From: Stenotrophomonas maltophilia
GTDB taxonomy: Bacteria > Pseudomonadota > Gammaproteobacteria > Xanthomonadales > Xanthomonadaceae
Assembly: GCF_023518235.1 (NCBI RefSeq)
Contig: NZ_CP090423.1
Location: 4,605,001-4,669,000, forward strand
Direction: 5' to 3'
DNA length: 64,000 nucleotides
The translations under genes and the position numbers were made by a program. The notes under the pieces are model-generated. The model was not told the origin of the DNA, ran no database searches, and worked only from the letters and a program-made list of their open reading frames with translations. Below are positions 1-64,000 of this stretch, piece after piece; position 1 is the stretch's first letter; each line of letters begins with the position of its first letter.

Positions 1-2
1 CC

Positions 3-1010
3 ATGCTGCTGATCGGCGTTGCCGGCACCGAACTGACCGCCCAGGAACGCGACTGGCTGCAGCACGATGCCGTGGCCGGGGTGGTGCTGTTCAAGCGCAA
101 CTTTGCTTCGCGCCAGCAGGTGACCGATCTGAGCGCGGCCATCCGCGCCGCTGCGCCGCGCCCGCAGCTGATCTGCGTGGACCAGGAAGGCGGCCGCGTG
201 CAGCGCTTCCGCGAGGGCTACAGCGCGCTGCCGCCGCTGCAGGAGATCGGCGCGATGTACGCCACCGATCCGCAGCGGGCGCTGGCCATGGCCGAGCAGC
301 ACGCCTGGCTCATGGCCAGCGAGGTGCGAGCCAGCGGCGTGGACCTGAGCTTCGCGCCGGTGGTCGATCTGGGCCGCGGCAATCGCGCCATCGGCAACCG
401 TGCCTTCAGTGAAGACCCGCAGGTGGTGGCCGCCTTCACCGCCGCCTACGTGCGTGGCATGCACGCGGTCGGCATGGCCGCCACGCTCAAGCATTTCCCC
501 GGTCACGGCACCGTGCTGGAGGATACCCACGTCGATACCGCGATCGATCCGCGCGCGCTGGACGAACTGCGTGCGCAGGACCTGGTGCCGTTCCAGGCCG
601 GCATCGCCGCCGGTGCCGACGCGGTGATGATGGCGCACGTGATCTATCCGCAGGTGGCGCCGGAGCCGGCAGGCTATTCGCCGCGCTGGATCCAGGACAT
701 CCTGCGTGGCGAACTCGGCTTCCGTGGCGTGGTGTTCTCCGACGACATCGGCATGGCCGCCTCGCACAGCGCCGGCGGTGTGCCCGCGCGCGTGCACGCG
801 CACCTGGACGCCGGCTGCGACGTGGTGCTGGTCTGCCATCCCGAGCTGGTCGATGAAGCCCTGCACGCGGTGCAGGGGCGCTCCCTCAATACCGCTGCGC
901 TGCTGGGCCTGATCGGCCGCGGCGCGCTTGGCTGGGATGGCCTGTTGGCCGATGCCCGCCATGGCGACACCCAATCCCGTCTGCTTGAAACCCTTGGAAG
1001 AACCGTCTGA
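3..1010 (+). CDS. nagZ: beta-N-acetylhexosaminidase NagZ
   Basis: Family 3 glycoside hydrolase of about the usual bacterial NagZ length (335 aa). It removes GlcNAc from GlcNAc-anhydroMurNAc peptides in the cytoplasm during peptidoglycan recycling. No signal peptide is visible, as expected. The family signature KHFPGHG lies at residues 163-169, followed by DTHVD (His176 is the expected catalytic loop histidine); the nucleophile region VVFSDDIGMAA is intact. The start is two bases inside the window, so its ribosome site cannot be judged, but the N-terminus MLLIGVAGTEL fits the family. The stop overlaps the next start by one base (TGATG), so it is coupled to hpt. In AmpC/L1-L2 systems the NagZ product feeds AmpR signalling (established knowledge). 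Confidence 0.95.
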   Translation: MLLIGVAGTELTAQERDWLQHDAVAGVVLFKRNFASRQQVTDLSAAIRAAAPRPQLICVDQEGGRVQRFREGYSALPPLQEIGAMYATDPQRALAMAEQHAWLMASEVRASGVDLSFAPVVDLGRGNRAIGNRAFSEDPQVVAAFTAAYVRGMHAVGMAATLKHFPGHGTVLEDTHVDTAIDPRALDELRAQDLVPFQAGIAAGADAVMMAHVIYPQVAPEPAGYSPRWIQDILRGELGFRGVVFSDDIGMAASHSAGGVPARVHAHLDAGCDVVLVCHPELVDEALHAVQGRSLNTAALLGLIGRGALGWDGLLADARHGDTQSRLLETLGRTV

Positions 1011-1564
1011 TGCCCAACCTCACCATTTCCCAGGCCCTGGCCCAGGCTGACCTGCTGGTCGACCGCCCCACCATCGACAAGGCCATCGCCGCTATCGCCG
1101 ACGCCATTGCGCGCGATTACAAGGGCGAGGTGCCGCTGTTCCTGTCGATCATGCACGGCGCGCTGCCCTTCGCCGGCCAGCTGGCGCTGGAACTGGGCGC
1201 GCGCGGCCAGGACGTGCAGTTCGATTACCTGCACGCCACCCGCTACCGCGGTGAAACCACCGGTGGCGACCTGGTCTGGAAGCACAAGCCGGCCACCTCG
1301 CTGTTCGGCCGCCGCGTGCTGCTGGTCGACGACATCCTGGATGAGGGCTACACCCTGCAGGGCGTGCGCACCTGGTGCCTGGAGCAGGGCGCGACCGACG
1401 TGCGCATCGCCGCGATGACGGTGAAGAAGCACGATCGCGCGCTGCCGGACGTGACCGCCGACTACGCCGGCATCGAACTGCCGGATCGTTACGTGTTCGG
1501 CTTCGGCATGGACGTCAACGAAACCCTGCGCTGCGTGCCGGCCATCTACGCAATGAAGGAATAA
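1010..1564 (+). CDS. hpt: hypoxanthine-guanine phosphoribosyltransferase
   Basis: Type I phosphoribosyltransferase of 184 aa, converting hypoxanthine or guanine plus PRPP into IMP or GMP in the cytosol. The PRPP-binding loop VLLVDDILDEGYT occupies residues 103-115, with the acidic pair Asp107-Asp108. The N-terminal PLFLSIMHGALPFAG fits the hpt-type pyrophosphate loop. The ATG overlaps the nagZ stop by one base. It is followed by mtnP, whose reaction releases hypoxanthine, so the order suggests a purine-salvage unit. Xanthine could also be a substrate; this cannot be told from sequence alone. Confidence 0.92.
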   Translation: MPNLTISQALAQADLLVDRPTIDKAIAAIADAIARDYKGEVPLFLSIMHGALPFAGQLALELGARGQDVQFDYLHATRYRGETTGGDLVWKHKPATSLFGRRVLLVDDILDEGYTLQGVRTWCLEQGATDVRIAAMTVKKHDRALPDVTADYAGIELPDRYVFGFGMDVNETLRCVPAIYAMKE

Positions 1565-1596
1565 CGGCGCGGCCGCCCGCGGCGCACCGTTTCCAC

Positions 1597-1630
1597 CGCC
1601 GGCATCCTCGGGTGCCGGCGTTCGTCTTTT
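1597..1630 (+). terminator. Hairpin with T-rich tail after hpt
   Basis: An 8-bp perfect stem (CGCCGGCA, 1597-1604, with TGCCGGCG, 1613-1620) is followed by TTCGTCTTTT. It may terminate or attenuate between hpt and mtnP, although the mtnP ribosome site begins only four bases later. Confidence 0.45.
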
Positions 1631-1645
1631 CATGGAGTGCTTCGA

Positions 1646-2392
1646 ATGCAACAGATCGCCCTGGCCGTGATCGGCGGTACCGGTGTCTACAACCTGGCCA
1701 AGCTCGACGACGTGCAGACCCACGAGGTCGACACCCGTTTCGGCCGTCCGTCCGGCCCGGTGCGGGTGGGCACGCTGCTCGGCCACCGCGTGGCGTTCCT
1801 GGCGCGCCATGGTGAAGGCCACTCGCTGCCACCGCACAAGATCAACTACCGCGCCAACCTGGCCGCGCTGCAGCAGCTGGGCGCGCAGCGGGTGCTGGCG
1901 TTGAACACCGTGGGCGGCATCACCGAACACTTTGGGCCGCGCGTGCTGGCCTGCCCGAACCAGATCATCGACTACACCTGGGGCCGCATCAGCACGATCT
2001 GTGAAGAAGAGGGCACCGACGTGGTTCACGTCGACTTCGGCCATCCGTACACGCCGATGCTGCGCAGCAAGATCCTGGCGGCGGCCAAAGTGACCGGTGT
2101 CACGGTCCATGACGGTGGCTGCTACGGCGCAACCCAGGGCCCGCGCCTGGAAACCATCGCTGAAATCGCCCGCATGCGCCGGGACGGCTGTGACCTGGTG
2201 GGCATGACCGGCATGCCCGAAGCCGCGCTGGCACGGGAGCTGGGCCTGGATTACGCCTGCCTGGCGATCATTGCCAACTGGGCCGCCGGCTGCGGGGAGG
2301 GCGAGGAGATCACGATGGCCGAAGTGCTGGCCAATGTGCAGGCCGCCAGCAACGGACTTCCGGAACTGGTGGGCGAATTGGCACGGGGGTGA
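1646..2392 (+). CDS. mtnP: S-methyl-5'-thioinosine phosphorylase (MTAP/PNP family)
   Basis: A 248-aa PNP/MTAP-family phosphorylase. The phosphate loop GGTGVYN is near residues 10-16. The MTAP signature [19 protein letters not shown] begins at Arg54. [10 protein letters not shown] and [20 protein letters not shown] follow as in the family. Relatives in Pseudomonas act on methylthioinosine, giving hypoxanthine and methylthioribose-1-phosphate; that specificity is inferred here from the hpt/nagZ neighbourhood. ATG 1646 is chosen over an in-frame GTG at 1637 because GGAG at 1634-1637 sits eight bases before it. Confidence 0.85.
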
Positions 2393-2421
2393 TTGTCTTC
2401 CCCGAGCAAGCTTTGCATACT
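2393..2421 (+). promoter_or_regulatory. Possible sigma-70 promoter for the cold-shock gene
   Basis: TTGTCT (2393-2398) and CATACT (2416-2421) are 17 bp apart, each matching the sigma-70 boxes at four of six positions, and lie about 60 bp before the cold-shock start. The untranslated leader would be short, unlike the long thermosensing leader of E. coli cspA. Confidence 0.35.
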
Positions 2422-2480
2422 CAGCTTGTGCGCGGGTTCAGCGTACACCACCCATTCATTGCATAAGGTCTCGCATCACC

Positions 2481-2687
2481 ATGCCGAACGGTACCGTCAA
2501 GTGGTTCAACGACGCCAAGGGATTTGGCTTCATCTCGCCGGAGGATGGCAGCGCCGACGTGTTCGCGCACTTCTCCGCCATCAACTCCAAGGGCTTCCGC
2601 AGCCTGCAGGAAGGCCAGCGTGTCACCTATGACGTGACCCAGGGCCCGAAGGGTGCCCAGGCTTCGAACATCACGCCGGCCGAGTGA
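2481..2687 (+). CDS. Cold-shock domain protein (CspA family)
   Basis: A 68-aa single OB-fold protein that binds single-stranded nucleic acid and melts RNA structure. RNP1 (KGFGFI) is at residues 13-18 and RNP2 (VFAHF) at 27-31; the N-terminus [10 protein letters not shown] is typical. It stands alone between mtnP and a flavoprotein, with its own probable promoter and a strong terminator. Which Csp paralogue this is cannot be decided. A weak AAGG lies about 12 bases before the ATG. Confidence 0.93.
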
Positions 2688-2706
2688 TCCACTCGACAGT
2701 GCGTTG

Positions 2707-2734
2707 AAAACCCCGCTTCGGCGGGGTTTTTTTT
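2707..2734 (+). terminator. Rho-independent terminator after the cold-shock gene
   Basis: CCCCGC-TTCG-GCGGGG (2711-2726), a six-pair GC stem with a UUCG tetraloop, is followed by eight T residues and preceded by AAAA. Confidence 0.9.
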
Positions 2735-2782
2735 GCGCCGCCGTTGCGGCCATGAAGTTGCCGCCTCGGGCACAATGGGGGC

Positions 2783-4051
2783 ATGACGGAACGACTGCGC
2801 ATCGCCGTGATCGGCTACGGCACCGCCGGCCAGGCATTGGCCATCCTGCTCACCCGTGACGGTCACGAGGTGGAGATCTTCGAACGGGTGCCGACGCCGG
2901 GGCCGGTCGGTGCCGGCTTCCTGCTGCAGCCCAGCGGCCTGCAGGTGCTGTGGCAGATGGGTCTGCTCGACGCAGTGCGCGCGCATGCCGCGCCGGTGCA
3001 CCGCCTGTACGGCGACACGCCGTGCGAACGTGCGGTGATGGACATGCGCTATGACGGCCTGGACGCGCGGCTGCATGGCCTGGGCATGCAGCGCGGTGCC
3101 CTGTTCTCGCTGCTGGACCACGCACGTGGCGGTGCCGGCCAGCTGCACGCCGGCACCACCATCGTCGATGTGGACAGCGCGCAGGGCCGCGTGCGCGACA
3201 GCGAAGGTCGCCTGCACGGCCCGTTCGATCTGGTGGTGGCCGCCGACGGTGCAGCCTCGACCCTGCGCGGCACCCTTGGCGGTGGCGCTGCGCTGGACCG
3301 TGTGTATCCGTGGGGCGCGCTGTGGTGCCTGCTGCCGGCCGAAGACTGGCCGCACATGCAGGAACTGCGGCAGCGCTACGTAGCCGCGCGCAAGATGATC
3401 GGGCTGCTGCCGGTCGGCACCCGGCCCGGCGACGACACGCCGCGACTGAGCTTCTTCTGGAGCCTGCCACGCAGCGATTTCGAGCGTTGGCAGGCCGATG
3501 GCATGGCGCCGTGGCTGGACGAACTGCATGCGCTGTGGCCGCAGGCCAGCGCCCGCTTCGCGCATCTGCGCGAGGCCGGCCAGCTGGCGCGCGCGGTCTA
3601 CCGCGATGCGGCGATGACGCGTTGGCATCACGGTCGCATGGTGCTGGCCGGTGATGCCGCCCATGCAATGAGCCCGCAGCTGGGGCAGGGCGTGAACATG
3701 GCGCTGCTGGATGCCGTGACGCTGCGCGATGCGCTGCGCAGGCACGGCGCAGGCGCCGAAGCATTGCAGGCCTACCAGGCGCAGCGGCGCGCGCACGTGG
3801 CGGTTTACCAGCGCTGGAGCCGTTGGCTCACGCCGCTGTTCCAGTCCGAGCGCGATGCCTGGGCGAAGGCGCGTGATGTGCTGCTGGGGCCGATGGGAAA
3901 GCTGCCGGGCGGTCGTGGCCACATGCTGCGGGTGCTCAGCGGCACCCAGCATGGCTGGTTCGGTTCGCTGGCGCTGGATCCGGCTTTCATCGCTGCGATG
4001 GCCTGCCGCGAGCAGGCGCCTGCAGGCATCGCGGCAACAGCTCGTGCGTGA
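2783..4051 (+). CDS. FAD-dependent aromatic-ring-type monooxygenase
   Basis: A class A flavin monooxygenase of 422 aa (PheA/TfdB, UbiH and salicylate hydroxylase superfamily). The N-terminal dinucleotide fold carries GYGTAG at residues 11-16. The second FAD motif LAGDAAHAMSPQLGQGVNMA is near residue 290 and includes the GD signature. The substrate is unknown. Nearby genes give no catabolic or quinone-synthesis context, so a ubiquinone role is not supported. A purine-rich GGGGG precedes the ATG. It is a single gene between a terminator and an unrelated small gene. Confidence 0.82.
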   Translation: MTERLRIAVIGYGTAGQALAILLTRDGHEVEIFERVPTPGPVGAGFLLQPSGLQVLWQMGLLDAVRAHAAPVHRLYGDTPCERAVMDMRYDGLDARLHGLGMQRGALFSLLDHARGGAGQLHAGTTIVDVDSAQGRVRDSEGRLHGPFDLVVAADGAASTLRGTLGGGAALDRVYPWGALWCLLPAEDWPHMQELRQRYVAARKMIGLLPVGTRPGDDTPRLSFFWSLPRSDFERWQADGMAPWLDELHALWPQASARFAHLREAGQLARAVYRDAAMTRWHHGRMVLAGDAAHAMSPQLGQGVNMALLDAVTLRDALRRHGAGAEALQAYQAQRRAHVAVYQRWSRWLTPLFQSERDAWAKARDVLLGPMGKLPGGRGHMLRVLSGTQHGWFGSLALDPAFIAAMACREQAPAGIAATARA

Positions 4052-4233
4052 AGCATTTCGTCACGTGAATTAACGGTTGCGTCACTGCGGTTATGCGAAA
4101 AGAAGTGAGCACGCGACAGTCGCGTCGCCCGTTTTCCTTTCCGTGATCAACATCGCGCGTGGCCCGGGCGGCACCGCCGTTGCGGCCTGTTGCGGCCCGG
4201 ACGTGCCGCGTGATGTTGAAAGAGGAGGACGCC

Positions 4234-4503
4234 ATGTTGTTCGCGGTCGAGGAGCTGGATTCGGAAATCTGCAAGCTGCGCGGTCTGCTGCAGATGCTGC
4301 ACGAAGACCAGCCCGACGTACTGGAAGACGTGTTCGAGTTCCATGTCGGCAGCCTGATCAGCCATGCATCGCCGGAGCACCACGCGCGCATCCGCAGCTG
4401 TGCACAGGACATGCTCGCCGCAATCCGGGCACTGCCACGGCGGCGCGATGATGACACCGCCGATTTCCAGTTGATGCCGCAGCTGGGCGTGCGCCCGGCC
4501 TGA
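4234..4503 (+). CDS. Small conserved-looking hypothetical protein
   Basis: An 89-aa soluble protein not recognised. It is acidic and helical in the middle (EELDSEICKLRGLLQMLHED) and ends in a basic/acidic tail (LPRRRDDDTAD). No signal peptide or membrane segment is seen. The start at 4234 is set by a strong AGAGGAGG at 4221-4228; an in-frame ATG at 4213 lacks such a site. The preceding 180 bp hold no gene. It converges on pdeM with one base between the stops, so the 3' ends of the transcripts must overlap. Confidence 0.6.
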   Translation: MLFAVEELDSEICKLRGLLQMLHEDQPDVLEDVFEFHVGSLISHASPEHHARIRSCAQDMLAAIRALPRRRDDDTADFQLMPQLGVRPA

Positions 4504-4504
4504 T

Positions 4505-5143
4505 TCAGCGCGTCGACAGTGCCTCCAGCCCGCCCTCCACGCAGGCGATCATCTGCTCGCCAGGGGCGGGGACGGGCACGATTCCGGCGGTGAAGGCGGA
4601 GAAGGCGGGCAGGATCGTCATCCCCTCGCGCAGCCAGAACGCGGGAAAGCGCCGCCGCAACGCGGGCAGCGCGATCTGTGGGTGCAGATGTCCTGCAATC
4701 ACATGCCTTGCCGGATCGGCCACAGGTTCATGGCGCAGCAGGAAGGGCCCGAGCGGGACATCGTCGTGGATCCGGACCTGCAGCTGTGCGTGGGCCAGGT
4801 GCCGGTCGTGGTTGCCACGCACGACATGCACTTCCAGCCCCGCATTGCGTTCGCGCCAGCCCTGCCAGTGCTGGTACCACGCCGCGCGATGCGCCGGCCC
4901 ATGCAGGATGTCGCCGAGGATCCACAGTTCGCGGCAGGCATGTGCCTCGAGCAGCGCCTGCAGGCGCTGAAGGTCGCCAACGGTGCCGCCGCTGGGCAGT
5001 GCGATGCCGGCACGACGGAACACATCGGCCTTGCCCAGGTGCAGGTCGGCGATCAGCAACGCCTGTCGTGCCGGCCAATACAGCGCGCGGCTACCGAGCA
5101 ATCGCATGGGCTCGCCGGCAAGCAGCAGATGCTCATCGACCAT
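4505..5143 (-). CDS. pdeM: Ligase-associated DNA-damage-response endonuclease PdeM
   Basis: A 212-aa calcineurin-like metallophosphoesterase. Metal-binding motifs run in the expected order: DLHLGK, GDILHG, GNHDRHL and GHLHP. It is the last gene of a four-gene operon with an Lhr-type helicase, an ATP-dependent ligase and an MBL-fold exonuclease. The homologous Pseudomonas putida cluster has been studied biochemically and its PdeM-type enzyme is a manganese-dependent nuclease (established knowledge). The ATG lies 11 bases inside the end of the helicase gene, so the two are coupled. Confidence 0.88.
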   Translation of the reverse strand: MVDEHLLLAGEPMRLLGSRALYWPARQALLIADLHLGKADVFRRAGIALPSGGTVGDLQRLQALLEAHACRELWILGDILHGPAHRAAWYQHWQGWRERNAGLEVHVVRGNHDRHLAHAQLQVRIHDDVPLGPFLLRHEPVADPARHVIAGHLHPQIALPALRRRFPAFWLREGMTILPAFSAFTAGIVPVPAPGEQMIACVEGGLEALSTR

Positions 5144-7592
5144 GGCGGCGCTCCAGCTGCTGCGCGGCGCGTTGCACCCGGGTGCGCCAGTCTTCGTTGC
5201 TGAACTGCCCGCGCAGGCGCTCGGCCCACAGCGGAAAACCCAGCGGCGTGAGTGATGCCGGCTGCTGCAGCGACAGTGCCTGGGTGCCAATCCGATCCAG
5301 TATCTGCTGCAGGCCCGGCAGGTCCAGGCTGTCGTGCAGGACTTCGCGCTCGGCCAGTGCCAGCAGCAGATGACCTGGGTCGTGCTCACGCAGGACGTCA
5401 TAGAGCAATCCCGCCGAGGCCTGCAGCTGGCGCAGTGAACGCGGCATGCCGCCGGGCAGGCTGGGAACCAGCAGGCCGGCCACACGCGCGATGCCGCGGA
5501 ACTGGCGGCGTGCCAGCTCGCCCAGATTCACCGCCTCACGCAGGTCTTCCAGCAGATGTTCACGGCTGAACAAGGCGCGCCACTGCGGCAGTTCGAGTTC
5601 GATGGCCTGCGCCGGTGCCAGCACCAGACCATGATCGTTCACCGCATAGCCGATGCTGTTGCGCTGCCGGCGGGCACAACGCAGCGCCAGCAGCGCCGCC
5701 AATGCCTCGTGCACGTGGCGGCCGGCAAAGGGATAGACGAACAGGAACTGGCCCTCGCGACGCCTCACATCTTCCACCAGCAGATGATCGGCACCGGGGC
5801 GCGCCGACAACTGTGCCTGCAGTGCCAGCAGCGGCGCCAGCCAGCCTGATTCGGCGCTGTCATCGGCACCGGACAATACCGCTTCCAGTTCGCGGCCCAG
5901 GGCCATCGACAGCGGCAGCTGCCCACCCTGCCAGCGTGGCACGACGCCGTCACCGCGTCCGCGCGCCAGCCGCACGAAGGCGGTCATGTCACGCAGCTGC
6001 ACCAGCTCCAGCAGGCGCCCGGCGAACTGGAAGCGATCACCCCGGCGCAGGCGGCTGGCGAACTGTTCCTCCACTGCACCGAGCCCGCCACCACGCAGGA
6101 ACTGTACGCGCACGCTGCCATCGCTACTGATGGTGCCGATTGACAAGCGGTGGCGCAGCGCCTGGCGGCGATCATGCATGCGGTAGCTGCCATCGGCATC
6201 GCGCACGACCTTGTGGAAGTCCGGGTACTGCGCCAGCGCCTGCCCGCCCTGCACGATGAACTCCAGCACGGCCTGCCATTGCGCGTCGCCCAGCGCGGCG
6301 AAGGCATGGGTACGCCGTACCTGGTCAAGCAGCGCCTGGCTGTCGAAGCCGCCGGCCAATGCGCGGCTTGCCGCGTGCTGGGCCAGCACATCCAACGACA
6401 GCGTGGGTGGCCGGCGGGCTTCGACCACGCCTTCGTGCAGTGCACGGCGCACGGCCGCATATTCGGCCAGTTCCAGTGCGTGGCTGGGGACGCACAGGAT
6501 GGAGCCGCTGGCACCAGGGCGATGGCGTGCACGCCCGGCGCGCTGGCGCAGGCGCGCCACCCCTTTCGGGCTGCCCAGCTGCAGTACCTGTTCAACCTCG
6601 GGGAAATCCACGCCGAGATCGAGGCTGGAGGTCGCCACCACGCAGCGCAACGCGCCTGCGCGCAGGCCGTCTTCCACCTGCTGGCGCAGCGCCGGGTCCA
6701 GCGAGCCGTGATGAAGTGCCAGCGTATCGGCGTCTTCCGGCCATACCGCCGCCAGCGCCTGGTGCCACAACTCGGCCTGCGCGCGGGTGTTGGTGAACAG
6801 CAGGCTGCTGCGAGCGACCATCAGCGCATCCAGCACGCGTGGCAGCTGCGCCAGCCCGAGGTGACCGGCCCACGGAAAGCGTTCGCCGGGCGCCGGCAGC
6901 AGGCTGCGCACGGTGATCGGGCGCGAACGGACGCCCTGCACGATGGGAGCGTCCGGCCGGTCGGGCAGCAGCACCTGGCGGGCCTGCGCCAGGTTGCCCA
7001 GCGTCGCCGACAATCCCCACAGCTGCAGTGAAGGCGCAGCATCGCGCAGCACGGCCAGGTTCAACTGCAACAGCACGCCGCGCTTGTTGCCCAGCAGTTC
7101 GTGCCATTCGTCCACCACCACACAGCGCAGCTGGCGCATGCGTAGCAGCGTGTCGGGATAACTCAGCAGCAGCGCCAGCGATTCGGGCGTGGTCACCAGC
7201 ACATCGACGCGGCCTTCGCGCGCCTGCCGTCGCTCGCGGTTGCTGGCATCAGCACTGCGCAGGCCGACCCGCCAACCCAGTCCCAGGCCGTCGATCACCG
7301 TCTGCAGCGCACGGGCGGTGTCGCTGGCCAGCGCGCGCAACGGCGTCACCCACAGCACCTGCAGCGGCCGCACCGCACTGGTACGGCGTGGTGCCGGCGG
7401 CGGATCAATCATCGCCTGCAGCAGCGGGCCGCCGAACATGGCCAGGGTCTTGCCGCTGCCGGTGGGCGTGTGCAGCAGCCCGGACTCACCGGCCAGGTAG
7501 TGTCGCCACATCGCGCGCTGGAACGGCAGCGAGCGCCAGCCGCGTGCCGCGAACCAGTCTTCCAGCCGGCGCAGCGCCTGGCTGCGCGTCAT
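5133..7592 (-). CDS. Ligase-associated DEXH-box helicase (Lhr-Core type)
   Basis: An 819-aa superfamily 2 helicase. Walker A HTPTGSGKTLAM includes GSGKT at residues 45-49; motif II is DEWH in VVVDEWHELLG; motif III is LSATLGN; motif VI is RLRQRAGRARHRPG. The C-terminal Lhr-specific region is present. It has the length of the compact Lhr-Core helicases rather than full-length Lhr (about 1500 aa). Related enzymes translocate 3'-to-5' on single strands and unwind RNA:DNA hybrids (known for family members). ATG 7592 overlaps the ligase stop as ATGA, so an upstream reading-frame extension is ignored. Confidence 0.92.
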   Translation of the reverse strand: MTRSQALRRLEDWFAARGWRSLPFQRAMWRHYLAGESGLLHTPTGSGKTLAMFGGPLLQAMIDPPPAPRRTSAVRPLQVLWVTPLRALASDTARALQTVIDGLGLGWRVGLRSADASNRERRQAREGRVDVLVTTPESLALLLSYPDTLLRMRQLRCVVVDEWHELLGNKRGVLLQLNLAVLRDAAPSLQLWGLSATLGNLAQARQVLLPDRPDAPIVQGVRSRPITVRSLLPAPGERFPWAGHLGLAQLPRVLDALMVARSSLLFTNTRAQAELWHQALAAVWPEDADTLALHHGSLDPALRQQVEDGLRAGALRCVVATSSLDLGVDFPEVEQVLQLGSPKGVARLRQRAGRARHRPGASGSILCVPSHALELAEYAAVRRALHEGVVEARRPPTLSLDVLAQHAASRALAGGFDSQALLDQVRRTHAFAALGDAQWQAVLEFIVQGGQALAQYPDFHKVVRDADGSYRMHDRRQALRHRLSIGTISSDGSVRVQFLRGGGLGAVEEQFASRLRRGDRFQFAGRLLELVQLRDMTAFVRLARGRGDGVVPRWQGGQLPLSMALGRELEAVLSGADDSAESGWLAPLLALQAQLSARPGADHLLVEDVRRREGQFLFVYPFAGRHVHEALAALLALRCARRQRNSIGYAVNDHGLVLAPAQAIELELPQWRALFSREHLLEDLREAVNLGELARRQFRGIARVAGLLVPSLPGGMPRSLRQLQASAGLLYDVLREHDPGHLLLALAEREVLHDSLDLPGLQQILDRIGTQALSLQQPASLTPLGFPLWAERLRGQFSNEDWRTRVQRAAQQLERRHGR

Positions 7593-9196
7593 CGCGCCAG
7601 CGCCTGCAGAGCGGTCAGCCGGTCGGCTTCGCTGGCCGGCTTGTCGTGGCGCCAGCGCAGGATGCGCGGAAAACGCACGGCAATGCCCGACTTGTGCCGC
7701 GCACTGCGGTTGACCGCCTCGAAGCCCAGTTCGAACACCTGTTCGGCACGCACGCTGCGCACCGGGCCGAAGCGTTCGCGCGTATTGGCGCGGATCCAGC
7801 GGTCGAGCGTGAGGATTTCCTTGTCGTCCAATCCCGAATACGCCTTGGCCACCGGCACCAGCGTGTCGCCGTCCCACACCCCGAAGGTGTAGTCGGTGTA
7901 CAGCGTGCTGCGCCGTCCATGCCCGGCCTGCGCGTACAGCAGCACCGCATCGATGGTGAGGGGATCGACCTTCCACTTCCACCAGTCGCCACGTCGTCGC
8001 CCCGATTGATAGACGGAGGCGCGGCGCTTGAGCATCAACCCTTCGACGCCGCGATCGCGTGCGCCATCGCGCAGTGCGGCGGCCTGCTGCCAGCCCTCGG
8101 CAGCAACCTCAGGCGACATCTGGATGCGCTTGTCATCCAGCGCGCCTATCAGCTCGGCCAACCGCGCACGCCGTTGCTGCAGCGGCAGTGCGCGCAGATC
8201 TTCGCCGTCCTGTTCAAGCAGGTCGTAGGTAAGTACGCGCACCGGCGTGTTGCGTAGCGTCGCCGCGCCGGGTTTTCGGCGCTGGATGCGGGTCTGCAAT
8301 GCGGTGAAGGCACGCGGCAGGTCGCCGGTTTCATCCCAGGCCAGCAGCTCGCCATCCAGCACGCAGCCCTCGGGCAGCGCCATGGCGGCCTGTTCGATCT
8401 CGGGAAAGCGGCCATCGAGGCGTTCCTCGCCGCGCGACCATAGCGCCACTTCGCCGCGCCGGCGCAGCAGCTGAAGACGGATGCCATCCCATTTCCACTC
8501 CAGCAGCCAGTCTTCGATCGGACCCAGCCGTTCGCCCGGCTCGCCCTCCATCGGCGAGGCCAGGAAGAACGGGTAGGGCTGCTGCCGATCCTGCGGCAGT
8601 TCGTCGGCCGACAACAGCTGCGCCAGCAGTCCGGGCGAGGGTACCCACGCACCGAGCATGCGCTGGGCGATGCGCGCGATGTCCAGGCCGGACCATTCGG
8701 CCAGTGCCTGCTGCACCAGCCGCTGCGAGACACCCACGCGCAGGGCGCCGGTCAGCAGCTTGTTGAACACCAGGCGCTCGCCGCTGCGCAACTGCCGCCA
8801 GCCGGCGACGACCGCCGCGCGGCGCTCGCCCTCGGCACGGTTGGCCACGGCCAGCAGGTGCTGTTCGATCCAGTCCGACAACGGCCGGTCGGCGGCGGGA
8901 TGCAATGGATCATCCAGCAGCAGGGTCAGTGTTTCGGCCAGATCGCCGACCTGGGCATAGCTGTCTTCCACCAGCCAGGCGGGCAGACCGGATTCTTCGG
9001 CGATCCAGCTGCGCAGCTCGCCACTGGTGGCGATCCTGCGGCGTGCGCCGCCGACCTTGCCGCCGCTGAGCAGGAACAGCGCCCACGCCGCATCGTGCGC
9101 CGCGGCGTGGCGGAAGTAGTCGATCAGCGCGGCACGCTTGTCCAGGGTGGCCGTGCTGCGGTCCAGGCGCTGGTAGAGCGCGGCGAAAGCCTTCAT
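7589..9196 (-). CDS. ATP-dependent DNA ligase of the repair cluster
   Basis: A 535-aa ATP-dependent DNA ligase. The adenylation motif EWKWDGIRLQ (nucleophilic lysine near residue 230) is followed by WSRGEERLDGRFPEIE, motif IV-like CVLDGELLAWD, and VEGLMLKRRASVYQSGRRRGDWWKWK covering motifs IV-V; an OB-fold domain ends the protein. The N-terminal 200 residues resemble the DNA-binding domain of archaeal/eukaryal-type ligases. It is additional to the essential NAD-dependent LigA, which lies outside the window. Stops and starts overlap by four bases on both sides, indicating one translational unit of repair enzymes. Confidence 0.92.
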   Translation of the reverse strand: MKAFAALYQRLDRSTATLDKRAALIDYFRHAAAHDAAWALFLLSGGKVGGARRRIATSGELRSWIAEESGLPAWLVEDSYAQVGDLAETLTLLLDDPLHPAADRPLSDWIEQHLLAVANRAEGERRAAVVAGWRQLRSGERLVFNKLLTGALRVGVSQRLVQQALAEWSGLDIARIAQRMLGAWVPSPGLLAQLLSADELPQDRQQPYPFFLASPMEGEPGERLGPIEDWLLEWKWDGIRLQLLRRRGEVALWSRGEERLDGRFPEIEQAAMALPEGCVLDGELLAWDETGDLPRAFTALQTRIQRRKPGAATLRNTPVRVLTYDLLEQDGEDLRALPLQQRRARLAELIGALDDKRIQMSPEVAAEGWQQAAALRDGARDRGVEGLMLKRRASVYQSGRRRGDWWKWKVDPLTIDAVLLYAQAGHGRRSTLYTDYTFGVWDGDTLVPVAKAYSGLDDKEILTLDRWIRANTRERFGPVRSVRAEQVFELGFEAVNRSARHKSGIAVRFPRILRWRHDKPASEADRLTALQALAR

Positions 9197-10191
9197 TCCT
9201 CGCTCCCGAAATCGGTGCGGAAGGCTTCGGCGGCGATGCCGCGCTCGCGCAGGAAGGGAATCAGCGCATCGGTATTGCCATGGGTGGCGATCACCCGCGA
9301 GGCGCGCGTCTGCTCGATGGTGTGCAGCAGCGCGGGCCAGTCGGCGTGGTCGGAGATGACGAAACCGCGATCGACATTGCGACGTCGGCGATTGCCACGC
9401 AGCTGCATCCAGCCCGAGGCGAATCCCAGCTGGTGGCGGCCGAAGCGGCGCATCCAGGGCGTGCCGGCCGCCGAGGGCGGGGCCAGGATCAGCTGACCGG
9501 CGGCATCGGGCTGTCGTCCCTGTTCGGCCACGGCCAGCGTTTCCAGCATCGGCACGCCGGCCTGCCGGTAGACCGCCACGCCATTGGCGATGGCGCCATG
9601 CAGCCAGGCGGGCCGGTCATCCAGCGGCAGCAGCTCGGCCAGTACCCGCTGCGCCTTGCCCAGCGCGTAGCACAGCAGGATGGCCGCTTCGCCGCGCTGC
9701 GCGCATTCGCGGCGCCAGGCCACGATCTCGGCGGCCACCGTGGCGGTGTCCGGCCAGCGGTAGATCGGCAACGCGAACGTCGCCTCGGTGATGAAGGTAT
9801 CGCAGGGCACCACTTCGAACGGCGTGCAGGTCGGGTCGGGCTGGCGCTTGTAATCGCCGGAGGCAACCCAGACCTGCTCGCCGTCATCGATGCGCACCTG
9901 CGACGAGCCCAGCACATGGCCGGCGGGATGCAGCGACACCTGCACCCGGCCCATGCCGAAGGCCACCCCGTCGGCATGGCCGTGCACCTGCACATCGCCC
10001 AGTCGCCAGCGCAGGATTGGCAGGCTGCCCTGGCTGCAGTGATACTCGCCCATGCCCGGGCGGGCGTGATCGCCGTGGCCGTGGGTGATGACCGCGCGCG
10101 GCACCGGCCGCCAGGGATCGATATGGAAATCGCCGGCGGCGCAGTAGAGCCCCTCCGGGCGCAGCACCACCAGATCGTCGTTGCCTGTCAT
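9193..10191 (-). CDS. Ligase-associated MBL-fold DNA exonuclease
   Basis: A 332-aa metallo-beta-lactamase/beta-CASP protein. The metal motif is ITHGHGDHARPG; HPAGHVLGSSQV and WVASGDYKRQPDPT follow, and DHADW closes the active site. It is the first gene of the operon exonuclease-ligase-helicase-PdeM. Relatives are DNA exonucleases; the resemblance to CPSF/Artemis nucleases is a matter of fold. ATG 10191 was chosen for the start MTGNDDLVVL, since the upstream extension is Arg/Pro-rich out-of-gene sequence. The promoter must lie in the 113 bp shared with divergent aidB. Confidence 0.9.
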   Translation of the reverse strand: MTGNDDLVVLRPEGLYCAAGDFHIDPWRPVPRAVITHGHGDHARPGMGEYHCSQGSLPILRWRLGDVQVHGHADGVAFGMGRVQVSLHPAGHVLGSSQVRIDDGEQVWVASGDYKRQPDPTCTPFEVVPCDTFITEATFALPIYRWPDTATVAAEIVAWRRECAQRGEAAILLCYALGKAQRVLAELLPLDDRPAWLHGAIANGVAVYRQAGVPMLETLAVAEQGRQPDAAGQLILAPPSAAGTPWMRRFGRHQLGFASGWMQLRGNRRRRNVDRGFVISDHADWPALLHTIEQTRASRVIATHGNTDALIPFLRERGIAAEAFRTDFGSEE

Positions 10192-10304
10192 GCCACCACT
10201 GTGGCCGCGCCCTCGTGCACGGGGTGAGAACCGGCCTGAACGCGGGCTTGGCGGGCGATGCGGCACAATCGCAGCGCGCCTCTGTTGCCACCAGGACGGA
10301 CCGG

Positions 10305-11942
10305 ATGAGTGGACCCAGTTTCAGCAGCGTTGTTCCGTTTGAAACCCATGTGGTGCTGAACCAGCCACCGCCGTTCGCCGGCCACCCGCTGTGGACCGAC
10401 GACGTGGCGCTGATGGACGCGGTGCAGCGCGAGGGCGCCGCGCATTTCTCGCCACGACTGAGCGTGTACGGTGCGCTGGCCGGCGATGAGCTGTACACCC
10501 TGGGCTTTGATGCCAATCGTGACCGCCCGCGCCTGCGCACGCATGACGCGCAGGGCCATCGCATCGACACCGTGGAGTTCCACCCGGCCTATCACCAGTT
10601 GATGGACGCGGCGAAGACGCATGGCGTGGCGGGGCTGTCCTGGCACGAGCCGCAGCCTGGCGCGCATGTTGCGCGTGCGGCGCTGAGCTACCTGCACCAT
10701 CAGGCCGAAGCCGGCACCAGCTGTCCGTTGACCATGACCCATGCGGCGGTGGCGGTGCTGCAGTCGCAGCCGCACCTGGCCGACTGGGCGCGCAAGGCCG
10801 CCGCGCCGGTGTATGACCCGCGCGACGTGCCGGTGGCGGACAAGGCCGGCATCACCCTGGGCATGGGCATGACCGAGAAACAGGGCGGCTCGGACGTTCG
10901 CGCCAACAGCACGCGTGCCGAGCCGATCGACGGCGAGCGCTATCGCCTGGTAGGGCACAAATGGTTCTTTTCCGCCCCCATGTGCGATGGCTTCCTGGTG
11001 CTGGCGCAGGCGCCGGCGGGAATGACCTGCCTGCTGATGCCACGCCGGCTCGCCGATGGCGACCGCAACGCGTTCCGGCTGATGCGGCTGAAGGACAAGC
11101 TGGGCGACTGGGCCAATGCCTCCAGCGAGGTCGAGTTCTGCGGGGCACAGGCATGGCGCGTGGGCGAGGAGGGACGCGGCGTGGCCACCATCATCGGCAT
11201 GGTGATGATGACCCGCCTGGACTGCATGCTCGGCGCAGCGGCAGAGATGCGCATGGCGCTGGCGCAGGCGCTGCACCATGCGCGGCACCGCCGCACCTTC
11301 GGCAAGCTGCTGGTGGAACATGCACTGATGGCCAACGTGTTGGCCGATCTGGCGCTGGAGTCTGAAGCGGCCACGGTGCTGGCGATGCGCATCGCCCGTG
11401 CGGTCGACCGTGCCGGCGTGGATGCCAATGAAGCAGCGCTGGCGCGGCTGGGGACCGCGCTGGGCAAGTACTGGGTGTGCAAGCGTGCGGCGGTGTTCGT
11501 CAACGAAGCGCAGGAATGCCTGGGCGGCGCCGGTTATGTGGAGGAGTCGATGTTGCCGCGGCTGTACCGGCAGGCACCGTTGAACTCGATCTGGGAGGGC
11601 AGCGGCAACATCCAGTGCCTGGACGTGCTGCGCACGCTGTCGCGCGAGCCGGAGGCGCTGGCAGCATTGCGCGGTGAGCTGGCGGCCGTGGCCGACCGGG
11701 ATGCGCGTTATGCAGCGGCCTTGCAGCGCTGGGCAGCGGCGCCGCCGCCGGAAGAATCGCAGGCGCGGATCTTCTGCGAGCGCACCGCGCTGCTGTTGCA
11801 GGCGGCGTTGCTGCTGCGCGCGCGCAGCCCGATGGCCGAGGCGTTCGTGCGCAGCCGGCTGCACGGTGAGCATGGGCTGGCGTTCGGGACGCTGCCGGCG
11901 GGGGTGGATCTGGCGACGATGCTGGCGCGCGCGTTGCCGTAA
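10305..11942 (+). CDS. aidB: AidB-type acyl-CoA dehydrogenase family protein
   Basis: A 545-aa flavoprotein matching the AidB branch of the acyl-CoA dehydrogenases (E. coli AidB is 541 aa). The branch signature MGMTEKQGGSDVRANST begins at residue 187. YLVxH-like RLVGHKWFFSAPMCD and the C-terminal CLGGAGYVEESMLPRLYRQAP also fit. AidB is part of the adaptive response to alkylation and binds DNA through its C-terminal domain (known for E. coli). AGGACGGA precedes the ATG. It is divergent from the four-gene repair operon, a context that supports a DNA-protection role. Confidence 0.88.
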   Translation: MSGPSFSSVVPFETHVVLNQPPPFAGHPLWTDDVALMDAVQREGAAHFSPRLSVYGALAGDELYTLGFDANRDRPRLRTHDAQGHRIDTVEFHPAYHQLMDAAKTHGVAGLSWHEPQPGAHVARAALSYLHHQAEAGTSCPLTMTHAAVAVLQSQPHLADWARKAAAPVYDPRDVPVADKAGITLGMGMTEKQGGSDVRANSTRAEPIDGERYRLVGHKWFFSAPMCDGFLVLAQAPAGMTCLLMPRRLADGDRNAFRLMRLKDKLGDWANASSEVEFCGAQAWRVGEEGRGVATIIGMVMMTRLDCMLGAAAEMRMALAQALHHARHRRTFGKLLVEHALMANVLADLALESEAATVLAMRIARAVDRAGVDANEAALARLGTALGKYWVCKRAAVFVNEAQECLGGAGYVEESMLPRLYRQAPLNSIWEGSGNIQCLDVLRTLSREPEALAALRGELAAVADRDARYAAALQRWAAAPPPEESQARIFCERTALLLQAALLLRARSPMAEAFVRSRLHGEHGLAFGTLPAGVDLATMLARALP

Positions 11943-11993
11943 CCGGCGGCCAACGGCGGAGCCCCTCGGGGTGGGCGCTGATGCGTATGGATG

Positions 11994-12097
11994 GGCCGCG
12001 CGGGTAGGTTGCGCAGGGGGCGCCGTGAATACGTCCGTGTAGGCTCGGGCGCGCCATCCATGGCGCTTACGCCCCTGCGCAACCTACCCGCGCGGCC
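11994..12097 (+). repeat. Variable-arm palindrome, copy 1
   Basis: Perfect 26-bp inverted arms at 11994-12019 and 12072-12097 enclose about 52 bp. The enclosed core (TACGTCC, then TGTAGGCT, then GCGCCATCCATGGCGC) is shared with two elements near 24 kb, while the arm sequence is not. It lies between convergent aidB and a lipoprotein gene. No coding role is seen. Confidence 0.8.
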
Positions 12098-12159
12098 TTG
12101 GACACTTTCCGTGCGCGTCCACCACGGAATCAACAGAAGAAGCGAAAAGCAGAATGCAG

Positions 12160-12186
12160 AAAAGCCGCGCCAGTGCCGCGGCTTTT
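12160..12186 (-). terminator. Terminator of the first alanine-rich lipoprotein gene
   Basis: AAAAGCCGCG (12160-12169) pairs with CGCGGCTTTT (12177-12186). Read on the minus strand it is a GC-rich stem ending in TTTT, then TGCATTCTGC. Confidence 0.7.
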
Positions 12187-12189
12187 CCT

Positions 12190-12215
12190 GTAGCGCCGAG
12201 CCCATGCTCGGCTAC
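12190..12215. repeat. SMAG-type GTAG palindrome
   Basis: GTAGC followed by GCCGAG-CCCATG-CTCGGC and TAC. The GTAG head and short GC stem match the SMAG repeat type described in S. maltophilia. Confidence 0.7.
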
Positions 12216-12224
12216 CGGTAGGGC

Positions 12225-12635
12225 TTAGTGCTTGGCTTCTTCCTTGGCGGCATTCGCCTTTGCCTCGTTTGCGACATCGCGCGCCTTGTCGGCAACCTTC
12301 TGCGCGGCGTTGGCGGTGGTGTCGCTGGCGTGCGCGGCGGCATCGGTCGCTGCGTCCTTGGCCTTGTCGGCGGCATTGGCCGTGGCATCAGCGGCCTTGT
12401 CCAGGGCCTGCTGGGTGTCGGCGGCGGCCTGTTCAGAGGCAGCTGCGGTCTTGTCGGCGGCGTCGCGGGTGGCAGCGGCGGCCTTGTCTACGGCGTCGCG
12501 GGCGGCAGCACCGGCGCTGTCGGCGGCCTGCTGCGCGTCCTGCTTGGCCTGTTCGGCTTCCGGGCCCTTGCAGGCGGCCAGGGCCAGCAGCAGGGAGGCG
12601 GCCAGCACGGTGGTGGTGATCGGACGAATCTTCAT
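12225..12635 (-). CDS. Alanine-rich lipoprotein with 11-residue repeats (1)
   Basis: A 136-aa predicted lipoprotein. A basic N-terminus and hydrophobic stretch end in the lipobox LAAC; lysine follows the cysteine, which does not forbid outer-membrane sorting. The mature part is almost wholly Ala, Asp, Lys, Thr and Gln and can be laid out in 11-residue units (RDAVDKAAAAT, RDAADKTAAAS, then looser copies), as in hendecad helices and LEA group 3 proteins. ATG 12635 has GGAG nearby. The next gene upstream encodes a paralogue. Its function is unknown; a periplasmic spacer or stress-protectant role is only a guess. Confidence 0.8.
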   Translation of the reverse strand: MKIRPITTTVLAASLLLALAACKGPEAEQAKQDAQQAADSAGAAARDAVDKAAAATRDAADKTAAASEQAAADTQQALDKAADATANAADKAKDAATDAAAHASDTTANAAQKVADKARDVANEAKANAAKEEAKH

Positions 12636-12700
12636 GGCGGTCTCCGCTGCTGCAATGGATGGGGACGCCAGCCTATTCATGCCGTTGTGAAGACCGGGCA

Positions 12701-12730
12701 AAGAAAAAGCCGCTGGCGAACCAGCGGCTT
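12701..12730 (-). terminator. Terminator of the second alanine-rich lipoprotein gene
   Basis: AAGCCGCTGG (12707-12716), loop CGAA, CCAGCGGCTT (12721-12730). Read on the minus strand the stem is followed by TTTCTTTG. Confidence 0.85.
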
Positions 12731-12758
12731 TTCCAGAACAGCATGAAGAAAGAAGTGA

Positions 12759-13100
12759 TTACTTCTTGGCTTCTTCAGCAGCGTCCTTGGCCTTCTCGGC
12801 GGTGCCTTCGGCAGCCTTGGCAGCGTCGGCAGCAGCGCCGGCAGCAGCGTCGGTGGCAGCAGCGCCAGCCTGGGCAGCGGCGTCGACCGAAGCGTCAGCA
12901 GCGGTGGCGGCGGTGTCAGCGGCCTGCTGGGCAGCGTCGGCGGTCTGGGCGCCGGCAGCGGCGGCCTGGTCGGCAGCAGCCTGGGCTTCGGTGGCGGCTT
13001 CGTTGGCCGAAGCAGCGGCGTCCTGGGCAGCTTCCTGCTTCGAGCAGGCGGCCAGGGCCAGAGCCAGGGACATCGCGACCAGCAGCTTGTTGATGCTCAT
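12759..13100 (-). CDS. Alanine-rich lipoprotein with 11-residue repeats (2)
   Basis: A 113-aa predicted lipoprotein, MSINKLLVAMSLALALAAC with lipobox LAAC followed by Ser, which favours outer-membrane sorting under the +2 rule. About half of the mature residues are alanine, broken by Asp, Glu, Gln and Thr at an approximate 11-residue spacing, ending EKAKDAAEEAKK. It has its own GAGG ribosome site and terminator, so it is separately expressed from the paralogue at 12225-12635. Database labels for such proteins vary and mean little, because low-complexity alanine runs match widely. Function unknown. Confidence 0.8.
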   Translation of the reverse strand: MSINKLLVAMSLALALAACSKQEAAQDAAASANEAATEAQAAADQAAAAGAQTADAAQQAADTAATAADASVDAAAQAGAAATDAAAGAAADAAKAAEGTAEKAKDAAEEAKK

Positions 13101-13222
13101 TGTGTGAATCCTCGTCGTTAGATTAGGCAACGCGCAACTGCGCGCCGACAACATGATGACAAGCCAAGATTGGGTGTCAAGCGATCCCGCATTCATTTTT
13201 GCGAAATCATCGTTAAATCTTT

Positions 13223-14398
13223 TCAAATCAATTCGATGGCGATTGCCGTCGCTTCGCCGCCACCGATGCACAAGGTGGCAATGCCGCGCTTGCCACCGCG
13301 CGTGCGCAGGGCGTTGACCAGGGTCACCACCAGACGGGCACCGGACGCACCGATCGGATGGCCCAGTGCGCAGGCACCGCCATTCACGTTGAGCTTGTCA
13401 TGCGGGATGCCCAGCTCGCGCATCGGGGCCATGGCGACCACGGCGAACGCTTCGTTGATTTCGAACAGATCGATCTGCTCCAGCGACCAGCCGGTCTTGG
13501 CCAGCAGCGCGTGGATCGCGCCGATCGGGGCGGTGGTGAACCACTCCGGTTCCTGCGAGTGGGTGGCATGGCCGACAATCCGCGCCAGCGGGGTGATGCC
13601 ACGCGCAGCAGCGTCTTCCTCGGTCAGCAGCACCACGGCGGCGGCGCCGTCGGAAATGCTGGAGGAGCTGGCGGCCGTCACGCTGCCATCCTTCTTGAAC
13701 GCCGGACGCAGGGTCGGAATCTTGGCGATGTCCGAACGGCCGGGCTGTTCGTCGGTGGCGAACTCGACCTCACCCTTGCGGGTGGCGACCTTCACCGCGA
13801 CGATCTCGTCGGCGAAGGCGCCATTGGCCTGCGCGGCCTGTGCGCGCTTGACCGACTCGATGGCGTAGGCGTCCTGTTCCTCGCGGGTGAACTGGTACTT
13901 GTCCACCGCGCATTCGGCGAATTCGCCCATCGCCTTGCCGTCGTAGGCATTGACCAGGCCGTCGTGGGCCATGTGGTCGACCGCCTGGAAGTTGCCGAAG
14001 CGGTTGCCGGTGCGCGAATTGGGCAGCATGTGCGGGGCGTTGGACATCGATTCCATGCCGCCGGCGACCACGATGCTGGCCGAACCGGCCTTGATCAGGT
14101 CATGGCCGAGCATGATGGTCTTCATGCCCGAGCCGCACACCTTGTTGAGCGTGGTGGCACCGGCCGACAGCGGAATGCCGGCGGCAATCGCGGCCTGGCG
14201 GGCGGGCGCCTGGCCGAGGTTGGCCGGCAGCACGCAGCCCATGAGGACTTCAGAAACGTCGCCGGCAGGAACACCCGACTGTTCCAGGGCTGCAGCGATG
14301 GCGGCCGCGCCGAGGGTGGGGGTCGGCACGCCGGTGAACTGGCCGAGGAAGGAGCCGATGGCGGTGCGCTTGGCGGCGGCGATGACGATGTTGGACAT
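13223..14398 (-). CDS. Acetyl-CoA C-acetyltransferase (thiolase)
   Basis: A 391-aa thiolase of the degradative/biosynthetic type II family. The acyl-accepting Cys88 lies in LNKVCGSGMKTI, His347 in GHPIGASG and the second catalytic Cys377 in CIGGGEATA. It condenses two acetyl-CoA to acetoacetyl-CoA or runs the reverse reaction. No fatty-acid oxidation or PHB genes adjoin, so the pathway cannot be fixed. ATG 14398 starts MSNIVIAAAKRTAIG, the normal family N-terminus; no clear ribosome site precedes it. It is divergent from the autotransporter gene. Confidence 0.93.
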   Translation of the reverse strand: MSNIVIAAAKRTAIGSFLGQFTGVPTPTLGAAAIAAALEQSGVPAGDVSEVLMGCVLPANLGQAPARQAAIAAGIPLSAGATTLNKVCGSGMKTIMLGHDLIKAGSASIVVAGGMESMSNAPHMLPNSRTGNRFGNFQAVDHMAHDGLVNAYDGKAMGEFAECAVDKYQFTREEQDAYAIESVKRAQAAQANGAFADEIVAVKVATRKGEVEFATDEQPGRSDIAKIPTLRPAFKKDGSVTAASSSSISDGAAAVVLLTEEDAAARGITPLARIVGHATHSQEPEWFTTAPIGAIHALLAKTGWSLEQIDLFEINEAFAVVAMAPMRELGIPHDKLNVNGGACALGHPIGASGARLVVTLVNALRTRGGKRGIATLCIGGGEATAIAIELI

Positions 14399-14580
14399 GG
14401 CAATCTCGTTGATGCGTAAGCAAAGTTCGGAAAGGAGACCGCGGACGTTGGAAGCGCCCCGGTTTCCCGGCAGACTGCGTGGGGGTCGGCCCAAGTATAG
14501 AGGGTCGGGGAGGGCTGCCGCTGGGCAGCGCCGGTTACCTGCCGGGATGAAGGCAGGCCAACGTTCATGGGAAGGATTCG

Positions 14581-17427
14581 ATGGAACGCACGACAACGGT
14601 CAAGACTGTCCTGGCAACCGCGCTGACGATGGCGCTCACGGCCTGTGGAGGTGGCGGGGGCGGCGGCAGCAATGTACGCGTCGACCCACCGCCGACCACG
14701 CCGACGCCACCGACCACACCCACGCCGACACCCCCGGCGCCGGCCAAGCCGCAGGAGCCCACCTTCGACGCGCATCTGGCAGTTACCAATGCACGGCCGG
14801 CACAGGCGGCAGGGCTGAACGGCCAGGGCGTGCGCATCGGCATCGTCGACTCGGGCGTGCAGCGCAACGCCGCTGCATTGAACGGCCGGGTGATCGGCAA
14901 CCTCAACTACATCGACCCGGCCCGCAACAATCTCGGCGTCGATGACGTGGTCGGCCACGGCACCGCTGTGGCCAGTCTGGCCGCGGGTGCCGCCGTGGGT
15001 TCGTGGCCGGGCGGCATCGCGCCGGGGGCGCAGATCGTCTCGGCACGGATCATCTCCGACAAGCCGCCGGCCGATGATGGCAGCGGCAAGGGCAACGCGT
15101 TCAGCGGCCCGCTGGGCGTGGCCCAGGTCCACCAGGATCTGATCAACTACAACGTGAAGGTGATGAACAATTCGTGGGGCGGCCTGTACTGGACCGACCT
15201 GCCGACCACCGCGCAGGTGGCTGCCGAGTACCGCCCGTTCGTGATCAACCACGGTGGGCTGGTGGTATTTGCTGCCGGCAACGACGGCCGCAGCGAGCCG
15301 AGCAGCCTGGCCGCACTGCCCAGCCAGCAGGGTGTGGCCGGTTCGCTGCCGGCAGCCGACCTGGAGCGGGGCTGGCTGGTGGCGACTGCGGTGGACCCGT
15401 ATTCGCCCGGCTCCCTGGCCAGCTACGCCAATGCCTGCGGACAGGCGGCACGCTACTGCCTGGCAGCACCGGGCAGTGCGGTCTATCCCGATGCCTCGGG
15501 GGGCTCCTACTACTGGAACTACGGCACCTCGTTCGCGGCGCCGCTGGTCTCCGGCGCGGCCGCACTGGTCTGGCAGCGCTTCCCGTACTTCGACAACAAC
15601 CTGGTGCGGCAGACCCTGCTGGGCACGGCCAAGGACATCGGCGCGGCCGGTGTCGATCCGGTGTTCGGGTATGGCCTGCTGGACATCGGCCGTGCGATCA
15701 ACGGCCCCGGCCGCTTCGACTGGGGTGACGTGGTGGCCGACGTGGACACCGCCTCGACCGGATCGGTGTGGAGCAACGACATCGCCGGCAGCGGTGGCCT
15801 GGTCAAGCGCGGCGGCGGAACGCTGGTACTGAGCGGCAACAATGGCTACACCGGCGCCACCCGCATCGAACGCGGCATCCTGTCGCTGCGCGATGGCGGT
15901 GTGATCCGCTCCAACGTGACCATCCTCGGCCAGCCTGACCCGGATTCCACCGGCCTGCAGTTCAACGGCGGCACGCCGCGCGTGGTCGGCAACGTGGTCA
16001 ATGGCAGCAGCGTGTTCCTGACCACCGGCAACACCACCGGCACCATCGAGGGCAACTACACCCAGCAGGCCGGCGCGCAGCTGATGATCGCGCTCGGCGC
16101 CAGCGCGCTGCAGGTCACCGGCACGGCGGCGATCGATGGCGGCGTGCGCGTGCATGGTTTCGTGTCCGGCTATGTGCCGCAGGATGGCAGCCGGCAGGAC
16201 CTGATCCATGCCGCGGGCGGGCTGTCAGGTACGTTCAGCGCCGCAGCCACCTCCACTGGGCTGCAGGGTCTGTCGTTGCTGCAGACCAGCTATGGCTATG
16301 ACAGCACCAACGCCTGGTTGAACCTGACCCGGGTCAGCGTCACCGCCGCCGCCTCCGGGCTGGGGGCCTCGGCGCAGGCCACCGCGCAGCGGCTGGACAG
16401 CGCGTTCACTACGCTTGATGGCAACAGCGGCCTGCAGGCGACGCCGTTCGGTGCGGCCGCCGGTGCGTTGCAATGGACCGGTGGCGGCCGTGAGGGCCTG
16501 GCAGCCAGCCTGCAAAGCCTGTCCGGGCAGGCGCATGCGCGCGCCGAGGCCGCCACGTTCGACAGCATCGACATGTCGCGGCGCGCGATTGCCGAGCGCT
16601 TCGATCGCGTGCAGGCCACGCCGCAGCTGCGCGGTAGCTGGCAGAGCGCGCTGGGCGAAGCCGGGCAGGGCAGTTCTGCCGGTAACAGCGCCGACAGCCG
16701 TGGCTGGATGGCCGGCCAGGACCTGCCGCTGGGCAGCACCGGCCTGATGGGCGTGGCCTTCGGCGAGACCCGCAGCAACGGTGGCAGCCGCTTCGGCGGT
16801 GATCGTGGGCGTGATCGCCAGGCGCAGGCGCAGCTGTATGCCGGCTGGAACCTGGGGCGCGGCTATGCGCTGGCCCAGGTCGGCAGCGGCCAGTTCACCC
16901 GCGCGCTGGATCGCCAGCTGCTGCTGGGCGCCGGCGCCTATGGGGTCTCCGTGCGTTATGGCGGTCGTTTCAGCAGCGCCAGCGTGGAAAGCGGTTATCG
17001 CCTGGGCCGCGCCGGTGCTTCGATGACACCGTATCTGGGGGCCAGCACCACGCGCGTGGATACCGATGCGTTCAACGAGCTGGGTGGATTCGGCTTCGGT
17101 CTGCGCGGTGATGCCAACCGCGTGCAGCGCAGCCAGATGCTGGCCGGCATCCGTGGCGAGCGTGGCTGGGGGCGCTGGACGCTGCGTGGACATGCCGAGT
17201 GGCAGCAACGGCTGGACGGCGGTGACGCCGATTGGCAGGCCAGCTTTGTCGGCGTCGATGCCTGGGCGCCGCTGGCAGGCGGCAACGCGCCGCGTGGCAG
17301 TGCGCTGCTGGGCGTGGCGCTGGAGTCGTGGTGGGGCCGCAATGGCCGCCTGAGTGTGGGCTTCGACCAGCGCGTCGGCGGCGAGGGCGCGCGCCAGGCC
17401 GCATTGCGCTACAGCACCGGGTTCTGA
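14581..17427 (+). CDS. S8 (subtilisin-like) serine protease autotransporter
   Basis: A 948-aa type Va secreted protease. Order: signal sequence with lipobox LTAC (Cys22), a glycine run and Pro/Thr linker (about 23-60), then the S8 catalytic domain with Asp90 (GIVDSG), His126 (GHGTAVASLAAG) and Ser317 (GTSFAAPLVSGAA). A passenger strand repeat follows (GGTLVLSGNNGYTGATRIE), then a C-terminal beta-barrel of about 270 residues ending in aromatic Phe (YSTGF). The lipobox before the protease resembles NalP and SphB1, which are tethered before release. GGAAGG precedes the ATG. Its substrates are unknown; self-release or processing of other surface proteins is plausible. Confidence 0.93.
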   Translation: MERTTTVKTVLATALTMALTACGGGGGGGSNVRVDPPPTTPTPPTTPTPTPPAPAKPQEPTFDAHLAVTNARPAQAAGLNGQGVRIGIVDSGVQRNAAALNGRVIGNLNYIDPARNNLGVDDVVGHGTAVASLAAGAAVGSWPGGIAPGAQIVSARIISDKPPADDGSGKGNAFSGPLGVAQVHQDLINYNVKVMNNSWGGLYWTDLPTTAQVAAEYRPFVINHGGLVVFAAGNDGRSEPSSLAALPSQQGVAGSLPAADLERGWLVATAVDPYSPGSLASYANACGQAARYCLAAPGSAVYPDASGGSYYWNYGTSFAAPLVSGAAALVWQRFPYFDNNLVRQTLLGTAKDIGAAGVDPVFGYGLLDIGRAINGPGRFDWGDVVADVDTASTGSVWSNDIAGSGGLVKRGGGTLVLSGNNGYTGATRIERGILSLRDGGVIRSNVTILGQPDPDSTGLQFNGGTPRVVGNVVNGSSVFLTTGNTTGTIEGNYTQQAGAQLMIALGASALQVTGTAAIDGGVRVHGFVSGYVPQDGSRQDLIHAAGGLSGTFSAAATSTGLQGLSLLQTSYGYDSTNAWLNLTRVSVTAAASGLGASAQATAQRLDSAFTTLDGNSGLQATPFGAAAGALQWTGGGREGLAASLQSLSGQAHARAEAATFDSIDMSRRAIAERFDRVQATPQLRGSWQSALGEAGQGSSAGNSADSRGWMAGQDLPLGSTGLMGVAFGETRSNGGSRFGGDRGRDRQAQAQLYAGWNLGRGYALAQVGSGQFTRALDRQLLLGAGAYGVSVRYGGRFSSASVESGYRLGRAGASMTPYLGASTTRVDTDAFNELGGFGFGLRGDANRVQRSQMLAGIRGERGWGRWTLRGHAEWQQRLDGGDADWQASFVGVDAWAPLAGGNAPRGSALLGVALESWWGRNGRLSVGFDQRVGGEGARQAALRYSTGF

Positions 17428-17434
17428 TGCAACG

Positions 17435-17461
17435 GTCGCGCCGGGTAATGCCCGGCGCGAC
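17435..17461. terminator. Hairpin between convergent protease and dehydrogenase genes
   Basis: GTCGCGCCGGG (17435-17445), loop TAATG, CCCGGCGCGAC (17451-17461): a perfect 11-bp stem without a T tail. It could end or protect both transcripts. Confidence 0.5.
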
Positions 17462-17471
17462 GCCTTCAGCC

Positions 17472-18569
17472 TCAGCCGCCGCGCAGGTTACCGAGGCGCG
17501 GCGTGCTGCGGCCCAACGGCATCTTCAGCTTGCCGATGGACAGGATGCGGCTTTCGGCGATGCGGTCGGCGGCGCGCTGCGGTGCGATGTTCTCGCGCTG
17601 CGACAGTTCGAAGATGCGGGTGAGGTTGTGATAGATGCTGCGGATCAGGCGCATCGCGCGTTCGCGGTTGTAGCCGTCGATTTCCAGCGACACGTTCATC
17701 ACGCCACCGGCGTTGACCGCATAGTCCGGTGCATACAGGATGCCGCGTGCGTGCAGCTGGTCGCCGATGTCCAGGCTCGACAGCTGGTTGTTGGCGGTGC
17801 CGCAGATGATCTTCGCCTTGATCCGCGGCACGGTGTCGGCATTGATCGCGCCTTCCAGCGCACACGGTGCGAACACGTCGGCGTTCACTTCGTGGATCTC
17901 ATCGGGCTTGACCGCTTCGGCGCCGAAATCGCTGACCGCGCGATCGACCAGGGTGCTGTCCAGGTCGGTCACGTACAGCTTGGCACCGCGGTCGCGCAGC
18001 AGCTTCACCAGTTCCATGCCGATGTGGCCCAGGCCCTGCACGGCGATGCTGGTCTTGCCCACTTCCTCGTGGCCGAACTTGAAGCGCATCGAGGCCATCA
18101 GCGCCTGCAGCGCACCGTAGGCGGTGAACGGTGCCGGATCACCCGAGCCGCCGTGGACCTGGTGCACGCCGGTCACGAACTGGCTCTCCAGGTAGATGTT
18201 CTCCATGTCGTTGACGTCGGTGCCGACGTCCTCGGCGGTGATGTAGCGCCCGCCCAGCGAATCCACATAGCGGCCGAAGGCGCGGAACAGCACTTCGGTC
18301 TTGTCGGTCTTGGGGTCGCCGATGATCACCGCCTTGCCACCACCGACGTTGAGGCCGGCCAGCGCATTCTTGTAGGTCATCGTCCGGCTCAGCCGCAGCA
18401 CGTCGGCCAGCGCCTCGTCGGTGCTGGCGTAGGGGCGCATGCGCACGCCGCCCAGGGCCGGGCCCAGGGTGGTGTTGTGGATGGCGATGATCGCCTTCAG
18501 GCCGGCATCGTGGTTGTGGCAGAACACCACTTGTTCGTGGCCGGTGGTGGCGAGGGTTTCGAATAGCAT
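17472..18569 (-). CDS. Leucine/valine dehydrogenase (Glu/Leu/Phe/Val family)
   Basis: A 365-aa NAD-dependent amino acid dehydrogenase of leucine-dehydrogenase length. It deaminates branched-chain amino acids to 2-oxo acids. GPALGGVRMRPY (36-47) and GLNVGGGKAVI (72-82), with Lys67 and Lys79 as the substrate/catalytic lysines, are intact. The nucleotide fold carries VQGLGHIGMEL. A GGAG site lies seven bases before the ATG. It is a single gene convergent with the autotransporter and divergent from the HDOD gene. Phenylalanine dehydrogenase is a less likely alternative. Confidence 0.9.
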   Translation of the reverse strand: MLFETLATTGHEQVVFCHNHDAGLKAIIAIHNTTLGPALGGVRMRPYASTDEALADVLRLSRTMTYKNALAGLNVGGGKAVIIGDPKTDKTEVLFRAFGRYVDSLGGRYITAEDVGTDVNDMENIYLESQFVTGVHQVHGGSGDPAPFTAYGALQALMASMRFKFGHEEVGKTSIAVQGLGHIGMELVKLLRDRGAKLYVTDLDSTLVDRAVSDFGAEAVKPDEIHEVNADVFAPCALEGAINADTVPRIKAKIICGTANNQLSSLDIGDQLHARGILYAPDYAVNAGGVMNVSLEIDGYNRERAMRLIRSIYHNLTRIFELSQRENIAPQRAADRIAESRILSIGKLKMPLGRSTPRLGNLRGG

Positions 18570-18846
18570 GGCGTCTCCGATGGCACGAACAGCGGCGAAC
18601 TGCAGCGAACGGCCAATGAACGGTAGGGTCCCAAAACAAAAAAAGCGACGTCGTCGGTGCAGGGGGACGGGTCGCGCGGCGCCATTCTAGTCCATTCCCC
18701 CGGCACTTGCCGTCGACAGCGGCGGCGGTCCGGTTAAAGAAGATGAAAGTGCGGCCGATGCTGCGACGACGGCCGGTGGCCGGATCGGCGTGAAGAGGCA
18801 GGCGGTCAGTGACGGCAAGGGCACCACAACAACAGGGCAGGCAGCG

Positions 18847-19923
18847 ATGAGAACGGCGTGGTGGCGACGCCTGCGCGGCTGGCTGGCGCGTTCGACCGGG
18901 GCCGCACCGTCGCGTCTGGCGGCCGTTTCGCGACAGGCGGTGGCCGCCGCAGCGGCCAGCCTGCAGGGCGAGGCCTTGCCTGCGGGCGAGATCGCCGGGC
19001 ACCTGCAGCGTGGCCTGCACGCGCTGGCGTTGTACCCGCGGCTGGCCGGCGAGCCGGAACCGGCGCAGAACGCCGGGCTGGCCGATGCGGTGGCGCGCGC
19101 GCTGCAGGCCCGCGACTGGGCGGCCCGGCAGTTGCCACGCCGGCCGCAACTGCTGCCTCAGCTGATCCAGACCGTCAACGATGACGCTGCGTCTGCACGG
19201 GTGATGGCGGCGATCATCGGCCAGGACCCGGTGCTGACCGGCAACCTGCTGCGCATCGCCAACAGCCCGGCCTACAAGGTGCACGAACGTCCGGTGGAGA
19301 GCCTGCAGCGGGCGGTGACCCTGGTCGGCACCGAAGGCGTGCGCCAGATCATCAGCGCCGTGCTGGTACAGCCGGTGATGCAGGTGCAGTGCGAGGTGTT
19401 CCCGCAGTTCAGCGCGATCATCTGGGAGCACGCCCTGCTGGCCTCGCGCGCCGCCGCCGACCACGCGCGCACGGTCACCTTCGGCGATGCATTCGCCGCG
19501 CAATGGCTGGGCCTGGTGCAGGGGTTGGGTTCGGCACTGGTGATGCGCCAGCTGCTGCAGGAGGCACAGGCGCGCGGCGAAAGCGTGGAGCCGGCATTGG
19601 CCCTGCAGTTGCTGCAGCAATGGTCCTTGCCGCTGGCACAACGCGTGGCTGCGGCCTGGGAGCTGCCCGAACCGGTGCATCAGGCGCTGGCGCCGGAGGC
19701 CGAGGGGCCACTGGCCGACAGCCTGCGCCTGGCCAGTGCCGCCGCAGCGGCCAGCCTGCTGTGCCGCCATGGCCACGCCAGCCAGAGCCGCATGCTGGCC
19801 CTGCTGGAGCAACTGCCGTCGGCCCCGCCGCATGCACTGCGCTGGATCTGGCGGCGCCTGCACGGGCGCAGCGTGGAAACGCTGGATGAAGCCGGGCAGG
19901 AAGAGGCCGGCCCAACCCCCTGA
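18847..19923 (+). CDS. HDOD-domain protein
   Basis: A 358-aa cytoplasmic protein with an HDOD domain: FRPQL-like LPRRPQLLPQLIQTVNDD, then QDPVLTGNLLRIANSPAY and VTLVGTEGVRQIISAVL. HDOD proteins are signalling adaptors without reliable hydrolase residues and often act with c-di-GMP, stress or virulence networks. The N-terminal 100 residues are basic and Ala-rich with no recognised domain. ATG 18847 is used; an in-frame GTG at 18790 would add 19 residues and neither has a good ribosome site. It converges on the phospholipase D gene with four bases between. Confidence 0.82.
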   Translation: MRTAWWRRLRGWLARSTGAAPSRLAAVSRQAVAAAAASLQGEALPAGEIAGHLQRGLHALALYPRLAGEPEPAQNAGLADAVARALQARDWAARQLPRRPQLLPQLIQTVNDDAASARVMAAIIGQDPVLTGNLLRIANSPAYKVHERPVESLQRAVTLVGTEGVRQIISAVLVQPVMQVQCEVFPQFSAIIWEHALLASRAAADHARTVTFGDAFAAQWLGLVQGLGSALVMRQLLQEAQARGESVEPALALQLLQQWSLPLAQRVAAAWELPEPVHQALAPEAEGPLADSLRLASAAAAASLLCRHGHASQSRMLALLEQLPSAPPHALRWIWRRLHGRSVETLDEAGQEEAGPTP

Positions 19924-19927
19924 CACC

Positions 19928-21493
19928 CTACAGCTGCGATTCCACCGGCAGCCAGCTGATCACCCGCGCGGTCCAGCGCTTGCCCAGGCTGGCACCGGGT
20001 TCGGCCTCCACCCAGTGCGGTGGCGGCTGCCGTTCCAGCCAGCGCAGCCTGTCGTTGTGGCCCAGGGCCAGCCACCAGCTGTGGGCGGGGCCGGCCAAGC
20101 GCAGGTACTCCTCGCGCAGCTGCGCCCCGAGTACCGGATCATCGAACAGCACGCCCATCTCGGTGTTGAGGTAGGCCGAGCGCGGGTCGAGGTTGAACGA
20201 GCCGACGAAGCCGCGCCGGTCGTCGACCACGAATGCCTTGGTATGCAGGCTGGCGCCACTGCTGCCGAACAGGCTGGTATCGGGACGGCCGTGCGCCTTC
20301 AGTTCGTACAGCTGCACCCCGGCCTGCAGCAGCGGAACGCGGTAGCCCATGTAACCCCCATGCACGGCGGCCACATCGTTGGCGGCCAGCGAATTGGTGA
20401 CCACACCGACCTGCGCGCCAGTGGCGGCCAGTGTCGACAGCGCACGTACGCCATCGTCGCCGGGCACGAAGTAGGGCGAGATCAGCAGCGCGCTGCGGCG
20501 GGTGCTGCGCAGTTCCTCGCTCAGCGTGCTGACCAGCCAGCTGCGGCGGTCATCGTCGCGATGCTTCATCGGCGGATCGGAGGCGATGCGGACCTCGGCG
20601 CTCCAGTGCAGTGGTTCCGGGCTGGGCCGCTGCAGCAGGCGCGAGGCTGCCACGCGCTGCAGGTAGGGCTGGGCCTTGGCCTGCATCGCATCCAGGTCCG
20701 ATTGGCGCACCAGTTGCCGCAGCTGCGCATCGGTGTAGGACGCCAGTGCGGAAATCGGAATCGCCGCGCGGCTGTTCCAGTAGTCGTCGAAGATCCGGTT
20801 GGCCTGCTGTACCGCCGGCCCGGCCACCACCAGGTCCAGGTCCTGGAAGTTCACATCATCGCGCGCACTGAAGTATTCCTCGCCGATGTTGCGGCCGCCG
20901 ACGATGGCGATGCGGCCATCGGCGATCCAGCTCTTGTTGTGCATGCGGTGGTTCACGCTGAAGGCGCGTTGCACCAGTTCCAGCGTGCGGGCGATGCCGC
21001 TGCGGTTGCGGAACGGGTTGTACAGGCGGATCTCGATGTTGGGGTGCGCATCGAGCGCCATCATCAGCGCGTCCTTGTCCTTGGCATTCATGTCATCCAG
21101 CAGGATGCGCACGCGTACACCGCGCTCGGCAGCGTCATACAGCGCCTTGGCCATCAGGTGGCCGATCAGGTCGTCGTGCCAGATGTAGTACTGCAGGTCC
21201 AGGCTGCGGCCGGCGTGTGCGGTGATCATCGCGCGCGCGGCGAACGCGTCCATGCCATCACTGAGGAAGGCCACGCCGGACTTGCCGGGATGGGCATCCT
21301 GCAGCGGCACGATCTCCCGGTCGATGCGGGTTTGCGCCGGCTGCAACGGCAGCACCTGCGAGGGCGCGCCCTGCGCCTGCGGCGTGAGATGGTCGGCCAG
21401 CAGCAGGCCGGACAACACCAGCAGCAACAGTGCGGCGAGGAGGAGTGCGGCGATGCGCAGCAGGCGTCGCCACAGGGGCTTGGGTAGGCTCAT
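19928..21493 (-). CDS. Phospholipase D / cardiolipin-synthase-like protein
   Basis: A 521-aa protein with one N-terminal membrane anchor (about residues 10-35, LLRIAALLLAALLLLVLSGL). It has two HKD half-sites: HNKSWIADGRIAIVGGRN near residue 185 and HTKAFVVDDRRGFVGSFN near residue 417. This is the layout of the phosphatidyltransferase/PLD-type cardiolipin synthases of the ClsC kind. The anchor places the catalytic part at or across the inner membrane. Whether it makes cardiolipin or hydrolyses phospholipid or nucleic acid cannot be decided here. No partner gene adjoins. Confidence 0.85.
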   Translation of the reverse strand: MSLPKPLWRRLLRIAALLLAALLLLVLSGLLLADHLTPQAQGAPSQVLPLQPAQTRIDREIVPLQDAHPGKSGVAFLSDGMDAFAARAMITAHAGRSLDLQYYIWHDDLIGHLMAKALYDAAERGVRVRILLDDMNAKDKDALMMALDAHPNIEIRLYNPFRNRSGIARTLELVQRAFSVNHRMHNKSWIADGRIAIVGGRNIGEEYFSARDDVNFQDLDLVVAGPAVQQANRIFDDYWNSRAAIPISALASYTDAQLRQLVRQSDLDAMQAKAQPYLQRVAASRLLQRPSPEPLHWSAEVRIASDPPMKHRDDDRRSWLVSTLSEELRSTRRSALLISPYFVPGDDGVRALSTLAATGAQVGVVTNSLAANDVAAVHGGYMGYRVPLLQAGVQLYELKAHGRPDTSLFGSSGASLHTKAFVVDDRRGFVGSFNLDPRSAYLNTEMGVLFDDPVLGAQLREEYLRLAGPAHSWWLALGHNDRLRWLERQPPPHWVEAEPGASLGKRWTARVISWLPVESQL

Positions 21494-21501
21494 GCCCCGA
21501 T

Positions 21502-21524
21502 GGTAGAGCCACGCAATGCGTGGA
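21502..21524. repeat. SMAG-type palindrome
   Basis: GTAGAG-CCACGC-AAT-GCGTGG-A: a GTAG-headed short stem just upstream of the phospholipase D start. Confidence 0.55.
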
Positions 21525-21544
21525 GGAATGTCTGCAGGATCGAT

Positions 21545-21587
21545 CCGGGGTCAGAGCCCTTTCCGCAGGAAAGGGCTCTGACCCCGG
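21545..21587. repeat. Long GGGTCAGAGCC-type hairpin, copy 1
   Basis: A perfect 20-bp stem (21545-21564 with 21568-21587) around a 3-nt loop, five bases beyond the stop of the pseudouridine-synthase-like gene. On the minus strand it could act as that gene's terminator. A related, slightly imperfect copy is at 37364-37401. Confidence 0.75.
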
Positions 21588-21591
21588 CGCC

Positions 21592-22290
21592 TCAGAACCG
21601 CTCGTCGCTGCCCAGGTAACGCCACTGTCCCGGCGGCAGCGGCCCCAGCGCCACGCGGCCGATCCGCAGGCGGCGCACCGCCATGACCTGCAGGCCGGCA
21701 GCGGTCACCGCCACGCGCAGGCCTTTGGCGGTCAGCCCCTTGCCGGCAAAACGCAGGCGCAGCTCGCTCTGCCAGCTGACCTTGGCACCGCCGGATTCCT
21801 GCTGCAGGCGCGCCAGCAGCCACGGCCCGCGCTCGGGCCCGCCTTCGGCCACTTCGATCAGGTACTCCTGCTCGGTACGGCCCAGGTTGCGCTGCAGGTG
21901 CGCCAGCGTGGCCGGATCCTGGCTGACCACCACCAGCCCGCTGTCGCTGGCCGGAAGCGCGGCGGCCAGCTGCAGGCCATGGAAATGCCGTTGCAATGCG
22001 CGGGTGCCGCTGGCATCGAGTTCGCTGCGGCTGTCACTGCTGACCAGCGCGCACAGCGTTTCGGCGGCGACGCCGGCCGGCTTGTGCAGCAGCATGCTGA
22101 CCCGTTCGGCCTTGTCGTCGCTGGCCTGCTCGGCCACCACGATCACCGCGCTGTCATCGACCGGCCGCTGCGGTTGCTCCACCACCTCGCCGTTGACCGA
22201 AACCCAGCCGCCCTCGATGTAGCGCCGCGCCTCGCCGCGCGGGATCCCGAGCAGGGCGGACAGGTGTTTGTCGAGACGGGTCGGTTCCAT
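21592..22290 (-). CDS. RsuA/RluB-family pseudouridine-synthase-like protein
   Basis: A 232-aa protein with an N-terminal S4 RNA-binding domain (residues about 5-55, TRLDKHLSALLGIPRGEARR) and a pseudouridine-synthase fold (LLHKPAGVAAETL; GLTAKGLRVAV; LRIGRVALGPLPPGQWRYL). The catalytic motif, normally RLDxxTxGL, reads ALPASDSGL at 111-119: the expected aspartate is Pro113. It may be an RNA-binding pseudoenzyme, or use Asp116 in a shifted site. ATG 22290 starts MEPTRLDKH; long upstream open sequence belongs to the divergent neighbours. The family is clear; activity is doubtful. Confidence 0.8.
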   Translation of the reverse strand: MEPTRLDKHLSALLGIPRGEARRYIEGGWVSVNGEVVEQPQRPVDDSAVIVVAEQASDDKAERVSMLLHKPAGVAAETLCALVSSDSRSELDASGTRALQRHFHGLQLAAALPASDSGLVVVSQDPATLAHLQRNLGRTEQEYLIEVAEGGPERGPWLLARLQQESGGAKVSWQSELRLRFAGKGLTAKGLRVAVTAAGLQVMAVRRLRIGRVALGPLPPGQWRYLGSDERF

Positions 22291-22337
22291 GGCGGGCAGG
22301 TCGGGCAGGGGGCGCGCAGTGTAGCTGCTGCGGCGGG

Positions 22338-22838
22338 TCAGCGCTGGCCGCGGTTGGCCAGCTCGGTCAGGTACAGGCGGGTATCGAACTCCAGCTGCAG
22401 GTAATCCGGTTCCATGTGCTGGCACAGCTGGTAGAAGGCCTTGTTGTGGTCGGCTTCCTTCAGGTGCGCCAGCTCGTGCACCACGATCATGCGCAGGAAC
22501 GCGGCCGGTGCCTGGCGGAACACGGTGGCGATGCGGATTTCGCGGCTGGCCTTGAGGCGGCCGCCGTGCACGCGCGAAATGGCAGTGTGGGTGCCCAGCG
22601 CGTGCTTGATGACCTCCAGCGTGTTGTCGTAGCAGACCTTGTTCAGCGGCACCGATTTGCGCAGGTAGCGGTCCTTCAGGTCCTGGGTGTAGTCGTACAG
22701 CTGGCGATCGCTGCGCACCTGGTGCGGGTCGGGGTAGCGCTGCTGCAGCCAGGGGCCGAGCCTGCCCTGTGCCAGCAGTTCGCTGACCTGGGCGACCAGG
22801 GGGTCGGGATAGCCGGTGAGGTACTTCAGGACTGCCAT
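22338..22838 (-). CDS. YgjP-type M48-like metallopeptidase
   Basis: A 166-aa zinc-peptidase-like protein of the YgjP/DUF45 family. The zinc motif HELAH is followed by KEADHNKAFYQL, in which His is the third ligand. The family lacks membrane segments and is usually about 160-240 aa. The function is unclear in any organism. The gene is followed (47 bp) by the pseudouridine-synthase-like gene on the same strand, so they may be cotranscribed. It is divergent from the DUF2058 gene, with 61 bp between the starts. Confidence 0.82.
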   Translation of the reverse strand: MAVLKYLTGYPDPLVAQVSELLAQGRLGPWLQQRYPDPHQVRSDRQLYDYTQDLKDRYLRKSVPLNKVCYDNTLEVIKHALGTHTAISRVHGGRLKASREIRIATVFRQAPAAFLRMIVVHELAHLKEADHNKAFYQLCQHMEPDYLQLEFDTRLYLTELANRGQR

Positions 22839-22899
22839 GCAGGGGCGGCGGGGCGTCGGTAGAATGGGGCATCCAGATTACACGCGGTACGCATCGACC

Positions 22900-23457
22900 A
22901 TGGCAAAGCCCAACGCGCTGCAGGAACAATTGCTCAAGGCCGGCCTGGCCAGGAAGTCGCAGGCCAGCGCCGCCGCGCGCGAGCAGGCCAAGGCCCGGCA
23001 GGGCAAGACCGAGTCGGCGTCGGCCGAGGTCCAGCGCGAGGCTGAACGTGCCCGCGCCGAGAAGGTCGAGCGTGACCGCACGCTGGCGGCCGAGCGCAAC
23101 GCCCAGGTCCGCCAGGCTGAACAGAAGGCGCAGGCCCGGCAGATCATCAGCGCCCACGCCGTGCCTCACAAGGGCGATGACGAGTACCGCTTCAGCGACG
23201 GCGCGGCGATCCGCACCCTGTTGATCGACCCCAAGCTGCGCAAGGCGCTGTCGGTGGGGGTGCTGGTGATCGTGGCCCACGGTGACGGCTACGCGCTGCT
23301 GCCGCGCGCCGCCGCAGAGAAGGTGCGCGAGCGCGCCCCGGAGGCGATCATCGTTGACCACGGCCAGCCGGGCTCGAGCGCCGAGATCTCCACCGGCAAC
23401 GCCGAGGACGACGCCTACTACGCCCAGTTCCAGGTACCCGACGACCTGGTCTGGTAA
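22900..23457 (+). CDS. DUF2058 family protein (YaiL-like)
   Basis: A 185-aa soluble protein of the DUF2058 family, sometimes named nucleoprotein/polynucleotide-associated enzyme. Residues 1-90 are a charged Ala/Glu/Lys/Arg-rich helix likely to form a coiled coil (REQAKARQGKTESASAE). The C-terminal domain has YRFSDGAAIRTLLID and YALLPRAAAEKVRER. ATG 22900 begins MAKPNALQEQLLKAGL, the usual family start. Its molecular role is not known; RNA association is suspected from the family name only. Confidence 0.85.
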   Translation: MAKPNALQEQLLKAGLARKSQASAAAREQAKARQGKTESASAEVQREAERARAEKVERDRTLAAERNAQVRQAEQKAQARQIISAHAVPHKGDDEYRFSDGAAIRTLLIDPKLRKALSVGVLVIVAHGDGYALLPRAAAEKVRERAPEAIIVDHGQPGSSAEISTGNAEDDAYYAQFQVPDDLVW

Positions 23458-23472
23458 GGCGCGGCTGAACCG

Positions 23473-23508
23473 GCCGCTACGCCCGCCGGGCATGGCCCGG
23501 GGCTACCA
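23473..23508. repeat. SMAG-like palindrome after the DUF2058 gene
   Basis: GCTACGCC-CGCCGGG-CAT-GGCCCGG-GGCTAC, an imperfect GC hairpin with GTAG/CTAC ends, between two genes on the plus strand. Confidence 0.5.
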
Positions 23509-23563
23509 TTTGCGGCGCGGTGTATCGTCCCCATATCGGGCGACACACCTGCGGAGGATGGCC

Positions 23564-23830
23564 ATGGCCACCGGTTGGGCGGGAGACGGCGCGGTCCAGG
23601 ACCAGATCGACGCCACCGTTGACGATGCGATTGCCCGTGCGCGGCGCCAGCTGCGCCACGGTCCGGGTCTGGAACACTGTGAGGAATGCGACGCGCCGAT
23701 CCCGTTGGCGCGGCGTCAGGCCGTGCCCGGCGTGCGCCTGTGCGTGGCCTGCCAGCAGGCACACGATGAAGCGGAACAGGCCCAGAGCGGCTACAACCGC
23801 CGCGGCAGCAAGGACAGCCAGCTGAGGTAA
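23564..23830 (+). CDS. ybiI: DksA/TraR-type zinc-finger protein YbiI
   Basis: An 88-aa protein, the same length as E. coli YbiI and closely similar across its length (MATGWAGDGAVQDQID; C-terminal GYNRRGSKDSQLR). The C4 finger uses Cys39, Cys42, Cys60 and Cys63 (CEEC...CVAC). It lacks the long coiled coil of DksA, so a direct DksA-like effect on RNA polymerase is not assured. ATG 23564 has GGAGG (23553-23557) six bases upstream; an ATG at 23558 abuts that site and is less likely. Confidence 0.9.
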   Translation: MATGWAGDGAVQDQIDATVDDAIARARRQLRHGPGLEHCEECDAPIPLARRQAVPGVRLCVACQQAHDEAEQAQSGYNRRGSKDSQLR

Positions 23831-23914
23831 GGGGTGTCCGGCAGGGCTGCGCCCTGCACCTGCCGAAGCCTTCAAGCCAGAGCAACGGCAAGAGCTGGCG
23901 TTCCGTGGGGTGGC

Positions 23915-24010
23915 GGGGCGGTGTCGGAGTGCGGGGACGCCGCAAGTACGTCCTTGTAGGCTTGGCAGCCGCATCCATGCGGCTGACACCCCGCACTCCG
24001 ACACCGCCCC
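23915..24010 (+). repeat. Variable-arm palindrome, copy 2
   Basis: Perfect 22-bp inverted arms (23915-23936 and 23989-24010) around a core of 52 bp. The core has TACGTCC, TGTAGGCT and a small inner palindrome GCCGCATCCATGCGGC, as in copy 1. The arms are unrelated to those of copies 1 and 3. Confidence 0.8.
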
Positions 24011-24015
24011 ACCTC

Positions 24016-24154
24016 CGACAGATTTCCGCGATCGGGTACATCCCGCCGTGCGTGGATAAATTTCCATCGAAATCGAAAATTTCGACATCGGAATGATTTG
24101 AGCCGAGCATGGCTCGGCTCTACAGAAGAACGGACAGCTCGCGGAAATCTGTCG
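24016..24154. repeat. 16-bp inverted repeat between two variable-arm elements
   Basis: CGACAGATTTCCGCGA (24016-24031) is repeated in inverse orientation at 24139-24154. It encloses an AT-rich hairpin (CGAAAT...ATTTCG, near 24068-24085) and a SMAG repeat at 24100-24123. Confidence 0.7.
24100..24123. repeat. SMAG-type GTAG palindrome
   Basis: GAGCCGAG-CAT-GGCTCGGCTC followed by TAC; read on the minus strand it begins GTAGAGCCGAG. Confidence 0.7.
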
Positions 24155-24156
24155 AA

Positions 24157-24258
24157 GGCGGGGTGGGTCCGGTTGAGGGGGCGTGAGCCGCATGGATGCG
24201 GCGACCGAGCTTACATGGACGTACTTGCAGCGTCCCCCTCAACCGGACCCACCCCGCC
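24157..24258 (-). repeat. Variable-arm palindrome, copy 3 (reverse orientation)
   Basis: Perfect 25-bp inverted arms (24157-24181 and 24234-24258). Read on the minus strand its 52-bp core matches copies 1 and 2 (AAGTACGTCC, TGTAAGCTCGG, GCCGCATCCATGCGGC). Confidence 0.8.
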
Positions 24259-24336
24259 ATCCCACGGATGGCATGCTTTTGCCATTGCCGTTGCTCCGAG
24301 CAGGTGCAGGGCGCAGCCCTGCCGAAAACCCCACCC

Positions 24337-24930
24337 TCAGCCGTCGCCCTGGATGCCGCCGGGGGCCTGCGCCGGGTCGCGCCAGCGGCGCACCGTGCGT
24401 TGGAAGAACAGGTTGTTCGGCAACTGCAGCACCGTGCCTTCGTGGCCGTCGCCGGTCTCCTGCAGCGTGGTGTAGATCAGGTTGACGTCGATCACCCGGC
24501 CCTTCAGGCCCGGCTTTTCGCCGTTCTCCAGCACCTCGATGTAGTCGTGCAGGCGGAACGGGCGGGTGGTGAAGATCAGCAGCGTGCAGAAGATGTTGGA
24601 CAGCACGCTCCAGGCTGCGAAGAAGGCCACCGCACCCACCGCGGCGAAGCCGGTGAAGGCGGTCCACAGCACTGACGGCGATGCCCCGAGCAGGCTGAGG
24701 ATGTACAGCAGGGCACTGAAATAGACCACGAAGCTGATGATGCGGCGCGCGCCCATCACCATTTCCGGTGGCAGTGTGTAGTGCTCGGCGAAGCGCCGGA
24801 TCAGGTGACGGGCGAGCACCCGCAGCAGCCAGGCCACCAGCAGCACCAGCACGATCTGCAGGGCGACGCCTGCGTAGTTCAGCCACGGGTGGGTCCAGGC
24901 CGGCAGGTGATCCTTCAGCGACAACATCAT
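24337..24930 (-). CDS. Small MscS-family mechanosensitive channel
   Basis: A 197-aa membrane protein. Hydrophobic segments at about 18-40 and 65-85 are followed by the MscS pore-helix pattern GFAAVGAVAFFAAWSVLSN and the beta-domain start FTTRPFRLHDYIEV. It is shorter than E. coli MscS (286 aa), with the lower beta domain trimmed after VLQLPNNLFFQRTVRRW. It probably opens under membrane tension to release solutes. The start could be either of two adjacent ATG codons (24930 or 24927). It is convergent with ybiI across the palindrome cluster. Confidence 0.82.
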   Translation of the reverse strand: MMLSLKDHLPAWTHPWLNYAGVALQIVLVLLVAWLLRVLARHLIRRFAEHYTLPPEMVMGARRIISFVVYFSALLYILSLLGASPSVLWTAFTGFAAVGAVAFFAAWSVLSNIFCTLLIFTTRPFRLHDYIEVLENGEKPGLKGRVIDVNLIYTTLQETGDGHEGTVLQLPNNLFFQRTVRRWRDPAQAPGGIQGDG

Positions 24931-24966
24931 GGGGGCGACAACAGGTGGCGATAACGGCCCTCGATG

Positions 24967-25146
24967 TTACCCGCCGCGTGCCGGTGTTTCGACCATTGGT
25001 GTCCAGGCCAGGCAGACCAGCGCCTGGCGATGCTGGTGCAGGCAGGCGCGGCCGGCGTCGCTCCGCAGATGCAGCGACAGGCCCAGGGCCTGCAGCACGA
25101 CGCAGGCCGCGATCACCAGCAGGGCGGCGCAGGTTGGGCTGGACAT
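24967..25146 (-). CDS. Possible small one-span membrane protein
   Basis: A 59-aa reading frame starting MSSPTCAALLVIAACVVLQAL, one hydrophobic span followed by a basic Cys/His-containing tail. A GGAG site lies about eight bases before the ATG. It is upstream of the mscS gene on the same strand with 36 bp between. No family recognised; the composition could also arise by chance in this GC-rich strand. Confidence 0.35.
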   Translation of the reverse strand: MSSPTCAALLVIAACVVLQALGLSLHLRSDAGRACLHQHRQALVCLAWTPMVETPARGG

Positions 25147-25271
25147 GACAGGACTCCACAGGAGGTTTTCAGCAGGGACTTCCCATGGATGCAGCAACCA
25201 CCGGAAAGGTTGCATCGCTTCACGCGAGGATCGGCTCTAAACCTTTTCCCGGCTCGTTGCATCCAAGCGAT

Positions 25272-25850
25272 ATGCTCGACACCACCATGCCCGCGCCGCC
25301 TGCCGCCAACGATGCCGTCGATGAACCCGCTTTGGTGCGGGCGGCCGCCGCCGGCGATACGGCCGCCTATGAACTGCTGTACCGGCGCCACGCGCCACGC
25401 GTGTTCGCCGTGCTGTGGCGGCTGTGTGGCGGCCAGCAGGCACGTGCCGAGGATGCATTGCAGGAAGCCTTCCTGCAGGCGTGGAAGGCGCTGCCGGGGT
25501 TCCGTTTCGAGAGCAGCCTGTCGACCTGGCTGCACCGGCTGGGGGTCAACGCCGCACTGATGGAACTGCGCGGTCGCGCCGCCGGGCAGGACCACGACAG
25601 TCTGGAGGATGTCGACGGCGGCCTGCAGGAACTGGCGGTGCATGACCGTTGCGCGGGCACCGAGCGTGACCTGGAGCGCGCATTGTCGACACTGCCACCA
25701 CGGGCGCGTGCGGTACTGGTGTTGCACGATATCGAAGGCTGGAAACACCAGGAAATCGCCGAGCAGCTGCAGATGGCTGTCGGCAGTTCCAAAGCACAGT
25801 TGCATCGTGCGCGCGGCCTGTTGCGCGCACGGCTGGGAGACATGACATGA
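25272..25850 (+). CDS. ECF-type RNA polymerase sigma factor
   Basis: A 192-aa sigma-70 family factor with region 2 (AAAAGDTAAYELLYRRHA; EDALQEAFLQAWKALPGF) and region 4 (LPPRARAVLVLHDIEGWKHQ then SKAQLHRARGLLRARL). It lacks regions 1 and 3, the ECF pattern. Start 25272 gives MLDTTMPAPP; 25287 is an alternative. The upstream 100 bp contain two direct copies of GTTGCATC, at 25209-25216 and 25256-25263, whose role is unknown. Its stop overlaps the next start as ATGA. It probably directs its own operon, including the downstream DUF4097 gene (inference). Confidence 0.87.
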   Translation: MLDTTMPAPPAANDAVDEPALVRAAAAGDTAAYELLYRRHAPRVFAVLWRLCGGQQARAEDALQEAFLQAWKALPGFRFESSLSTWLHRLGVNAALMELRGRAAGQDHDSLEDVDGGLQELAVHDRCAGTERDLERALSTLPPRARAVLVLHDIEGWKHQEIAEQLQMAVGSSKAQLHRARGLLRARLGDMT

Positions 25851-26380
25851 GTACGCACGACCACGATTCCGACTCCGACCTGCAGGCCCGGCTGCGCGCG
25901 CTGCCCAACGAGCGCGATGTGCCGGCCGATGGCTGGGCACGCCTGTCGGCCCGGCTGCCGCCACGCCAAGCGCAGGCGGCTCCGGTGACCACCGGCAACG
26001 TGGTGGCGCTGCCGCGACGTTCACCGCGCCGCGTGTGGTTGCCGTTGGGCGCAGCGCTGGCGGCCAGCCTGGCGCTGTATGCGGTGGCGCCGTGGCGCCA
26101 TGCGCCGCCGGACGCGCCGGCGCCGTCCCCCCTGCAGCTGCAGGCGGCGGCGATGACCGAACAGTACCAGCAGGCCGTTGCGGCGCTGCCCGATGGGCGC
26201 GCACCGGAATGGCAGCCGGCGCTGCATGAACTGGATGAAAGTGCGGCGCAGATCCGGGCCGCGCTGGCGCAGGATCCGCGCGCCCCGCACCTGCTTGGCC
26301 AGCTCAAGCGCACCTATGCGCTGCGGCTGGAACTGACCCGGCAGGCGGCCTATGCCGTCGAGTCCGGCCTGACGACCTGA
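25847..26380 (+). CDS. Membrane-anchored partner (probable anti-sigma factor)
   Basis: A 177-aa protein with a cytoplasmic N-terminal part (about 1-65), one transmembrane segment near 67-85 (VWLPLGAALAASLALYAV) and a periplasmic helical C-terminal part (LQAAAMTEQYQQAVAALPDG). There is no zinc-binding HxxxCxxC motif, so it is not a ZAS-type anti-sigma factor. The role is inferred from the 4-bp overlap with the sigma gene and its topology. It is followed 11 bases later by the DUF4097 gene. Confidence 0.68.
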   Translation: MSTHDHDSDSDLQARLRALPNERDVPADGWARLSARLPPRQAQAAPVTTGNVVALPRRSPRRVWLPLGAALAASLALYAVAPWRHAPPDAPAPSPLQLQAAAMTEQYQQAVAALPDGRAPEWQPALHELDESAAQIRAALAQDPRAPHLLGQLKRTYALRLELTRQAAYAVESGLTT

Positions 26381-26391
26381 GGAGACCCCCC

Positions 26392-27273
26392 ATGACCCGA
26401 ACCCTGATGTCCTGCTGCGTCGCGCTGCTGCTGGTGCCTGCCGTGGCGCTGGCCGACACCCGCATCGATGAACGCCACACCCTGGCCACAGGAGGGCGCA
26501 TTGAACTGAGCAACGTGGCCGGCAAGGTGACCGTGCGCGGCTGGGATCGCAATGACGTGCAGCTCACCGGCACGCTCAGTGACGGCCTGCAGCTGCGCCA
26601 GGAGAAGAGTGCCAACCGTGTGCGCTGGGAGATCGAGTACCCGCGTCGCAACAACAATGGAGGGGCGACGCTGGTGCTGAACGTGCCGCGTTCGGTGGAA
26701 CTGCTGCTGAGCACGGTCAGTGCCAGCCAGGACATCGCGGGCATCGACGTACGCCGCCTGCAGGCCGACACGGTCAGCGGCAGCCTGTCCGCATCCGGGC
26801 GCAGTGGCGACAGCAAGCTCAATACGGTCAGCGGCAGCGTCAACGCGCGGTTGCAGACGCCGAAGCTGGACGTGAACACCGTCAGCGGCCGGATCGAGGC
26901 CGGGGGCGGCGTGTCGGGCGATATCGGGGCGCAGACGGTGTCCGGCCGGGTCGAGGTCGACGCCGGTCGCGTGCAGCGGCTGGCGGTGGAAACGGTGTCG
27001 GGCAGCATCGATCTGGCCGCGGCCGGATTGGCGCCGGGGGGCCGTATCAGCGTTGAATCGGTGAGTGCCTCGGTCAATCTGCGGCTGCCGCGCACGGTGT
27101 CGGCACAGCTGTCGGTGAACAGCTTCAGCGGTTCGATCAACAGCGATGCCGGCCAGGTGGAGCGGCCGCGCTATGGCCCGGGCAGCCATCTGGATACGCG
27201 GCTGGGCGGCGGTGATGGCGACATCCGCATCCAGTCGCATTCGGGCAGCGTGCAGGTTCGCCTGGACCGCTGA
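26392..27273 (+). CDS. Secreted DUF4097 beta-strand repeat protein
   Basis: A 293-aa exported protein with a signal peptide (MTRTLMSCCVALLLVPAVALA) and then repeating beta-strand units built on DTVSGSL, NTVSGSV, NTVSGRI, QTVSGRV and ETVSGSI, spaced about 18-25 residues. This is the DUF4097 pattern and suggests a right-handed beta-helix-like fold. It ends with GDIRIQSHSGSVQVRLDR. GGAG precedes the ATG. As the third gene behind the sigma factor and its membrane partner, it is likely the effector or the sensed envelope component. Function unknown. Confidence 0.85.
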   Translation: MTRTLMSCCVALLLVPAVALADTRIDERHTLATGGRIELSNVAGKVTVRGWDRNDVQLTGTLSDGLQLRQEKSANRVRWEIEYPRRNNNGGATLVLNVPRSVELLLSTVSASQDIAGIDVRRLQADTVSGSLSASGRSGDSKLNTVSGSVNARLQTPKLDVNTVSGRIEAGGGVSGDIGAQTVSGRVEVDAGRVQRLAVETVSGSIDLAAAGLAPGGRISVESVSASVNLRLPRTVSAQLSVNSFSGSINSDAGQVERPRYGPGSHLDTRLGGGDGDIRIQSHSGSVQVRLDR

Positions 27274-27288
27274 GCGCGATCGGGCAGG

Positions 27289-27311
27289 CCGCGGCGGCAG
27301 CGCCGCCGCGG
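27289..27311. terminator. Hairpin between convergent genes
   Basis: CCGCGGCGGC (27289-27298), loop AGC, GCCGCCGCGG (27302-27311): a perfect 10-bp GC stem without a T tail. Confidence 0.5.
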
Positions 27312-27322
27312 TCGGAGCGGGG

Positions 27323-27505
27323 TCAGCTGGCTTTCTTCAGCGCCCAGGTGGTGCCGAGGACTTCGATCTTGCCACCGGCCTTGCGGAACGCAGCCAGGTC
27401 CGAAGCGATCGAATCACTGCTGACCACGGTGCTGGCGGCCGCGCCCTTGCGTTCGCTGCGGATGCTGTTGCTGGCCTTCGCGGGGGTCTTTGCCTTGCGG
27501 GGCAT
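27323..27505 (-). CDS. Small basic hypothetical protein
   Basis: A 60-aa protein. The first half is basic and disordered-looking (MPRKAKTPAKASNSIRSERK); the second half is more ordered (SIASDLAAFRKAGGKIEVLG then TTWALKKAS). An AGGAG site stands six bases before the ATG, which supports a real gene. It lies 11 bases downstream of the YkgJ-type gene on the same strand and may be cotranscribed. The lysine-rich N-terminus could contact nucleic acid; no family is recognised. Confidence 0.65.
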   Translation of the reverse strand: MPRKAKTPAKASNSIRSERKGAAASTVVSSDSIASDLAAFRKAGGKIEVLGTTWALKKAS

Positions 27506-27516
27506 GGTTGCTCCTG

Positions 27517-27903
27517 TCAGGTGGAAGGGGAGGAAAGCGCCCAGGCATCGGCCTGGCGCAGGTAGTCCTGCCGCTCGCGGCGGCAGTCATCGCCGCCCAT
27601 CGAAAACTGGCGGCAGATCGCCGGGCGCTGCGAATAGATCGTGCAGCGCAGGTGATAGGGATCGATCGCCGCGCACCAGCCTTCCTCGTTGCGCGCCATC
27701 ACGGCACGGCCGTGCGCGTCGCGCGAAAGGAACTGGCCGGGCACCTGGTCGCCGGGCTGCAGCAGCACGGGCAGCCGGCAACAGACCGCGTCACAACGGC
27801 GGCAGTCGATGGGTGCAGGTGCTGCGTCAGGTTGTAAGGCCTCTGGGGCCTGGCGGGTGCCCAAAGCGGGTCTCGATGGCGGCTCCGGTGGTACGCGGAC
27901 CAT
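27517..27903 (-). CDS. YkgJ-family cysteine-cluster protein
   Basis: A 128-aa protein with the CxxC-plus-three-cysteine pattern of the YkgJ/Fe-S cluster family: CRRCDAVCCRLPV, then WCAAID, RCTIYSQRPAICRQF and GGDDC. Such proteins may hold a zinc ion or an iron-sulfur cluster. The first 30 residues are Pro-rich and poorly supported, so a start further in is possible. It is upstream of the small basic gene at 27323. Function unknown. Confidence 0.78.
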   Translation of the reverse strand: MVRVPPEPPSRPALGTRQAPEALQPDAAPAPIDCRRCDAVCCRLPVLLQPGDQVPGQFLSRDAHGRAVMARNEEGWCAAIDPYHLRCTIYSQRPAICRQFSMGGDDCRRERQDYLRQADAWALSSPST

Positions 27904-28039
27904 GAACGAGCCAGGAAGGCATGGCCGCTAGGCCCGCAGGGCGGGCCGGGCTGCACGGTAGACACACACCGGCGTGGCCGATGGAAGGTGCAGCGGAGTT
28001 CTAGCCGACCAAGAGTAACTTAGGTCGCGTAACGTTTTG

Positions 28040-29401
28040 TTAATCCTGGCTGGCTGCCGCCAGCGCCAGGCCCTGCACCACGCCCAGCGAGGGCTCGCCG
28101 TGGACCATGCGGGCGCCCGGGAAGGCCGCCGCCACCACCTGGCGCAGGTAGCCGGCGCGGGACATGCCGCCGGTCAGGAACACCGCATCCGGGTCGCCAC
28201 CGATGTCACTGCGGACCTGGGCCAGCAGTTCGCGGATCTGCTCCAGGTAGCCATGGGCGGCCGTGGCCAGGCCCTCGGCGCTGCTGTCGGCATGCAGGTC
28301 GCGGGCGATGTAGTCCAGCGTGCTGCGGTGTTCGCTGGCAGCGCTGAGCGCGATCTTGGCGCGCTCGACGTCGCGGTACAGGCGCGCGGTGTTGCCCGTG
28401 TCCTGCAGCGCCTGCAGGCGGTCGCCCCACGGTGCGTCCACATGATCGTACTTGTGCTGGCGGAAATCGCGCTGGCGGGTCATGTCCTGCACGGTGGCCG
28501 CTTCCACGTAGTGGTGGGCGGGCACGCGGGTGATGCCGCGGCCGAACAGTGGCATGTAGCTGGACAGGCTCAGCGCAAGGTCGATATCGGTACCGCCGCG
28601 GGCGATGCCCCAGGCGCGATGGATGCGCGGGGCGTCGTCGCCGCCGACTTCGGCGTGGGCGATGTCGGTGGTGCCGCCGCCGATGTCGACGATGACCGCC
28701 TGGTGCCGCTCGCGGCTTTCAGCGTGGTAATGCATGGCCGCCGCAGCGGGTTCTTCGAGGAAGTCGATGTGATCGAAGCCGGCCTGGGTGGCCGCTTCGC
28801 GCAGGATGTCCAGCGCCTGGTCGTTGCCGGCCGCACCGATCGAGCTGCGGAACTGCACCGGACGGCCCAGCAGTGCCGCGCGCAGCGGCTGGCCGAGCTG
28901 GGCGCTGGCGGTCAGGCGGATGTGTTCGAGGATGTGCGCGGCGATGCCGGTAATGGTCTGCTTTGCACGCGGGTGCAGGTTGTAGCCGAGCATTGATTTC
29001 GGGCTCTGCACGAGGTTGCCTTCGTGCTCCTCGAAATAGGCTTCCAGGGCCTCATCGCCGTAGACGGCGTTCTGCAGCAGGTCGCTGGCGCTGCGTTCCT
29101 TGCCGGCGCGCGCTTCCATCCATTCCCGGCGCAGGGCGCGCAGGGCTTCGCGGCGCAGCGCCTGCGGCGTGCGTTCCTGGCCGGCGGCACGCGCTGCGCG
29201 GGCGGCGCTGTCGATCATCTGCTGCAGCTGGTGTTCCTGCCCATCGTCGAGCTGGAAGTCGTCCGGGTCGGGCACCACGCCGGGGAAATACACGCTGGTG
29301 CGGAACTGCTCGGCATCGCCGAAACGGATCGGCAGCAGCTTGCCCTCATGCACAATGGCGGCGGCGGAGTTGCTGGTACCGAAGTCGATGCCGAGGCGCA
29401 T
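28040..29401 (-). CDS. Hsp70-family protein, YegD type
   Basis: A 453-aa Hsp70/actin-ATPase protein, like E. coli YegD (450 aa). It has the first phosphate motif MRLGIDFGTSNSAAAI at the N-terminus and the second, VIVDIGGGTTDIAHAE, in the middle, plus GGDPDAVFLTGGMSRAG near the end. It lacks the substrate-binding and lid domains of DnaK, so it is not a classical refolding chaperone; its client and role are unknown. ATG 29401 fits the family N-terminus; upstream open sequence is not part of it. It is divergent from yjdM. Confidence 0.9.
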   Translation of the reverse strand: MRLGIDFGTSNSAAAIVHEGKLLPIRFGDAEQFRTSVYFPGVVPDPDDFQLDDGQEHQLQQMIDSAARAARAAGQERTPQALRREALRALRREWMEARAGKERSASDLLQNAVYGDEALEAYFEEHEGNLVQSPKSMLGYNLHPRAKQTITGIAAHILEHIRLTASAQLGQPLRAALLGRPVQFRSSIGAAGNDQALDILREAATQAGFDHIDFLEEPAAAAMHYHAESRERHQAVIVDIGGGTTDIAHAEVGGDDAPRIHRAWGIARGGTDIDLALSLSSYMPLFGRGITRVPAHHYVEAATVQDMTRQRDFRQHKYDHVDAPWGDRLQALQDTGNTARLYRDVERAKIALSAASEHRSTLDYIARDLHADSSAEGLATAAHGYLEQIRELLAQVRSDIGGDPDAVFLTGGMSRAGYLRQVVAAAFPGARMVHGEPSLGVVQGLALAAASQD

Positions 29402-29581
29402 GGGGCGTTCCGGGGGGCGGGCGGGGGCCGCGCACTCTGCGGCAGTTCGCTGCCGACTGCAAGTTCCAGCGCCGCCCCGTTCCTGGCCGCGCCTGCGAGC
29501 CGCTGGACCCCGCCCGGAAAATGGGCATGCGGGCCGGGCGGTTACAATGGCAGCTGTTGATTCATTTTGAGGTACTTGCCG

Positions 29582-29917
29582 ATGTCTTCCGTCCCCGCCT
29601 GCCCGCAGTGCACCCTTGAAAACACCTACGCCGATGGCGCGCTGTGGATCTGCGCCGACTGCGGCTTTGAATGGACCGCCGAGGAAGGCGCCGGTTCGAC
29701 CCTGGTCGTGCGTGACAGCAACGGCAACACGCTGCAGGCCGGTGACACCGTCACCGTGATCAAGGACCTGAAGGTGAAGGGCTCTTCGATCCCGCTCAAG
29801 CAGGGCACGGTGATCCGCAACATCCGCCTGGTCGAGGACGATGCCGAACACATCGAAGGCAACTCGGACAAGATCAAGGGGCTGGTGCTCAAGACCTGCT
29901 TCCTCAAGAAGGCCTGA
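29582..29917 (+). CDS. yjdM: Zinc-ribbon protein YjdM (PhnA family)
   Basis: A 111-aa protein, the same length as E. coli YjdM (formerly PhnA). The zinc ribbon uses CPQC near residue 9 and CADC near residue 29. The C-terminal KOW-like domain contains DSNGNTLQAGDTVTVIKDLK and VKGSSIPLKQGTVIRNIRL. Despite the old name it is not needed for phosphonate breakdown (established for E. coli). TGAGG precedes the ATG. It converges on the TPR gene with six bases between the stops. Confidence 0.92.
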   Translation: MSSVPACPQCTLENTYADGALWICADCGFEWTAEEGAGSTLVVRDSNGNTLQAGDTVTVIKDLKVKGSSIPLKQGTVIRNIRLVEDDAEHIEGNSDKIKGLVLKTCFLKKA

Positions 29918-29923
29918 GCCCCT

Positions 29924-31072
29924 TCAGCGCCGCACCTGCTGCTGCGCGCGCCAGCGGGCCAGGCTGTCCAGTTTGGCCTGGTAGCGCGCCTGCTGCTGCG
30001 CACCGCCCAGTTCCTGGGCGCGCAGCAGTTCACGATCGGCGCGCCCGAGCTGGCCGGACAGGAAGTACACCCGCGCCAGCCCGAAGTGGAACTGATGGGC
30101 GGTCTCGTACAGGCGCACGGCCTGGCGGTAGTAGCGGATGGCATCGTCCAACCGGCCGGCACGTTCGGCCTGTGCGCCGAACATGTACTGCGCGAACGGA
30201 TCCTCGCGTTGCACCGAGCGCAGGCGCTGTTCCAGCGCCTGTGCCTGCACCACCATTCCCAGCCGGCGGTACAACGCGCTGACGTTGCTCAGTGCCGCAT
30301 CCTGGCGCCCGTCCAGGTGCAGGGCCACTTCCAGCGCACGGCGTGCCGCAGCGGTATCGCCACTGCGGTTTTCCAGCACGCCCAGGTTGTTCCAGGTGGC
30401 AGCGAAGGTGTTGTCCTGCGCCAGCGCAGCGTTGAAGAACGCGCGTGCGCCCTCCAGATCGCCACTGGCCATGCGCTCGGCGCCGCGGTTGTTGTAGAAG
30501 TGCGCCAGCGCCCGCGACGCGCTGATCGGTTGCGGGCCGCGACGGTCGTACAGCACGTTGCGATCCAGGTCGACGGTGGCGAAGCGACCGCCGAAGCCGA
30601 CCCCGGCATTGACGTGGCCGACGCTGTAGACAAACCCCTGGTCCTGGTCCTGGTCCTGGTACCAGGACACCACCTGGCCGACTTCCTGCACACGCGCCTG
30701 GATGCCGGCTTCGCGTGCCAGGGCCACGAACATCAGCGTGAACGCCAGGCAGTTGGCACGGCGCTGCTGCCAGATTTCGGCGACGGTGAGGGTGGCATCG
30801 GCGTCGTACTGCAAGTCCAGTCCATGGCGGTCGAAGATCATCTCGACCAGCCCCTGCAGGCGCTGCTCGCGCGAGAAGCCACGACTGATCACCTGGGTGC
30901 GCAGCATCTCGCGCATGGCCGGCGGAATTTCCGAGACCTGCGACGGCGCTGGAATGACCACCGCGGCGCTGCGGGTGGCGGAGGCGGCAGCCGGGGCGTC
31001 CAGCGCGAAGGCGGGCGCTGCGGCCAGCGCGGCCAGCACCATGACCAGGCATCGGGCGGCAGGACGGTACAT
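29924..31072 (-). CDS. Exported transglutaminase-like/TPR protein
   Basis: A 382-aa periplasmic protein with a signal peptide (MYRPAARCLVMVLAALAAAPAFA). Residues about 80-180 hold a transglutaminase-like segment with Cys in RRANCLAFTLMFVALAREAG and a downstream His in YSVGHVNAG. Residues about 190-360 contain tetratricopeptide repeats (NNRGAERMASGDLEGARAFF; WNNLGVLENRSGDTAAARRA; YRQAVRLYETAHQ). An internal QDQDQDQ run is encoded by a hexanucleotide repeat. The function is unknown; enzyme activity is uncertain. Confidence 0.83.
   Translation of the reverse strand: MYRPAARCLVMVLAALAAAPAFALDAPAAASATRSAAVVIPAPSQVSEIPPAMREMLRTQVISRGFSREQRLQGLVEMIFDRHGLDLQYDADATLTVAEIWQQRRANCLAFTLMFVALAREAGIQARVQEVGQVVSWYQDQDQDQGFVYSVGHVNAGVGFGGRFATVDLDRNVLYDRRGPQPISASRALAHFYNNRGAERMASGDLEGARAFFNAALAQDNTFAATWNNLGVLENRSGDTAAARRALEVALHLDGRQDAALSNVSALYRRLGMVVQAQALEQRLRSVQREDPFAQYMFGAQAERAGRLDDAIRYYRQAVRLYETAHQFHFGLARVYFLSGQLGRADRELLRAQELGGAQQQARYQAKLDSLARWRAQQQVRR
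30646..30661. repeat. In-frame hexanucleotide repeat
   Basis: CCTGGT is repeated in tandem about four times (CCAGGA/CCAGGT on the coding strand), encoding Gln-Asp repeats just after VVSWY in the transglutaminase-like domain of the TPR protein. Confidence 0.7.
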
Positions 31073-31162
31073 GACGGCTCCCGGCAGCGGCGGCGCTCCC
31101 GCCTGCGGCGAGTGTAGACCCGCCGCTGCACGGGTGCAGCGACCGTTGGTCGGCGCGCGCGT

Positions 31163-31208
31163 TCATCCACAGCGTATGTGGACCAGCACTCGACAAAGCT
31201 GTGGACAA
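31163..31208. promoter_or_regulatory. Two near-consensus DnaA boxes in a divergent intergenic region
   Basis: TCATCCACA (31163-31171) and TGTGGACAA (31200-31208, TTGTCCACA on the other strand) each differ from TTATCCACA by one base. They lie between the TPR gene and the HD hydrolase gene. DnaA binding is not shown. Confidence 0.3.
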
Positions 31209-31300
31209 CCGTGCCAGGGCCACGCATGGCAAGCGTTGTGAGTGCATGGTGAAAAACTCGCCAGCTTGCCCGGGGCCCGCGCAGGCGGGATGATCCGGGC

Positions 31301-31903
31301 ATGGACTTCTCACCGCTGGCACTTGCCCCGGCGCAGTGGCAGGCATTGCAGGACAGTTATGCAACGCCGCCCCGGGCCTACCATCACTTCGGCCACGTGC
31401 GCGCCGTGTTGCAGCACTGCCAGGAGGTGGCCGACGGCCCCGGATGGCAGCAACCGGCCGAGGTCTACCTGGCCGTGCTCTACCACGATGCGATCTATCA
31501 GGCCGGTCGCAAGGACAACGAGGCCCGTTCGGCACAGCTGGCACTGCACGCGATCGCGCAGGCACCGGACCTGGCCGGCATCGATGCCGGGCGGGTGGAG
31601 CAGCTGATCCTGCTGACCGCCCGCCACGGCGAACTGGGGCCCGACGATGTCGATGCCGAAGCGGCGCTGTTCCTGGATTGCGACATGGCGATCCTGGCCG
31701 CGCCCGAACCGGTGTTCAGCGCCTACGACCGTGGCGTTGCCGAGGAGTACAAGGGCGTGGTGCCCGGCTTCCTGTACCGTGCCGGGCGCCGCCGCTTCCT
31801 GCAGGGGCTGTTGCGTACCCCGCGCATCTTCCTCAGCGACTTCTTCCACCTGCGCCTGGATGCGGCGGCCCGCGAGAACCTGCGCCGCCAGCTGGGCGGC
31901 TGA
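31301..31903 (+). CDS. HD-superfamily metal-dependent hydrolase
   Basis: A 200-aa predicted phosphohydrolase. YHHFGHVRAVLQHC supplies the first histidine, AVLYHDAIYQAG the HD pair and LFLDCDMAIL the terminal Asp, matching a widespread family of uncharacterised HD proteins. It has no signal peptide or membrane segment. The substrate is unknown; a nucleotide is the usual guess. It is followed 31 bases later by the oxidoreductase-like small gene, with which it may be cotranscribed. Confidence 0.82.
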   Translation: MDFSPLALAPAQWQALQDSYATPPRAYHHFGHVRAVLQHCQEVADGPGWQQPAEVYLAVLYHDAIYQAGRKDNEARSAQLALHAIAQAPDLAGIDAGRVEQLILLTARHGELGPDDVDAEAALFLDCDMAILAAPEPVFSAYDRGVAEEYKGVVPGFLYRAGRRRFLQGLLRTPRIFLSDFFHLRLDAAARENLRRQLGG

Positions 31904-31934
31904 GCGGGGCCGTTACACTGGCGCCTGTTTCCCC

Positions 31935-32129
31935 ATGCCGCGTGCCACTGTGTCTGTTCCCGATCCCGATCTCGATCCCCGTCCGCTGCCGCCGGAAGAG
32001 CCAGGTCCCAACGAATGCTGTGGCAGCGGCTGCCCGCTGTGCGTGCTGGATCTGTATGCCGACGAACTGCAGCGTTACCGCAAGGCGTTGGCGGAATGGC
32101 AGGCACGACATCCGGAGGCCGCGCCATGA
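31935..32129 (+). CDS. Small oxidoreductase-like-domain protein
   Basis: A 64-aa protein of the Oxidored-like N-terminal family. The cysteine signature is ECCGSGCPLCVLDLYADEL (residues about 29-47); a Pro-rich N-terminal third precedes it. Four cysteines suggest metal or redox chemistry, but this small family has no defined function. ATG 31935 begins MPRATVSVPD. Its stop overlaps the next start as ATGA, so the DUF998-type gene is coupled. Confidence 0.8.
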   Translation: MPRATVSVPDPDLDPRPLPPEEPGPNECCGSGCPLCVLDLYADELQRYRKALAEWQARHPEAAP

Positions 32130-32743
32130 GCCGTGCGCGCCCGGCAGCGCTGCTGGCACTGGTGGCCCTGCTGGTGTTCGTGGCTACCGCGGTGTGGACC
32201 CAGTTCGCGCGCACCGACCTGGACTGGGTACGGGCCACGCTCAGCCTGTACCTGCATGGCCCGTGGGGGTTGGCGTTGCGCGCGGCGTACTGCTTGCTGG
32301 CGCTGGCCATCTCGATCCTCGGCATCGCGCTGTATCGCGCCAGCGTCGGCCCACGCCGCAGCGCCGCCGCCCCCCTGCTGTTTACCGTTTCCGCGCTGGG
32401 CCTGGCCACCGTCGCCATCGGTGACAGCTGGTTGCCTGAGGCGACCCCGCTGCTGGCGCCCTTCATCCATGGCCTGGCGGCCAACACGGCGTTCCTGTGT
32501 GCCAGCGTCGGCATGCTGCTGCAGGCCTGGTACCTGCGCCGCGAGCCCGGCTGGAAGACCGCGGCCGGCCTGCTCTGGGGCTGGGCCTGGCTGGCGTTCG
32601 TGCTGTTGTGGCTACATGTGCTGTGGCGCGCCGGGCCGCCGCGCGGGTTGGGGCAGAAGGCGGTGATCGCGGTGATCGTGGGCTGGCTGCTGTACCTGGC
32701 GTTGACGTTGTACCGGCGCAGCCGCCGCGCTGCGGCCCACTGA
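32126..32743 (+). CDS. DUF998-like membrane protein (1)
   Basis: A 205-aa integral membrane protein with about six hydrophobic spans (ALLALVALLVFVATAVWT; ALRAAYCLLALAISILGIAL; and others) and a basic C-terminus (RRSRRAAAH). It resembles DUF998-type proteins; another member is at 53679-54269. A GGAGG site (32113-32117) precedes the ATG. Function unknown. It could be coupled to the small cysteine protein upstream. Confidence 0.72.
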   Translation: MSRARPAALLALVALLVFVATAVWTQFARTDLDWVRATLSLYLHGPWGLALRAAYCLLALAISILGIALYRASVGPRRSAAAPLLFTVSALGLATVAIGDSWLPEATPLLAPFIHGLAANTAFLCASVGMLLQAWYLRREPGWKTAAGLLWGWAWLAFVLLWLHVLWRAGPPRGLGQKAVIAVIVGWLLYLALTLYRRSRRAAAH

Positions 32744-32821
32744 AGCCCCAACGGCCCGCACCGGTACGTGCCGTGCACGTGGCGGCGGCGTATCGTGTGC
32801 GCATTCCATCGGGGATGCGAC

Positions 32822-34168
32822 ATGAAGCGTGCAGGGCTGGGCAGGGCAATGGGTGTGGTACTGGCGCTGGCTGCGCTGCCGGCGATGGCAGCAGGCAGCG
32901 TTCAGCAGTTCAGCCACGGGCGTTTCGACCAGATTCCGGTGCACATGCCGGCCGGTACACCGCAGCGCGTGGTGATCTGGTTCCATGAACCCAGCATCGG
33001 CGGAGATACCAGTCGCCTGCCCATCGAAGCCCTTCGCGCCGACGGCGCACTGGTGGCTGCGGTGGACATCGCGCACCTGCGTGGCGTCCTCAAGCGCGAA
33101 GGCGACCCGACCTGTTCGTTCGGCGCCGGCGACGTCGAGAACTTCTCGCGCTGGCTGCAGGCGTCGCTGCATCTGCCGGGCTACCACCTGCCGCTGGTCG
33201 GTGGTGATGGCGAAGGCGCCGAGATGGCCTACACGCTGGCCGCGCAGGCCGACACCCAGGTGTTTGCCGGCCTGCTGACCACCGGCTTCTGCCCGGACCA
33301 CAGTCACGAGCGCATGGTCTGCGGCGACGGCGTGAAGCACAACACGTTGCAGCCTGCCGAGTTGAATTTCCCGTGGCTGAGTGCTGCGGGCGACCACGGC
33401 TGCAAGGTCGGCGAGGCCAGCCGGTTCGTGCAGCAGGTGGCAATGGCGCGCGAATTCAAGCGCACTGCGCGCGGCGATGCCTCACCCGGGCTGGTCGCGG
33501 CGGCGCGGGTGATGGGAGCGCAGGCGGGCGTCAGCCTGGCGCCACCGCCGGCGGCATTGAAGGGGCTGCCGGTGGTGGAAATGCCCGCCACCGGCAACGG
33601 CGATACGCTGGCCGTGTTCGTCTCCGGCGATGGCGGTTGGGCCGGCCTGGACAAGGAGGTGGCATCTTCGCTCAACGAGCATGGTGTGGCCGTGGTCGGC
33701 ATCGATTCGCTGCGCTATTTCTGGAGCGAACGCACCCCGAAGGGATTCGCCGCCGACCTGCAGAAGATCATCGATCACTACCGGCAGCAGTGGCGGCGCG
33801 ACAAGGTGATGCTGATCGGCTTCTCGCAGGGCGCCGATGTGTTGCCGGCGACGATCAACCAGCTCGATTCCGCTTCCCGGGAGGCGCTGGAGCGCATCGT
33901 GCTGCTGTCGGTGGGCAAGAAGGCCGACTTCGAATTCCACGTCAGCAACTGGCTGGGCGGCGGCGGCGGCGGGCTGCCGATCGCACCGGAAGTGGCGAAG
34001 CTGCCGGCCGCCAAGACCCTGTGCGTGTATGGGCAGGATGATGATGACGCGCTGTGCCCAGGCCTGCCGGCCAACGATGGCGTGCAGAAGGTGAAGCTGC
34101 CCGGCGATCACCACTTCAATGGCGATTACGACCGCCTGGCCGACGTGATCCTCAAGGGCGGCGCGTAA
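32822..34168 (+). CDS. AcvB/VirJ-family periplasmic hydrolase
   Basis: A 448-aa exported protein with a signal peptide (MKRAGLGRAMGVVLALAALPAMA). The N-terminal half is a degenerate alpha/beta-hydrolase fold. The C-terminal half is the VirJ domain, with FVSGDGGWAGLDKEVA and nucleophile Ser335 in GFSQGAD; HHFNGDY near the end supplies the histidine. In Agrobacterium and Pseudomonas relatives, AcvB/VirJ-type enzymes hydrolyse lysyl- or alanyl-phosphatidylglycerol and sit next to an mprF-type synthase gene (established). Here mprF is the convergent neighbour, supporting the same role. Confidence 0.87.
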   Translation: MKRAGLGRAMGVVLALAALPAMAAGSVQQFSHGRFDQIPVHMPAGTPQRVVIWFHEPSIGGDTSRLPIEALRADGALVAAVDIAHLRGVLKREGDPTCSFGAGDVENFSRWLQASLHLPGYHLPLVGGDGEGAEMAYTLAAQADTQVFAGLLTTGFCPDHSHERMVCGDGVKHNTLQPAELNFPWLSAAGDHGCKVGEASRFVQQVAMAREFKRTARGDASPGLVAAARVMGAQAGVSLAPPPAALKGLPVVEMPATGNGDTLAVFVSGDGGWAGLDKEVASSLNEHGVAVVGIDSLRYFWSERTPKGFAADLQKIIDHYRQQWRRDKVMLIGFSQGADVLPATINQLDSASREALERIVLLSVGKKADFEFHVSNWLGGGGGGLPIAPEVAKLPAAKTLCVYGQDDDDALCPGLPANDGVQKVKLPGDHHFNGDYDRLADVILKGGA

Positions 34169-34214
34169 AGCGGAGGGCGTGCGAACCAACGGTTCGCATC
34201 CACCAGAGCGAGCC

Positions 34215-34240
34215 GGTAGCGCCGGGCCATGCCCGGCGAC
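34215..34240. repeat. SMAG-type palindrome between acvB-like and mprF genes
   Basis: GGTAGCGCCGGGCCATGCCCGGCGAC, with a 7-bp GC stem (CGCCGGG/CCCGGCG) headed by GTAG, between convergent genes. Confidence 0.7.
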
Positions 34241-34250
34241 AAGCGGCGCG

Positions 34251-36815
34251 TCAGTTCCGCCGCGGATCCAGCGAGATCAACCGCGTGGCATCCAGCAGCG
34301 CCGCCGGCAGATGCATGCCGCCCGGCGCGGCGAGGTAACGCGGCCGCCACTGCGGATCGAACTTGGACTTGAAGCGACGCAGCCCACTGAACCCATAGAA
34401 GCGTTCGCCGTGCCGCGCCAGCAGGCCGGCCAGGCGGTTCCAGCGCCCGGCCAGGCGATGCTGGGCCAGCCCGGACAACGGCGCCATGCCCAGCGAGAAA
34501 CGCGCATAGCCCTGCGCGCGCCCCCACAGGAACAGTTCGATGAAGAGGAAGTCCATCGTGCCCTTCGGTGCTTCGTTGACGTGGCGCATCAGGTCCACCG
34601 ACAGTTCGGCACCGGCCGGTGCCTGCCACAGATTGGCGAATGCGACGATCTGCCCTTCGGCCTCGACCAGGGCCACCGGGAAGCGCACCAGGTAGTCCGG
34701 GTCGTAGCTGCCCAGCGAGAAACCCTTCTCGTCGCCGGCCTTGTCTTCCAGCCATGCATTGGAGATCGCGTGCAGGCGCGGCAACAGGCTGGGAATCTCT
34801 TCGGCAGGCGCTACCCGGAACGACAGCCCGCTGCGCTTGCCGCGGTTCCAGGCCTGGCGCAGGTCGGCGCGCTCGCGGCCTTCCAGGCCGAAGTCGTGCA
34901 GCGGCACCATCGCTTCCTCGCCCAGCTTGACCAGGCCCAGGCCGAGGTCGAGATAGGTCTGCCAGTAGGTTTCGCCCACCTGGTAGAACACCGGGCGCAG
35001 GCCAAGCCGATCGGCTTCCTCGCGGAAACGCCAGATCAACGCGCGCGCGACCTCCGGCGGTCCAACCGGATCGCCCATCGCGATCAGCGAGCCGCCATAG
35101 CGCTGCATCATCACAAAGCCCTGCTTCGCATCGTCGCGCAGCACCGCCTTGTCGGCGGTCAGCACCAGGCAGGCCTGGGTATCGGTGGCGCCGGCCAGCA
35201 CCGGTGCCAGCGCCTGCAACGTGGCCTCATCGGCGGCGGGCAACGGGCTGCGCGTGCTGTGCAGCAGCCGCGCCAGGCCGAACATCACCAGCGCAATGGC
35301 CACCACCAGCAGCGCACGCAGCGCGCGCGGTGCGTTGCCGGACAGCGCGAACTGCCACCACAGCTCGTTCTGGTATTCGACATGGCTGTAGGTGAAGAAC
35401 AGCAGCCAGGTGACTGCCACCAGCACCAGGCCCAGGTTGCGCAGCCAGGGCCAGGACCAGGCTTCGTCCAGCAACGCGCCCTGGCGGTAGAACTCGCGGC
35501 GCGCGGCCCACAGCGCCATCGCCACCAGCAGTGCCGAGACCGCGATCAGCGGTTGGCCGCCACGCAACCACAGCGGCAGCGGCGTGATCACGCACACCGC
35601 CATCGCCAGCATCCACGCCGCGTGGCTGCGCCGGGCCAGGCCCTGGCCGATCAGCAACAAGGCGACGCCGCTGAGGCTGCCGATCAGGTGCGAGGTTTCC
35701 AGGATCGGCAGCGACGCATTGAGCAGGTGGCGGCGTGGGGTCGGCAGGGTGCCGTCGATGACCAGCGCAGCACCGACACTGAACACCGCCAGCGCGATGA
35801 TCTGCGGCAACCAGGGGCGAAGCGCGTTCCAACCCGCACGGGTGGCACCGGCGCTGGCCTGCAGCGGTTGGCGCAGGGCCGGTGCCAGCGCCAGCAGGGT
35901 GGCCAGCAGCAGCGGCAGCACGTAATAGGTGACGCGGTAGATCAGCGCGGCCGCCAGCACCGCAGCCGGCGCCACCTGCGGCAGCAGCTTCAGCAGGCTC
36001 CATTCGAACACGCCCAGGCCGGCCGGCACGGTCGACACCAGGCCGGCCAGCACCGCCACCAGGTAAAGGCCGACGAAGCCGGGCAGGCCGGTCGGTGTCG
36101 AATCGGGCAGCAGCACGTAGAACGCGGCGCTGGCCAGCACCAGTTCGATGACGCTCAGCACGGTGACGCCGATCATGGTGCGGCGGTCGGGCAGCCACAA
36201 CGCATGGCCGAACACGCTGAACTGGCGTCCCTCGCGACCCACCAGCAGCAGGGTGGCCGCGTAGGCGAGCAGGGCGACGATGCCGACCACGCGCACCGCA
36301 TCGGGATCCAACGGCAGTGCCAGCGCCGCAGCCGCCGGTTCCATGCACAGTGCCACGCTGATCAGCAGCCACGCACCGAACACGAAGCCCAGCGTGCTCA
36401 TCAGCACCACCTGGCCGATCTGCGCCAGGTCCAGGCCGGCCGTGCGATAGCCGCGCAGGCGCACCGCGCCACCGGTCAGTGCAGCAAAGCCCACGGTCTG
36501 GCCCAGGGTGTGCGCCAGGAACGCGGTGATGCCGATGCGCGCCGGATGCACGCGGATGCCGCTGCGGCGCAGGCCGATGGCATCGAAACCGATCAGGCAG
36601 GCGTAGCTGGCCAGGCCCAGCACCACGGTGAGCGCGATCTGCGTGCCGCTGAGCTGGTGGAAGGCGTGGCGGATGGCACGGTAGCCATTCTCGTCGAACT
36701 CGTTGGCCAGGCCGTGCAGCGCGAGGGCGAGGATCAGCAGCGGGACGACGATGGTCAGGACCCGCTTCCATGCCGGGGTGGAGGGAGCGGTGGCGGGGTC
36801 GGTGGTTTCGGTCAT
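34251..36815 (-). CDS. mprF: Bifunctional aminoacyl-phosphatidylglycerol synthase/flippase MprF
   Basis: An 854-aa protein. The N-terminal two-thirds are about 14 membrane spans (flippase and LPG-synthase TM domain; for example VLTIVVPLLILALALHGLAN). The C-terminal 320 residues are the cytosolic DUF2156 GNAT-fold synthase that transfers Lys or Ala from aminoacyl-tRNA to phosphatidylglycerol (AWLEDKAGDEKGFSLG; FLFIELFLWGRAQGYARFSLG). It lowers the surface negative charge and aids resistance to cationic peptides (established). The amino acid used cannot be read from sequence. It faces the AcvB-type hydrolase gene, 82 bp apart. Confidence 0.93.
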   Translation of the reverse strand: MTETTDPATAPSTPAWKRVLTIVVPLLILALALHGLANEFDENGYRAIRHAFHQLSGTQIALTVVLGLASYACLIGFDAIGLRRSGIRVHPARIGITAFLAHTLGQTVGFAALTGGAVRLRGYRTAGLDLAQIGQVVLMSTLGFVFGAWLLISVALCMEPAAAALALPLDPDAVRVVGIVALLAYAATLLLVGREGRQFSVFGHALWLPDRRTMIGVTVLSVIELVLASAAFYVLLPDSTPTGLPGFVGLYLVAVLAGLVSTVPAGLGVFEWSLLKLLPQVAPAAVLAAALIYRVTYYVLPLLLATLLALAPALRQPLQASAGATRAGWNALRPWLPQIIALAVFSVGAALVIDGTLPTPRRHLLNASLPILETSHLIGSLSGVALLLIGQGLARRSHAAWMLAMAVCVITPLPLWLRGGQPLIAVSALLVAMALWAARREFYRQGALLDEAWSWPWLRNLGLVLVAVTWLLFFTYSHVEYQNELWWQFALSGNAPRALRALLVVAIALVMFGLARLLHSTRSPLPAADEATLQALAPVLAGATDTQACLVLTADKAVLRDDAKQGFVMMQRYGGSLIAMGDPVGPPEVARALIWRFREEADRLGLRPVFYQVGETYWQTYLDLGLGLVKLGEEAMVPLHDFGLEGRERADLRQAWNRGKRSGLSFRVAPAEEIPSLLPRLHAISNAWLEDKAGDEKGFSLGSYDPDYLVRFPVALVEAEGQIVAFANLWQAPAGAELSVDLMRHVNEAPKGTMDFLFIELFLWGRAQGYARFSLGMAPLSGLAQHRLAGRWNRLAGLLARHGERFYGFSGLRRFKSKFDPQWRPRYLAAPGGMHLPAALLDATRLISLDPRRN

Positions 36816-37007
36816 CGGCGCAAGCGTGCGTCAGGGAGGGCGAGGGCAGTGTCAATGCAGGCGTGGCGCATCGTGCGCCTGTCTTCGGCATTTGACCAGC
36901 GGCGGTGTCGGAAGCGGGTAGTGACCGCGTGTGCAGGGGTGTCCTGCACCCACCGTTGATCGGTTTGGAGGACAATGCAGGCCTGATCACCCGCAGGAGC
37001 CACGCCC

Positions 37008-37355
37008 ATGATGGAGCGTTACGACGTCGGACCGCGCATGTCCGAAATGACCGTGTACAACAAGGTTGCCTACCTCTCCGGCCAGATTCCGGAGGACACC
37101 AGCCAGGACATCACCGGGCAGACCCGGCAGGTGCTGGCCGAGATCGACAAGCTGCTGGCGCTGGTGGCCAGCGATCGCCAGCACGTGCTGCGCGCCGAAG
37201 TGTTCCTGGCCGACATGGCCGACTTCGACGGCATGAACAAGGCGTGGGATGAGTGGGTGGTGGAAGGTGCGACCCCGGCCCGTGCCACGGTCGAGGCCAA
37301 GCTGGCCCATGCCGAATGGAAGGTCGAGATCGTAGTGACGGCGGCGGTGCCGTAA
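37008..37355 (+). CDS. RidA family protein
   Basis: A 115-aa RidA/YjgF-family protein, expected to form a trimer that removes reactive enamine/imine intermediates. YLSGQIPEDTSQDITGQTRQ matches the family, and the arginine in PARATVEAKLA corresponds to the conserved substrate-carboxylate binder. AGGAG (36995-36999) lies eight bases before the ATG. It stands alone, divergent from mprF and convergent with rnfB. Several RidA subfamilies exist; this one lacks the strict N-terminal RidA signature. Confidence 0.87.
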   Translation: MMERYDVGPRMSEMTVYNKVAYLSGQIPEDTSQDITGQTRQVLAEIDKLLALVASDRQHVLRAEVFLADMADFDGMNKAWDEWVVEGATPARATVEAKLAHAEWKVEIVVTAAVP

Positions 37356-37363
37356 TCCTGTTT

Positions 37364-37401
37364 AGGGTCAGAGTCCTTTTCTGCGAAAAGGCTCTGACCC
37401 T
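37364..37401. repeat. Long GGGTCAGAGCC-type hairpin, copy 2
   Basis: AGGGTCAGAGTCCTTTT (37364-37380) pairs with AAAAGGCTCTGACCCT (37386-37401) with one bulged base and a 5-nt loop. It lies between convergent ridA-type and rnfB genes and may end both. Confidence 0.7.
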
Positions 37402-37424
37402 TCTGTGCCGCGGGATCGGATCCC

Positions 37425-37838
37425 TTACAGGGGCAGCATCTCAATGCAGTCCACCGGGCACGGCGGGATGCACAGCTCGCAGCCGGTGCACAGATCGGCG
37501 ATCACCGTGTGCATGTACTTGGCACCGCCGACGATGGCGTCGACCGGGCAGGCCTGGATGCACTTGGTGCAGCCGATGCAGTCGGCTTCCACGATCAGCG
37601 CCACCTGCGGCGCCTTGTGCTCGCCGCGCGAACGGTCATACGGCAGCGCCGGCACGCCCAGCACCTGCGCCAGTGCACGCGCACCGGCATCGCCGCCCGG
37701 CGGGCAGCGGTCCACCGTGGCCTCGCCCCGCGCCATTGCCTGCGCGTACGGGCGGCAGCCGTCGTAGCCGCACTGCCCGCATTGGGTCTGCGGCAGCAGG
37801 CGGTCGAGGCGTTCGGTCAGGGGCGGGATCAGGCTCAT
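37425..37838 (-). CDS. rnfB: Orphan RnfB-type ferredoxin protein
   Basis: A 137-aa iron-sulfur protein. A 4Fe-4S domain ([20 protein letters not shown], with CPPGG) is followed by two 4Fe-4S ferredoxin motifs, [16 protein letters not shown] and [17 protein letters not shown]. This is the cytosolic part of RnfB, lacking the usual N-terminal membrane segment. No rnfA, C, D, G or E genes lie nearby. It may serve as a stand-alone electron carrier. metG lies close by, as it does near rnf clusters in other gammaproteobacteria, so it could be what is left of such a cluster (inference). Confidence 0.85.
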
Positions 37839-37863
37839 GCGTGGCGAAGGCTGCGCGTTGGGG

Positions 37864-38454
37864 TCACTTCAGGGGTTTGCCGCGGAACCAGCGCTCGTGG
37901 GCCAGCGCCAGCATCGGCTTGTCTTCGGAACTGTCACCGTAGGCATGGATGCGAACGTAGCGCGACAGGTCGAACTGGCGGCGGATGTGCTCGACCTTGC
38001 GCGGGCCGCAGTCGCCACCGGCGTAACGACCGGTCAGGCGGCCGTCCTGGCTTTCCAGGCGGTTGCAGATCAACTGCAGGCCCAGCTGTTCGCACCATGG
38101 CCGCAGGTACAGGTCCAGCGAGCCGGACACGATCACCACGGTGTGCTGCTGTTCCTTGTGCCAGCGGATCTGCTCCAGCATTTCCGGGCGCACCACCTCG
38201 GGCAGGAACTCACGCGAAAAGCCGGTGGCCAGCGTGGCGATGTCGTCGCTGTGGCGGTCGCTGAAGGTCAGGCGGGTGACGCGCGCACGGATGCGTTCGG
38301 CCGAGATCAGCTTCAGCTTGTACGCCAGCAGCCACGGGCCGACCTTCCACCACGCCTGCGCCAGCTGTTCGGCGGTAGCCACACGGCGCAGGAAACGGCC
38401 ATAGGTATCGCAGGTGGTCACGGTGTGGTCGAAGTCGAACAGCGCCAGTTCCAT
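37864..38454 (-). CDS. HAD-IB family phosphatase (SerB-like)
   Basis: A 196-aa haloacid-dehalogenase-type phosphatase. Motif I is [13 protein letters not shown] near the N-terminus, motif [13 protein letters not shown], motif III lysine in GPRKVEHI and motif [13 protein letters not shown]. This is the phosphoserine-phosphatase-like subclass IB; the substrate is unknown. ATG 38454 is chosen for its GGAGGG site seven bases upstream over an in-frame ATG at 38469. It is on the same strand as metG and rnfB; 25 bp separate it from rnfB. Confidence 0.85.
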
Positions 38455-38524
38455 TCCGTTCCCTCCCATCGCAGTGCGTTCCGGTGCCGGCGGGCGCGGC
38501 CGGTGGCCACGCCCGCAGTGGGCA

Positions 38525-40591
38525 TCAGCGGACCGGCATGCCCGGCTGTGCACCGCTGTCGGCGTCCAGCAGCGCCAGCGCGCCGCCGTCGAAACCGGCC
38601 GACAGGATCATGCCTTCGCTCAGGCCGAAGCGCATCTTGCGCGGGGCCAGGTTGGCGATGAACACCACGCTGCGGCCGACCAGCTGCTCCGGTTCGCCGT
38701 AGCTGCCGCGGATGCCGGAGAAGATCTGGCGCTTGCCCAGCTCGCCGGCGTCCAGTTCGAAGCGCAGCAGCTTGTCCGAGCCTTCCACGAACTCGCACAC
38801 CAGCACCTTGCCGATGCGCAGGTCGAGCTTGGCGAAATCATCGATGCCGATGTAGGCCGGAGCGTTGGTGCTCTTAGCGTCGTCCTTGGCCGGGGCCGGG
38901 GCAGCCGGCTTGGCGGCGGGAGTGGCAGCGGCGGCCGGCTGCAGGGTGTCCTTGGAGGCGTCGATCATGGCGTCAATCTTCTTCGGGTCGATACGGGTGA
39001 ACAGTGGGGTGTACTCGGTGATGCGGTGGCCCAGCAGCGGTTGTGCCAGCTCGGTCCAGTCGTTCACCGGCGCGGCCAGGAAGGCCTCGGCCTGCGCGGC
39101 GGTGGCCGGCAGCACCGGCTTCAGCGCGGTCACCAGCACGCGGAACAGGTTCAGGCCCTGGCTGCACACCGCCTGCAGCTGCGCGTCGGCGCCGTCCTGC
39201 TTGGCGATCACCCACGGCTTGACGTCGTCGATGTAGCGGTTGGCTTCGTCGGCCAGGGTCATGGTCAGGCGGATCGCCGCGGCCGGGTCGTTGCGCTCGT
39301 AGGCTTCACGGATCGGCGCCAGGCCATCGATGAAGCGCTGGTACTGCGCCGCATCGGGCAGCTGCGCGGCCAGCTGGCCGTCGAAACGCTTGCTGATGAA
39401 GCCGGCGCAACGGCTGGCCAGGTTGACGAACTTGCCGACCAGGTCGGCGTTGACGCGGGCGATGAAGTCACCCAGGTTCAGGTCGAGATCGTCGACGCCG
39501 CCGCCGGACTTGGCCGCGTAATAGTAGCGCAGCGCTTCCGGTTCCAGCCCGGCGTCGAGGAAGGTACGGGCCATCACGAAGGTGCCGCGCGACTTGCTCA
39601 TCTTGGCGCCGTCCACGGTCAGATAGCCGTTCACGTGCAGGCGGGTCGGCGCGCGGTGACCGGTACCGTGCAGCACCGCCGGCCAGAACAGGCCGTGGAA
39701 GTTGACGATGTCCTTGCCGATGAAGTGGTGCAGTTCGGTGCTGGTGCCGGCGCGCAGGTGCGCGTCGAAGTCTTCGCCCAGCTTGCCGCACAGGGTCTGG
39801 AAGCTGGACAGGTAGCCGATCGGCGCGTCCAGCCAGACATAGAAGTACTTGCCCGGCTGGCCGGGAATCTGGAAGCCGAAGTACGGCGCATCGCGCGAGA
39901 TGTCCCACGCGCGCAGGCCACCTTCGGCATTGAGCCACTCACCGAGCTTGGCCTTCACGCCCGGCAGCGCGACGTCGCCGGCCAGCCATTCGCGCAGGAA
40001 CGCATCGAAGTGGCCGACCTCGAAGAAGAAGTGCTCCGAATCGCGCATTTCCGGCGTGGCACCGGAGATCACCGAACGCGGCTCCTTCAGGTCGGTCGGC
40101 GCATAGGTGGCGCCGCACACTTCGCAGTTGTCGCCGTACTGGTCGGGGCTGCCGCAGTTCGGGCAGATGCCCTTGACGTAGCGGTCGGGCAGGAACATGC
40201 CCTTGGCCGGGTCGTAGAACTGCGCCACCGAACGGCGGCTGATGTGGCCGGCCGCTTCCAGCTTCAGGTAGAACTGCTCGGTCAGCGCCTTGTTGGACGC
40301 CGAGTTGGTCGAGTCGTAGTGATCGAAGGCGACGCCGAACGCGGCGAAGTCACGCTCGTGGCTGGCCTGGATGTTGGCGATGAAGGTTTCCGGGGTGACT
40401 CCGGCCTTCTCGGCCGCCAGCATGATCGGCGTGCCGTGGGTATCGTCGGCGCAGACGAACCAGGCCTTGCCGCCACTCATTCGCCGCGCACGCACCCAGA
40501 TGTCGGCCTGGATGTAGCCGACCAGGTGGCCCAGATGCAGCGGGCCGTTGGCGTAGGGCAGGGCGGTGGTGACGAGCGCGGTACGGGTCAT
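38525..40591 (-). CDS. metG: Methionyl-tRNA synthetase
   Basis: A 688-aa class I synthetase. HLGH (residues 19-22) is the HIGH motif; KMSKS lies near residue 330; the zinc knuckle is CPNCGSPDQYGDNCEVC. A C-terminal EMAP/Trbp111 tRNA-binding domain follows a Pro/Ala linker (TPAAKPAAPAPAKDDAKS, then DFAKLDLRIGKVLVCEFV), giving the long dimeric E. coli-type enzyme. It charges tRNA-Met and the initiator tRNA. The start MTRTALVTTALPYANGP is unambiguous. Confidence 0.97.
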   Translation of the reverse strand: MTRTALVTTALPYANGPLHLGHLVGYIQADIWVRARRMSGGKAWFVCADDTHGTPIMLAAEKAGVTPETFIANIQASHERDFAAFGVAFDHYDSTNSASNKALTEQFYLKLEAAGHISRRSVAQFYDPAKGMFLPDRYVKGICPNCGSPDQYGDNCEVCGATYAPTDLKEPRSVISGATPEMRDSEHFFFEVGHFDAFLREWLAGDVALPGVKAKLGEWLNAEGGLRAWDISRDAPYFGFQIPGQPGKYFYVWLDAPIGYLSSFQTLCGKLGEDFDAHLRAGTSTELHHFIGKDIVNFHGLFWPAVLHGTGHRAPTRLHVNGYLTVDGAKMSKSRGTFVMARTFLDAGLEPEALRYYYAAKSGGGVDDLDLNLGDFIARVNADLVGKFVNLASRCAGFISKRFDGQLAAQLPDAAQYQRFIDGLAPIREAYERNDPAAAIRLTMTLADEANRYIDDVKPWVIAKQDGADAQLQAVCSQGLNLFRVLVTALKPVLPATAAQAEAFLAAPVNDWTELAQPLLGHRITEYTPLFTRIDPKKIDAMIDASKDTLQPAAAATPAAKPAAPAPAKDDAKSTNAPAYIGIDDFAKLDLRIGKVLVCEFVEGSDKLLRFELDAGELGKRQIFSGIRGSYGEPEQLVGRSVVFIANLAPRKMRFGLSEGMILSAGFDGGALALLDADSGAQPGMPVR

Positions 40592-40693
40592 GGTCGCGGG
40601 GTGAAGCCGAGGGGAACCGCAGAGTATCGCATGCCCGCAACGAGGTGACCCGGCCGGGGCCGGGTCACGGGGGGATTGCGCGGGCCGCCGGGC

Positions 40694-41137
40694 TTAGTCG
40701 CGGATCCAGGTCTGGGTGCGGCAGATGAAGGCGATGCAGCCGGCCACGTCCAGCTTGTTGCCGCCGGGCTGCAGTTCCATCTTGGATTTGTAGACCTTGC
40801 CGGTAGCCGGGTCGAGGATCTGGCCGCCGGCCCACTTGCTGGCGCCGTCGGGCTTCAGGCTCCAGAGGATGGTCATGCCCTTCACCGGCTTGTTCTTGTT
40901 GGCGCCCTCGCAGCCGTCGCAGACCGGGTTGGGACCCTTGTCCGACTGCAGCACGTCCAGCACCTTGCCGGACAGCGAACCGTTGGCGGCCTGGGTGATT
41001 TCGACGATCGACTTCACCTTGCCGGTCTTGTCGTCGATGGTCTTCCAGCGGCCGGCCGGGCTGTCGGACGCCTGTGCCGAAAGCGCGGCCAGGCACAGCG
41101 GCAGTGCCAGCAGCAGGGTCTTGAAGGTCTTGCGCAT
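40694..41137 (-). CDS. Exported DUF2147 protein
   Basis: A 147-aa periplasmic protein with a signal peptide ending LSAQA. The DUF2147 core is GRWKTIDDKTGKVKSIVEI, then VCDGCEGANKNKPVKGMTIL and GKVYKSKMELQPGGNKLDV, closing RTQTWIRD. A related fold binds lipids or hydrophobic ligands in some structures, but no function is set. A CDGC pair and a second cysteine pair (GCIAFIC) may form disulfides. GGAGGGG precedes the ATG. It is upstream of metG on the same strand, 102 bp away. Confidence 0.85.
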   Translation of the reverse strand: MRKTFKTLLLALPLCLAALSAQASDSPAGRWKTIDDKTGKVKSIVEITQAANGSLSGKVLDVLQSDKGPNPVCDGCEGANKNKPVKGMTILWSLKPDGASKWAGGQILDPATGKVYKSKMELQPGGNKLDVAGCIAFICRTQTWIRD

Positions 41138-41276
41138 GGTCCCCTCCCAGGGTTCATTCCGGCACGATGCCGGTACACGCCGACTGTATACCCATTCGGC
41201 GGAGTATGGGGAAGAGGGGCGTTGCAGGGCTGCGCCCTGCACCCACGGTCGTGCCGGCCGCTGGCCGGCGAGGCCC

Positions 41277-41681
41277 TCAACCGGCCTCGTACAGCTCCAG
41301 CGGCAGGCCGTCGGGGTCGGCGAAGAAGGTGAAGCGAGCGCCGGTGTATTCATCCACCCGGATCGGTTCGCAGTCCACGCCGTGCTCCGCCAGACGCTGG
41401 ATGAACGGCTCCAGCGCAGCCACCCGGAACGCGAGGTGGCGCAGGCCCTGGGCCTCCGGGCGGCTGGGCCGCGGCGGTGGCGAGGGGAAGGAGAACAGTT
41501 CCAGCTGGCCGCCATCGGGCAGGGCCAGGTCCAGTTTCCACGAATCGCGCGCGGCGCGGTGGTTCTCGGCCAGCACGCGCAGGCCGAGGATGCGCACGTA
41601 GAAGTCCTTCGAACGTGCATAGTCGCTGCAGATCAGCGCAGCGTGGTGGAAACCCAGCAGGGTGTCGGGGGCGGCAGTCAT
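41277..41681 (-). CDS. Glyoxalase/VOC-family protein (YaeR-like)
   Basis: A 134-aa vicinal-oxygen-chelate protein: FHHAALICSDYARSKDFYVR supplies the first metal histidine, GLRHLAFRVAALEPFI the second and PDGLPLELYEAG the terminal glutamate. It resembles the small YaeR/SMU1112c group, whose substrate is unknown. Its ATG overlaps the stop of the serine hydrolase gene as ATGA, so the two are translated together. Confidence 0.85.
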   Translation of the reverse strand: MTAAPDTLLGFHHAALICSDYARSKDFYVRILGLRVLAENHRAARDSWKLDLALPDGGQLELFSFPSPPPRPSRPEAQGLRHLAFRVAALEPFIQRLAEHGVDCEPIRVDEYTGARFTFFADPDGLPLELYEAG

Positions 41682-42748
41682 TGCAGGGTATCCAGCCAGC
41701 GCTGGGCGATCTTCTGCGCCAACGGATAGGGTTCAGGGTCGTTGCGGTTGGTCAGCACGATCACGGTCAGGTGCTTTTCCGGATGGCGCACGATCACGTT
41801 GCGGAAGCCGATGCTCTCGCCGCTGTGCCATTGCACCGGTCCCAGCAGGCGCCAGCCGAAACCGTAATGCGGTACGTCGCGTTCCGGGGTACGGGTAGCC
41901 GGGCTGAACATCGCATCGCGCGAGGCCTTCGACAACAGGCGGTCGTCGTACAGCGCGGCATCCCAGCGGGCCAGGTCATCGAGCGAGGAATAGAGGCCGC
42001 CATCGCCGAGCACGGCGCTGGTGGTGCTCTGGTCGGTGCGCTGCCAGCGGCCGTCGATCAGGCTGTAGCCGTAGGCGCGCGCGGCCACCGTATCGACGCC
42101 GTCCTGGTGGGCCACGGTATGGACCATGCCCAGCGGAACGAAGATGCGCTGCTGCAGGAAGGTGGCGAAATCCTGGCCGGATGCGCGGCCCACGATCAGT
42201 GCCAGCAGCGCGTAGCCGCTGTTGCTGTAGCGGTACTGGGTGCCGGGCGCGAAGTTCAGGCGGTCCTGGCGTGAGAGCAGGGCCAGCACGTCGGCGTCGT
42301 GCACCTGGCGGCTGTCGGCTGGATCCATCAGGTCTTCGTAGTCGAGCAGGCCGCTGGTGTGCGAGAGCAGCTGGCGCAGGGTGATGGCTGCGGCGGCCGG
42401 CGGCAGTTCGGGCAGCCAGTGCCGTGCGGTCTGGTCCAGCCCGAGCCGGCCGTCCTCGACCAGCAGCAGCACCGCCGCGGCGGTGAACTGCTTGCTGACC
42501 GAGGCCAGCCGGAAATTGCTGGCCGGCGTCACCGCCGTGCTGTCTTCCAGCACCGCCAGGCCGTAGCCGCGGCGGAACACCGCTTGCCCGTCGTGCAGCA
42601 CCAGCACGGCGGCGCCCGGTACCTGGCCGTCGTAGGCCTGCATCAGGCCGTCGATGCCCGCATCCGGTGGGGTCAGCACCGGAGCGGCGGCACCCGCCAG
42701 GGGCAGCAGGCCCAGCACGGCGGCAAACAGGGCGACGGCAGGGCGCAT
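41678..42748 (-). CDS. Exported beta-lactamase-family serine hydrolase
   Basis: A 356-aa class C beta-lactamase/DD-peptidase fold protein with a signal peptide (about 1-21). Nucleophile Ser83 lies in SVSK (SxxK), YSN in QYRYSNSGY is the second motif and HSG in QWHSGESIG replaces KTG, as in esterase or D-aminopeptidase-like members. It is therefore unlikely to be a true beta-lactamase. The substrate is unknown. Coupled to the VOC gene downstream and 16 bp from the DUF885 gene upstream, it may form an operon with both. Confidence 0.85.
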   Translation of the reverse strand: MRPAVALFAAVLGLLPLAGAAAPVLTPPDAGIDGLMQAYDGQVPGAAVLVLHDGQAVFRRGYGLAVLEDSTAVTPASNFRLASVSKQFTAAAVLLLVEDGRLGLDQTARHWLPELPPAAAAITLRQLLSHTSGLLDYEDLMDPADSRQVHDADVLALLSRQDRLNFAPGTQYRYSNSGYALLALIVGRASGQDFATFLQQRIFVPLGMVHTVAHQDGVDTVAARAYGYSLIDGRWQRTDQSTTSAVLGDGGLYSSLDDLARWDAALYDDRLLSKASRDAMFSPATRTPERDVPHYGFGWRLLGPVQWHSGESIGFRNVIVRHPEKHLTVIVLTNRNDPEPYPLAQKIAQRWLDTLQ

Positions 42749-42764
42749 GGCGGCTCCGGCAGGG

Positions 42765-44705
42765 TCAGGGGGATGGGGCGGTCGCGGCGCTGGCCGGCTC
42801 GGCCATCCAGCGTTCCATCTTGCGGTCCAGCACATCCAGCGGCATCGAGCCGTCCTTCAGCAGTTCGGCGTGGAAGCGGCGCAGATCGAAGGCGGCACCC
42901 TGGCGGGCCTTGGCCTTGTCGCGCAGGGCGACGATGGTGGTCAGGCCGGCCACGTTGGACAGCGCCTGGCCGGGCTGGGCCATGATCCGCTCGACTTCGG
43001 CGTTGGCATCATCGCTGCTCATGTCCACGGTCTTCTGCAGGTAGGCCACCGCCTGCTGCTTGCTCCAGCCCTGGGCGTTGACGCCGGTGTCGGCCACCAC
43101 GCGCGCGGCGCGCAGCAGGCGCGAGTACAGGTAACCGATGCGGTCATAGGGATCGGTGTAGACGCCCAGGTCCTCGCCCAGCGTTTCGGCGTACAGACCC
43201 CAGCCTTCGACGAACGCAAGATCGCCGCCCAGGCGGCGGAAGCGTGGCAGCTTGGCCAGTTCCTGCTGCAGGCCCAGCTGTACATGGTGGCCGGGGATCG
43301 CTTCATGCAGGTATTGCACCGGCACATTCCAGCGCTTGCGGCTGGGCAGGTCGCGGGTGTTGATGTAGAGCACGCCCGGCTGCCCCGCCGGCGACGGCTG
43401 GTAGGCGGCAGCGGCGGCGGTCAATGCACGCTCCGGTTCCACCGCACGCACCTCCAGTGCGGACCTGGGCAGCGTATCGAGCACCTGCGGCAGGCGCGCG
43501 TTGACCTGTTGCTGCACCTGGCGGTAACGGTTGAGCAGTGCGTTGGCATCGCTGTACTGGAACTGGCGGTCGTTGCGCATGCTGCGCAGCAGCTTGGCCG
43601 GCGTGCCACGCAGCTTGGCATCCTTCATCACCGCAGCGATCTGCGCCTGCAGTTCCTGCACGCGCTGCTCGCCCAGTGCGTGCAGCTGTGCGGCGGTCTG
43701 ATCGCTGGCAGTGGTCTGCACGATCAGGTTGGTATACCAGGCCTGGCCATCGGGCAGTGCGCCCAGGCCGCTGCTGGCGCGCGTGGCCGGCAGGTATTCG
43801 GTGGCGATGAAACCGCGGAGGGCCCGGTAGGCCGGCATGATGCGCAGTTCGATCATGCGCTTGTATTCGGCGCTGATGCGCGCCTTGTCTTCGGCCGCGA
43901 TGGTCGTGGGCATGGTGCGGATCGGCGACCAGAAGATGCTCTCTTCGGCGGTCGGCTTGATCACCGCATCCAGCTGCGGCAGAACCTTTTCCATCAGGTC
44001 GCGCGGCTGCACGACGCCGGCCTTCATGCCCTGGCGCATGTTGTCGATGGCCTGGTCGAACAGCTCGGGAATACCCAGCGAACGGCGCGACCAGGTGTCG
44101 TAGTCCTGCACCGTGTTGAACGGCTGCGCGCCGGCACCGGCACCGAGGATCGCCATGATGCTGCCGATGTTGTAGTACTGGCTGATCGGCATCATCCAGC
44201 TCGGGTAGCGCTCGGCTGCCAGCGAGGCGCGTGCATCGCGCACGAAGATCTCGTAGCTGAGCAGATCCTGGCCCTGCAGCCCGTCACTGCCGACCTTCTC
44301 GACCTTGCCCAGCCATTGGGTGGTGAAGTCATGGGACTGCTGGCGCCAGGCGGCCGACAGGATGTTGGGCAGCTGATCGTTGTAGCGCGCTTCGCCCTGG
44401 AACGTGGCCTGCAGCGGGTTCAACCGCATCGAGGCATCCCAGTACTCGTCATACAGGCGTTCCAGCTGCACCTGCTTGGGTACGGCGCGGGCCGGGGCGA
44501 CCGGACGTGCGGCGGCGCGGCGCGCGCTGCTGCCACGGGCGGGCGCGGTGGCGCGGGCGGGCTTGGCTTTGGGCTTGGCCGCCTGGCGGGTCTGCGCGGC
44601 GGCAGGGCGGCTGGCCTTCTTCTTCGCTGCTTCGGCCGACGGCACGGCACTGAACAGGAACAACGCGGCGATGGCGGCGGCCAGGGCGCGGGTGGGATGC
44701 GGCAT
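42765..44705 (-). CDS. Exported DUF885 metallopeptidase-like protein
   Basis: A 646-aa DUF885 protein with a signal peptide (about 1-26, ending AEA) and a Lys/Ala/Pro-rich linker (27-70). The gluzincin-like motif HEAIPGHHVQLGL lies near residue 464, followed by FVEGWGLYAETLG with the third ligand glutamate. The family is widespread in xanthomonads, usually exported, and predicted to be zinc peptidases; a few members act on peptides. It is 94 bp downstream of the yhhQ gene on the same strand. Confidence 0.85.
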   Translation of the reverse strand: MPHPTRALAAAIAALFLFSAVPSAEAAKKKASRPAAAQTRQAAKPKAKPARATAPARGSSARRAAARPVAPARAVPKQVQLERLYDEYWDASMRLNPLQATFQGEARYNDQLPNILSAAWRQQSHDFTTQWLGKVEKVGSDGLQGQDLLSYEIFVRDARASLAAERYPSWMMPISQYYNIGSIMAILGAGAGAQPFNTVQDYDTWSRRSLGIPELFDQAIDNMRQGMKAGVVQPRDLMEKVLPQLDAVIKPTAEESIFWSPIRTMPTTIAAEDKARISAEYKRMIELRIMPAYRALRGFIATEYLPATRASSGLGALPDGQAWYTNLIVQTTASDQTAAQLHALGEQRVQELQAQIAAVMKDAKLRGTPAKLLRSMRNDRQFQYSDANALLNRYRQVQQQVNARLPQVLDTLPRSALEVRAVEPERALTAAAAAYQPSPAGQPGVLYINTRDLPSRKRWNVPVQYLHEAIPGHHVQLGLQQELAKLPRFRRLGGDLAFVEGWGLYAETLGEDLGVYTDPYDRIGYLYSRLLRAARVVADTGVNAQGWSKQQAVAYLQKTVDMSSDDANAEVERIMAQPGQALSNVAGLTTIVALRDKAKARQGAAFDLRRFHAELLKDGSMPLDVLDRKMERWMAEPASAATAPSP

Positions 44706-44799
44706 CAGGAGCTTCCGTGGAACACAGACCGTGGAGCTTGCACGATCCGACCGCGTACGGCCAGCGTGAAGGCGCAGTCAGGTTACCGCTGCTGGGCCT

Positions 44800-45585
44800 T
44801 CAGTCAGCCGACGCAGCGGCACGCAGCGCGGCGGCGCGCTCGGCCCCCAGATAGCGTGTGATCGCGCGCCGCATCAGGTACAGCAAGGGAATGAGGGCGA
44901 TCGCAAAGCCCATCTTGTAGAGGTAGTTGACGCTGCTGACCGCCAGGAACAACGACGTCGGCCAATGCTGCGGGCCCAGCACGAAGGCGATCCAGATCAC
45001 CACGAAGCTGTCCACCACCTGCGAGACTGCCGTCGAACCGGTGGCGCGCAGCCACACATGGCGTTCGCCGGTGGCCTGGCGGATGCGATGGAACACCGCC
45101 ACGTCGATCAGCTGGCCGAGCAGGAAGGCCACCAGTGAACCGCCGATGGTCCACATGCCCTGGCCGAACACCGCCGCGAACGCGGCCTGGTAATCCGGCA
45201 CGCCATGGTGGTCCATCGAGGTGACCCACCAGCTGGCCGGCGCCAGTGAGATCGCCGCGAAGGCAAACAGGAAGCCATAGGCGATCAGCACTACCGCCAG
45301 CCACGAGATGAAGCGCACACCGCGCTTGCCGAAGAACTCGTTGATGGTGTCGGTCATGATGAACACCACCGGCCACAGCAGGGTACCGGCGGTGAAGCTG
45401 AGCGAGCCGGTCTGGCCGAACAGGTTCCAGTTCAGCGGGTCGATGCCCAGGGTGTCTTCCAGGGCGAAGATCTTCACCCCGATCAGCTCGGCCAGCACCG
45501 CGTTGCCGCAGAAGAACGCGGCCAGCACGATGAACAGCAGGACCGCGCGATCCTGCAGCGGGCGCTCGATCGGGGCGGGGGTCAT
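44800..45585 (-). CDS. Queuosine precursor transporter (YhhQ family)
   Basis: A 261-aa inner-membrane protein with about six spans. LLWPVVFIMTDTINEFFGKR and GSTAVSQVVDSFVVIWIAFV are the YhhQ/ECF-type VUT_1 signatures. E. coli YhhQ imports preQ0/preQ1 for queuosine in tRNA (established). The xanthomonad member most probably does the same, although no queuosine genes adjoin. The start overlaps the DUF502 gene stop as ATGA. No preQ1 riboswitch was recognised upstream, since the gene is internal to an operon. Confidence 0.87.
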   Translation of the reverse strand: MTPAPIERPLQDRAVLLFIVLAAFFCGNAVLAELIGVKIFALEDTLGIDPLNWNLFGQTGSLSFTAGTLLWPVVFIMTDTINEFFGKRGVRFISWLAVVLIAYGFLFAFAAISLAPASWWVTSMDHHGVPDYQAAFAAVFGQGMWTIGGSLVAFLLGQLIDVAVFHRIRQATGERHVWLRATGSTAVSQVVDSFVVIWIAFVLGPQHWPTSLFLAVSSVNYLYKMGFAIALIPLLYLMRRAITRYLGAERAAALRAAASAD

Positions 45586-46265
45586 TCGCTGCGTTCGCCG
45601 GCGCGGGTGAACGGCACGCTGGACGGTGCCACCGCGCCACCGGAAATGATGAAGCTCATGGCCTGGTCGACGGTCCAGTCGGTTGGCGTCAGCAGCTCCA
45701 CCGGCACGATTTCCAGATAGCCGGAGGTCGGGTTCGGCGTGGTCGGCACGTATACCGCCGCCAGCTCACGATCGGTGCCGTGTTCCTTGATGACGCGGGT
45801 GACCAGGCCGACCGACTTCATGTCGCGGTGCGGGAAGTCGATCAGCACCACACGCTGGGTGCTGCCCGGTTCGGTCTGCAGCATGTCCAGCAGCTTCTTG
45901 GCGCTGTCGTAGATGATGCTGGCCAGCGGAATGCGCTTGATGACCGCGCCGACCCAGCGCAGCAGGCGCTGGCCGAGCACGCGGCGGCTGGCCACGCCCA
46001 CCGCCAGGATCACCAGCAGGGTGGCCAGCAGGGCGATGGTGTCCTGGATCCATTCGGCGCGGACCCAGCCGAGGTAATGCGGGAAGCTGGTCGCGATCTG
46101 CTCCGACAGCGGCACCACCAGTGGGCTGGAAATGCCCGACAGCAGCACGAACACGAACTTGACCACCACCCAGGTCAGCCAGATCGGCAGCAGGGTCAGC
46201 AGGCCGGTCAGGAACAGGCGCTGCAAGGAGGGGCGGGGAACCAGGGCGGGGGCTTCGAGCGACAT
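45582..46265 (-). CDS. DUF502 membrane protein
   Basis: A 227-aa protein with two N-terminal spans (FLTGLLTLLPIWLTWVVVKF and IALLATLLVILAVGVAS) and a soluble C-terminal region (IPLASIIYDSAKKLLDML; LAAVYVPTTPNPTSGYLEIV). Proline- and Thr-rich VPTTPNPTSG is a family mark. DUF502 proteins are found in many bacteria and plants (LIKE COV in plants), with a trafficking role suggested in plants only. Bacterial role unknown. It is the first gene of a pair with yhhQ. Confidence 0.85.
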   Translation of the reverse strand: MSLEAPALVPRPSLQRLFLTGLLTLLPIWLTWVVVKFVFVLLSGISSPLVVPLSEQIATSFPHYLGWVRAEWIQDTIALLATLLVILAVGVASRRVLGQRLLRWVGAVIKRIPLASIIYDSAKKLLDMLQTEPGSTQRVVLIDFPHRDMKSVGLVTRVIKEHGTDRELAAVYVPTTPNPTSGYLEIVPVELLTPTDWTVDQAMSFIISGGAVAPSSVPFTRAGERSE

Positions 46266-46320
46266 GGGCGCATTGTAGCGGGCAGCGCCGGTCGATTACG
46301 CTGGAATGTCGAAGGTGGCC

Positions 46321-47655
46321 ATGGCACATGGAAGGGACGCTGTGTTGAAGATCCTGCGCGGACTGGGCTGGGCCGGGGCCGCCCTGCTGGTGCTGGTCAT
46401 CGTGGTGTGGTGTGCCTCGCGCCTGTGGCCGGTGCCCGAATCGAGGGTGCAGGCGCAGCAGCGGCTGGAGGCGCGGTTGCCGGCGCATGGCCACAACGGT
46501 TACGCACTGTTGTGGACGCTGCCGTTTGACGGACTGGATGCGGGCCAGCGCGAGCGGGCGCTGGCCGAGGACGCGCGGCGCTGGAATGCCGATCCACGGA
46601 GGGCTGGCAGCAGCGCTACGCATCTGACCCCCCGCCATCGCGAGGTCCGCTCGCGGCCGGGCGCCAGCTGCGGGCCGATGGCCGGCAACTGCCTGGCCCA
46701 GGTGCGTGCCGATCCGCAGCGCTTCATCGACGCGCATGCCGGGCACCAGCAGCTGCACGCGCGCTTGGACCAGCTGGCCGAGGCGGATCATTTCGCGTCG
46801 CCGTTCCCGCCCAAGGGCGATGGCATCCTCGTCCCGTTGCCGACCTATGGCCTGGTGGTGGACGCCACCAGCGCTCACGCGCTGGCCTATGTGCAGGGTG
46901 ACATCGACGGGGCCTTGCGTGGCAGCTGCCAGGGGCTGCAACTGGGACGCAGGCTGCTGCCCGGCGGCAGCTACCTGGTCGAGAGCATCCTCGGCGCCAG
47001 CCTGGTGCAGGCCAATGCACAGCTGCTGGCGGACATGCTGGTTGAGCTTCCGGCTGACTATCCGCTGCCCGCGCAGTGCGAGCGGGCGATGCAGCCGATG
47101 CGCGCCGACGAACAGAGCCTGTGCCGGGCGATGCAGGGCGAGTATGCGATGAGCCGGGCCGCCATCGAGACCTCGGCGGGGGAATTCGGCGGCGTGCTGG
47201 TGCTGGATCGCAGCAGCACCCTGGCGCGCGTGGCCGGCAACCTCGGGTGGGCCTGCGGTGCGGCGGCGACGGCCGCGCTGGATGCGGATCGACCGTTGCC
47301 GCTGCCCGCACCGCCACAGCGTGACTTCGGTTGCCTGTCGAACATGCTGGGCTGCGTGCTGACCGAGATCGCCGCGCCGGCCTATCCGGCCTATGCATCG
47401 CGCGCACAGGACGCCGCTGCGATGCTGCGACTGCTGCTGGCACAGCGTTGGCTGCGGCAGCAGGCGGGCGATGCGCTGGATGCTTTGCAGCGGTTGCCTG
47501 CGCAGTTGCGCTCGCCGACCCGGGCGCCGCAGCTGTCGGCCGATGGCCGACGCCTGCAGGTGCCCCGTCGATCCCCTGCACATCGCGCTGAGGAGGGCGC
47601 CTGGTTGTCGGTTCCGCTGCTGGCGGACGCGGGTTCAACCGTCGCCGCCGACTGA
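46321..47655 (+). CDS. Membrane-anchored hypothetical protein
   Basis: A 444-aa protein not assigned to a family. One N-terminal span (about 16-35, GAALLVLVIVVWCASRL) anchors a large, presumably periplasmic domain that contains several cysteines (CGPMAGNCL; CQGLQ; CERAM; CGAAATAA; FGCLSNMLGCVL). The cysteines suggest disulfides. Three starts are possible: ATG 46306, ATG 46321 (GAAGG nearby) and GTG 46342 (GGAAGGG six bases upstream). It converges on the next gene with eight bases between the stops. Confidence 0.72.
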   Translation: MAHGRDAVLKILRGLGWAGAALLVLVIVVWCASRLWPVPESRVQAQQRLEARLPAHGHNGYALLWTLPFDGLDAGQRERALAEDARRWNADPRRAGSSATHLTPRHREVRSRPGASCGPMAGNCLAQVRADPQRFIDAHAGHQQLHARLDQLAEADHFASPFPPKGDGILVPLPTYGLVVDATSAHALAYVQGDIDGALRGSCQGLQLGRRLLPGGSYLVESILGASLVQANAQLLADMLVELPADYPLPAQCERAMQPMRADEQSLCRAMQGEYAMSRAAIETSAGEFGGVLVLDRSSTLARVAGNLGWACGAAATAALDADRPLPLPAPPQRDFGCLSNMLGCVLTEIAAPAYPAYASRAQDAAAMLRLLLAQRWLRQQAGDALDALQRLPAQLRSPTRAPQLSADGRRLQVPRRSPAHRAEEGAWLSVPLLADAGSTVAAD

Positions 47656-47663
47656 GGCCGGGC

Positions 47664-48380
47664 TCAGCGGCCCGCAACCATGGGATCGAAGCTCCAGCCG
47701 TCGCCGACGGTCTGCAGCGTCCAGCGTTGGCGGCCGCGCAGCGGCTCCCAGCGCACGTGTTCCTTGTCGTCCTCGATGCTGCCTTCGATCCGCTTCACCT
47801 TGCGCGTGGAGAAATTCACGCTCAGCGACGTGGCCTGGCCGGAGTTGCGCATCACCGAATCCTGATCGTAGCCGATCAGCACGAACGCACCGTCCTGCCA
47901 GCGGAAGGTGAACGCGGTGGTGCCCATCGACCAGCTGCCTGCGCTGGAGAAGGAGAACAACGCCACCTTCAGCGTGCCGCGCTGGATGCTGACGCCACCG
48001 TCTTCAAGCGGGTCGCTCATCACCGGGTTGTCCGGGCGTGGAATCAGCTGGTGGTCCTGCGCCGCAAGCACGTAGCCGGACGGACGCGACCAGGCGATGG
48101 CGAGGATGCGCGGGTTGCTGTCGTAGGGCGAGGGACCGAAGCCATCGTGCTCGATGACATTGCGAGGGTCCTGCTGGCGCAGCACCAGCACCAGGTCCGC
48201 GCGGCCGTCCTGGTCGAGATCGCCCTCGCGGCTTGATTCCAGGGTCCAGCCAGTGGGCACGAAGCCGGCCGCATCGGGGGCCTGTGCCGGCAGCACCGGG
48301 TACTGCGTTGGCGGTAGATCCAGAGCGTGCGCTGCGCAGGGCAGCGCAACCAGCAGTGCGGCAAAGGCGTAACGGCGCAT
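47664..48380 (-). CDS. Exported hypothetical protein with a calcium-loop-like motif
   Basis: A 238-aa secreted protein with a signal peptide (MRRYAFAALLVALPCAAHA). Near residue 54, GDLDQDGRADLVLVLRQQD looks like a FG-GAP or dockerin-type Asp-rich calcium loop. Later stretches (LKVALFSFSSAGSWSMGTTA; YTFRW-like FTFRWQDGAFVLIGYDQDSV) form likely beta strands. This pattern is common in xanthomonad proteins of unknown function. It stands alone on its strand, convergent with the anchored protein. Confidence 0.72.
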   Translation of the reverse strand: MRRYAFAALLVALPCAAHALDLPPTQYPVLPAQAPDAAGFVPTGWTLESSREGDLDQDGRADLVLVLRQQDPRNVIEHDGFGPSPYDSNPRILAIAWSRPSGYVLAAQDHQLIPRPDNPVMSDPLEDGGVSIQRGTLKVALFSFSSAGSWSMGTTAFTFRWQDGAFVLIGYDQDSVMRNSGQATSLSVNFSTRKVKRIEGSIEDDKEHVRWEPLRGRQRWTLQTVGDGWSFDPMVAGR

Positions 48381-48426
48381 CGGAGCCTCTATGGCAAGGG
48401 AGCAGAGGATAGCGCCTGCGCGGCGA

Positions 48427-48879
48427 TCAGCGTGCGTGCGGTTTCAGGCGGAGGTAGACCTGCTTGCGCACCTGGGCAACCACCTCGCCGCTTTCATCGA
48501 CCACATCGTTGCTGAACCAGCGCAGCACCTTCTCACCGCTGGCCGCCTCGGCGCGCAGCTCGTCAAGCAGCGCGTCGTCGATGCGGAACGAGGTGCGCAC
48601 GGTGCCGCGGCCGGGCTTGAGGAAGTCGATGGCGCCAGCGCGGTCCCACACGTAGTAGTCGCGCCCCAGGGTGTGCATGAGGCCGAGCATCCAGAACGGA
48701 TCGGTCATTGCGAACAGGCTGCCGCCGAAATGCGTGCCGACGTAATTGCGGTTCCAGGGCCGCAGGCGCAGTTCCACGTCGATCTGCCGATAGTCCGGCG
48801 TGATGCGGGTGACATGGATGCCGGTGAACAGGAACGGCGGCCAGAGGTTGAGGCCGAGGCGGAACGTGCTGGCTTTCAT
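48427..48879 (-). CDS. DUF4442/PaaI-type hot-dog thioesterase
   Basis: A 150-aa hot-dog-fold protein. The active-site-like segment is NRNYVGTHFGGSLFAMTDPF, where HFGGS matches the PaaI-type HGG loop. DUF4442 proteins are predicted acyl-CoA thioesterases with no known substrate. The C-terminal ends VRKQVYLRLKPHAR. It stands alone; the following 390 bp hold no gene on either strand. Confidence 0.78.
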   Translation of the reverse strand: MKASTFRLGLNLWPPFLFTGIHVTRITPDYRQIDVELRLRPWNRNYVGTHFGGSLFAMTDPFWMLGLMHTLGRDYYVWDRAGAIDFLKPGRGTVRTSFRIDDALLDELRAEAASGEKVLRWFSNDVVDESGEVVAQVRKQVYLRLKPHAR

Positions 48880-49269
48880 GCGGGTCCGGAAGCGCGGGGC
48901 GAGGGCTCCAGTCTAACCATTCGCATGCGTATGTTGCACCCTGGGGGCGGTTTGGCTTGGCTTTCGTCGTCGGCGCAGTCGGAGGGATATTTCAGGAGTT
49001 GCTGAAGGGCAGTGCTCGGCGCCCGCGCGATGCTTTATACATGCCAAGTCCAGCCCTGCTTCGTGGTCGGTGTTCAGCGATCGGCAATGTCCATGTCATC
49101 ACCAGCGTCACGGCTGGGCGCCGCCCCATCTTTACCGACGTGCGCTGCGCGAACGCGCTGATCTCGGGATGGTGTCGCTGGCCGCTTGAATGAGCGGTGA
49201 TGCGGTTTGCGCAATCGAGCAAGCTCGACGCTACGGGCGACCGGCGTGGACGATGGCCTTCGGCGCCGG
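48880..49269. other. Gene-free interval
   Basis: About 390 bp with no supported coding sequence. A short open frame at 48957-49193 lacks a ribosome site and has an unremarkable composition. A SMAG-type hairpin (ATCGAGC-AA-GCTCGA-CGCTAC) lies at 49213-49234. Confidence 0.5.
49213..49234. repeat. SMAG-type palindrome
   Basis: TCGAGC-AA-GCTCGA followed by CGCTAC; on the minus strand it begins GTAGCG. Confidence 0.6.
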
Positions 49270-50892
49270 TCATGCGCCGTCGATCACGAACCCGTCGCGG
49301 CCATTGGCCTTGGCCTGGTAGAGGGCGGTGTCGGCGCCCTCGACGAAGTGATGGGGTTGCAGCTCGCTGTCGGGGATGCGGGTAAACACGCCGACGGTCA
49401 GCGTGACCTGGTCGTCGTTGCCTGCGCCCGAGGCCGGCAGCGCACGCACGCAATCGATGAGGTCCTCGATCACCTGCCGCGCTCCGGCGGCGGGCGTATC
49501 CGGCAGCACCAGAGCGAACTCATCGCCGCCGTAGCGTGCGGCCATGTCGCGTGGGCGCCGGGCATGCGCACCGATCAGCCGCGCGACATCGCGCAGCACG
49601 CGGTCTCCAACCTGATGGCCGTGACGATCGTTGTGGCGCTTGAAGTGATCGACATCGATCAGTGCCAGGCTGAGCGGCTTGCCGCTGCGTCGCGCAGCAT
49701 CGCACTCCTGCTGCAGCGACTGCTCGAGGCGCAGGCGGTTACCCAGCCCGGTCAGGGCATCGCGGTTGGCCTGGCGGTGCCAGGCCGAGATCCGCCAGAT
49801 CGCCCAGACCAGCAGCACCAGCACGATGCCGAGCATCGCGCTGGCCGGCGCCCACCACAGATCGGTGGCACGCAGCAGCAGCCAGCTCAGCAGGGGGGCG
49901 GCCGGCAGCGAGCACAGTGCCACAAGCCAGGGCAGGCGCAGGCCGAGCAGGATCACGCACAGCGCTGCCAGCACGCCGCTGATGGCGTGCTGCCAGGCCG
50001 GCGGCATGACGTCAATCTGCTTGTGCTGCAACAGCATCGAGGTGATGTTGGCCTGGTACTCGCTGCCACTCATCCAGAATTCGCGGGTGGTCGGGGTCAG
50101 CAGGCGCGGGGCGATGCCGCTGGCGGTCATGCCGACCACGATGCGGCGGCCATGCAGCATCGCCATGTCGACATGGCCGTCGAGCACATCGGCATAGGAC
50201 ACCTGCGGCAGCCGTTCCGGCGGACCGGCGTAGCGCACGCGCACGTAGTCGTCGCGTCGCCACTGGTAAGGGGAATCCAGCGACGGTTCGGGGTCGGGCA
50301 GGCCGCGCACCGCGTCCGCCGGCAGGCCAGCCAGGGCCAGGCCCAGCGCCGGCCAGTGCGCCCGGCCGATGCCCGCATGCAGGTACACGCCGCGGGCGAC
50401 GCCGTCGCCATCCATTTCAACATCGGTGTGGCCGATGGCCGCCGCGCTGGCTGCGATCTGCGGGATCGGCAGCATTTCCTCGGCCATGCGGTCGCCGGCC
50501 GCCGGCGCCGCCAGTACCGGCAGCACCACCCGGCCATTGCGACGGATTGCCGCTGCCAGCTGATCGTCCTGACGGCTGTCGCGACGGTCCGGCTCGGACA
50601 GCACCAGGTCCAGCGCGACACGCTCTGCGCCGGCGTCGGTCAGCCGGTCCAGCAGGCGCGCATGCACCGAGCGCGGCCAGGGCCACTGGCCGATGCGCTG
50701 CAGGCTGCCTTCGTCGATGGCCACGATCAGCACGCTGGGGTCGGGACGGTAGTCCCAGCTGCCTACCAGTGCATCGTAGGCCGCTTCGTCCTGGCGCCAC
50801 AGCCATTGGCCCTGGCTGGCCAGCGCGGTCAGCACGCCGGCCAGCAGCGCCAGCACGATCCGTTTCGGCCAGGGCAGCGGCGAGCGCCTCAC
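49270..50892 (-). CDS. CHASE2-domain diguanylate cyclase
   Basis: A 540-aa membrane protein. An N-terminal span is followed by a periplasmic CHASE2 sensor domain (LIVAIDEGSLQRIGQWPWPR; ALDLVLSEPDRRD). Three more spans (about 320-400) lead to a GGDEF domain with the intact active site YGGDEFALV near residue 452 and the inhibitory I-site RPRD five residues upstream. It should make c-di-GMP in response to an envelope signal. GTG 50892 overlaps the preceding gene's stop as GTGA. Its partner is the LysM/FecR gene at 50889-52514; such FecR-CHASE2 gene pairs are recurrent. Confidence 0.88.
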   Translation of the reverse strand: MRRSPLPWPKRIVLALLAGVLTALASQGQWLWRQDEAAYDALVGSWDYRPDPSVLIVAIDEGSLQRIGQWPWPRSVHARLLDRLTDAGAERVALDLVLSEPDRRDSRQDDQLAAAIRRNGRVVLPVLAAPAAGDRMAEEMLPIPQIAASAAAIGHTDVEMDGDGVARGVYLHAGIGRAHWPALGLALAGLPADAVRGLPDPEPSLDSPYQWRRDDYVRVRYAGPPERLPQVSYADVLDGHVDMAMLHGRRIVVGMTASGIAPRLLTPTTREFWMSGSEYQANITSMLLQHKQIDVMPPAWQHAISGVLAALCVILLGLRLPWLVALCSLPAAPLLSWLLLRATDLWWAPASAMLGIVLVLLVWAIWRISAWHRQANRDALTGLGNRLRLEQSLQQECDAARRSGKPLSLALIDVDHFKRHNDRHGHQVGDRVLRDVARLIGAHARRPRDMAARYGGDEFALVLPDTPAAGARQVIEDLIDCVRALPASGAGNDDQVTLTVGVFTRIPDSELQPHHFVEGADTALYQAKANGRDGFVIDGA

Positions 50893-52514
50893 AACAACAA
50901 CCAGAGCAGCAGGGCGCCGCCGCCGGCGCCGTAGCACAGGCGGCAGGGCAGGGTGACCTGCTGTGCCGGGGAGAACTCGCCGGCGTGGCCATCATCATCG
51001 ATGTACTGCACGCGCACATGCAGCGTGCCGCGCCACGGGCGCTTGAAGCTGACCTGCGGTTCGAGCACGGTTTCGTCCACCAGCGGTGCCTTGAAATCGC
51101 CGCGGCGGTCGACCTGCACCCGGTAGCGCTGGCCGTCGCTGCCGGCCTGCCAGCGCAGGGTCAGTTCACCGTGTGCGGCGTGCGGCGGCTGCAGGGCGGG
51201 ATCGACCGGTTCGTTGCTCAGCTGCAGCGGCAGTGCCTGGCCGAAGCGGCCCTGGTGGCCATTGCCATCGCGCGAGGCCACGCGCCAGAAGTACTGGCCC
51301 GGCGGCAGCGGTTGCGCCAGGCGCAGGTCGGTGCCCTGGCCGGCCTGCTCCTGCAGCGGCTGCAGGAAGGTCGGCTCGGCGGCGATCTGCAGCACGCTGC
51401 TGCGCGCGCCGGGAGCCTGGGTCCAGCGGAAGCGGGGGCGGTCGCTGTTGACGGTCTGCCCGTGCAGCGGGGACAGCGTGATCGGCGGCGCGGGCTGATC
51501 GCTGAGTTCGAAATCGGCGCTGGCGTCGAGGCCTTCCACGCCCTGTGCATCCACTGCGCGCAGCAGGATGCGCAGCTGGCCGGGCGGCAGGTCGCCGATC
51601 GCCAGCCGGGTGTCGCGGGTGGTGGCGGCAAACAGCAGGATTTCCGGCGTCGCCGCCTGCACCACTTCGACACGGTAGTGCGCGGCGCCGCTGACCGGCT
51701 CCCAGGCCAGCAGCGTCGGCAATGGTGCCAAGCGCAGTTCATCGCTGCGCAGCTGTGGCGCCGGCAGCAGGGCGGAGACCGCCTCCGGCGCCGTATCGGC
51801 ACTGCCGCTGCGGCTGGCCTGCCCCGGCTGGACCATGCGCTGGCCATGGGGATTGCCGACCTGCACCTTGCCCTGCAGGACTTCGGTGGCCGCGATCTGG
51901 CCACTGTCGCCGGCACTGACCCGGAACACGGTGCCGCGCACGCTGCTGGTCGCGGTGGGGGCATCGATGATGTAGCGCGAGGCGGGGCCGCGTGCCGGAG
52001 TCACCCGGTTGCTGGCCCGGCCCTGTTGCAGGCGCAGGCGGGTATCGACCATGCCGGTGTGGCCGTAGCGGCTGAGCTGGTCCAGGCGCAGGCGCGAGTA
52101 TTCACGCAGCTGCAGGCGCGAGGCATCGGCGAATTCAAGGGTGACGCTGGAGTCGCCTTCAGTGGCCACGGTGTCGCCGATATGCAGCTGCTCGCCGGCG
52201 CGGATCGCGCGTGTCGCGCTGCCATCGGCTCCGGCCAGCTCGACCGTGCCACGTACCGACAGCACCCGCGCCGGCGCCGGCTCGGTGCGCAGCCAGCGGA
52301 TCGGGAAGCGCAGCAGCTGGCCCGGTGGCAGCTGGTAGGGATTGTCGATGCGGTTGTGCTGCTGCAGCTGCTGCCAGCGCACAGAGGGTTTCAGGTACAG
52401 CCCGCCGAGGTCCCACAGGGTATCGCCGGGACGGACCCGGTAATTCCAGTCCTGGGCGCCGGCGATGGCCGGCAGCAGAAGCAGGACGCACAGCAGGGCG
52501 CCCTTGAAGCGCAT
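50889..52514 (-). CDS. Exported LysM/FecR-domain protein
   Basis: A 541-aa protein with a signal peptide (about 1-20). LysM (YRVRPGDTLWDLGGLYLKPS, about 24-70) suggests peptidoglycan binding. A FecR domain follows (VLSVRGTVELAGADGSATRA, about 85-225), then fibronectin-type strand repeats in the C-terminal half (LRWQAGSDGQRYRVQVDRRG). The C-terminus is hydrophobic (GGGALLLWLLL), so it may be anchored. FecR classically relays signals to sigma factors; here the likely recipient is the diguanylate cyclase it is coupled to (inference). No ribosome site is obvious. Confidence 0.83.
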   Translation of the reverse strand: MRFKGALLCVLLLLPAIAGAQDWNYRVRPGDTLWDLGGLYLKPSVRWQQLQQHNRIDNPYQLPPGQLLRFPIRWLRTEPAPARVLSVRGTVELAGADGSATRAIRAGEQLHIGDTVATEGDSSVTLEFADASRLQLREYSRLRLDQLSRYGHTGMVDTRLRLQQGRASNRVTPARGPASRYIIDAPTATSSVRGTVFRVSAGDSGQIAATEVLQGKVQVGNPHGQRMVQPGQASRSGSADTAPEAVSALLPAPQLRSDELRLAPLPTLLAWEPVSGAAHYRVEVVQAATPEILLFAATTRDTRLAIGDLPPGQLRILLRAVDAQGVEGLDASADFELSDQPAPPITLSPLHGQTVNSDRPRFRWTQAPGARSSVLQIAAEPTFLQPLQEQAGQGTDLRLAQPLPPGQYFWRVASRDGNGHQGRFGQALPLQLSNEPVDPALQPPHAAHGELTLRWQAGSDGQRYRVQVDRRGDFKAPLVDETVLEPQVSFKRPWRGTLHVRVQYIDDDGHAGEFSPAQQVTLPCRLCYGAGGGALLLWLLL

Positions 52515-52696
52515 GGCGAACGACAGCGAGCGGACGAAGGTCACAGTTTGCAATCCCGGCAAAGCGGGGGTGCAGCTGCAAGACCTCATGGCCCCGACCT
52601 CATCCCCCCGAACGGATCGTGGCGGCCGCATGGCCGCCATCGCGCGCATTATTGCCCGTGCTCAGTGCAGGGATTCTGAACGAAGCGGGTTCCCGT

Positions 52697-53554
52697 TCAG
52701 AACAGCAGGGAGGCCATCCGGCGTCGGTACTGGCCGACCAGGTCCTCGTCGGAGATCACATTGAAGGCGTCGATCAGCGCCTTGCGCGGCAACCCGTCCT
52801 CGAAGCCGCGGTCGATCCGCAGCATTTCCAGGAACTGAGCCAGGGCGGCCTCGTCATGGCCGCCGAGCAGCAGCTGCACGCCGCGCAGGTGGCGGGCCTT
52901 GAGATCCTGGCCGTCGGCGGCGATGCGCGCCTCCAGCACGTCGGCGGCCGGCGCATCCTTCAGTGCAGCGGCGAACGCCAGGCGGGCGCGGGCGCGCACG
53001 GCGCGGTCGTCAGTGGCCAGGTTGGCCGGCAGGCCGTCGATCAGGGTGCCGGCTTCGTCGACCCCGCCGATCTGCAGCAGCGCCAGCGCCAGGTCGAGTT
53101 TCAGTTCGTCCTTGTCCGGTTCGGCGGCGATCTGGGCGCGCAGCACGTCTACCTGCGCCTGCGGGTCCAGCGGCGCCTCGTCCTCGGTGGCGGTGTCGCC
53201 GACATCGGCCGGCACGATGCCGTGCTGGGCCAGGAATTCACGCAGCTGGCCTTCCGGGATGGCGCCGGGGAAGCCGTCCACCAGCTGGCCGCCCTTGACC
53301 AGGAACACGGTGGGCACCGAGCGGATCTGGAAGGCGGCGGCGATCTGCTGTTCCTTGTCGACATCGACCTTGGCCAGCTCGAAGGCGCCGTTGTACTCGG
53401 CGGCCAGCTTTTCCAGCATCGGGCCCAGGGTCTTGCACGGGCCGCACCAGGTGGCCCAGAAATCGACCAGCACCGGCGTCTGCAGCGACTTCTGCAGGAC
53501 TTCGGCCTCGAAGGTCGCAGTGGTGGCGTCGAATACGTAGGTCGTCTCGGTCAT
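52697..53554 (-). CDS. CnoX/YbbN-type thioredoxin-TPR protein
   Basis: A 285-aa cytoplasmic protein. The thioredoxin domain (about 10-110) keeps both redox cysteines, Cys37 and Cys40, in [15 protein letters not shown] tetratricopeptide region follows (about 130-285; [16 protein letters not shown]). E. coli CnoX is 284 aa and has lost the first cysteine, while other bacteria retain CxxC. It likely protects proteins from aggregation under chlorine or oxidative stress and passes them to chaperones (known for CnoX). ATG 53554 begins [12 protein letters not shown]. Confidence 0.87.
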
Positions 53555-53678
53555 GGGGGAGGCATCGGTTGGCATCTGGAGACCGATTCTATGGTGACGA
53601 TCGCTGCCGGTCTCAACCCGGACTGCGGCAAATGCCTGACAATGCGCCTTTCCCGCCGCCGCTGTTCCCGGAGTCTGC

Positions 53679-54269
53679 ATGTCGTTCCTGTCCCCGCTGT
53701 TGCGCCTGTCCGGCCTGATGGCCGCGCTGCTGTTCGTGCTGGCGGTGCTGGGCTTCGGCGCCGGCCTGGATGGCTATGCACAGGCCCGCCACCCGGTGGC
53801 CCTGCTGGGCGCACACGGCGTGCCGCACGCGCTGGCCTTCAACCTGCTGGGCTTCGTGCTGCCGGGCCTGCTGGCGGCGGTGGTGGCCGAGCGCCTGCGC
53901 CGCCGGCTGCCGGCCACGGCCGGCTGGGCGCCACGGGTCGGCAGCCAGATGCTGCTGCTGGCCGGGCTCGCATTCGCCGCGATGGGCCTGCTGCCGCTGG
54001 ATGTGGATGACCTGCACGGGCCGGCCAGCCAGCTGCACGCCAGCGCCTGGATGATCTGGGTGCTGGGCTTCGTCGCCGGTACCCTGTTGCTGGGTATCTC
54101 CCAGCTGCGCCAGGCGCAGGGGCTGGCGGCGGTGTCCTGCGGCGTGTTGGCGGCGCTGGCGGCCTTTGCCCTGCAGGGCGTGCTGTCGGCTCCACTGGCG
54201 CAGCGTCTGGCCTTTGCCTGCTGGGCGGTGTGGCTGGCACTGGCGCTGCCGCTGTCGGCCCGACGCTGA
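53679..54269 (+). CDS. DUF998-like membrane protein (2)
   Basis: A 196-aa integral membrane protein with about six spans ([34 protein letters not shown]; and so on). It belongs to the DUF998 type, like the protein at 32126-32743, with which it shares length and topology but only loose sequence similarity. Function unknown. It is divergent from cnoX and convergent with a small exported protein. Confidence 0.78.
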
Positions 54270-54272
54270 ACT

Positions 54273-54297
54273 GCAGGGACGGCAGTGCCGTCCCTGC
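54273..54297. terminator. Hairpin between convergent genes
   Basis: GCAGGGACGGCA (54273-54284), one loop base, TGCCGTCCCTGC (54286-54297): a perfect 12-bp inverted repeat. No T tail. Confidence 0.55.
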
Positions 54298-54305
54298 GTG
54301 CCGGG

Positions 54306-54542
54306 TCAGAGGGCGGTGCACTGCAGTGAGAAGGCCACCGGGCCGTACTCGGCATTGAGCCGTGACAGCGCCTGGTTGGTGGCGTCGACGCCGGACTCGG
54401 CCTCGATGACATAGGCATCAGAGGTTCCGGCCTGTTCGCCACTCCCGATCTGATAGGCACAGGAGTAGCTTGCGGCGTGGGCGACACTGGTCGCGCCAAG
54501 CAGTACGAGCAGGCTGGCGGCGCAGGTGGTGCGGATCGACAT
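54306..54542 (-). CDS. Small exported hypothetical protein
   Basis: A 78-aa protein with a signal peptide (MSIRTTCAASLLVLLGATSVAHA). The 55-residue mature part holds two cysteines (SYSCAYQIGSGEQAGTSDAY...SLQCTAL), possibly one disulfide, and an acidic middle (VIEAESGVDATNQAL). It is not a recognised family. It is plausible as a secreted or periplasmic protein with a clear leader. Upstream lies the 314-bp leuS leader. Confidence 0.65.
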   Translation of the reverse strand: MSIRTTCAASLLVLLGATSVAHAASYSCAYQIGSGEQAGTSDAYVIEAESGVDATNQALSRLNAEYGPVAFSLQCTAL

Positions 54543-57499
<2,957 letters not shown>

Positions 57500-57506
57500 T
57501 GTACCC

Positions 57507-57540
57507 GCACCGGCCACGCGCACGGTGGCCGGTGCGTTTT
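57507..57540 (+). terminator. Terminator after leuS
   Basis: GCACCGGCCAC (57507-57517) pairs with GTGGCCGGTGC (57525-57535), 11 bp, with a 7-nt loop and a following GTTTT. Confidence 0.7.
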
Positions 57541-57635
57541 CCGGGTGCGGGTCCGGTGGTTGATGGCCCTGCATTCACGCGGCTTCGGGCAGGCTGTGTG
57601 TTGCCGTGATCGCCCGGCTCCGCCAGACTGTCTCC

Positions 57636-58220
57636 ATGACCCGAATCCTGCTTGCCCTCGTTCTTGTCCTCGGCCTCGCCGGCTGCGGCTTCCATCTGCG
57701 CAACAAGCTGATGCTGCCGACCGACACCGCCCCGGTGAAGGTGGTATCGACCGCCCCGTACAGTGAACTGGTCAAGCTGCTCAACCGCAGCCTGCTGGCT
57801 TCCGGTGCGCGCTTGGCCGATGAGGACACCACTGGTCCCAGCACCCAACTGCAGGTGCTGTCCGAGCGCTGGGGCGATCTGCCGATCGCCATTGACTCGC
57901 AGGGCCGCGCACAGGAATACAGCCTGCGTTACGCCGTGATCTTCATCTTCCGCCGCGAGGATGGCAGTGAACTGGTGCCGCAGCAGGTGATCGAACTGTC
58001 GCGTGACTACGTGTCGCCGCCGACCGACGCCACCGGTACCACCACCGAACGCGAAATCCTGGCCGATGAACTGCGCCGGGAAATGTCCGCCTCGATCATC
58101 CGCCGCATCGACAGCGTGGTGCGCGGTGAACTCGAGAAGGGCGGCAGCCTGACCGCGCCGAAGGCCGCCCCGGTTGAACCGGCAGTGCCGGCCGACCCGG
58201 CCGCTGCGGTCAAGCACTGA
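57636..58220 (+). CDS. lptE: LPS-assembly lipoprotein LptE
   Basis: A 194-aa lipoprotein with lipobox LAGC near residue 17, followed by GFHLRNKLMLP, typical of LptE. It forms the plug of the LptD/E outer-membrane translocon that inserts lipopolysaccharide. The C-terminal tail is Ala/Pro-rich (PVEPAVPADPAAAVKH), a frequent xanthomonad extension. ATG 57636 is the first residue before the lipobox. It is followed 12 bases later by holA. Confidence 0.9.
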   Translation: MTRILLALVLVLGLAGCGFHLRNKLMLPTDTAPVKVVSTAPYSELVKLLNRSLLASGARLADEDTTGPSTQLQVLSERWGDLPIAIDSQGRAQEYSLRYAVIFIFRREDGSELVPQQVIELSRDYVSPPTDATGTTTEREILADELRREMSASIIRRIDSVVRGELEKGGSLTAPKAAPVEPAVPADPAAAVKH

Positions 58221-58232
58221 GCTGCAGCGACG

Positions 58233-59270
58233 ATGGAACTGCGTCCGGAGCAGCTGGCCAGCCAGGGCGCTGATACCGCGTTGGCGCCGGTGTACCTGAT
58301 TGCAGGGCCGGAAACCCTGCGCGTGCTGGAGGCGGCCGACGCCATCCGCGCGCGGGCACGTGCTGCCGGCATCGGCGAGCGCGAGGTGTTCGACGCCGAT
58401 GGGCGCGATTTCGACTGGAACCAGCTCGACGCCAGTTTCAATGCACCCAGCCTGTTCAGCGCCCGCCGCCTGGTCGAGGTGCGCCTGCCCAGCGGCAAGC
58501 CCGGCAAGGACGGCGCCGAAGTGATCAGCCGGTTCTGCGCCGACCCGGCGCCGGACGTGGTGCTGATGATCACCGCCAACGAATGGAGCAAGGCCCACCA
58601 GGGCAAGTGGGCCGAGGCGGTCGGCCGTATCGGCGTGCTGTCGGTGGCGTGGGCGATCAAGCCGCATGAGCTGCCCGACTGGATCGAGCGGCGCCTGCGC
58701 GGCAAGGGCCTGCGTGCCGACCCGGCCGCGGTGCAGCGCCTGGCCGAGCGGGTGGAAGGCAACCTGCTGGCCGCGGCCCAGGAAATCGACAAGCTGGCGC
58801 TGCTGGCCGATGGCCAGCCGTTGGACGTGGAGCGGATGGAGTCGCTGGTGGCCGATGCGGCCCGCTACGACGTGTTCCGGCTGCTGGAAGCCACGTTCTC
58901 GGGCCAGCCGCCGGCGGTGCTGCGCATGCTGGCTGGCCTGCGTGGCGAGGGCGAAGCGGTGGCTGCGCTGATGCCGATGGTGATCCGCGAGCTGCTGGCC
59001 GGGGCCGGCCTGGCGCGGGTGCAGGCGCGTGGCGGCAACCTGGCCGCCGAGATGAAATCGCGTGGCATCTGGGAATCGCGGCAGGCGCCGTACAAGCGTG
59101 CGTTGCAGCGGCATCCGGAAGGCAAGCGCTGGGAGCGCTTCGTGGCCGAAGCCGGGCTGGTCGACCGCATTGCCAAGGGGCGCGCCGATGGGGATGCCTG
59201 GCTGGCGCTGGAGCGCCTGCTGGTGGCCGTGGCCGAACCGCGTGCCGTGCGCCTGCTGGCGCGGGCCTGA
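58233..59270 (+). CDS. holA: DNA polymerase III delta subunit
   Basis: A 345-aa clamp-loader subunit. YLIAGPETLRVLEAADAIR opens the nucleotide-fold-like domain I; no Walker A motif is expected in delta. RRLVEVRLPSGKPGKDGAEV and EGNLLAAAQEIDKLALLADG match HolA. Delta opens the beta sliding clamp. It lies between lptE and nadD (three bases before nadD), the standard gammaproteobacterial order. Confidence 0.93.
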   Translation: MELRPEQLASQGADTALAPVYLIAGPETLRVLEAADAIRARARAAGIGEREVFDADGRDFDWNQLDASFNAPSLFSARRLVEVRLPSGKPGKDGAEVISRFCADPAPDVVLMITANEWSKAHQGKWAEAVGRIGVLSVAWAIKPHELPDWIERRLRGKGLRADPAAVQRLAERVEGNLLAAAQEIDKLALLADGQPLDVERMESLVADAARYDVFRLLEATFSGQPPAVLRMLAGLRGEGEAVAALMPMVIRELLAGAGLARVQARGGNLAAEMKSRGIWESRQAPYKRALQRHPEGKRWERFVAEAGLVDRIAKGRADGDAWLALERLLVAVAEPRAVRLLARA

Positions 59271-59273
59271 GTC

Positions 59274-59939
59274 GTGAGCCTGCGGATCTATTACGGGGGC
59301 ACCTTCGATCCGGTGCACCTGGGGCACCTTGCCATTGCCCGTGCCGCCCGCGACGAACTGCAGGTGGCGGTGCGCCTGCTGCCGGCCGCCGACCCGCCAC
59401 ATCGCGCCGCCCCCGGCGCCACAGCCGAACAACGCTGCACCATGTTGTCGCTGGCCATCGGCGATGAGCCCGGCCTGCTGCTGGACCGGCATGAGCTGGA
59501 TCGCGCGCAGCGCTTTCCCGGACGCCCGTCGTATACCGTCGACACGCTGCGCGAACTGCGTGGCGAGCTTGGCCCGAGCCGGCCCCTGGCCTGGCTGGTC
59601 GGTGCCGACAGCCTGCTGGGCCTGTCGCGCTGGCACGAATGGGAAGCCCTGTTCGGGCTGGCCCATTTTGTCGTGGCCGAGCGTCCCGGCAGCCCGCTGC
59701 AGGGGGCGATCGACGGTGAGCTCGGCCGCGCCCTGGACGGGCGTTGGACCGACAATGAACAGGCTTTGTTCGCCAGCCCGGCCGGACGGATCCTGCGCCT
59801 GCACCATCCGCTGCGCGAGGAATCGGCCAGCGTCGCACGCGCCCAGATCGCCGCCGCTGGGCCCTGGCGCGCGCTGCTGCCCCCCGCCGTGGCCGACTAC
59901 GTGGCCGCCCACGGCCTGTACCGCCCGGCAACGCCGTGA
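59274..59939 (+). CDS. nadD: Nicotinate-nucleotide adenylyltransferase
   Basis: A 221-aa nucleotidyltransferase making deamido-NAD from nicotinate mononucleotide and ATP. GGTFDPVHLGHLAIARAA carries the (H/T)xGH motif at the N-terminus; PAADPPHRAAPG and VGADSLLGLSRWHEWEALF follow. The ISSTxIR signature near the C-terminus is degenerate (SASVARAQIAAAG). It starts with GTG three bases after the holA stop, indicating coupling. Confidence 0.92.
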   Translation: MSLRIYYGGTFDPVHLGHLAIARAARDELQVAVRLLPAADPPHRAAPGATAEQRCTMLSLAIGDEPGLLLDRHELDRAQRFPGRPSYTVDTLRELRGELGPSRPLAWLVGADSLLGLSRWHEWEALFGLAHFVVAERPGSPLQGAIDGELGRALDGRWTDNEQALFASPAGRILRLHHPLREESASVARAQIAAAGPWRALLPPAVADYVAAHGLYRPATP

Positions 59940-59962
59940 ATGCCGCCGCCCCGGCTTGCCCG

Positions 59963-59968
59963 TATAAT
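59963..59968 (+). promoter_or_regulatory. -10 box of an rsfS promoter
   Basis: TATAAT, a perfect sigma-70 -10 box, lies 29 bp before the rsfS start. The -35 region is poor. It overlaps no coding sequence, since nadD ends at 59939. Confidence 0.5.
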
Positions 59969-59997
59969 CGCCCCCACGTTTATCGAGTCGATCCACT

Positions 59998-60411
59998 TTG
60001 AGCAACCAGACCCAGCCCCAGACCATCAAGGTCGATCTGCCCAGCCCGCCGCCGTCCGTGCCGGAACTGCTTGCAAGCGTCCGCCAAGCTACCGAAGACC
60101 TCAAGGCCAAGGACCTGGTCGAGATCGATGTGCGCGGCCGGTCCAGCGTTGCCGATTACATGATCGTCGTTTCGGGCACCTCGACCCGCCACGTCAAGTC
60201 GATCGCCGATGAAGTCGTGCGCTTTGCCAAGAACCTCGACGTGATGCCGCTGGGTGTTGAAGGCGAGCGCGAAGCCGAGTGGGTGCTGGTCGACCTGGGT
60301 GACGTGATCGTCCATGTGATGCTGCCGCGCGTGCGCGAGTTCTACGCCCTCGAGCGCCTGTGGACCGTCGGCGACCAGCCGCCGTCCCGCGACGACGACG
60401 AAGTGGCCTGA
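59998..60411 (+). CDS. rsfS: Ribosomal silencing factor RsfS
   Basis: A 137-aa RsfS/Iojap protein that binds ribosomal protein uL14 and blocks subunit joining under starvation. The core is VEIDVRGRSSVADYMIVVSG, TSTRHVKSIADEV and EWVLVDLGDVIVHVMLPRVREFYALERLW. The N-terminal 30 residues are Pro/Gln-rich. The start is TTG 59998, giving MSNQTQPQTIKVD; no ATG occurs in frame before the conserved core, and no strong ribosome site is present, so expression may be low. Confidence 0.92.
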   Translation: MSNQTQPQTIKVDLPSPPPSVPELLASVRQATEDLKAKDLVEIDVRGRSSVADYMIVVSGTSTRHVKSIADEVVRFAKNLDVMPLGVEGEREAEWVLVDLGDVIVHVMLPRVREFYALERLWTVGDQPPSRDDDEVA

Positions 60412-60432
60412 GCCGCACGTTGCTGTATGCCT

Positions 60433-60463
60433 TCGACGGCGCCGATGGCGCCGTCGACGTTTT
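60433..60463 (+). terminator. Strong hairpin between rsfS and rlmH
   Basis: TCGACGGCGCC (60433-60443), loop GAT, GGCGCCGTCGA (60447-60457), then CGTTTT. It could partly terminate or end-protect the rsfS message within the operon; the rlmH ribosome site GGAG starts at 60464. Confidence 0.5.
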
Positions 60464-60475
60464 GGAGATCCCTTG

Positions 60476-60946
60476 ATGAAAGCCCGCCTGATCGCTACCG
60501 GTGAACGCGCGCCCAGCTGGGTCGCGCAGGGGTTTGCCGAGTACCAGAAGCGGCTGTCGCACTGGCTGCCGTTCGAACTGGTGGAGATCGAGCCCGGCCT
60601 GCGTGGCAAGGGCCGCGATCCGCGCCGCGCCACCGAAGACGAAGGCAAGCGGGTGATCGCCGCACTGCCGAAGAATGCCTACGTGGTCGCGCTGGACGTG
60701 CCGGGCCGCCAGCTCAGTTCCGAACAGCTGGCGCAGCGCCTTGAGCATTGGCGTGGGCAGGGCAGGGATCTGGCGTTCCTGATCGGTGGCCCGGAAGGGC
60801 ATTCGCCGGAGGTCTCGGCATTGGCCGATGAGAAGTGGTCGATCGGGCCGTTGACGCTGCCGCACATGCTGGTGCGGCTGGTGGTGGCTGAGCAGCTGTA
60901 CCGGGCCGCCGCAATGATCGCCAATCACCCCTACCATCGTGCGTGA
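60476..60946 (+). CDS. rlmH: 23S rRNA pseudouridine-1915 N3-methyltransferase RlmH
   Basis: A 156-aa SPOUT methyltransferase (E. coli RlmH is 155 aa). The knot and SAM site include FLIGGPEGHSPEVSALADEK, and the tail LTLPHMLVRLVVAEQLYRAA is diagnostic. It methylates pseudouridine 1915 in helix 69 of 23S rRNA on 70S ribosomes. ATG 60476 has GGAG (60464-60467) eight bases upstream, preferred to an adjacent TTG at 60473. Confidence 0.95.
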   Translation: MKARLIATGERAPSWVAQGFAEYQKRLSHWLPFELVEIEPGLRGKGRDPRRATEDEGKRVIAALPKNAYVVALDVPGRQLSSEQLAQRLEHWRGQGRDLAFLIGGPEGHSPEVSALADEKWSIGPLTLPHMLVRLVVAEQLYRAAAMIANHPYHRA

Positions 60947-60954
60947 AGAGTGGT

Positions 60955-60960
60955 TATACT
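60955..60960 (+). promoter_or_regulatory. -10 box of the tRNA-Asn promoter
   Basis: TATACT lies nine bases before the mature tRNA 5' end, partway between the rlmH stop and the tRNA. Confidence 0.5.
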
Positions 60961-60968
60961 AGTCGTCT

Positions 60969-61045
60969 GCCCGAATAGCTCAGCCGGTTAGAGCACTTGA
61001 CTGTTAATCAGGGGGTCGTTGGTTCGAGTCCAACTTCGGGCGCCA
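60969..61045 (+). tRNA. tRNA-Asn (GTT)
   Basis: A 7-bp acceptor stem (GCCCGAA with TTCGGGC), D arm AGCTCAGCCGGTTAGAGC, anticodon loop CTGTTAA with anticodon GTT, T arm GTTGGTTCGAGTCCAAC, and an encoded CCA at 61043-61045. The fold is complete. Decodes AAC/AAU. Confidence 0.97.
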
Positions 61046-61053
61046 CCTTGAGA

Positions 61054-61084
61054 AACCTGCATCGCGAGATGCAGGTTTTTTTTT
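61054..61084 (+). terminator. Rho-independent terminator after tRNA-Asn
   Basis: AACCTGCATC (61054-61063), loop GCGA, GATGCAGGTT (61068-61077) followed by T residues to 61084. Confidence 0.92.
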
Positions 61085-61092
61085 GCCTTGTT

Positions 61093-61147
61093 GTAGAGCC
61101 GAGCCCATGCTCGGCTGCATCCTCGAAGTCGAGCATGCTCGACTCTA
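61093..61147. repeat. Pair of SMAG-type palindromes
   Basis: GTAGA-GCCGAG-CCCATG-CTCGGC (61093-61115) and GTCGAG-CATG-CTCGAC-TCTAC (61128-61147) face each other, GTAG ends outward. Confidence 0.75.
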
Positions 61148-61170
61148 CAATCCAGGGTCATCGACTACGG

Positions 61171-62145
61171 ATGCTGATCGTGCGCGCACTGCTGTCCACG
61201 GGCTCTCTGCTGCTTGCACTGCTGCCGTTCATCACGGCGAATGCGGCACCTCCCACCTGGCATCCTCCGCAGGGCACCACCGAGTTTCCGTTGTGGCCGC
61301 AGGGCAGGGTGATGGCGCCGCCGAAACGGAACGGCCCCGAGCAGATCAGCGAGGTGACCTCCAACGCCAGCGGCGAACGCTGGATGATGCTGCAGAACGT
61401 GGCCGTGCCCACGCTCACCGTGTTTGCGCCGAAGGGGCCGCCCAATGGCACCGCGGTAATGGTGGTGCCCGGCGGAGGCTACCGGGTGCTGGCGATGGAT
61501 CTGGAAGGCAGCGAGATCTGCGACTGGCTGACCGCGCAGGGCGTCACCTGTGCACTGCTGAAGTACCGCGTGCCCGCGTCCGGCCCGAACTGGGATCCTG
61601 AATGCAACTGCCGCGATATTCCGAAGGTGCCGATGGCGCTGCAGGATGCACAGCGTGCAATGGGCCTGCTGCGCGCGCAGGCGCAGCGCTGGTCAATCAA
61701 TCCGAAGCGGATCGGTGTGATCGGTTTCTCGGCCGGTGGCCATGTCGTGGCCGGATTGAGCACGCATGCGCGGCGCAGCTACGTGCCGCTGGATGCCGCC
61801 GATGCACAACCCAGCCGCCCCGATTTCGCGATGGTGATGTATTCCGGGCACCTGTGGGCCGGGCATGGCAAGGGGCTGTCGCTGGTCAAGGACATCGTCG
61901 TGGATGCGGCGGTGCCGCCGACCTTCATCGTGCAGGCCAGCGACGACCCGACCGATGACGTGCGCGAATCACTGGCCTACTACCAGGCATTGATCGATGA
62001 AGGCGTGCCGGTGGAAATGCACCTGTTCGCCCGTGGCGGCCACGCTTTCGGCCTGCGCCTGAAGAATGCTCCGGTCGCAGCATGGCCGCAGCTGGCCGAG
62101 CGCTGGATGCGGGACATCGGCATGCTGCCGGAACAGGCACCGTAG
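61171..62145 (+). CDS. Exported alpha/beta hydrolase (esterase-like)
   Basis: A 324-aa protein with a signal peptide (about 1-24, LLSTGSLLLALLPFITANA). MVVPGGGYRVLAMD contains the oxyanion GG, and nucleophile Ser187 lies in GFSAGGH; Asp and His follow in DDPTDD and GGHAFGL. It resembles the carbohydrate-esterase/lipase group of acetyl-xylan-type BD-FAE esterases. The substrate is unknown. Its TAG stop lies inside the GTAG head of a SMAG repeat. The upstream region is another SMAG pair. Confidence 0.83.
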   Translation: MLIVRALLSTGSLLLALLPFITANAAPPTWHPPQGTTEFPLWPQGRVMAPPKRNGPEQISEVTSNASGERWMMLQNVAVPTLTVFAPKGPPNGTAVMVVPGGGYRVLAMDLEGSEICDWLTAQGVTCALLKYRVPASGPNWDPECNCRDIPKVPMALQDAQRAMGLLRAQAQRWSINPKRIGVIGFSAGGHVVAGLSTHARRSYVPLDAADAQPSRPDFAMVMYSGHLWAGHGKGLSLVKDIVVDAAVPPTFIVQASDDPTDDVRESLAYYQALIDEGVPVEMHLFARGGHAFGLRLKNAPVAAWPQLAERWMRDIGMLPEQAP

Positions 62146-62237
62146 CGTCGAGCTTGCTCGACTTCTTTGCCGCGATCCATCCGTCGAGCAAGCTCGACGC
62201 TACGATTCGCATGCGGCCGCCACACGCTCGACGCTAC
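62142..62237. repeat. Cluster of SMAG palindromes
   Basis: GTAGCGTCGAGC-TT-GCTCGAC (62142-62163), GTCGAGC-AA-GCTCGAC-GCTAC (62183-62203) and a half copy CGCTCGACGCTAC (62225-62237), between convergent esterase and permease genes. Confidence 0.75.
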
Positions 62238-63655
62238 GGGGTCAGGGTGCCCTTGGCATATGCCATCAGCGTGGCGATCGCCACCAGCACGATGGCGCCG
62301 AACAGCACCCACTCCCAGCGCGTGAACACCGGCTCGCCGCGCTGGCGCCGGGTCAGCGCGAACAGTACGACGCCGGGGACGTACAGCAGCACCGACAGCA
62401 GCAGGTTGTCCAGGCCGCCGGCGTACACCAGCCACAGCGCATAGGCGCTGGCCAGCAGCGCGACCATGAAGTCGCGCCAACGCACGCCCGGCTCACCGGC
62501 GTAGGCCTGCCCGCGCCAGGCCAGCTGCACGGCGAAGGCGGCGGACAGGAAATAGGGCACCAGGCTCATCGAGGCGGCCAGCAGCACCAGGCCGGTATAG
62601 CTTCCCGCATTGAACAGCACCAGCAGCAGGAACAGCTGGATCAGCCCGTTGCTCAGCCACAACGCATTGGCAGGCACGCCGCGCGCATTCTCGCGCCCCA
62701 GGAAGGCCGGCATGGTGCCGTCGCCAGCGGCGGCATACAGCACTTCGGCGCACAGCAGCACCCAGGCCAGCAGCGCGCCCAGCACCGAAATGATCGAACC
62801 GGCGATGATCACCGTCGCGCCCCATTCGCCGACGATGGCGCGCAGCACGTAGGCCATCGACGGGTTGGGCAGCCCGGCCAGTTCGGCCTGCGACAGCACG
62901 CCCATCGACAACAGGCTGACCAGGACCAGCAGCAGCCAGACGCCGAGGAAGCCGATCACCGTGGCACGGCCGACGTCGGCGCGGCGCGCCGCGCGGCGCG
63001 AATAGATGCTGGCGCCTTCGATGCCGATGAACACCCACACGGTGACCAGCATCATGCCGCGCAGTTGCTGGCCGAGGTCGCCGAGTGCAGGCGTGCCGAA
63101 GAAATCGGCACGGAATACTTCCATGCGGAACGCGCCGGCGGCCAGCACCAGGAACAACGCGATCGGCAGCAGCTTGGCCACGGTCACCAGGCCGTTGATG
63201 ATGGCGGCGGTGCGCAGGCCGCGCAGCACCAGCAGGTGCACGGTCCACAGCAGCACCGACGACGCAGCTACCGCAGCGGTCGTGTTGCCTTCGCCGAAGA
63301 CCGGCAGGAAATGGCCCAGCCCGCTGAAGATCAGCACGAAGAAGCTGGCGTTGCCCAGCACCGAAGCCACCCAGTAGCCCCAGGCCGCGGAAAAGCCGAT
63401 GTAGTTGCCGAAGCCCTCACGGGCGTAGGCATAGATGCCGGTGTCCAGGTCCGGACGGCGGTTGGCCAGGGCCTGGAACACGAAAGCCAGCATCAGCATG
63501 CCGGCACCGCTAAGCGCCCAGCCGATCATCGCAGCGGCCGGGCCGGCACTGCGGGCCACGTTCTGTGGCAGCGAGAAGATGCCCGCACCCACCATCGAAC
63601 CCACTACCAGTGCGGTCAGTGCGGCCAGGCCGAGACGTTGGGTGGAAGCGGGCAT
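62234..63655 (-). CDS. APC-family amino acid permease (basic amino acid/antiporter type)
   Basis: A 473-aa protein with about 12-13 spans. The N-terminal TALVVGSMVGAGIFSLPQNVA is the APC G-(S/A)-G motif and FIGIEGASIYSRRA matches arginine:ornithine and arginine:agmatine antiporters. RSAGPAAAMIGWALSGAGML fits the same branch. ATG 63655 has GGAG eight bases upstream. The stop TAG (62234-62236) is the minus-strand reading of a SMAG CTAC end. Its likely substrates are arginine and ornithine or lysine, but this is inference. Confidence 0.85.
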   Translation of the reverse strand: MPASTQRLGLAALTALVVGSMVGAGIFSLPQNVARSAGPAAAMIGWALSGAGMLMLAFVFQALANRRPDLDTGIYAYAREGFGNYIGFSAAWGYWVASVLGNASFFVLIFSGLGHFLPVFGEGNTTAAVAASSVLLWTVHLLVLRGLRTAAIINGLVTVAKLLPIALFLVLAAGAFRMEVFRADFFGTPALGDLGQQLRGMMLVTVWVFIGIEGASIYSRRAARRADVGRATVIGFLGVWLLLVLVSLLSMGVLSQAELAGLPNPSMAYVLRAIVGEWGATVIIAGSIISVLGALLAWVLLCAEVLYAAAGDGTMPAFLGRENARGVPANALWLSNGLIQLFLLLVLFNAGSYTGLVLLAASMSLVPYFLSAAFAVQLAWRGQAYAGEPGVRWRDFMVALLASAYALWLVYAGGLDNLLLSVLLYVPGVVLFALTRRQRGEPVFTRWEWVLFGAIVLVAIATLMAYAKGTLTP

Positions 63656-63713
63656 GGGCGCAGCTCCGGTCAGGGACTGCATCATCGCTGTTGCCGCGTG
63701 TGTACAAAAGCAA

Positions 63714-63737
63714 AGGCCCGGGGATGAACCCGGGCCT
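63714..63737 (-). terminator. Terminator of the TonB-dependent receptor gene
   Basis: AGGCCCGGG (63714-63722), loop GATGAA, CCCGGGCCT (63729-63737); on the minus strand the stem runs into TTGCTTTTGT. Confidence 0.8.
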
Positions 63738-63761
63738 CTGCAGGTGACGCGCCGCGATGGA

Positions 63762-64000
63762 TCAGCGGAAGGTGTACTTGGCGCCCACGGTGAAGTAACG
63801 GCCCAGTGCACCGGAGAAGTGCATCGGGTTGTAGTTCACGCCGCCGTAGGTGGTCGGATCGAGCGGTGCGATGCGGTCGAACACGTTGGCCACCGAGGCA
63901 TTGAGCTCGAAGGCGTCGGTGATGTTCCAGCGGCCGGACAGATCGAAGGTGGTGAACGAAGAGATCTTCGTCACCGGCGTGCCGTCCTCATAGAACGCCT
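63762..64000 (-). CDS. TonB-dependent outer-membrane receptor, C-terminal fragment
   Basis: The last 79 codons of a gene that continues beyond the window. The end is a beta-barrel strand pattern, LSGRWNITDAFELNASVANV, FDRIAPLDPTTYGG and a final GRYFTVGAKYTFR, typical of TonB-dependent receptors whose last strand ends in an aromatic residue plus a short tail. The substrate (siderophore, sugar or other) cannot be told from this part. Confidence 0.85.
   Translation of the reverse strand, partial: AFYEDGTPVTKISSFTTFDLSGRWNITDAFELNASVANVFDRIAPLDPTTYGGVNYNPMHFSGALGRYFTVGAKYTFR

Follow-up and report, generated by a model that had tools for sequence, protein, structure and literature searches.

The stretch of Stenotrophomonas maltophilia genome analysed here (the window, 64,000 nucleotides in all) contains three elements which had been located in an earlier reading of its letters alone (the sequence-only reading) and which are each closed, as had been stated there, by a perfect inverted repeat: the arms measure 26, 22 and 25 bp. 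In copy 1 (11994..12097), the strand which we modelled, called the GGA strand below, is the minus strand of the window. Its outer arms, at 11994..12019 and 12072..12097, pair over 26 bp, as can be read in the sequence and as is borne out by covariation over 19 orthologues. They enclose the hairpin H3 (12051..12066), which reads GCGCC-AUGGAU-GGCGC on the minus strand and agrees with the loop statistics of the family, and the helix P2a/H2 (12022..12044), which reads GCC-UAC-ACGGAC-GUA-UUCAC-GGC on the same strand. Copies 2 and 3 are paired in inverted orientation. Copy 2 (23915..24010, GGA strand minus) is the left member of the pair, with arms at 23915-23936 and 23989-24010 (22 bp), H2 at 23947-23958 and the H3 loop at 23973-23978; copy 3 (24157..24258, GGA strand plus) is its right member, with arms at 24157-24181 and 24234-24258 (25 bp), the H3 loop AUGGAU at 24192-24197 and the H2 loop AUGGAC at 24215-24220. 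The two GGA strands point outward from the centre of the pair (24011..24156).

Copy 1 is flanked by a frame with an AidB/acyl-CoA dehydrogenase domain and, on the other strand, by a 158-codon frame without Pfam match; copies 2 and 3 have as neighbours two frames, of which one encodes a DksA/TraR-type zinc finger and the other a mechanosensitive-channel domain. Judging from the flanking frames, both settings are convergent. Beside copy 1, outside the element, a terminator-like hairpin (AAAAGCCGCG..CGGCTTTT) occupies 12160..12186; it precedes the element for the gene able to read the GGA strand of this copy. One can also notice that the inner flank of many Stenotrophomonas copies is conserved (CGACAG-TTTCC..CTGTCG), for instance near 24010-24035 and 24130-24156 of the window; on the GGA strand it could fold into a third hairpin whose loop contains GGA.

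We built a covariance model of the GGA strand, R1, from 48 of 81 candidates, using copies of the seed pattern with paired arms; its E-values are rough. In the window, R1 gives 84.0 bits for copy 1 (12007-12084, minus), 81.1 bits for copy 2 (23924-24001, minus) and 80.0 bits for copy 3 (24169-24246, plus), while no other match in the window exceeds 17.6 bits (E 0.09). Read on their opposite strands, the three copies score 10.7-11.5 bits, the lowest value being that of the plus strand at copy 1. Folded as RNA, the three copies are, on both strands, more stable than all 200 of their dinucleotide shuffles (z -8.2 to -9.6); the consensus H2 and H3 are absent from the minimum-energy fold of copy 1. 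The core shared by the elements exceeds chance by far, as a 14-base pattern taken from it occurs 35 times in this genome and once in the reversed control. The core had been described incompletely: the small hairpin TAC-RTCCNT-GTA, the second of the core, with a covarying stem, had been missed, as had the GCC/GGC helix below it.

The elements belong to a repeat family. This genome has at least 124 R1 copies at E <= 0.001, 150 of the 2367 first-look candidates having been scored. The strict 14-base core was found in 61 of the 81 genomes of the genus (the present one among them), and a wider strict pattern in 38 of 369 genomes of the class Gammaproteobacteria, that is in 33 of the 271 genera sampled, with two matches in total for the reversed control. 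Among the matches listed, the hosts are Stenotrophomonas, Xanthomonas, Marinobacter, Rheinheimera, Shewanella, Yersinia, Sodalis, Microbulbifer and Methylotuvimicrobium. In a sample of the whole phylum, R1 matched 19 of 299 genomes, all of the same class, with at most 15 candidates scored per genome. The highest pattern count, 472, was that of the genome G328, where R1 finds at least 150 copies. A search of plasmids with copy 1 and a search of phages with copy 2 gave no match. Beyond the papers on the Rfam entries discussed below, our literature search, outside which subscription papers mostly lay, returned none on this repeat family as such. On the chromosome of the present genome the set of at least 124 copies is unevenly spread, with 0/124 copies at 800-1200 kb and 26 in the bin 4400-4800 kb. 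In another genome (G032), 9 of the 47 listed core copies lie less than 400 bp from a contig start, which may reflect assembly trouble or adjoining insertion sequences.

The arms had been described as different in every copy, which does not hold: two arm classes, recognised by eye, account for 23 of the 35 strict copies of this genome, and each class is nearly identical letter for letter. In a second high-copy genome, 433 of the 1711 pairs that can be made of 59 copies share at least 15 left-arm matches. The arms are shared inside classes, and therefore they travel with the element. The three copies of the window happen to belong to three different classes. It had been proposed that arms aligning between most copies would make the element an ordinary repeat family. 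They do align inside the classes, and hence this is a repeat family, though one whose pairing is kept by selection. The pairing was measured on 249 copies which had not been selected for it, of which 44 come from loci of this genome and 205 from other loci. The median number of Watson-Crick pairs in their arm stems is 25, and it falls to 8 when the right sides are swapped between copies, and stems scoring less than 20 are found in 17 of the real copies against 230 of the 249 swapped ones. Arm stems scoring at least 20 are thus present in 232 of the 249 unselected copies.

The covariation between classes and genera amounts to 0.762, against 0.197 after shuffling. In the 48 diverse copies, each of the 13 inner arm pairs changed on both sides and displays three or four Watson-Crick types, and the whole structure counts 381 cells with changes on both sides against 118 in shuffles. 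Over these 13 pairs 93.2% of the cells are paired, a figure biased upwards as the set was chosen for its paired arms. An external stem encloses both hairpins, all its 13 inner pairs covary, and most unselected copies keep it.

The comparison of orthologous sites for compensatory change, also suggested at the outset, could be carried out at the site of copy 1, where 19 of 30 orthologous loci (that of this genome included) keep the full element with the same arm class. Of the other 11 loci, three are without element, seven have a truncated, degenerate or interrupted one and one has different arms. No clean empty site was found among the orthologous loci, the three element-free ones (L254, L257, L274) being deletions. 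The 19 orthologues, 17 of which are distinct, show 33 cells changed on both sides against 13.6 after shuffling, and a covariation of 0.169 against 0.089. For the pair 18-103, GC (10 copies), GU (5), AU (1) and another combination (1) coexist at this one site. The compensatory change looked for is thus seen. Some loci of this site deserve a separate mention. In L253, L260 and L262, other sequence takes the place of the left half of the element as far as H2 or nearly so; it may come from insertion sequences. L266 and L264 have mixed H2 stems (TAC with GGG, TAC with ATA), which suggests gene conversion between copies or a compensatory change half made.

If a fold matters on one strand, one expects G·U to be tolerated there but not when the mismatch is a wobble of the opposite strand. 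We counted the mismatches of the arms in 150 stems out of 176 non-redundant copies (26 copies without stem were omitted and the three outermost pairs trimmed): 184 are wobbles on the GGA strand, 27 are wobbles on the TCC strand, and 147 are other mismatches. Taken one by one, 92 copies lean towards GGA-strand wobbles, 10 towards TCC-strand wobbles and 48 towards neither (p 9e-18). The swapped control is balanced (25 against 25), while the bias is found again in the second genome (79 against 31) and in the 17 distinct orthologues of copy 1 (12 against 6). Purine-purine mismatches on the GGA strand are likewise favoured (82 against 26). This means that structural selection acts on the GGA strand, the complement of the TCC strand on which the sequence-only reading had been made; the bias fits an RNA and a single-stranded DNA alike. 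The arms are a clean example of a helix whose pairing is selected and whose sequence is free, the selected strand being readable from the asymmetry of the wobbles.

The sequence-only reading had left two causes for such arms, selection on structure or the copying of both arms from one local template. The former is strongly supported by the two-sided change of 13/13 inner arm pairs, by the compensatory change at an orthologous site and by the one-sided bias of the wobbles. As for the latter, for instance by hairpin-primed template switching, the long and often perfect arms would suit it, but the arm classes are common to many copies and are not taken from the surroundings of each, the wobbles are one-sided, and GC, GU and AU coexist at the pair 18-103 of a single site. 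We rejected it because it predicts perfect pairs without strand bias, and we find it scarcely credible.

Along the GGA strand, one arm is followed by H3, CGAGCC, P2a/H2 and the other arm, and the conserved linkers are CGAGCC and UUCACGGCG. With the loop left unconstrained in the search, H3 was found in 244 of 247 copies. Leaving aside 37 loops of odd size, the loops of H3 follow ANGGAN in 190 of 207 cases and are closed by a C-G pair in 200 of 207, their most variable position being the second (T 143, G 49, A 12, C 3). In 97 R1 matches drawn from 70 loci, GGA is present in the H2 loop 97 times, in the H3 loop 96 times and in both loops 96 times; the 15 R1 matches which lie outside the seed pattern all have it in both loops. 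Hence the element presents, on one strand, two hairpins with AYGGAY-type loops, of consensus ANGGAN. Both across genera and at one site over 19 loci, selection has kept the pairing of the GGA strand and its two GGA loops. The ANGGAN hexaloop closed by a C-G pair is a preferred site of CsrA/RsmA in the structural literature, and this feature, GGA in the loops of hairpins closed by C-G, is the one found here. Motifs binding CsrA are generally paired because CsrA is a dimer, according to PMC4333381. A csrA gene is present in 33 of 38 element-bearing genomes and in 280 of the 331 other genomes of the class, so that its presence does not set the two groups apart; a genome which is 98% complete (G275) has three copies of the element and no csrA match.

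The H3 loop is itself interrupted in some copies. L010 (about 1527-1608), L207, L273 and L068 (at a contig end) have there an insert of some 80 bp which contains small hairpins, and three loci of G328 (L278, L282, L287) have a different hairpin repeat, as though inserts were targeted to the hairpin loop.

The sequence-only reading knew of no formal description of the element. There are in fact two, on opposite strands, in Rfam: TwoAYGGAY (RF01731) and Ysr224 (RF02770), although the copies of the window stay below the thresholds of both. When 12 genomes were scanned with RF01731, 21 of the 25 matches at E <= 0.001 fell on R1 elements, on the same strand, including all of the 21 full-length matches. 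Five are in this genome (109 of 293 first-look candidates scored), with 36.3-39.6 bits (best E 1.6e-4) for a threshold of 43, all five on R1 elements and on the same strand. In the 11 other genomes, 16 of the 20 matches coincide with R1 elements of the same strand, among them both matches above the threshold (50.2 bits in G695, 43.3 bits in G568); four partial matches (model 49-108) in G644 lie away from R1 matches. Fourteen control genomes gave 0 matches to RF01731. A scan of loci also placed L339 (51.7 bits) and L332 (44.0 bits), of other genera, above the threshold, on the GGA strand and at R1 matches; the filtered scan of genomes does not have these two places, so its filter loses some matches. 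Copy 1 has no RF01731 match up to E 10. As the copies of the window do not reach the gathering threshold (43 bits) and so fail a defining feature, we did not file them as RF01731. Judged by these alignments, the family is nevertheless a diverged, high-copy gammaproteobacterial branch of TwoAYGGAY, to which it is homologous.

Ysr224, an sRNA of Yersinia, is by the same kind of comparison the same element on the other strand. A Yersinia copy (L177) has 100.9 bits with Ysr224 on the TCC strand and 20 bits (E 1) with TwoAYGGAY on the GGA strand, and L338 has 82.4 bits with Ysr224, above its gathering score of 70, under which the copies of the window remain (23.4-27.1 bits). The matches to miRNA in lax Rfam scans were taken as chance matches to long hairpins. 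The existence of Ysr224 raises the question whether the functional RNA, an sRNA of this type or a hairpin of a 3' UTR, is read from the TCC strand. The Rfam model lies on that strand, multiple expressed copies of Ysr224 are reported in PMC12112432, and, with respect to co-directional neighbours, the GGA strand is antisense 21 times against 12 sense. The G·U pairs of the TCC strand (27) are however rarer than the other mismatches together (147) and far rarer than those of the GGA strand (184), and we consider a function of the TCC strand improbable.

In the set of at least 124 copies of this genome, 98/124 have a neighbour at less than 600 bp. Of the 49 close pairs, 47 have their GGA strands outward, and 38 of these 47 are spaced by 244-307 bp. 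Over all the loci examined, those of this genome included, 44 of 49 close pairs are divergent; no rule of orientation was seen in wider-spaced pairs. The arms of the two partners are similar in 0 of 30 pairs, where about 3 would be expected on re-pairing (9 of 300 permutations are as low), while the mean similarity of partner arms is no lower than in re-paired sets (102/300). This weak signal could mean that the formation of one large hairpin is avoided, or that the partners are the two fixed ends of one mobile unit. Other arrangements exist: at L330:591-1805 six copies follow each other head to tail on one strand with a spacing of about 228 bp, unlike the divergent pairs found elsewhere, and L136:3121-3736, from a Saccharophagus MAG, has four copies which all point the same way within about 620 bp; some of them have an H3 whose stem is A/T-rich.

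The gene context was established on low-GC loci alone, because the gene caller is unreliable at high GC, where it produced shadow frames in the window. The sequence-only reading had placed all copies between convergent genes, which is right for the three copies of the window but not for the family: of 63 copies in these loci, 23 are in convergent, 33 in co-directional and 7 in divergent gaps, with 6 more at locus edges. Convergent gaps are enriched all the same (23/63 copies against 35/156 background gaps), as they would be if the element were a bidirectional terminator of convergent genes. This we hold to be very improbable. A separate terminator-like hairpin stands beside copy 1, and a similar one is present in the orthologous loci, including the three without element (L254, L257, L274); no T-run adjoins the arms; and a terminator needs neither a strand bias nor constant loops. 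In 81 copies of other species, we found neither the T- or A-run adjoining the arms that would go with a Rho-independent terminator (GC-rich stem and U-run) nor, in the base profile, a promoter-like or T-run signal, so that a promoter or terminator at a fixed distance was discarded too. The GGA strand is not preferentially in the sense of its co-directional neighbours (12 sense, 21 antisense, p 0.16).

The arrangement of the copies calls for another explanation, a mobile DNA of the REP/REPIN or MITE kind, whose transposase would recognise the GGA strand in the form of a folded single-stranded DNA, so that the structure would serve mobility and no RNA. It is favoured by the copy numbers (at least 124 in this genome, 472 pattern matches in G328), by arm classes multiplied within genomes, by the pairing of 98/124 copies with 47/49 close pairs divergent, and by a patchy presence (61/81 genomes of the genus). 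G.T is also tolerated in DNA hairpins. On the other side, the core, with up to 2 mismatches allowed, is in none of the 34 loci of Y1 (RAYT/TIRYT) transposases examined, 4 of this genome and the 30 best-scoring of the genus, with flanks of up to 1.5 kb. This also bears out the statement of the sequence-only reading that the elements are distinct from the transposase-linked SMAG repeats. No transposase could be seen by eye in the reading frames between the members of four wider pairs. The pairing is kept by compensatory change at one old site (19/30 loci), which is unlike dead insertions, although gene conversion could help, and the constancy of the loops matches a known site of RNA-protein binding. 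We keep the mobile-DNA reading as a real possibility, if not a likely one, because Ysr224 is modelled on the TCC strand, because the GGA strand is not preferentially sense and because copy 1 lies behind a terminator-like hairpin.

The repeats which flank the transposase genes inspected are of other sequences, so that the TIRYT repeats (Di Nocera 2013) were rejected as the identity of the element; we infer that these flanking repeats match Smlt1152/Smlt4509. In L034 the Y1 transposase gene is flanked by AAAAGGGGACGGAGGGGATTAAGTCG inverted repeats and is apparently a TIRYT unit; the other three Y1 genes of this genome have REP-type repeats.

A natural mixture of both kinds of explanation is a mobile repeat which is kept for its CsrA/RsmA-type sites, either domesticated or as a parasitic sponge. 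It joins the arrangement of a repeat with constraints of RNA type and overlaps with the explanation which we prefer, as do the confidences of the preferred explanation and of its rivals in general; taken as a separate reading, it strikes us as somewhat doubtful.

The explanation which we prefer, and which we believe is probably right, is a repeated structured-RNA element, a branch of TwoAYGGAY, whose twin GGA loops are candidate sites for CsrA/RsmA held by a stem of free sequence. The working strand would be the GGA strand, that is minus for copies 1 and 2 and plus for copy 3. On it, an external helix of 20-30 bp, of which only the pairing matters, encloses H3 and H2 with their ANGGAN hexaloops closed by C-G. 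One CsrA/RsmA dimer may bridge the two GGA loops, and transcribed copies may dock or titrate the protein. The long helix would act as a clamp indifferent to sequence, insulating the pair of loops from the neighbouring sequence and protecting the RNA, and its sequence would drift because its role is one of insulation and protection. Against this explanation stand the fact that the transcript named for the element, Ysr224, is modelled in Rfam on the TCC strand, the 12 sense copies against 21 antisense ones, and the position of copy 1 behind a terminator-like hairpin. The four partial RF01731 matches of G644 away from R1, the lack of any promoter-like or T-run signal at a constant distance in 81 copies, and the minimum-energy fold of copy 1 also count against it.

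A bolder version, of which we are rather sceptical, is that the family is a dispersed and multiplying system of RsmA/CsrA titration. Close to fifty divergent pairs in this genome would each give a twin-GGA RNA whichever the direction of transcription, partner arms would be kept different so that the halves fold on themselves and do not anneal, copy number and local transcription would set the amount of free regulator, and the system would stand in for RsmY/RsmZ in Xanthomonadaceae. If the loops do bind CsrA/RsmA, the intergenic copies, tens to hundreds in number, would be an unrecognised store of sites where a global regulator can bind, and the control of RsmA in Xanthomonas and Stenotrophomonas could be tested directly. 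In any case, two Rfam entries on opposite strands are joined into one family, the strand under structural selection can be told from sequence alone, and, by one strict pattern, the candidate CsrA-binding motif is extended to the 33 gammaproteobacterial genera given above.

Finally, the element can be set against the known systems which it resembles. Like the SMAG/GTAG REPs and the TIRYT repeats of S. maltophilia, which PMC3733652 describes as high-copy intergenic palindromes often paired in opposite orientation, it is abundant, palindromic and frequently paired; its sequence is another one, and the transposase-flanking repeats inspected are of other types. Ysr224, multi-copy in Y. ruckeri according to PMC12112432, differs in that the Rfam model is on the TCC strand, stops a few bases inside the right arm and leaves H2 unpaired. 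CsrB/CsrC and RsmX/Y/Z are encoded by few genes per genome. The likeness to these sponges lies in hairpins with GGA loops which sequester CsrA/RsmA (PMC4333381). TwoAYGGAY and RsmY belong to the same Rfam clan, CL00106, and the match of RsmY at copy 1 has 7 bits (E 10). RsmU of Xanthomonas campestris, as reported in PMC7694677, is an RNA of a xanthomonad which comes from a 3' UTR and sequesters RsmA; unlike the present family, it is a single locus. The closest likeness is to TwoAYGGAY, with tandem AYGGAY-type hairpins on one strand inside an external stem, and RF01731 aligns over its full length to the GGA strand. TwoAYGGAY was proposed in 2014 as a CsrA-binding RNA, and its external stem is called "not well conserved" in PMC4333381; this remark is the puzzle of the varying arms, which the sequence-only reading had raised, seen from the other side. 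The differences are that the copies of the window do not reach the Rfam threshold, that H2 has here a stem of 3 bp and, over GCC/GGC, a UUCAC bulge, and that a genome contains tens to hundreds of copies, which are frequently arranged as divergent pairs. What is new is the copy number, the divergent pairing, the evidence on the strand and the wider range of hosts.
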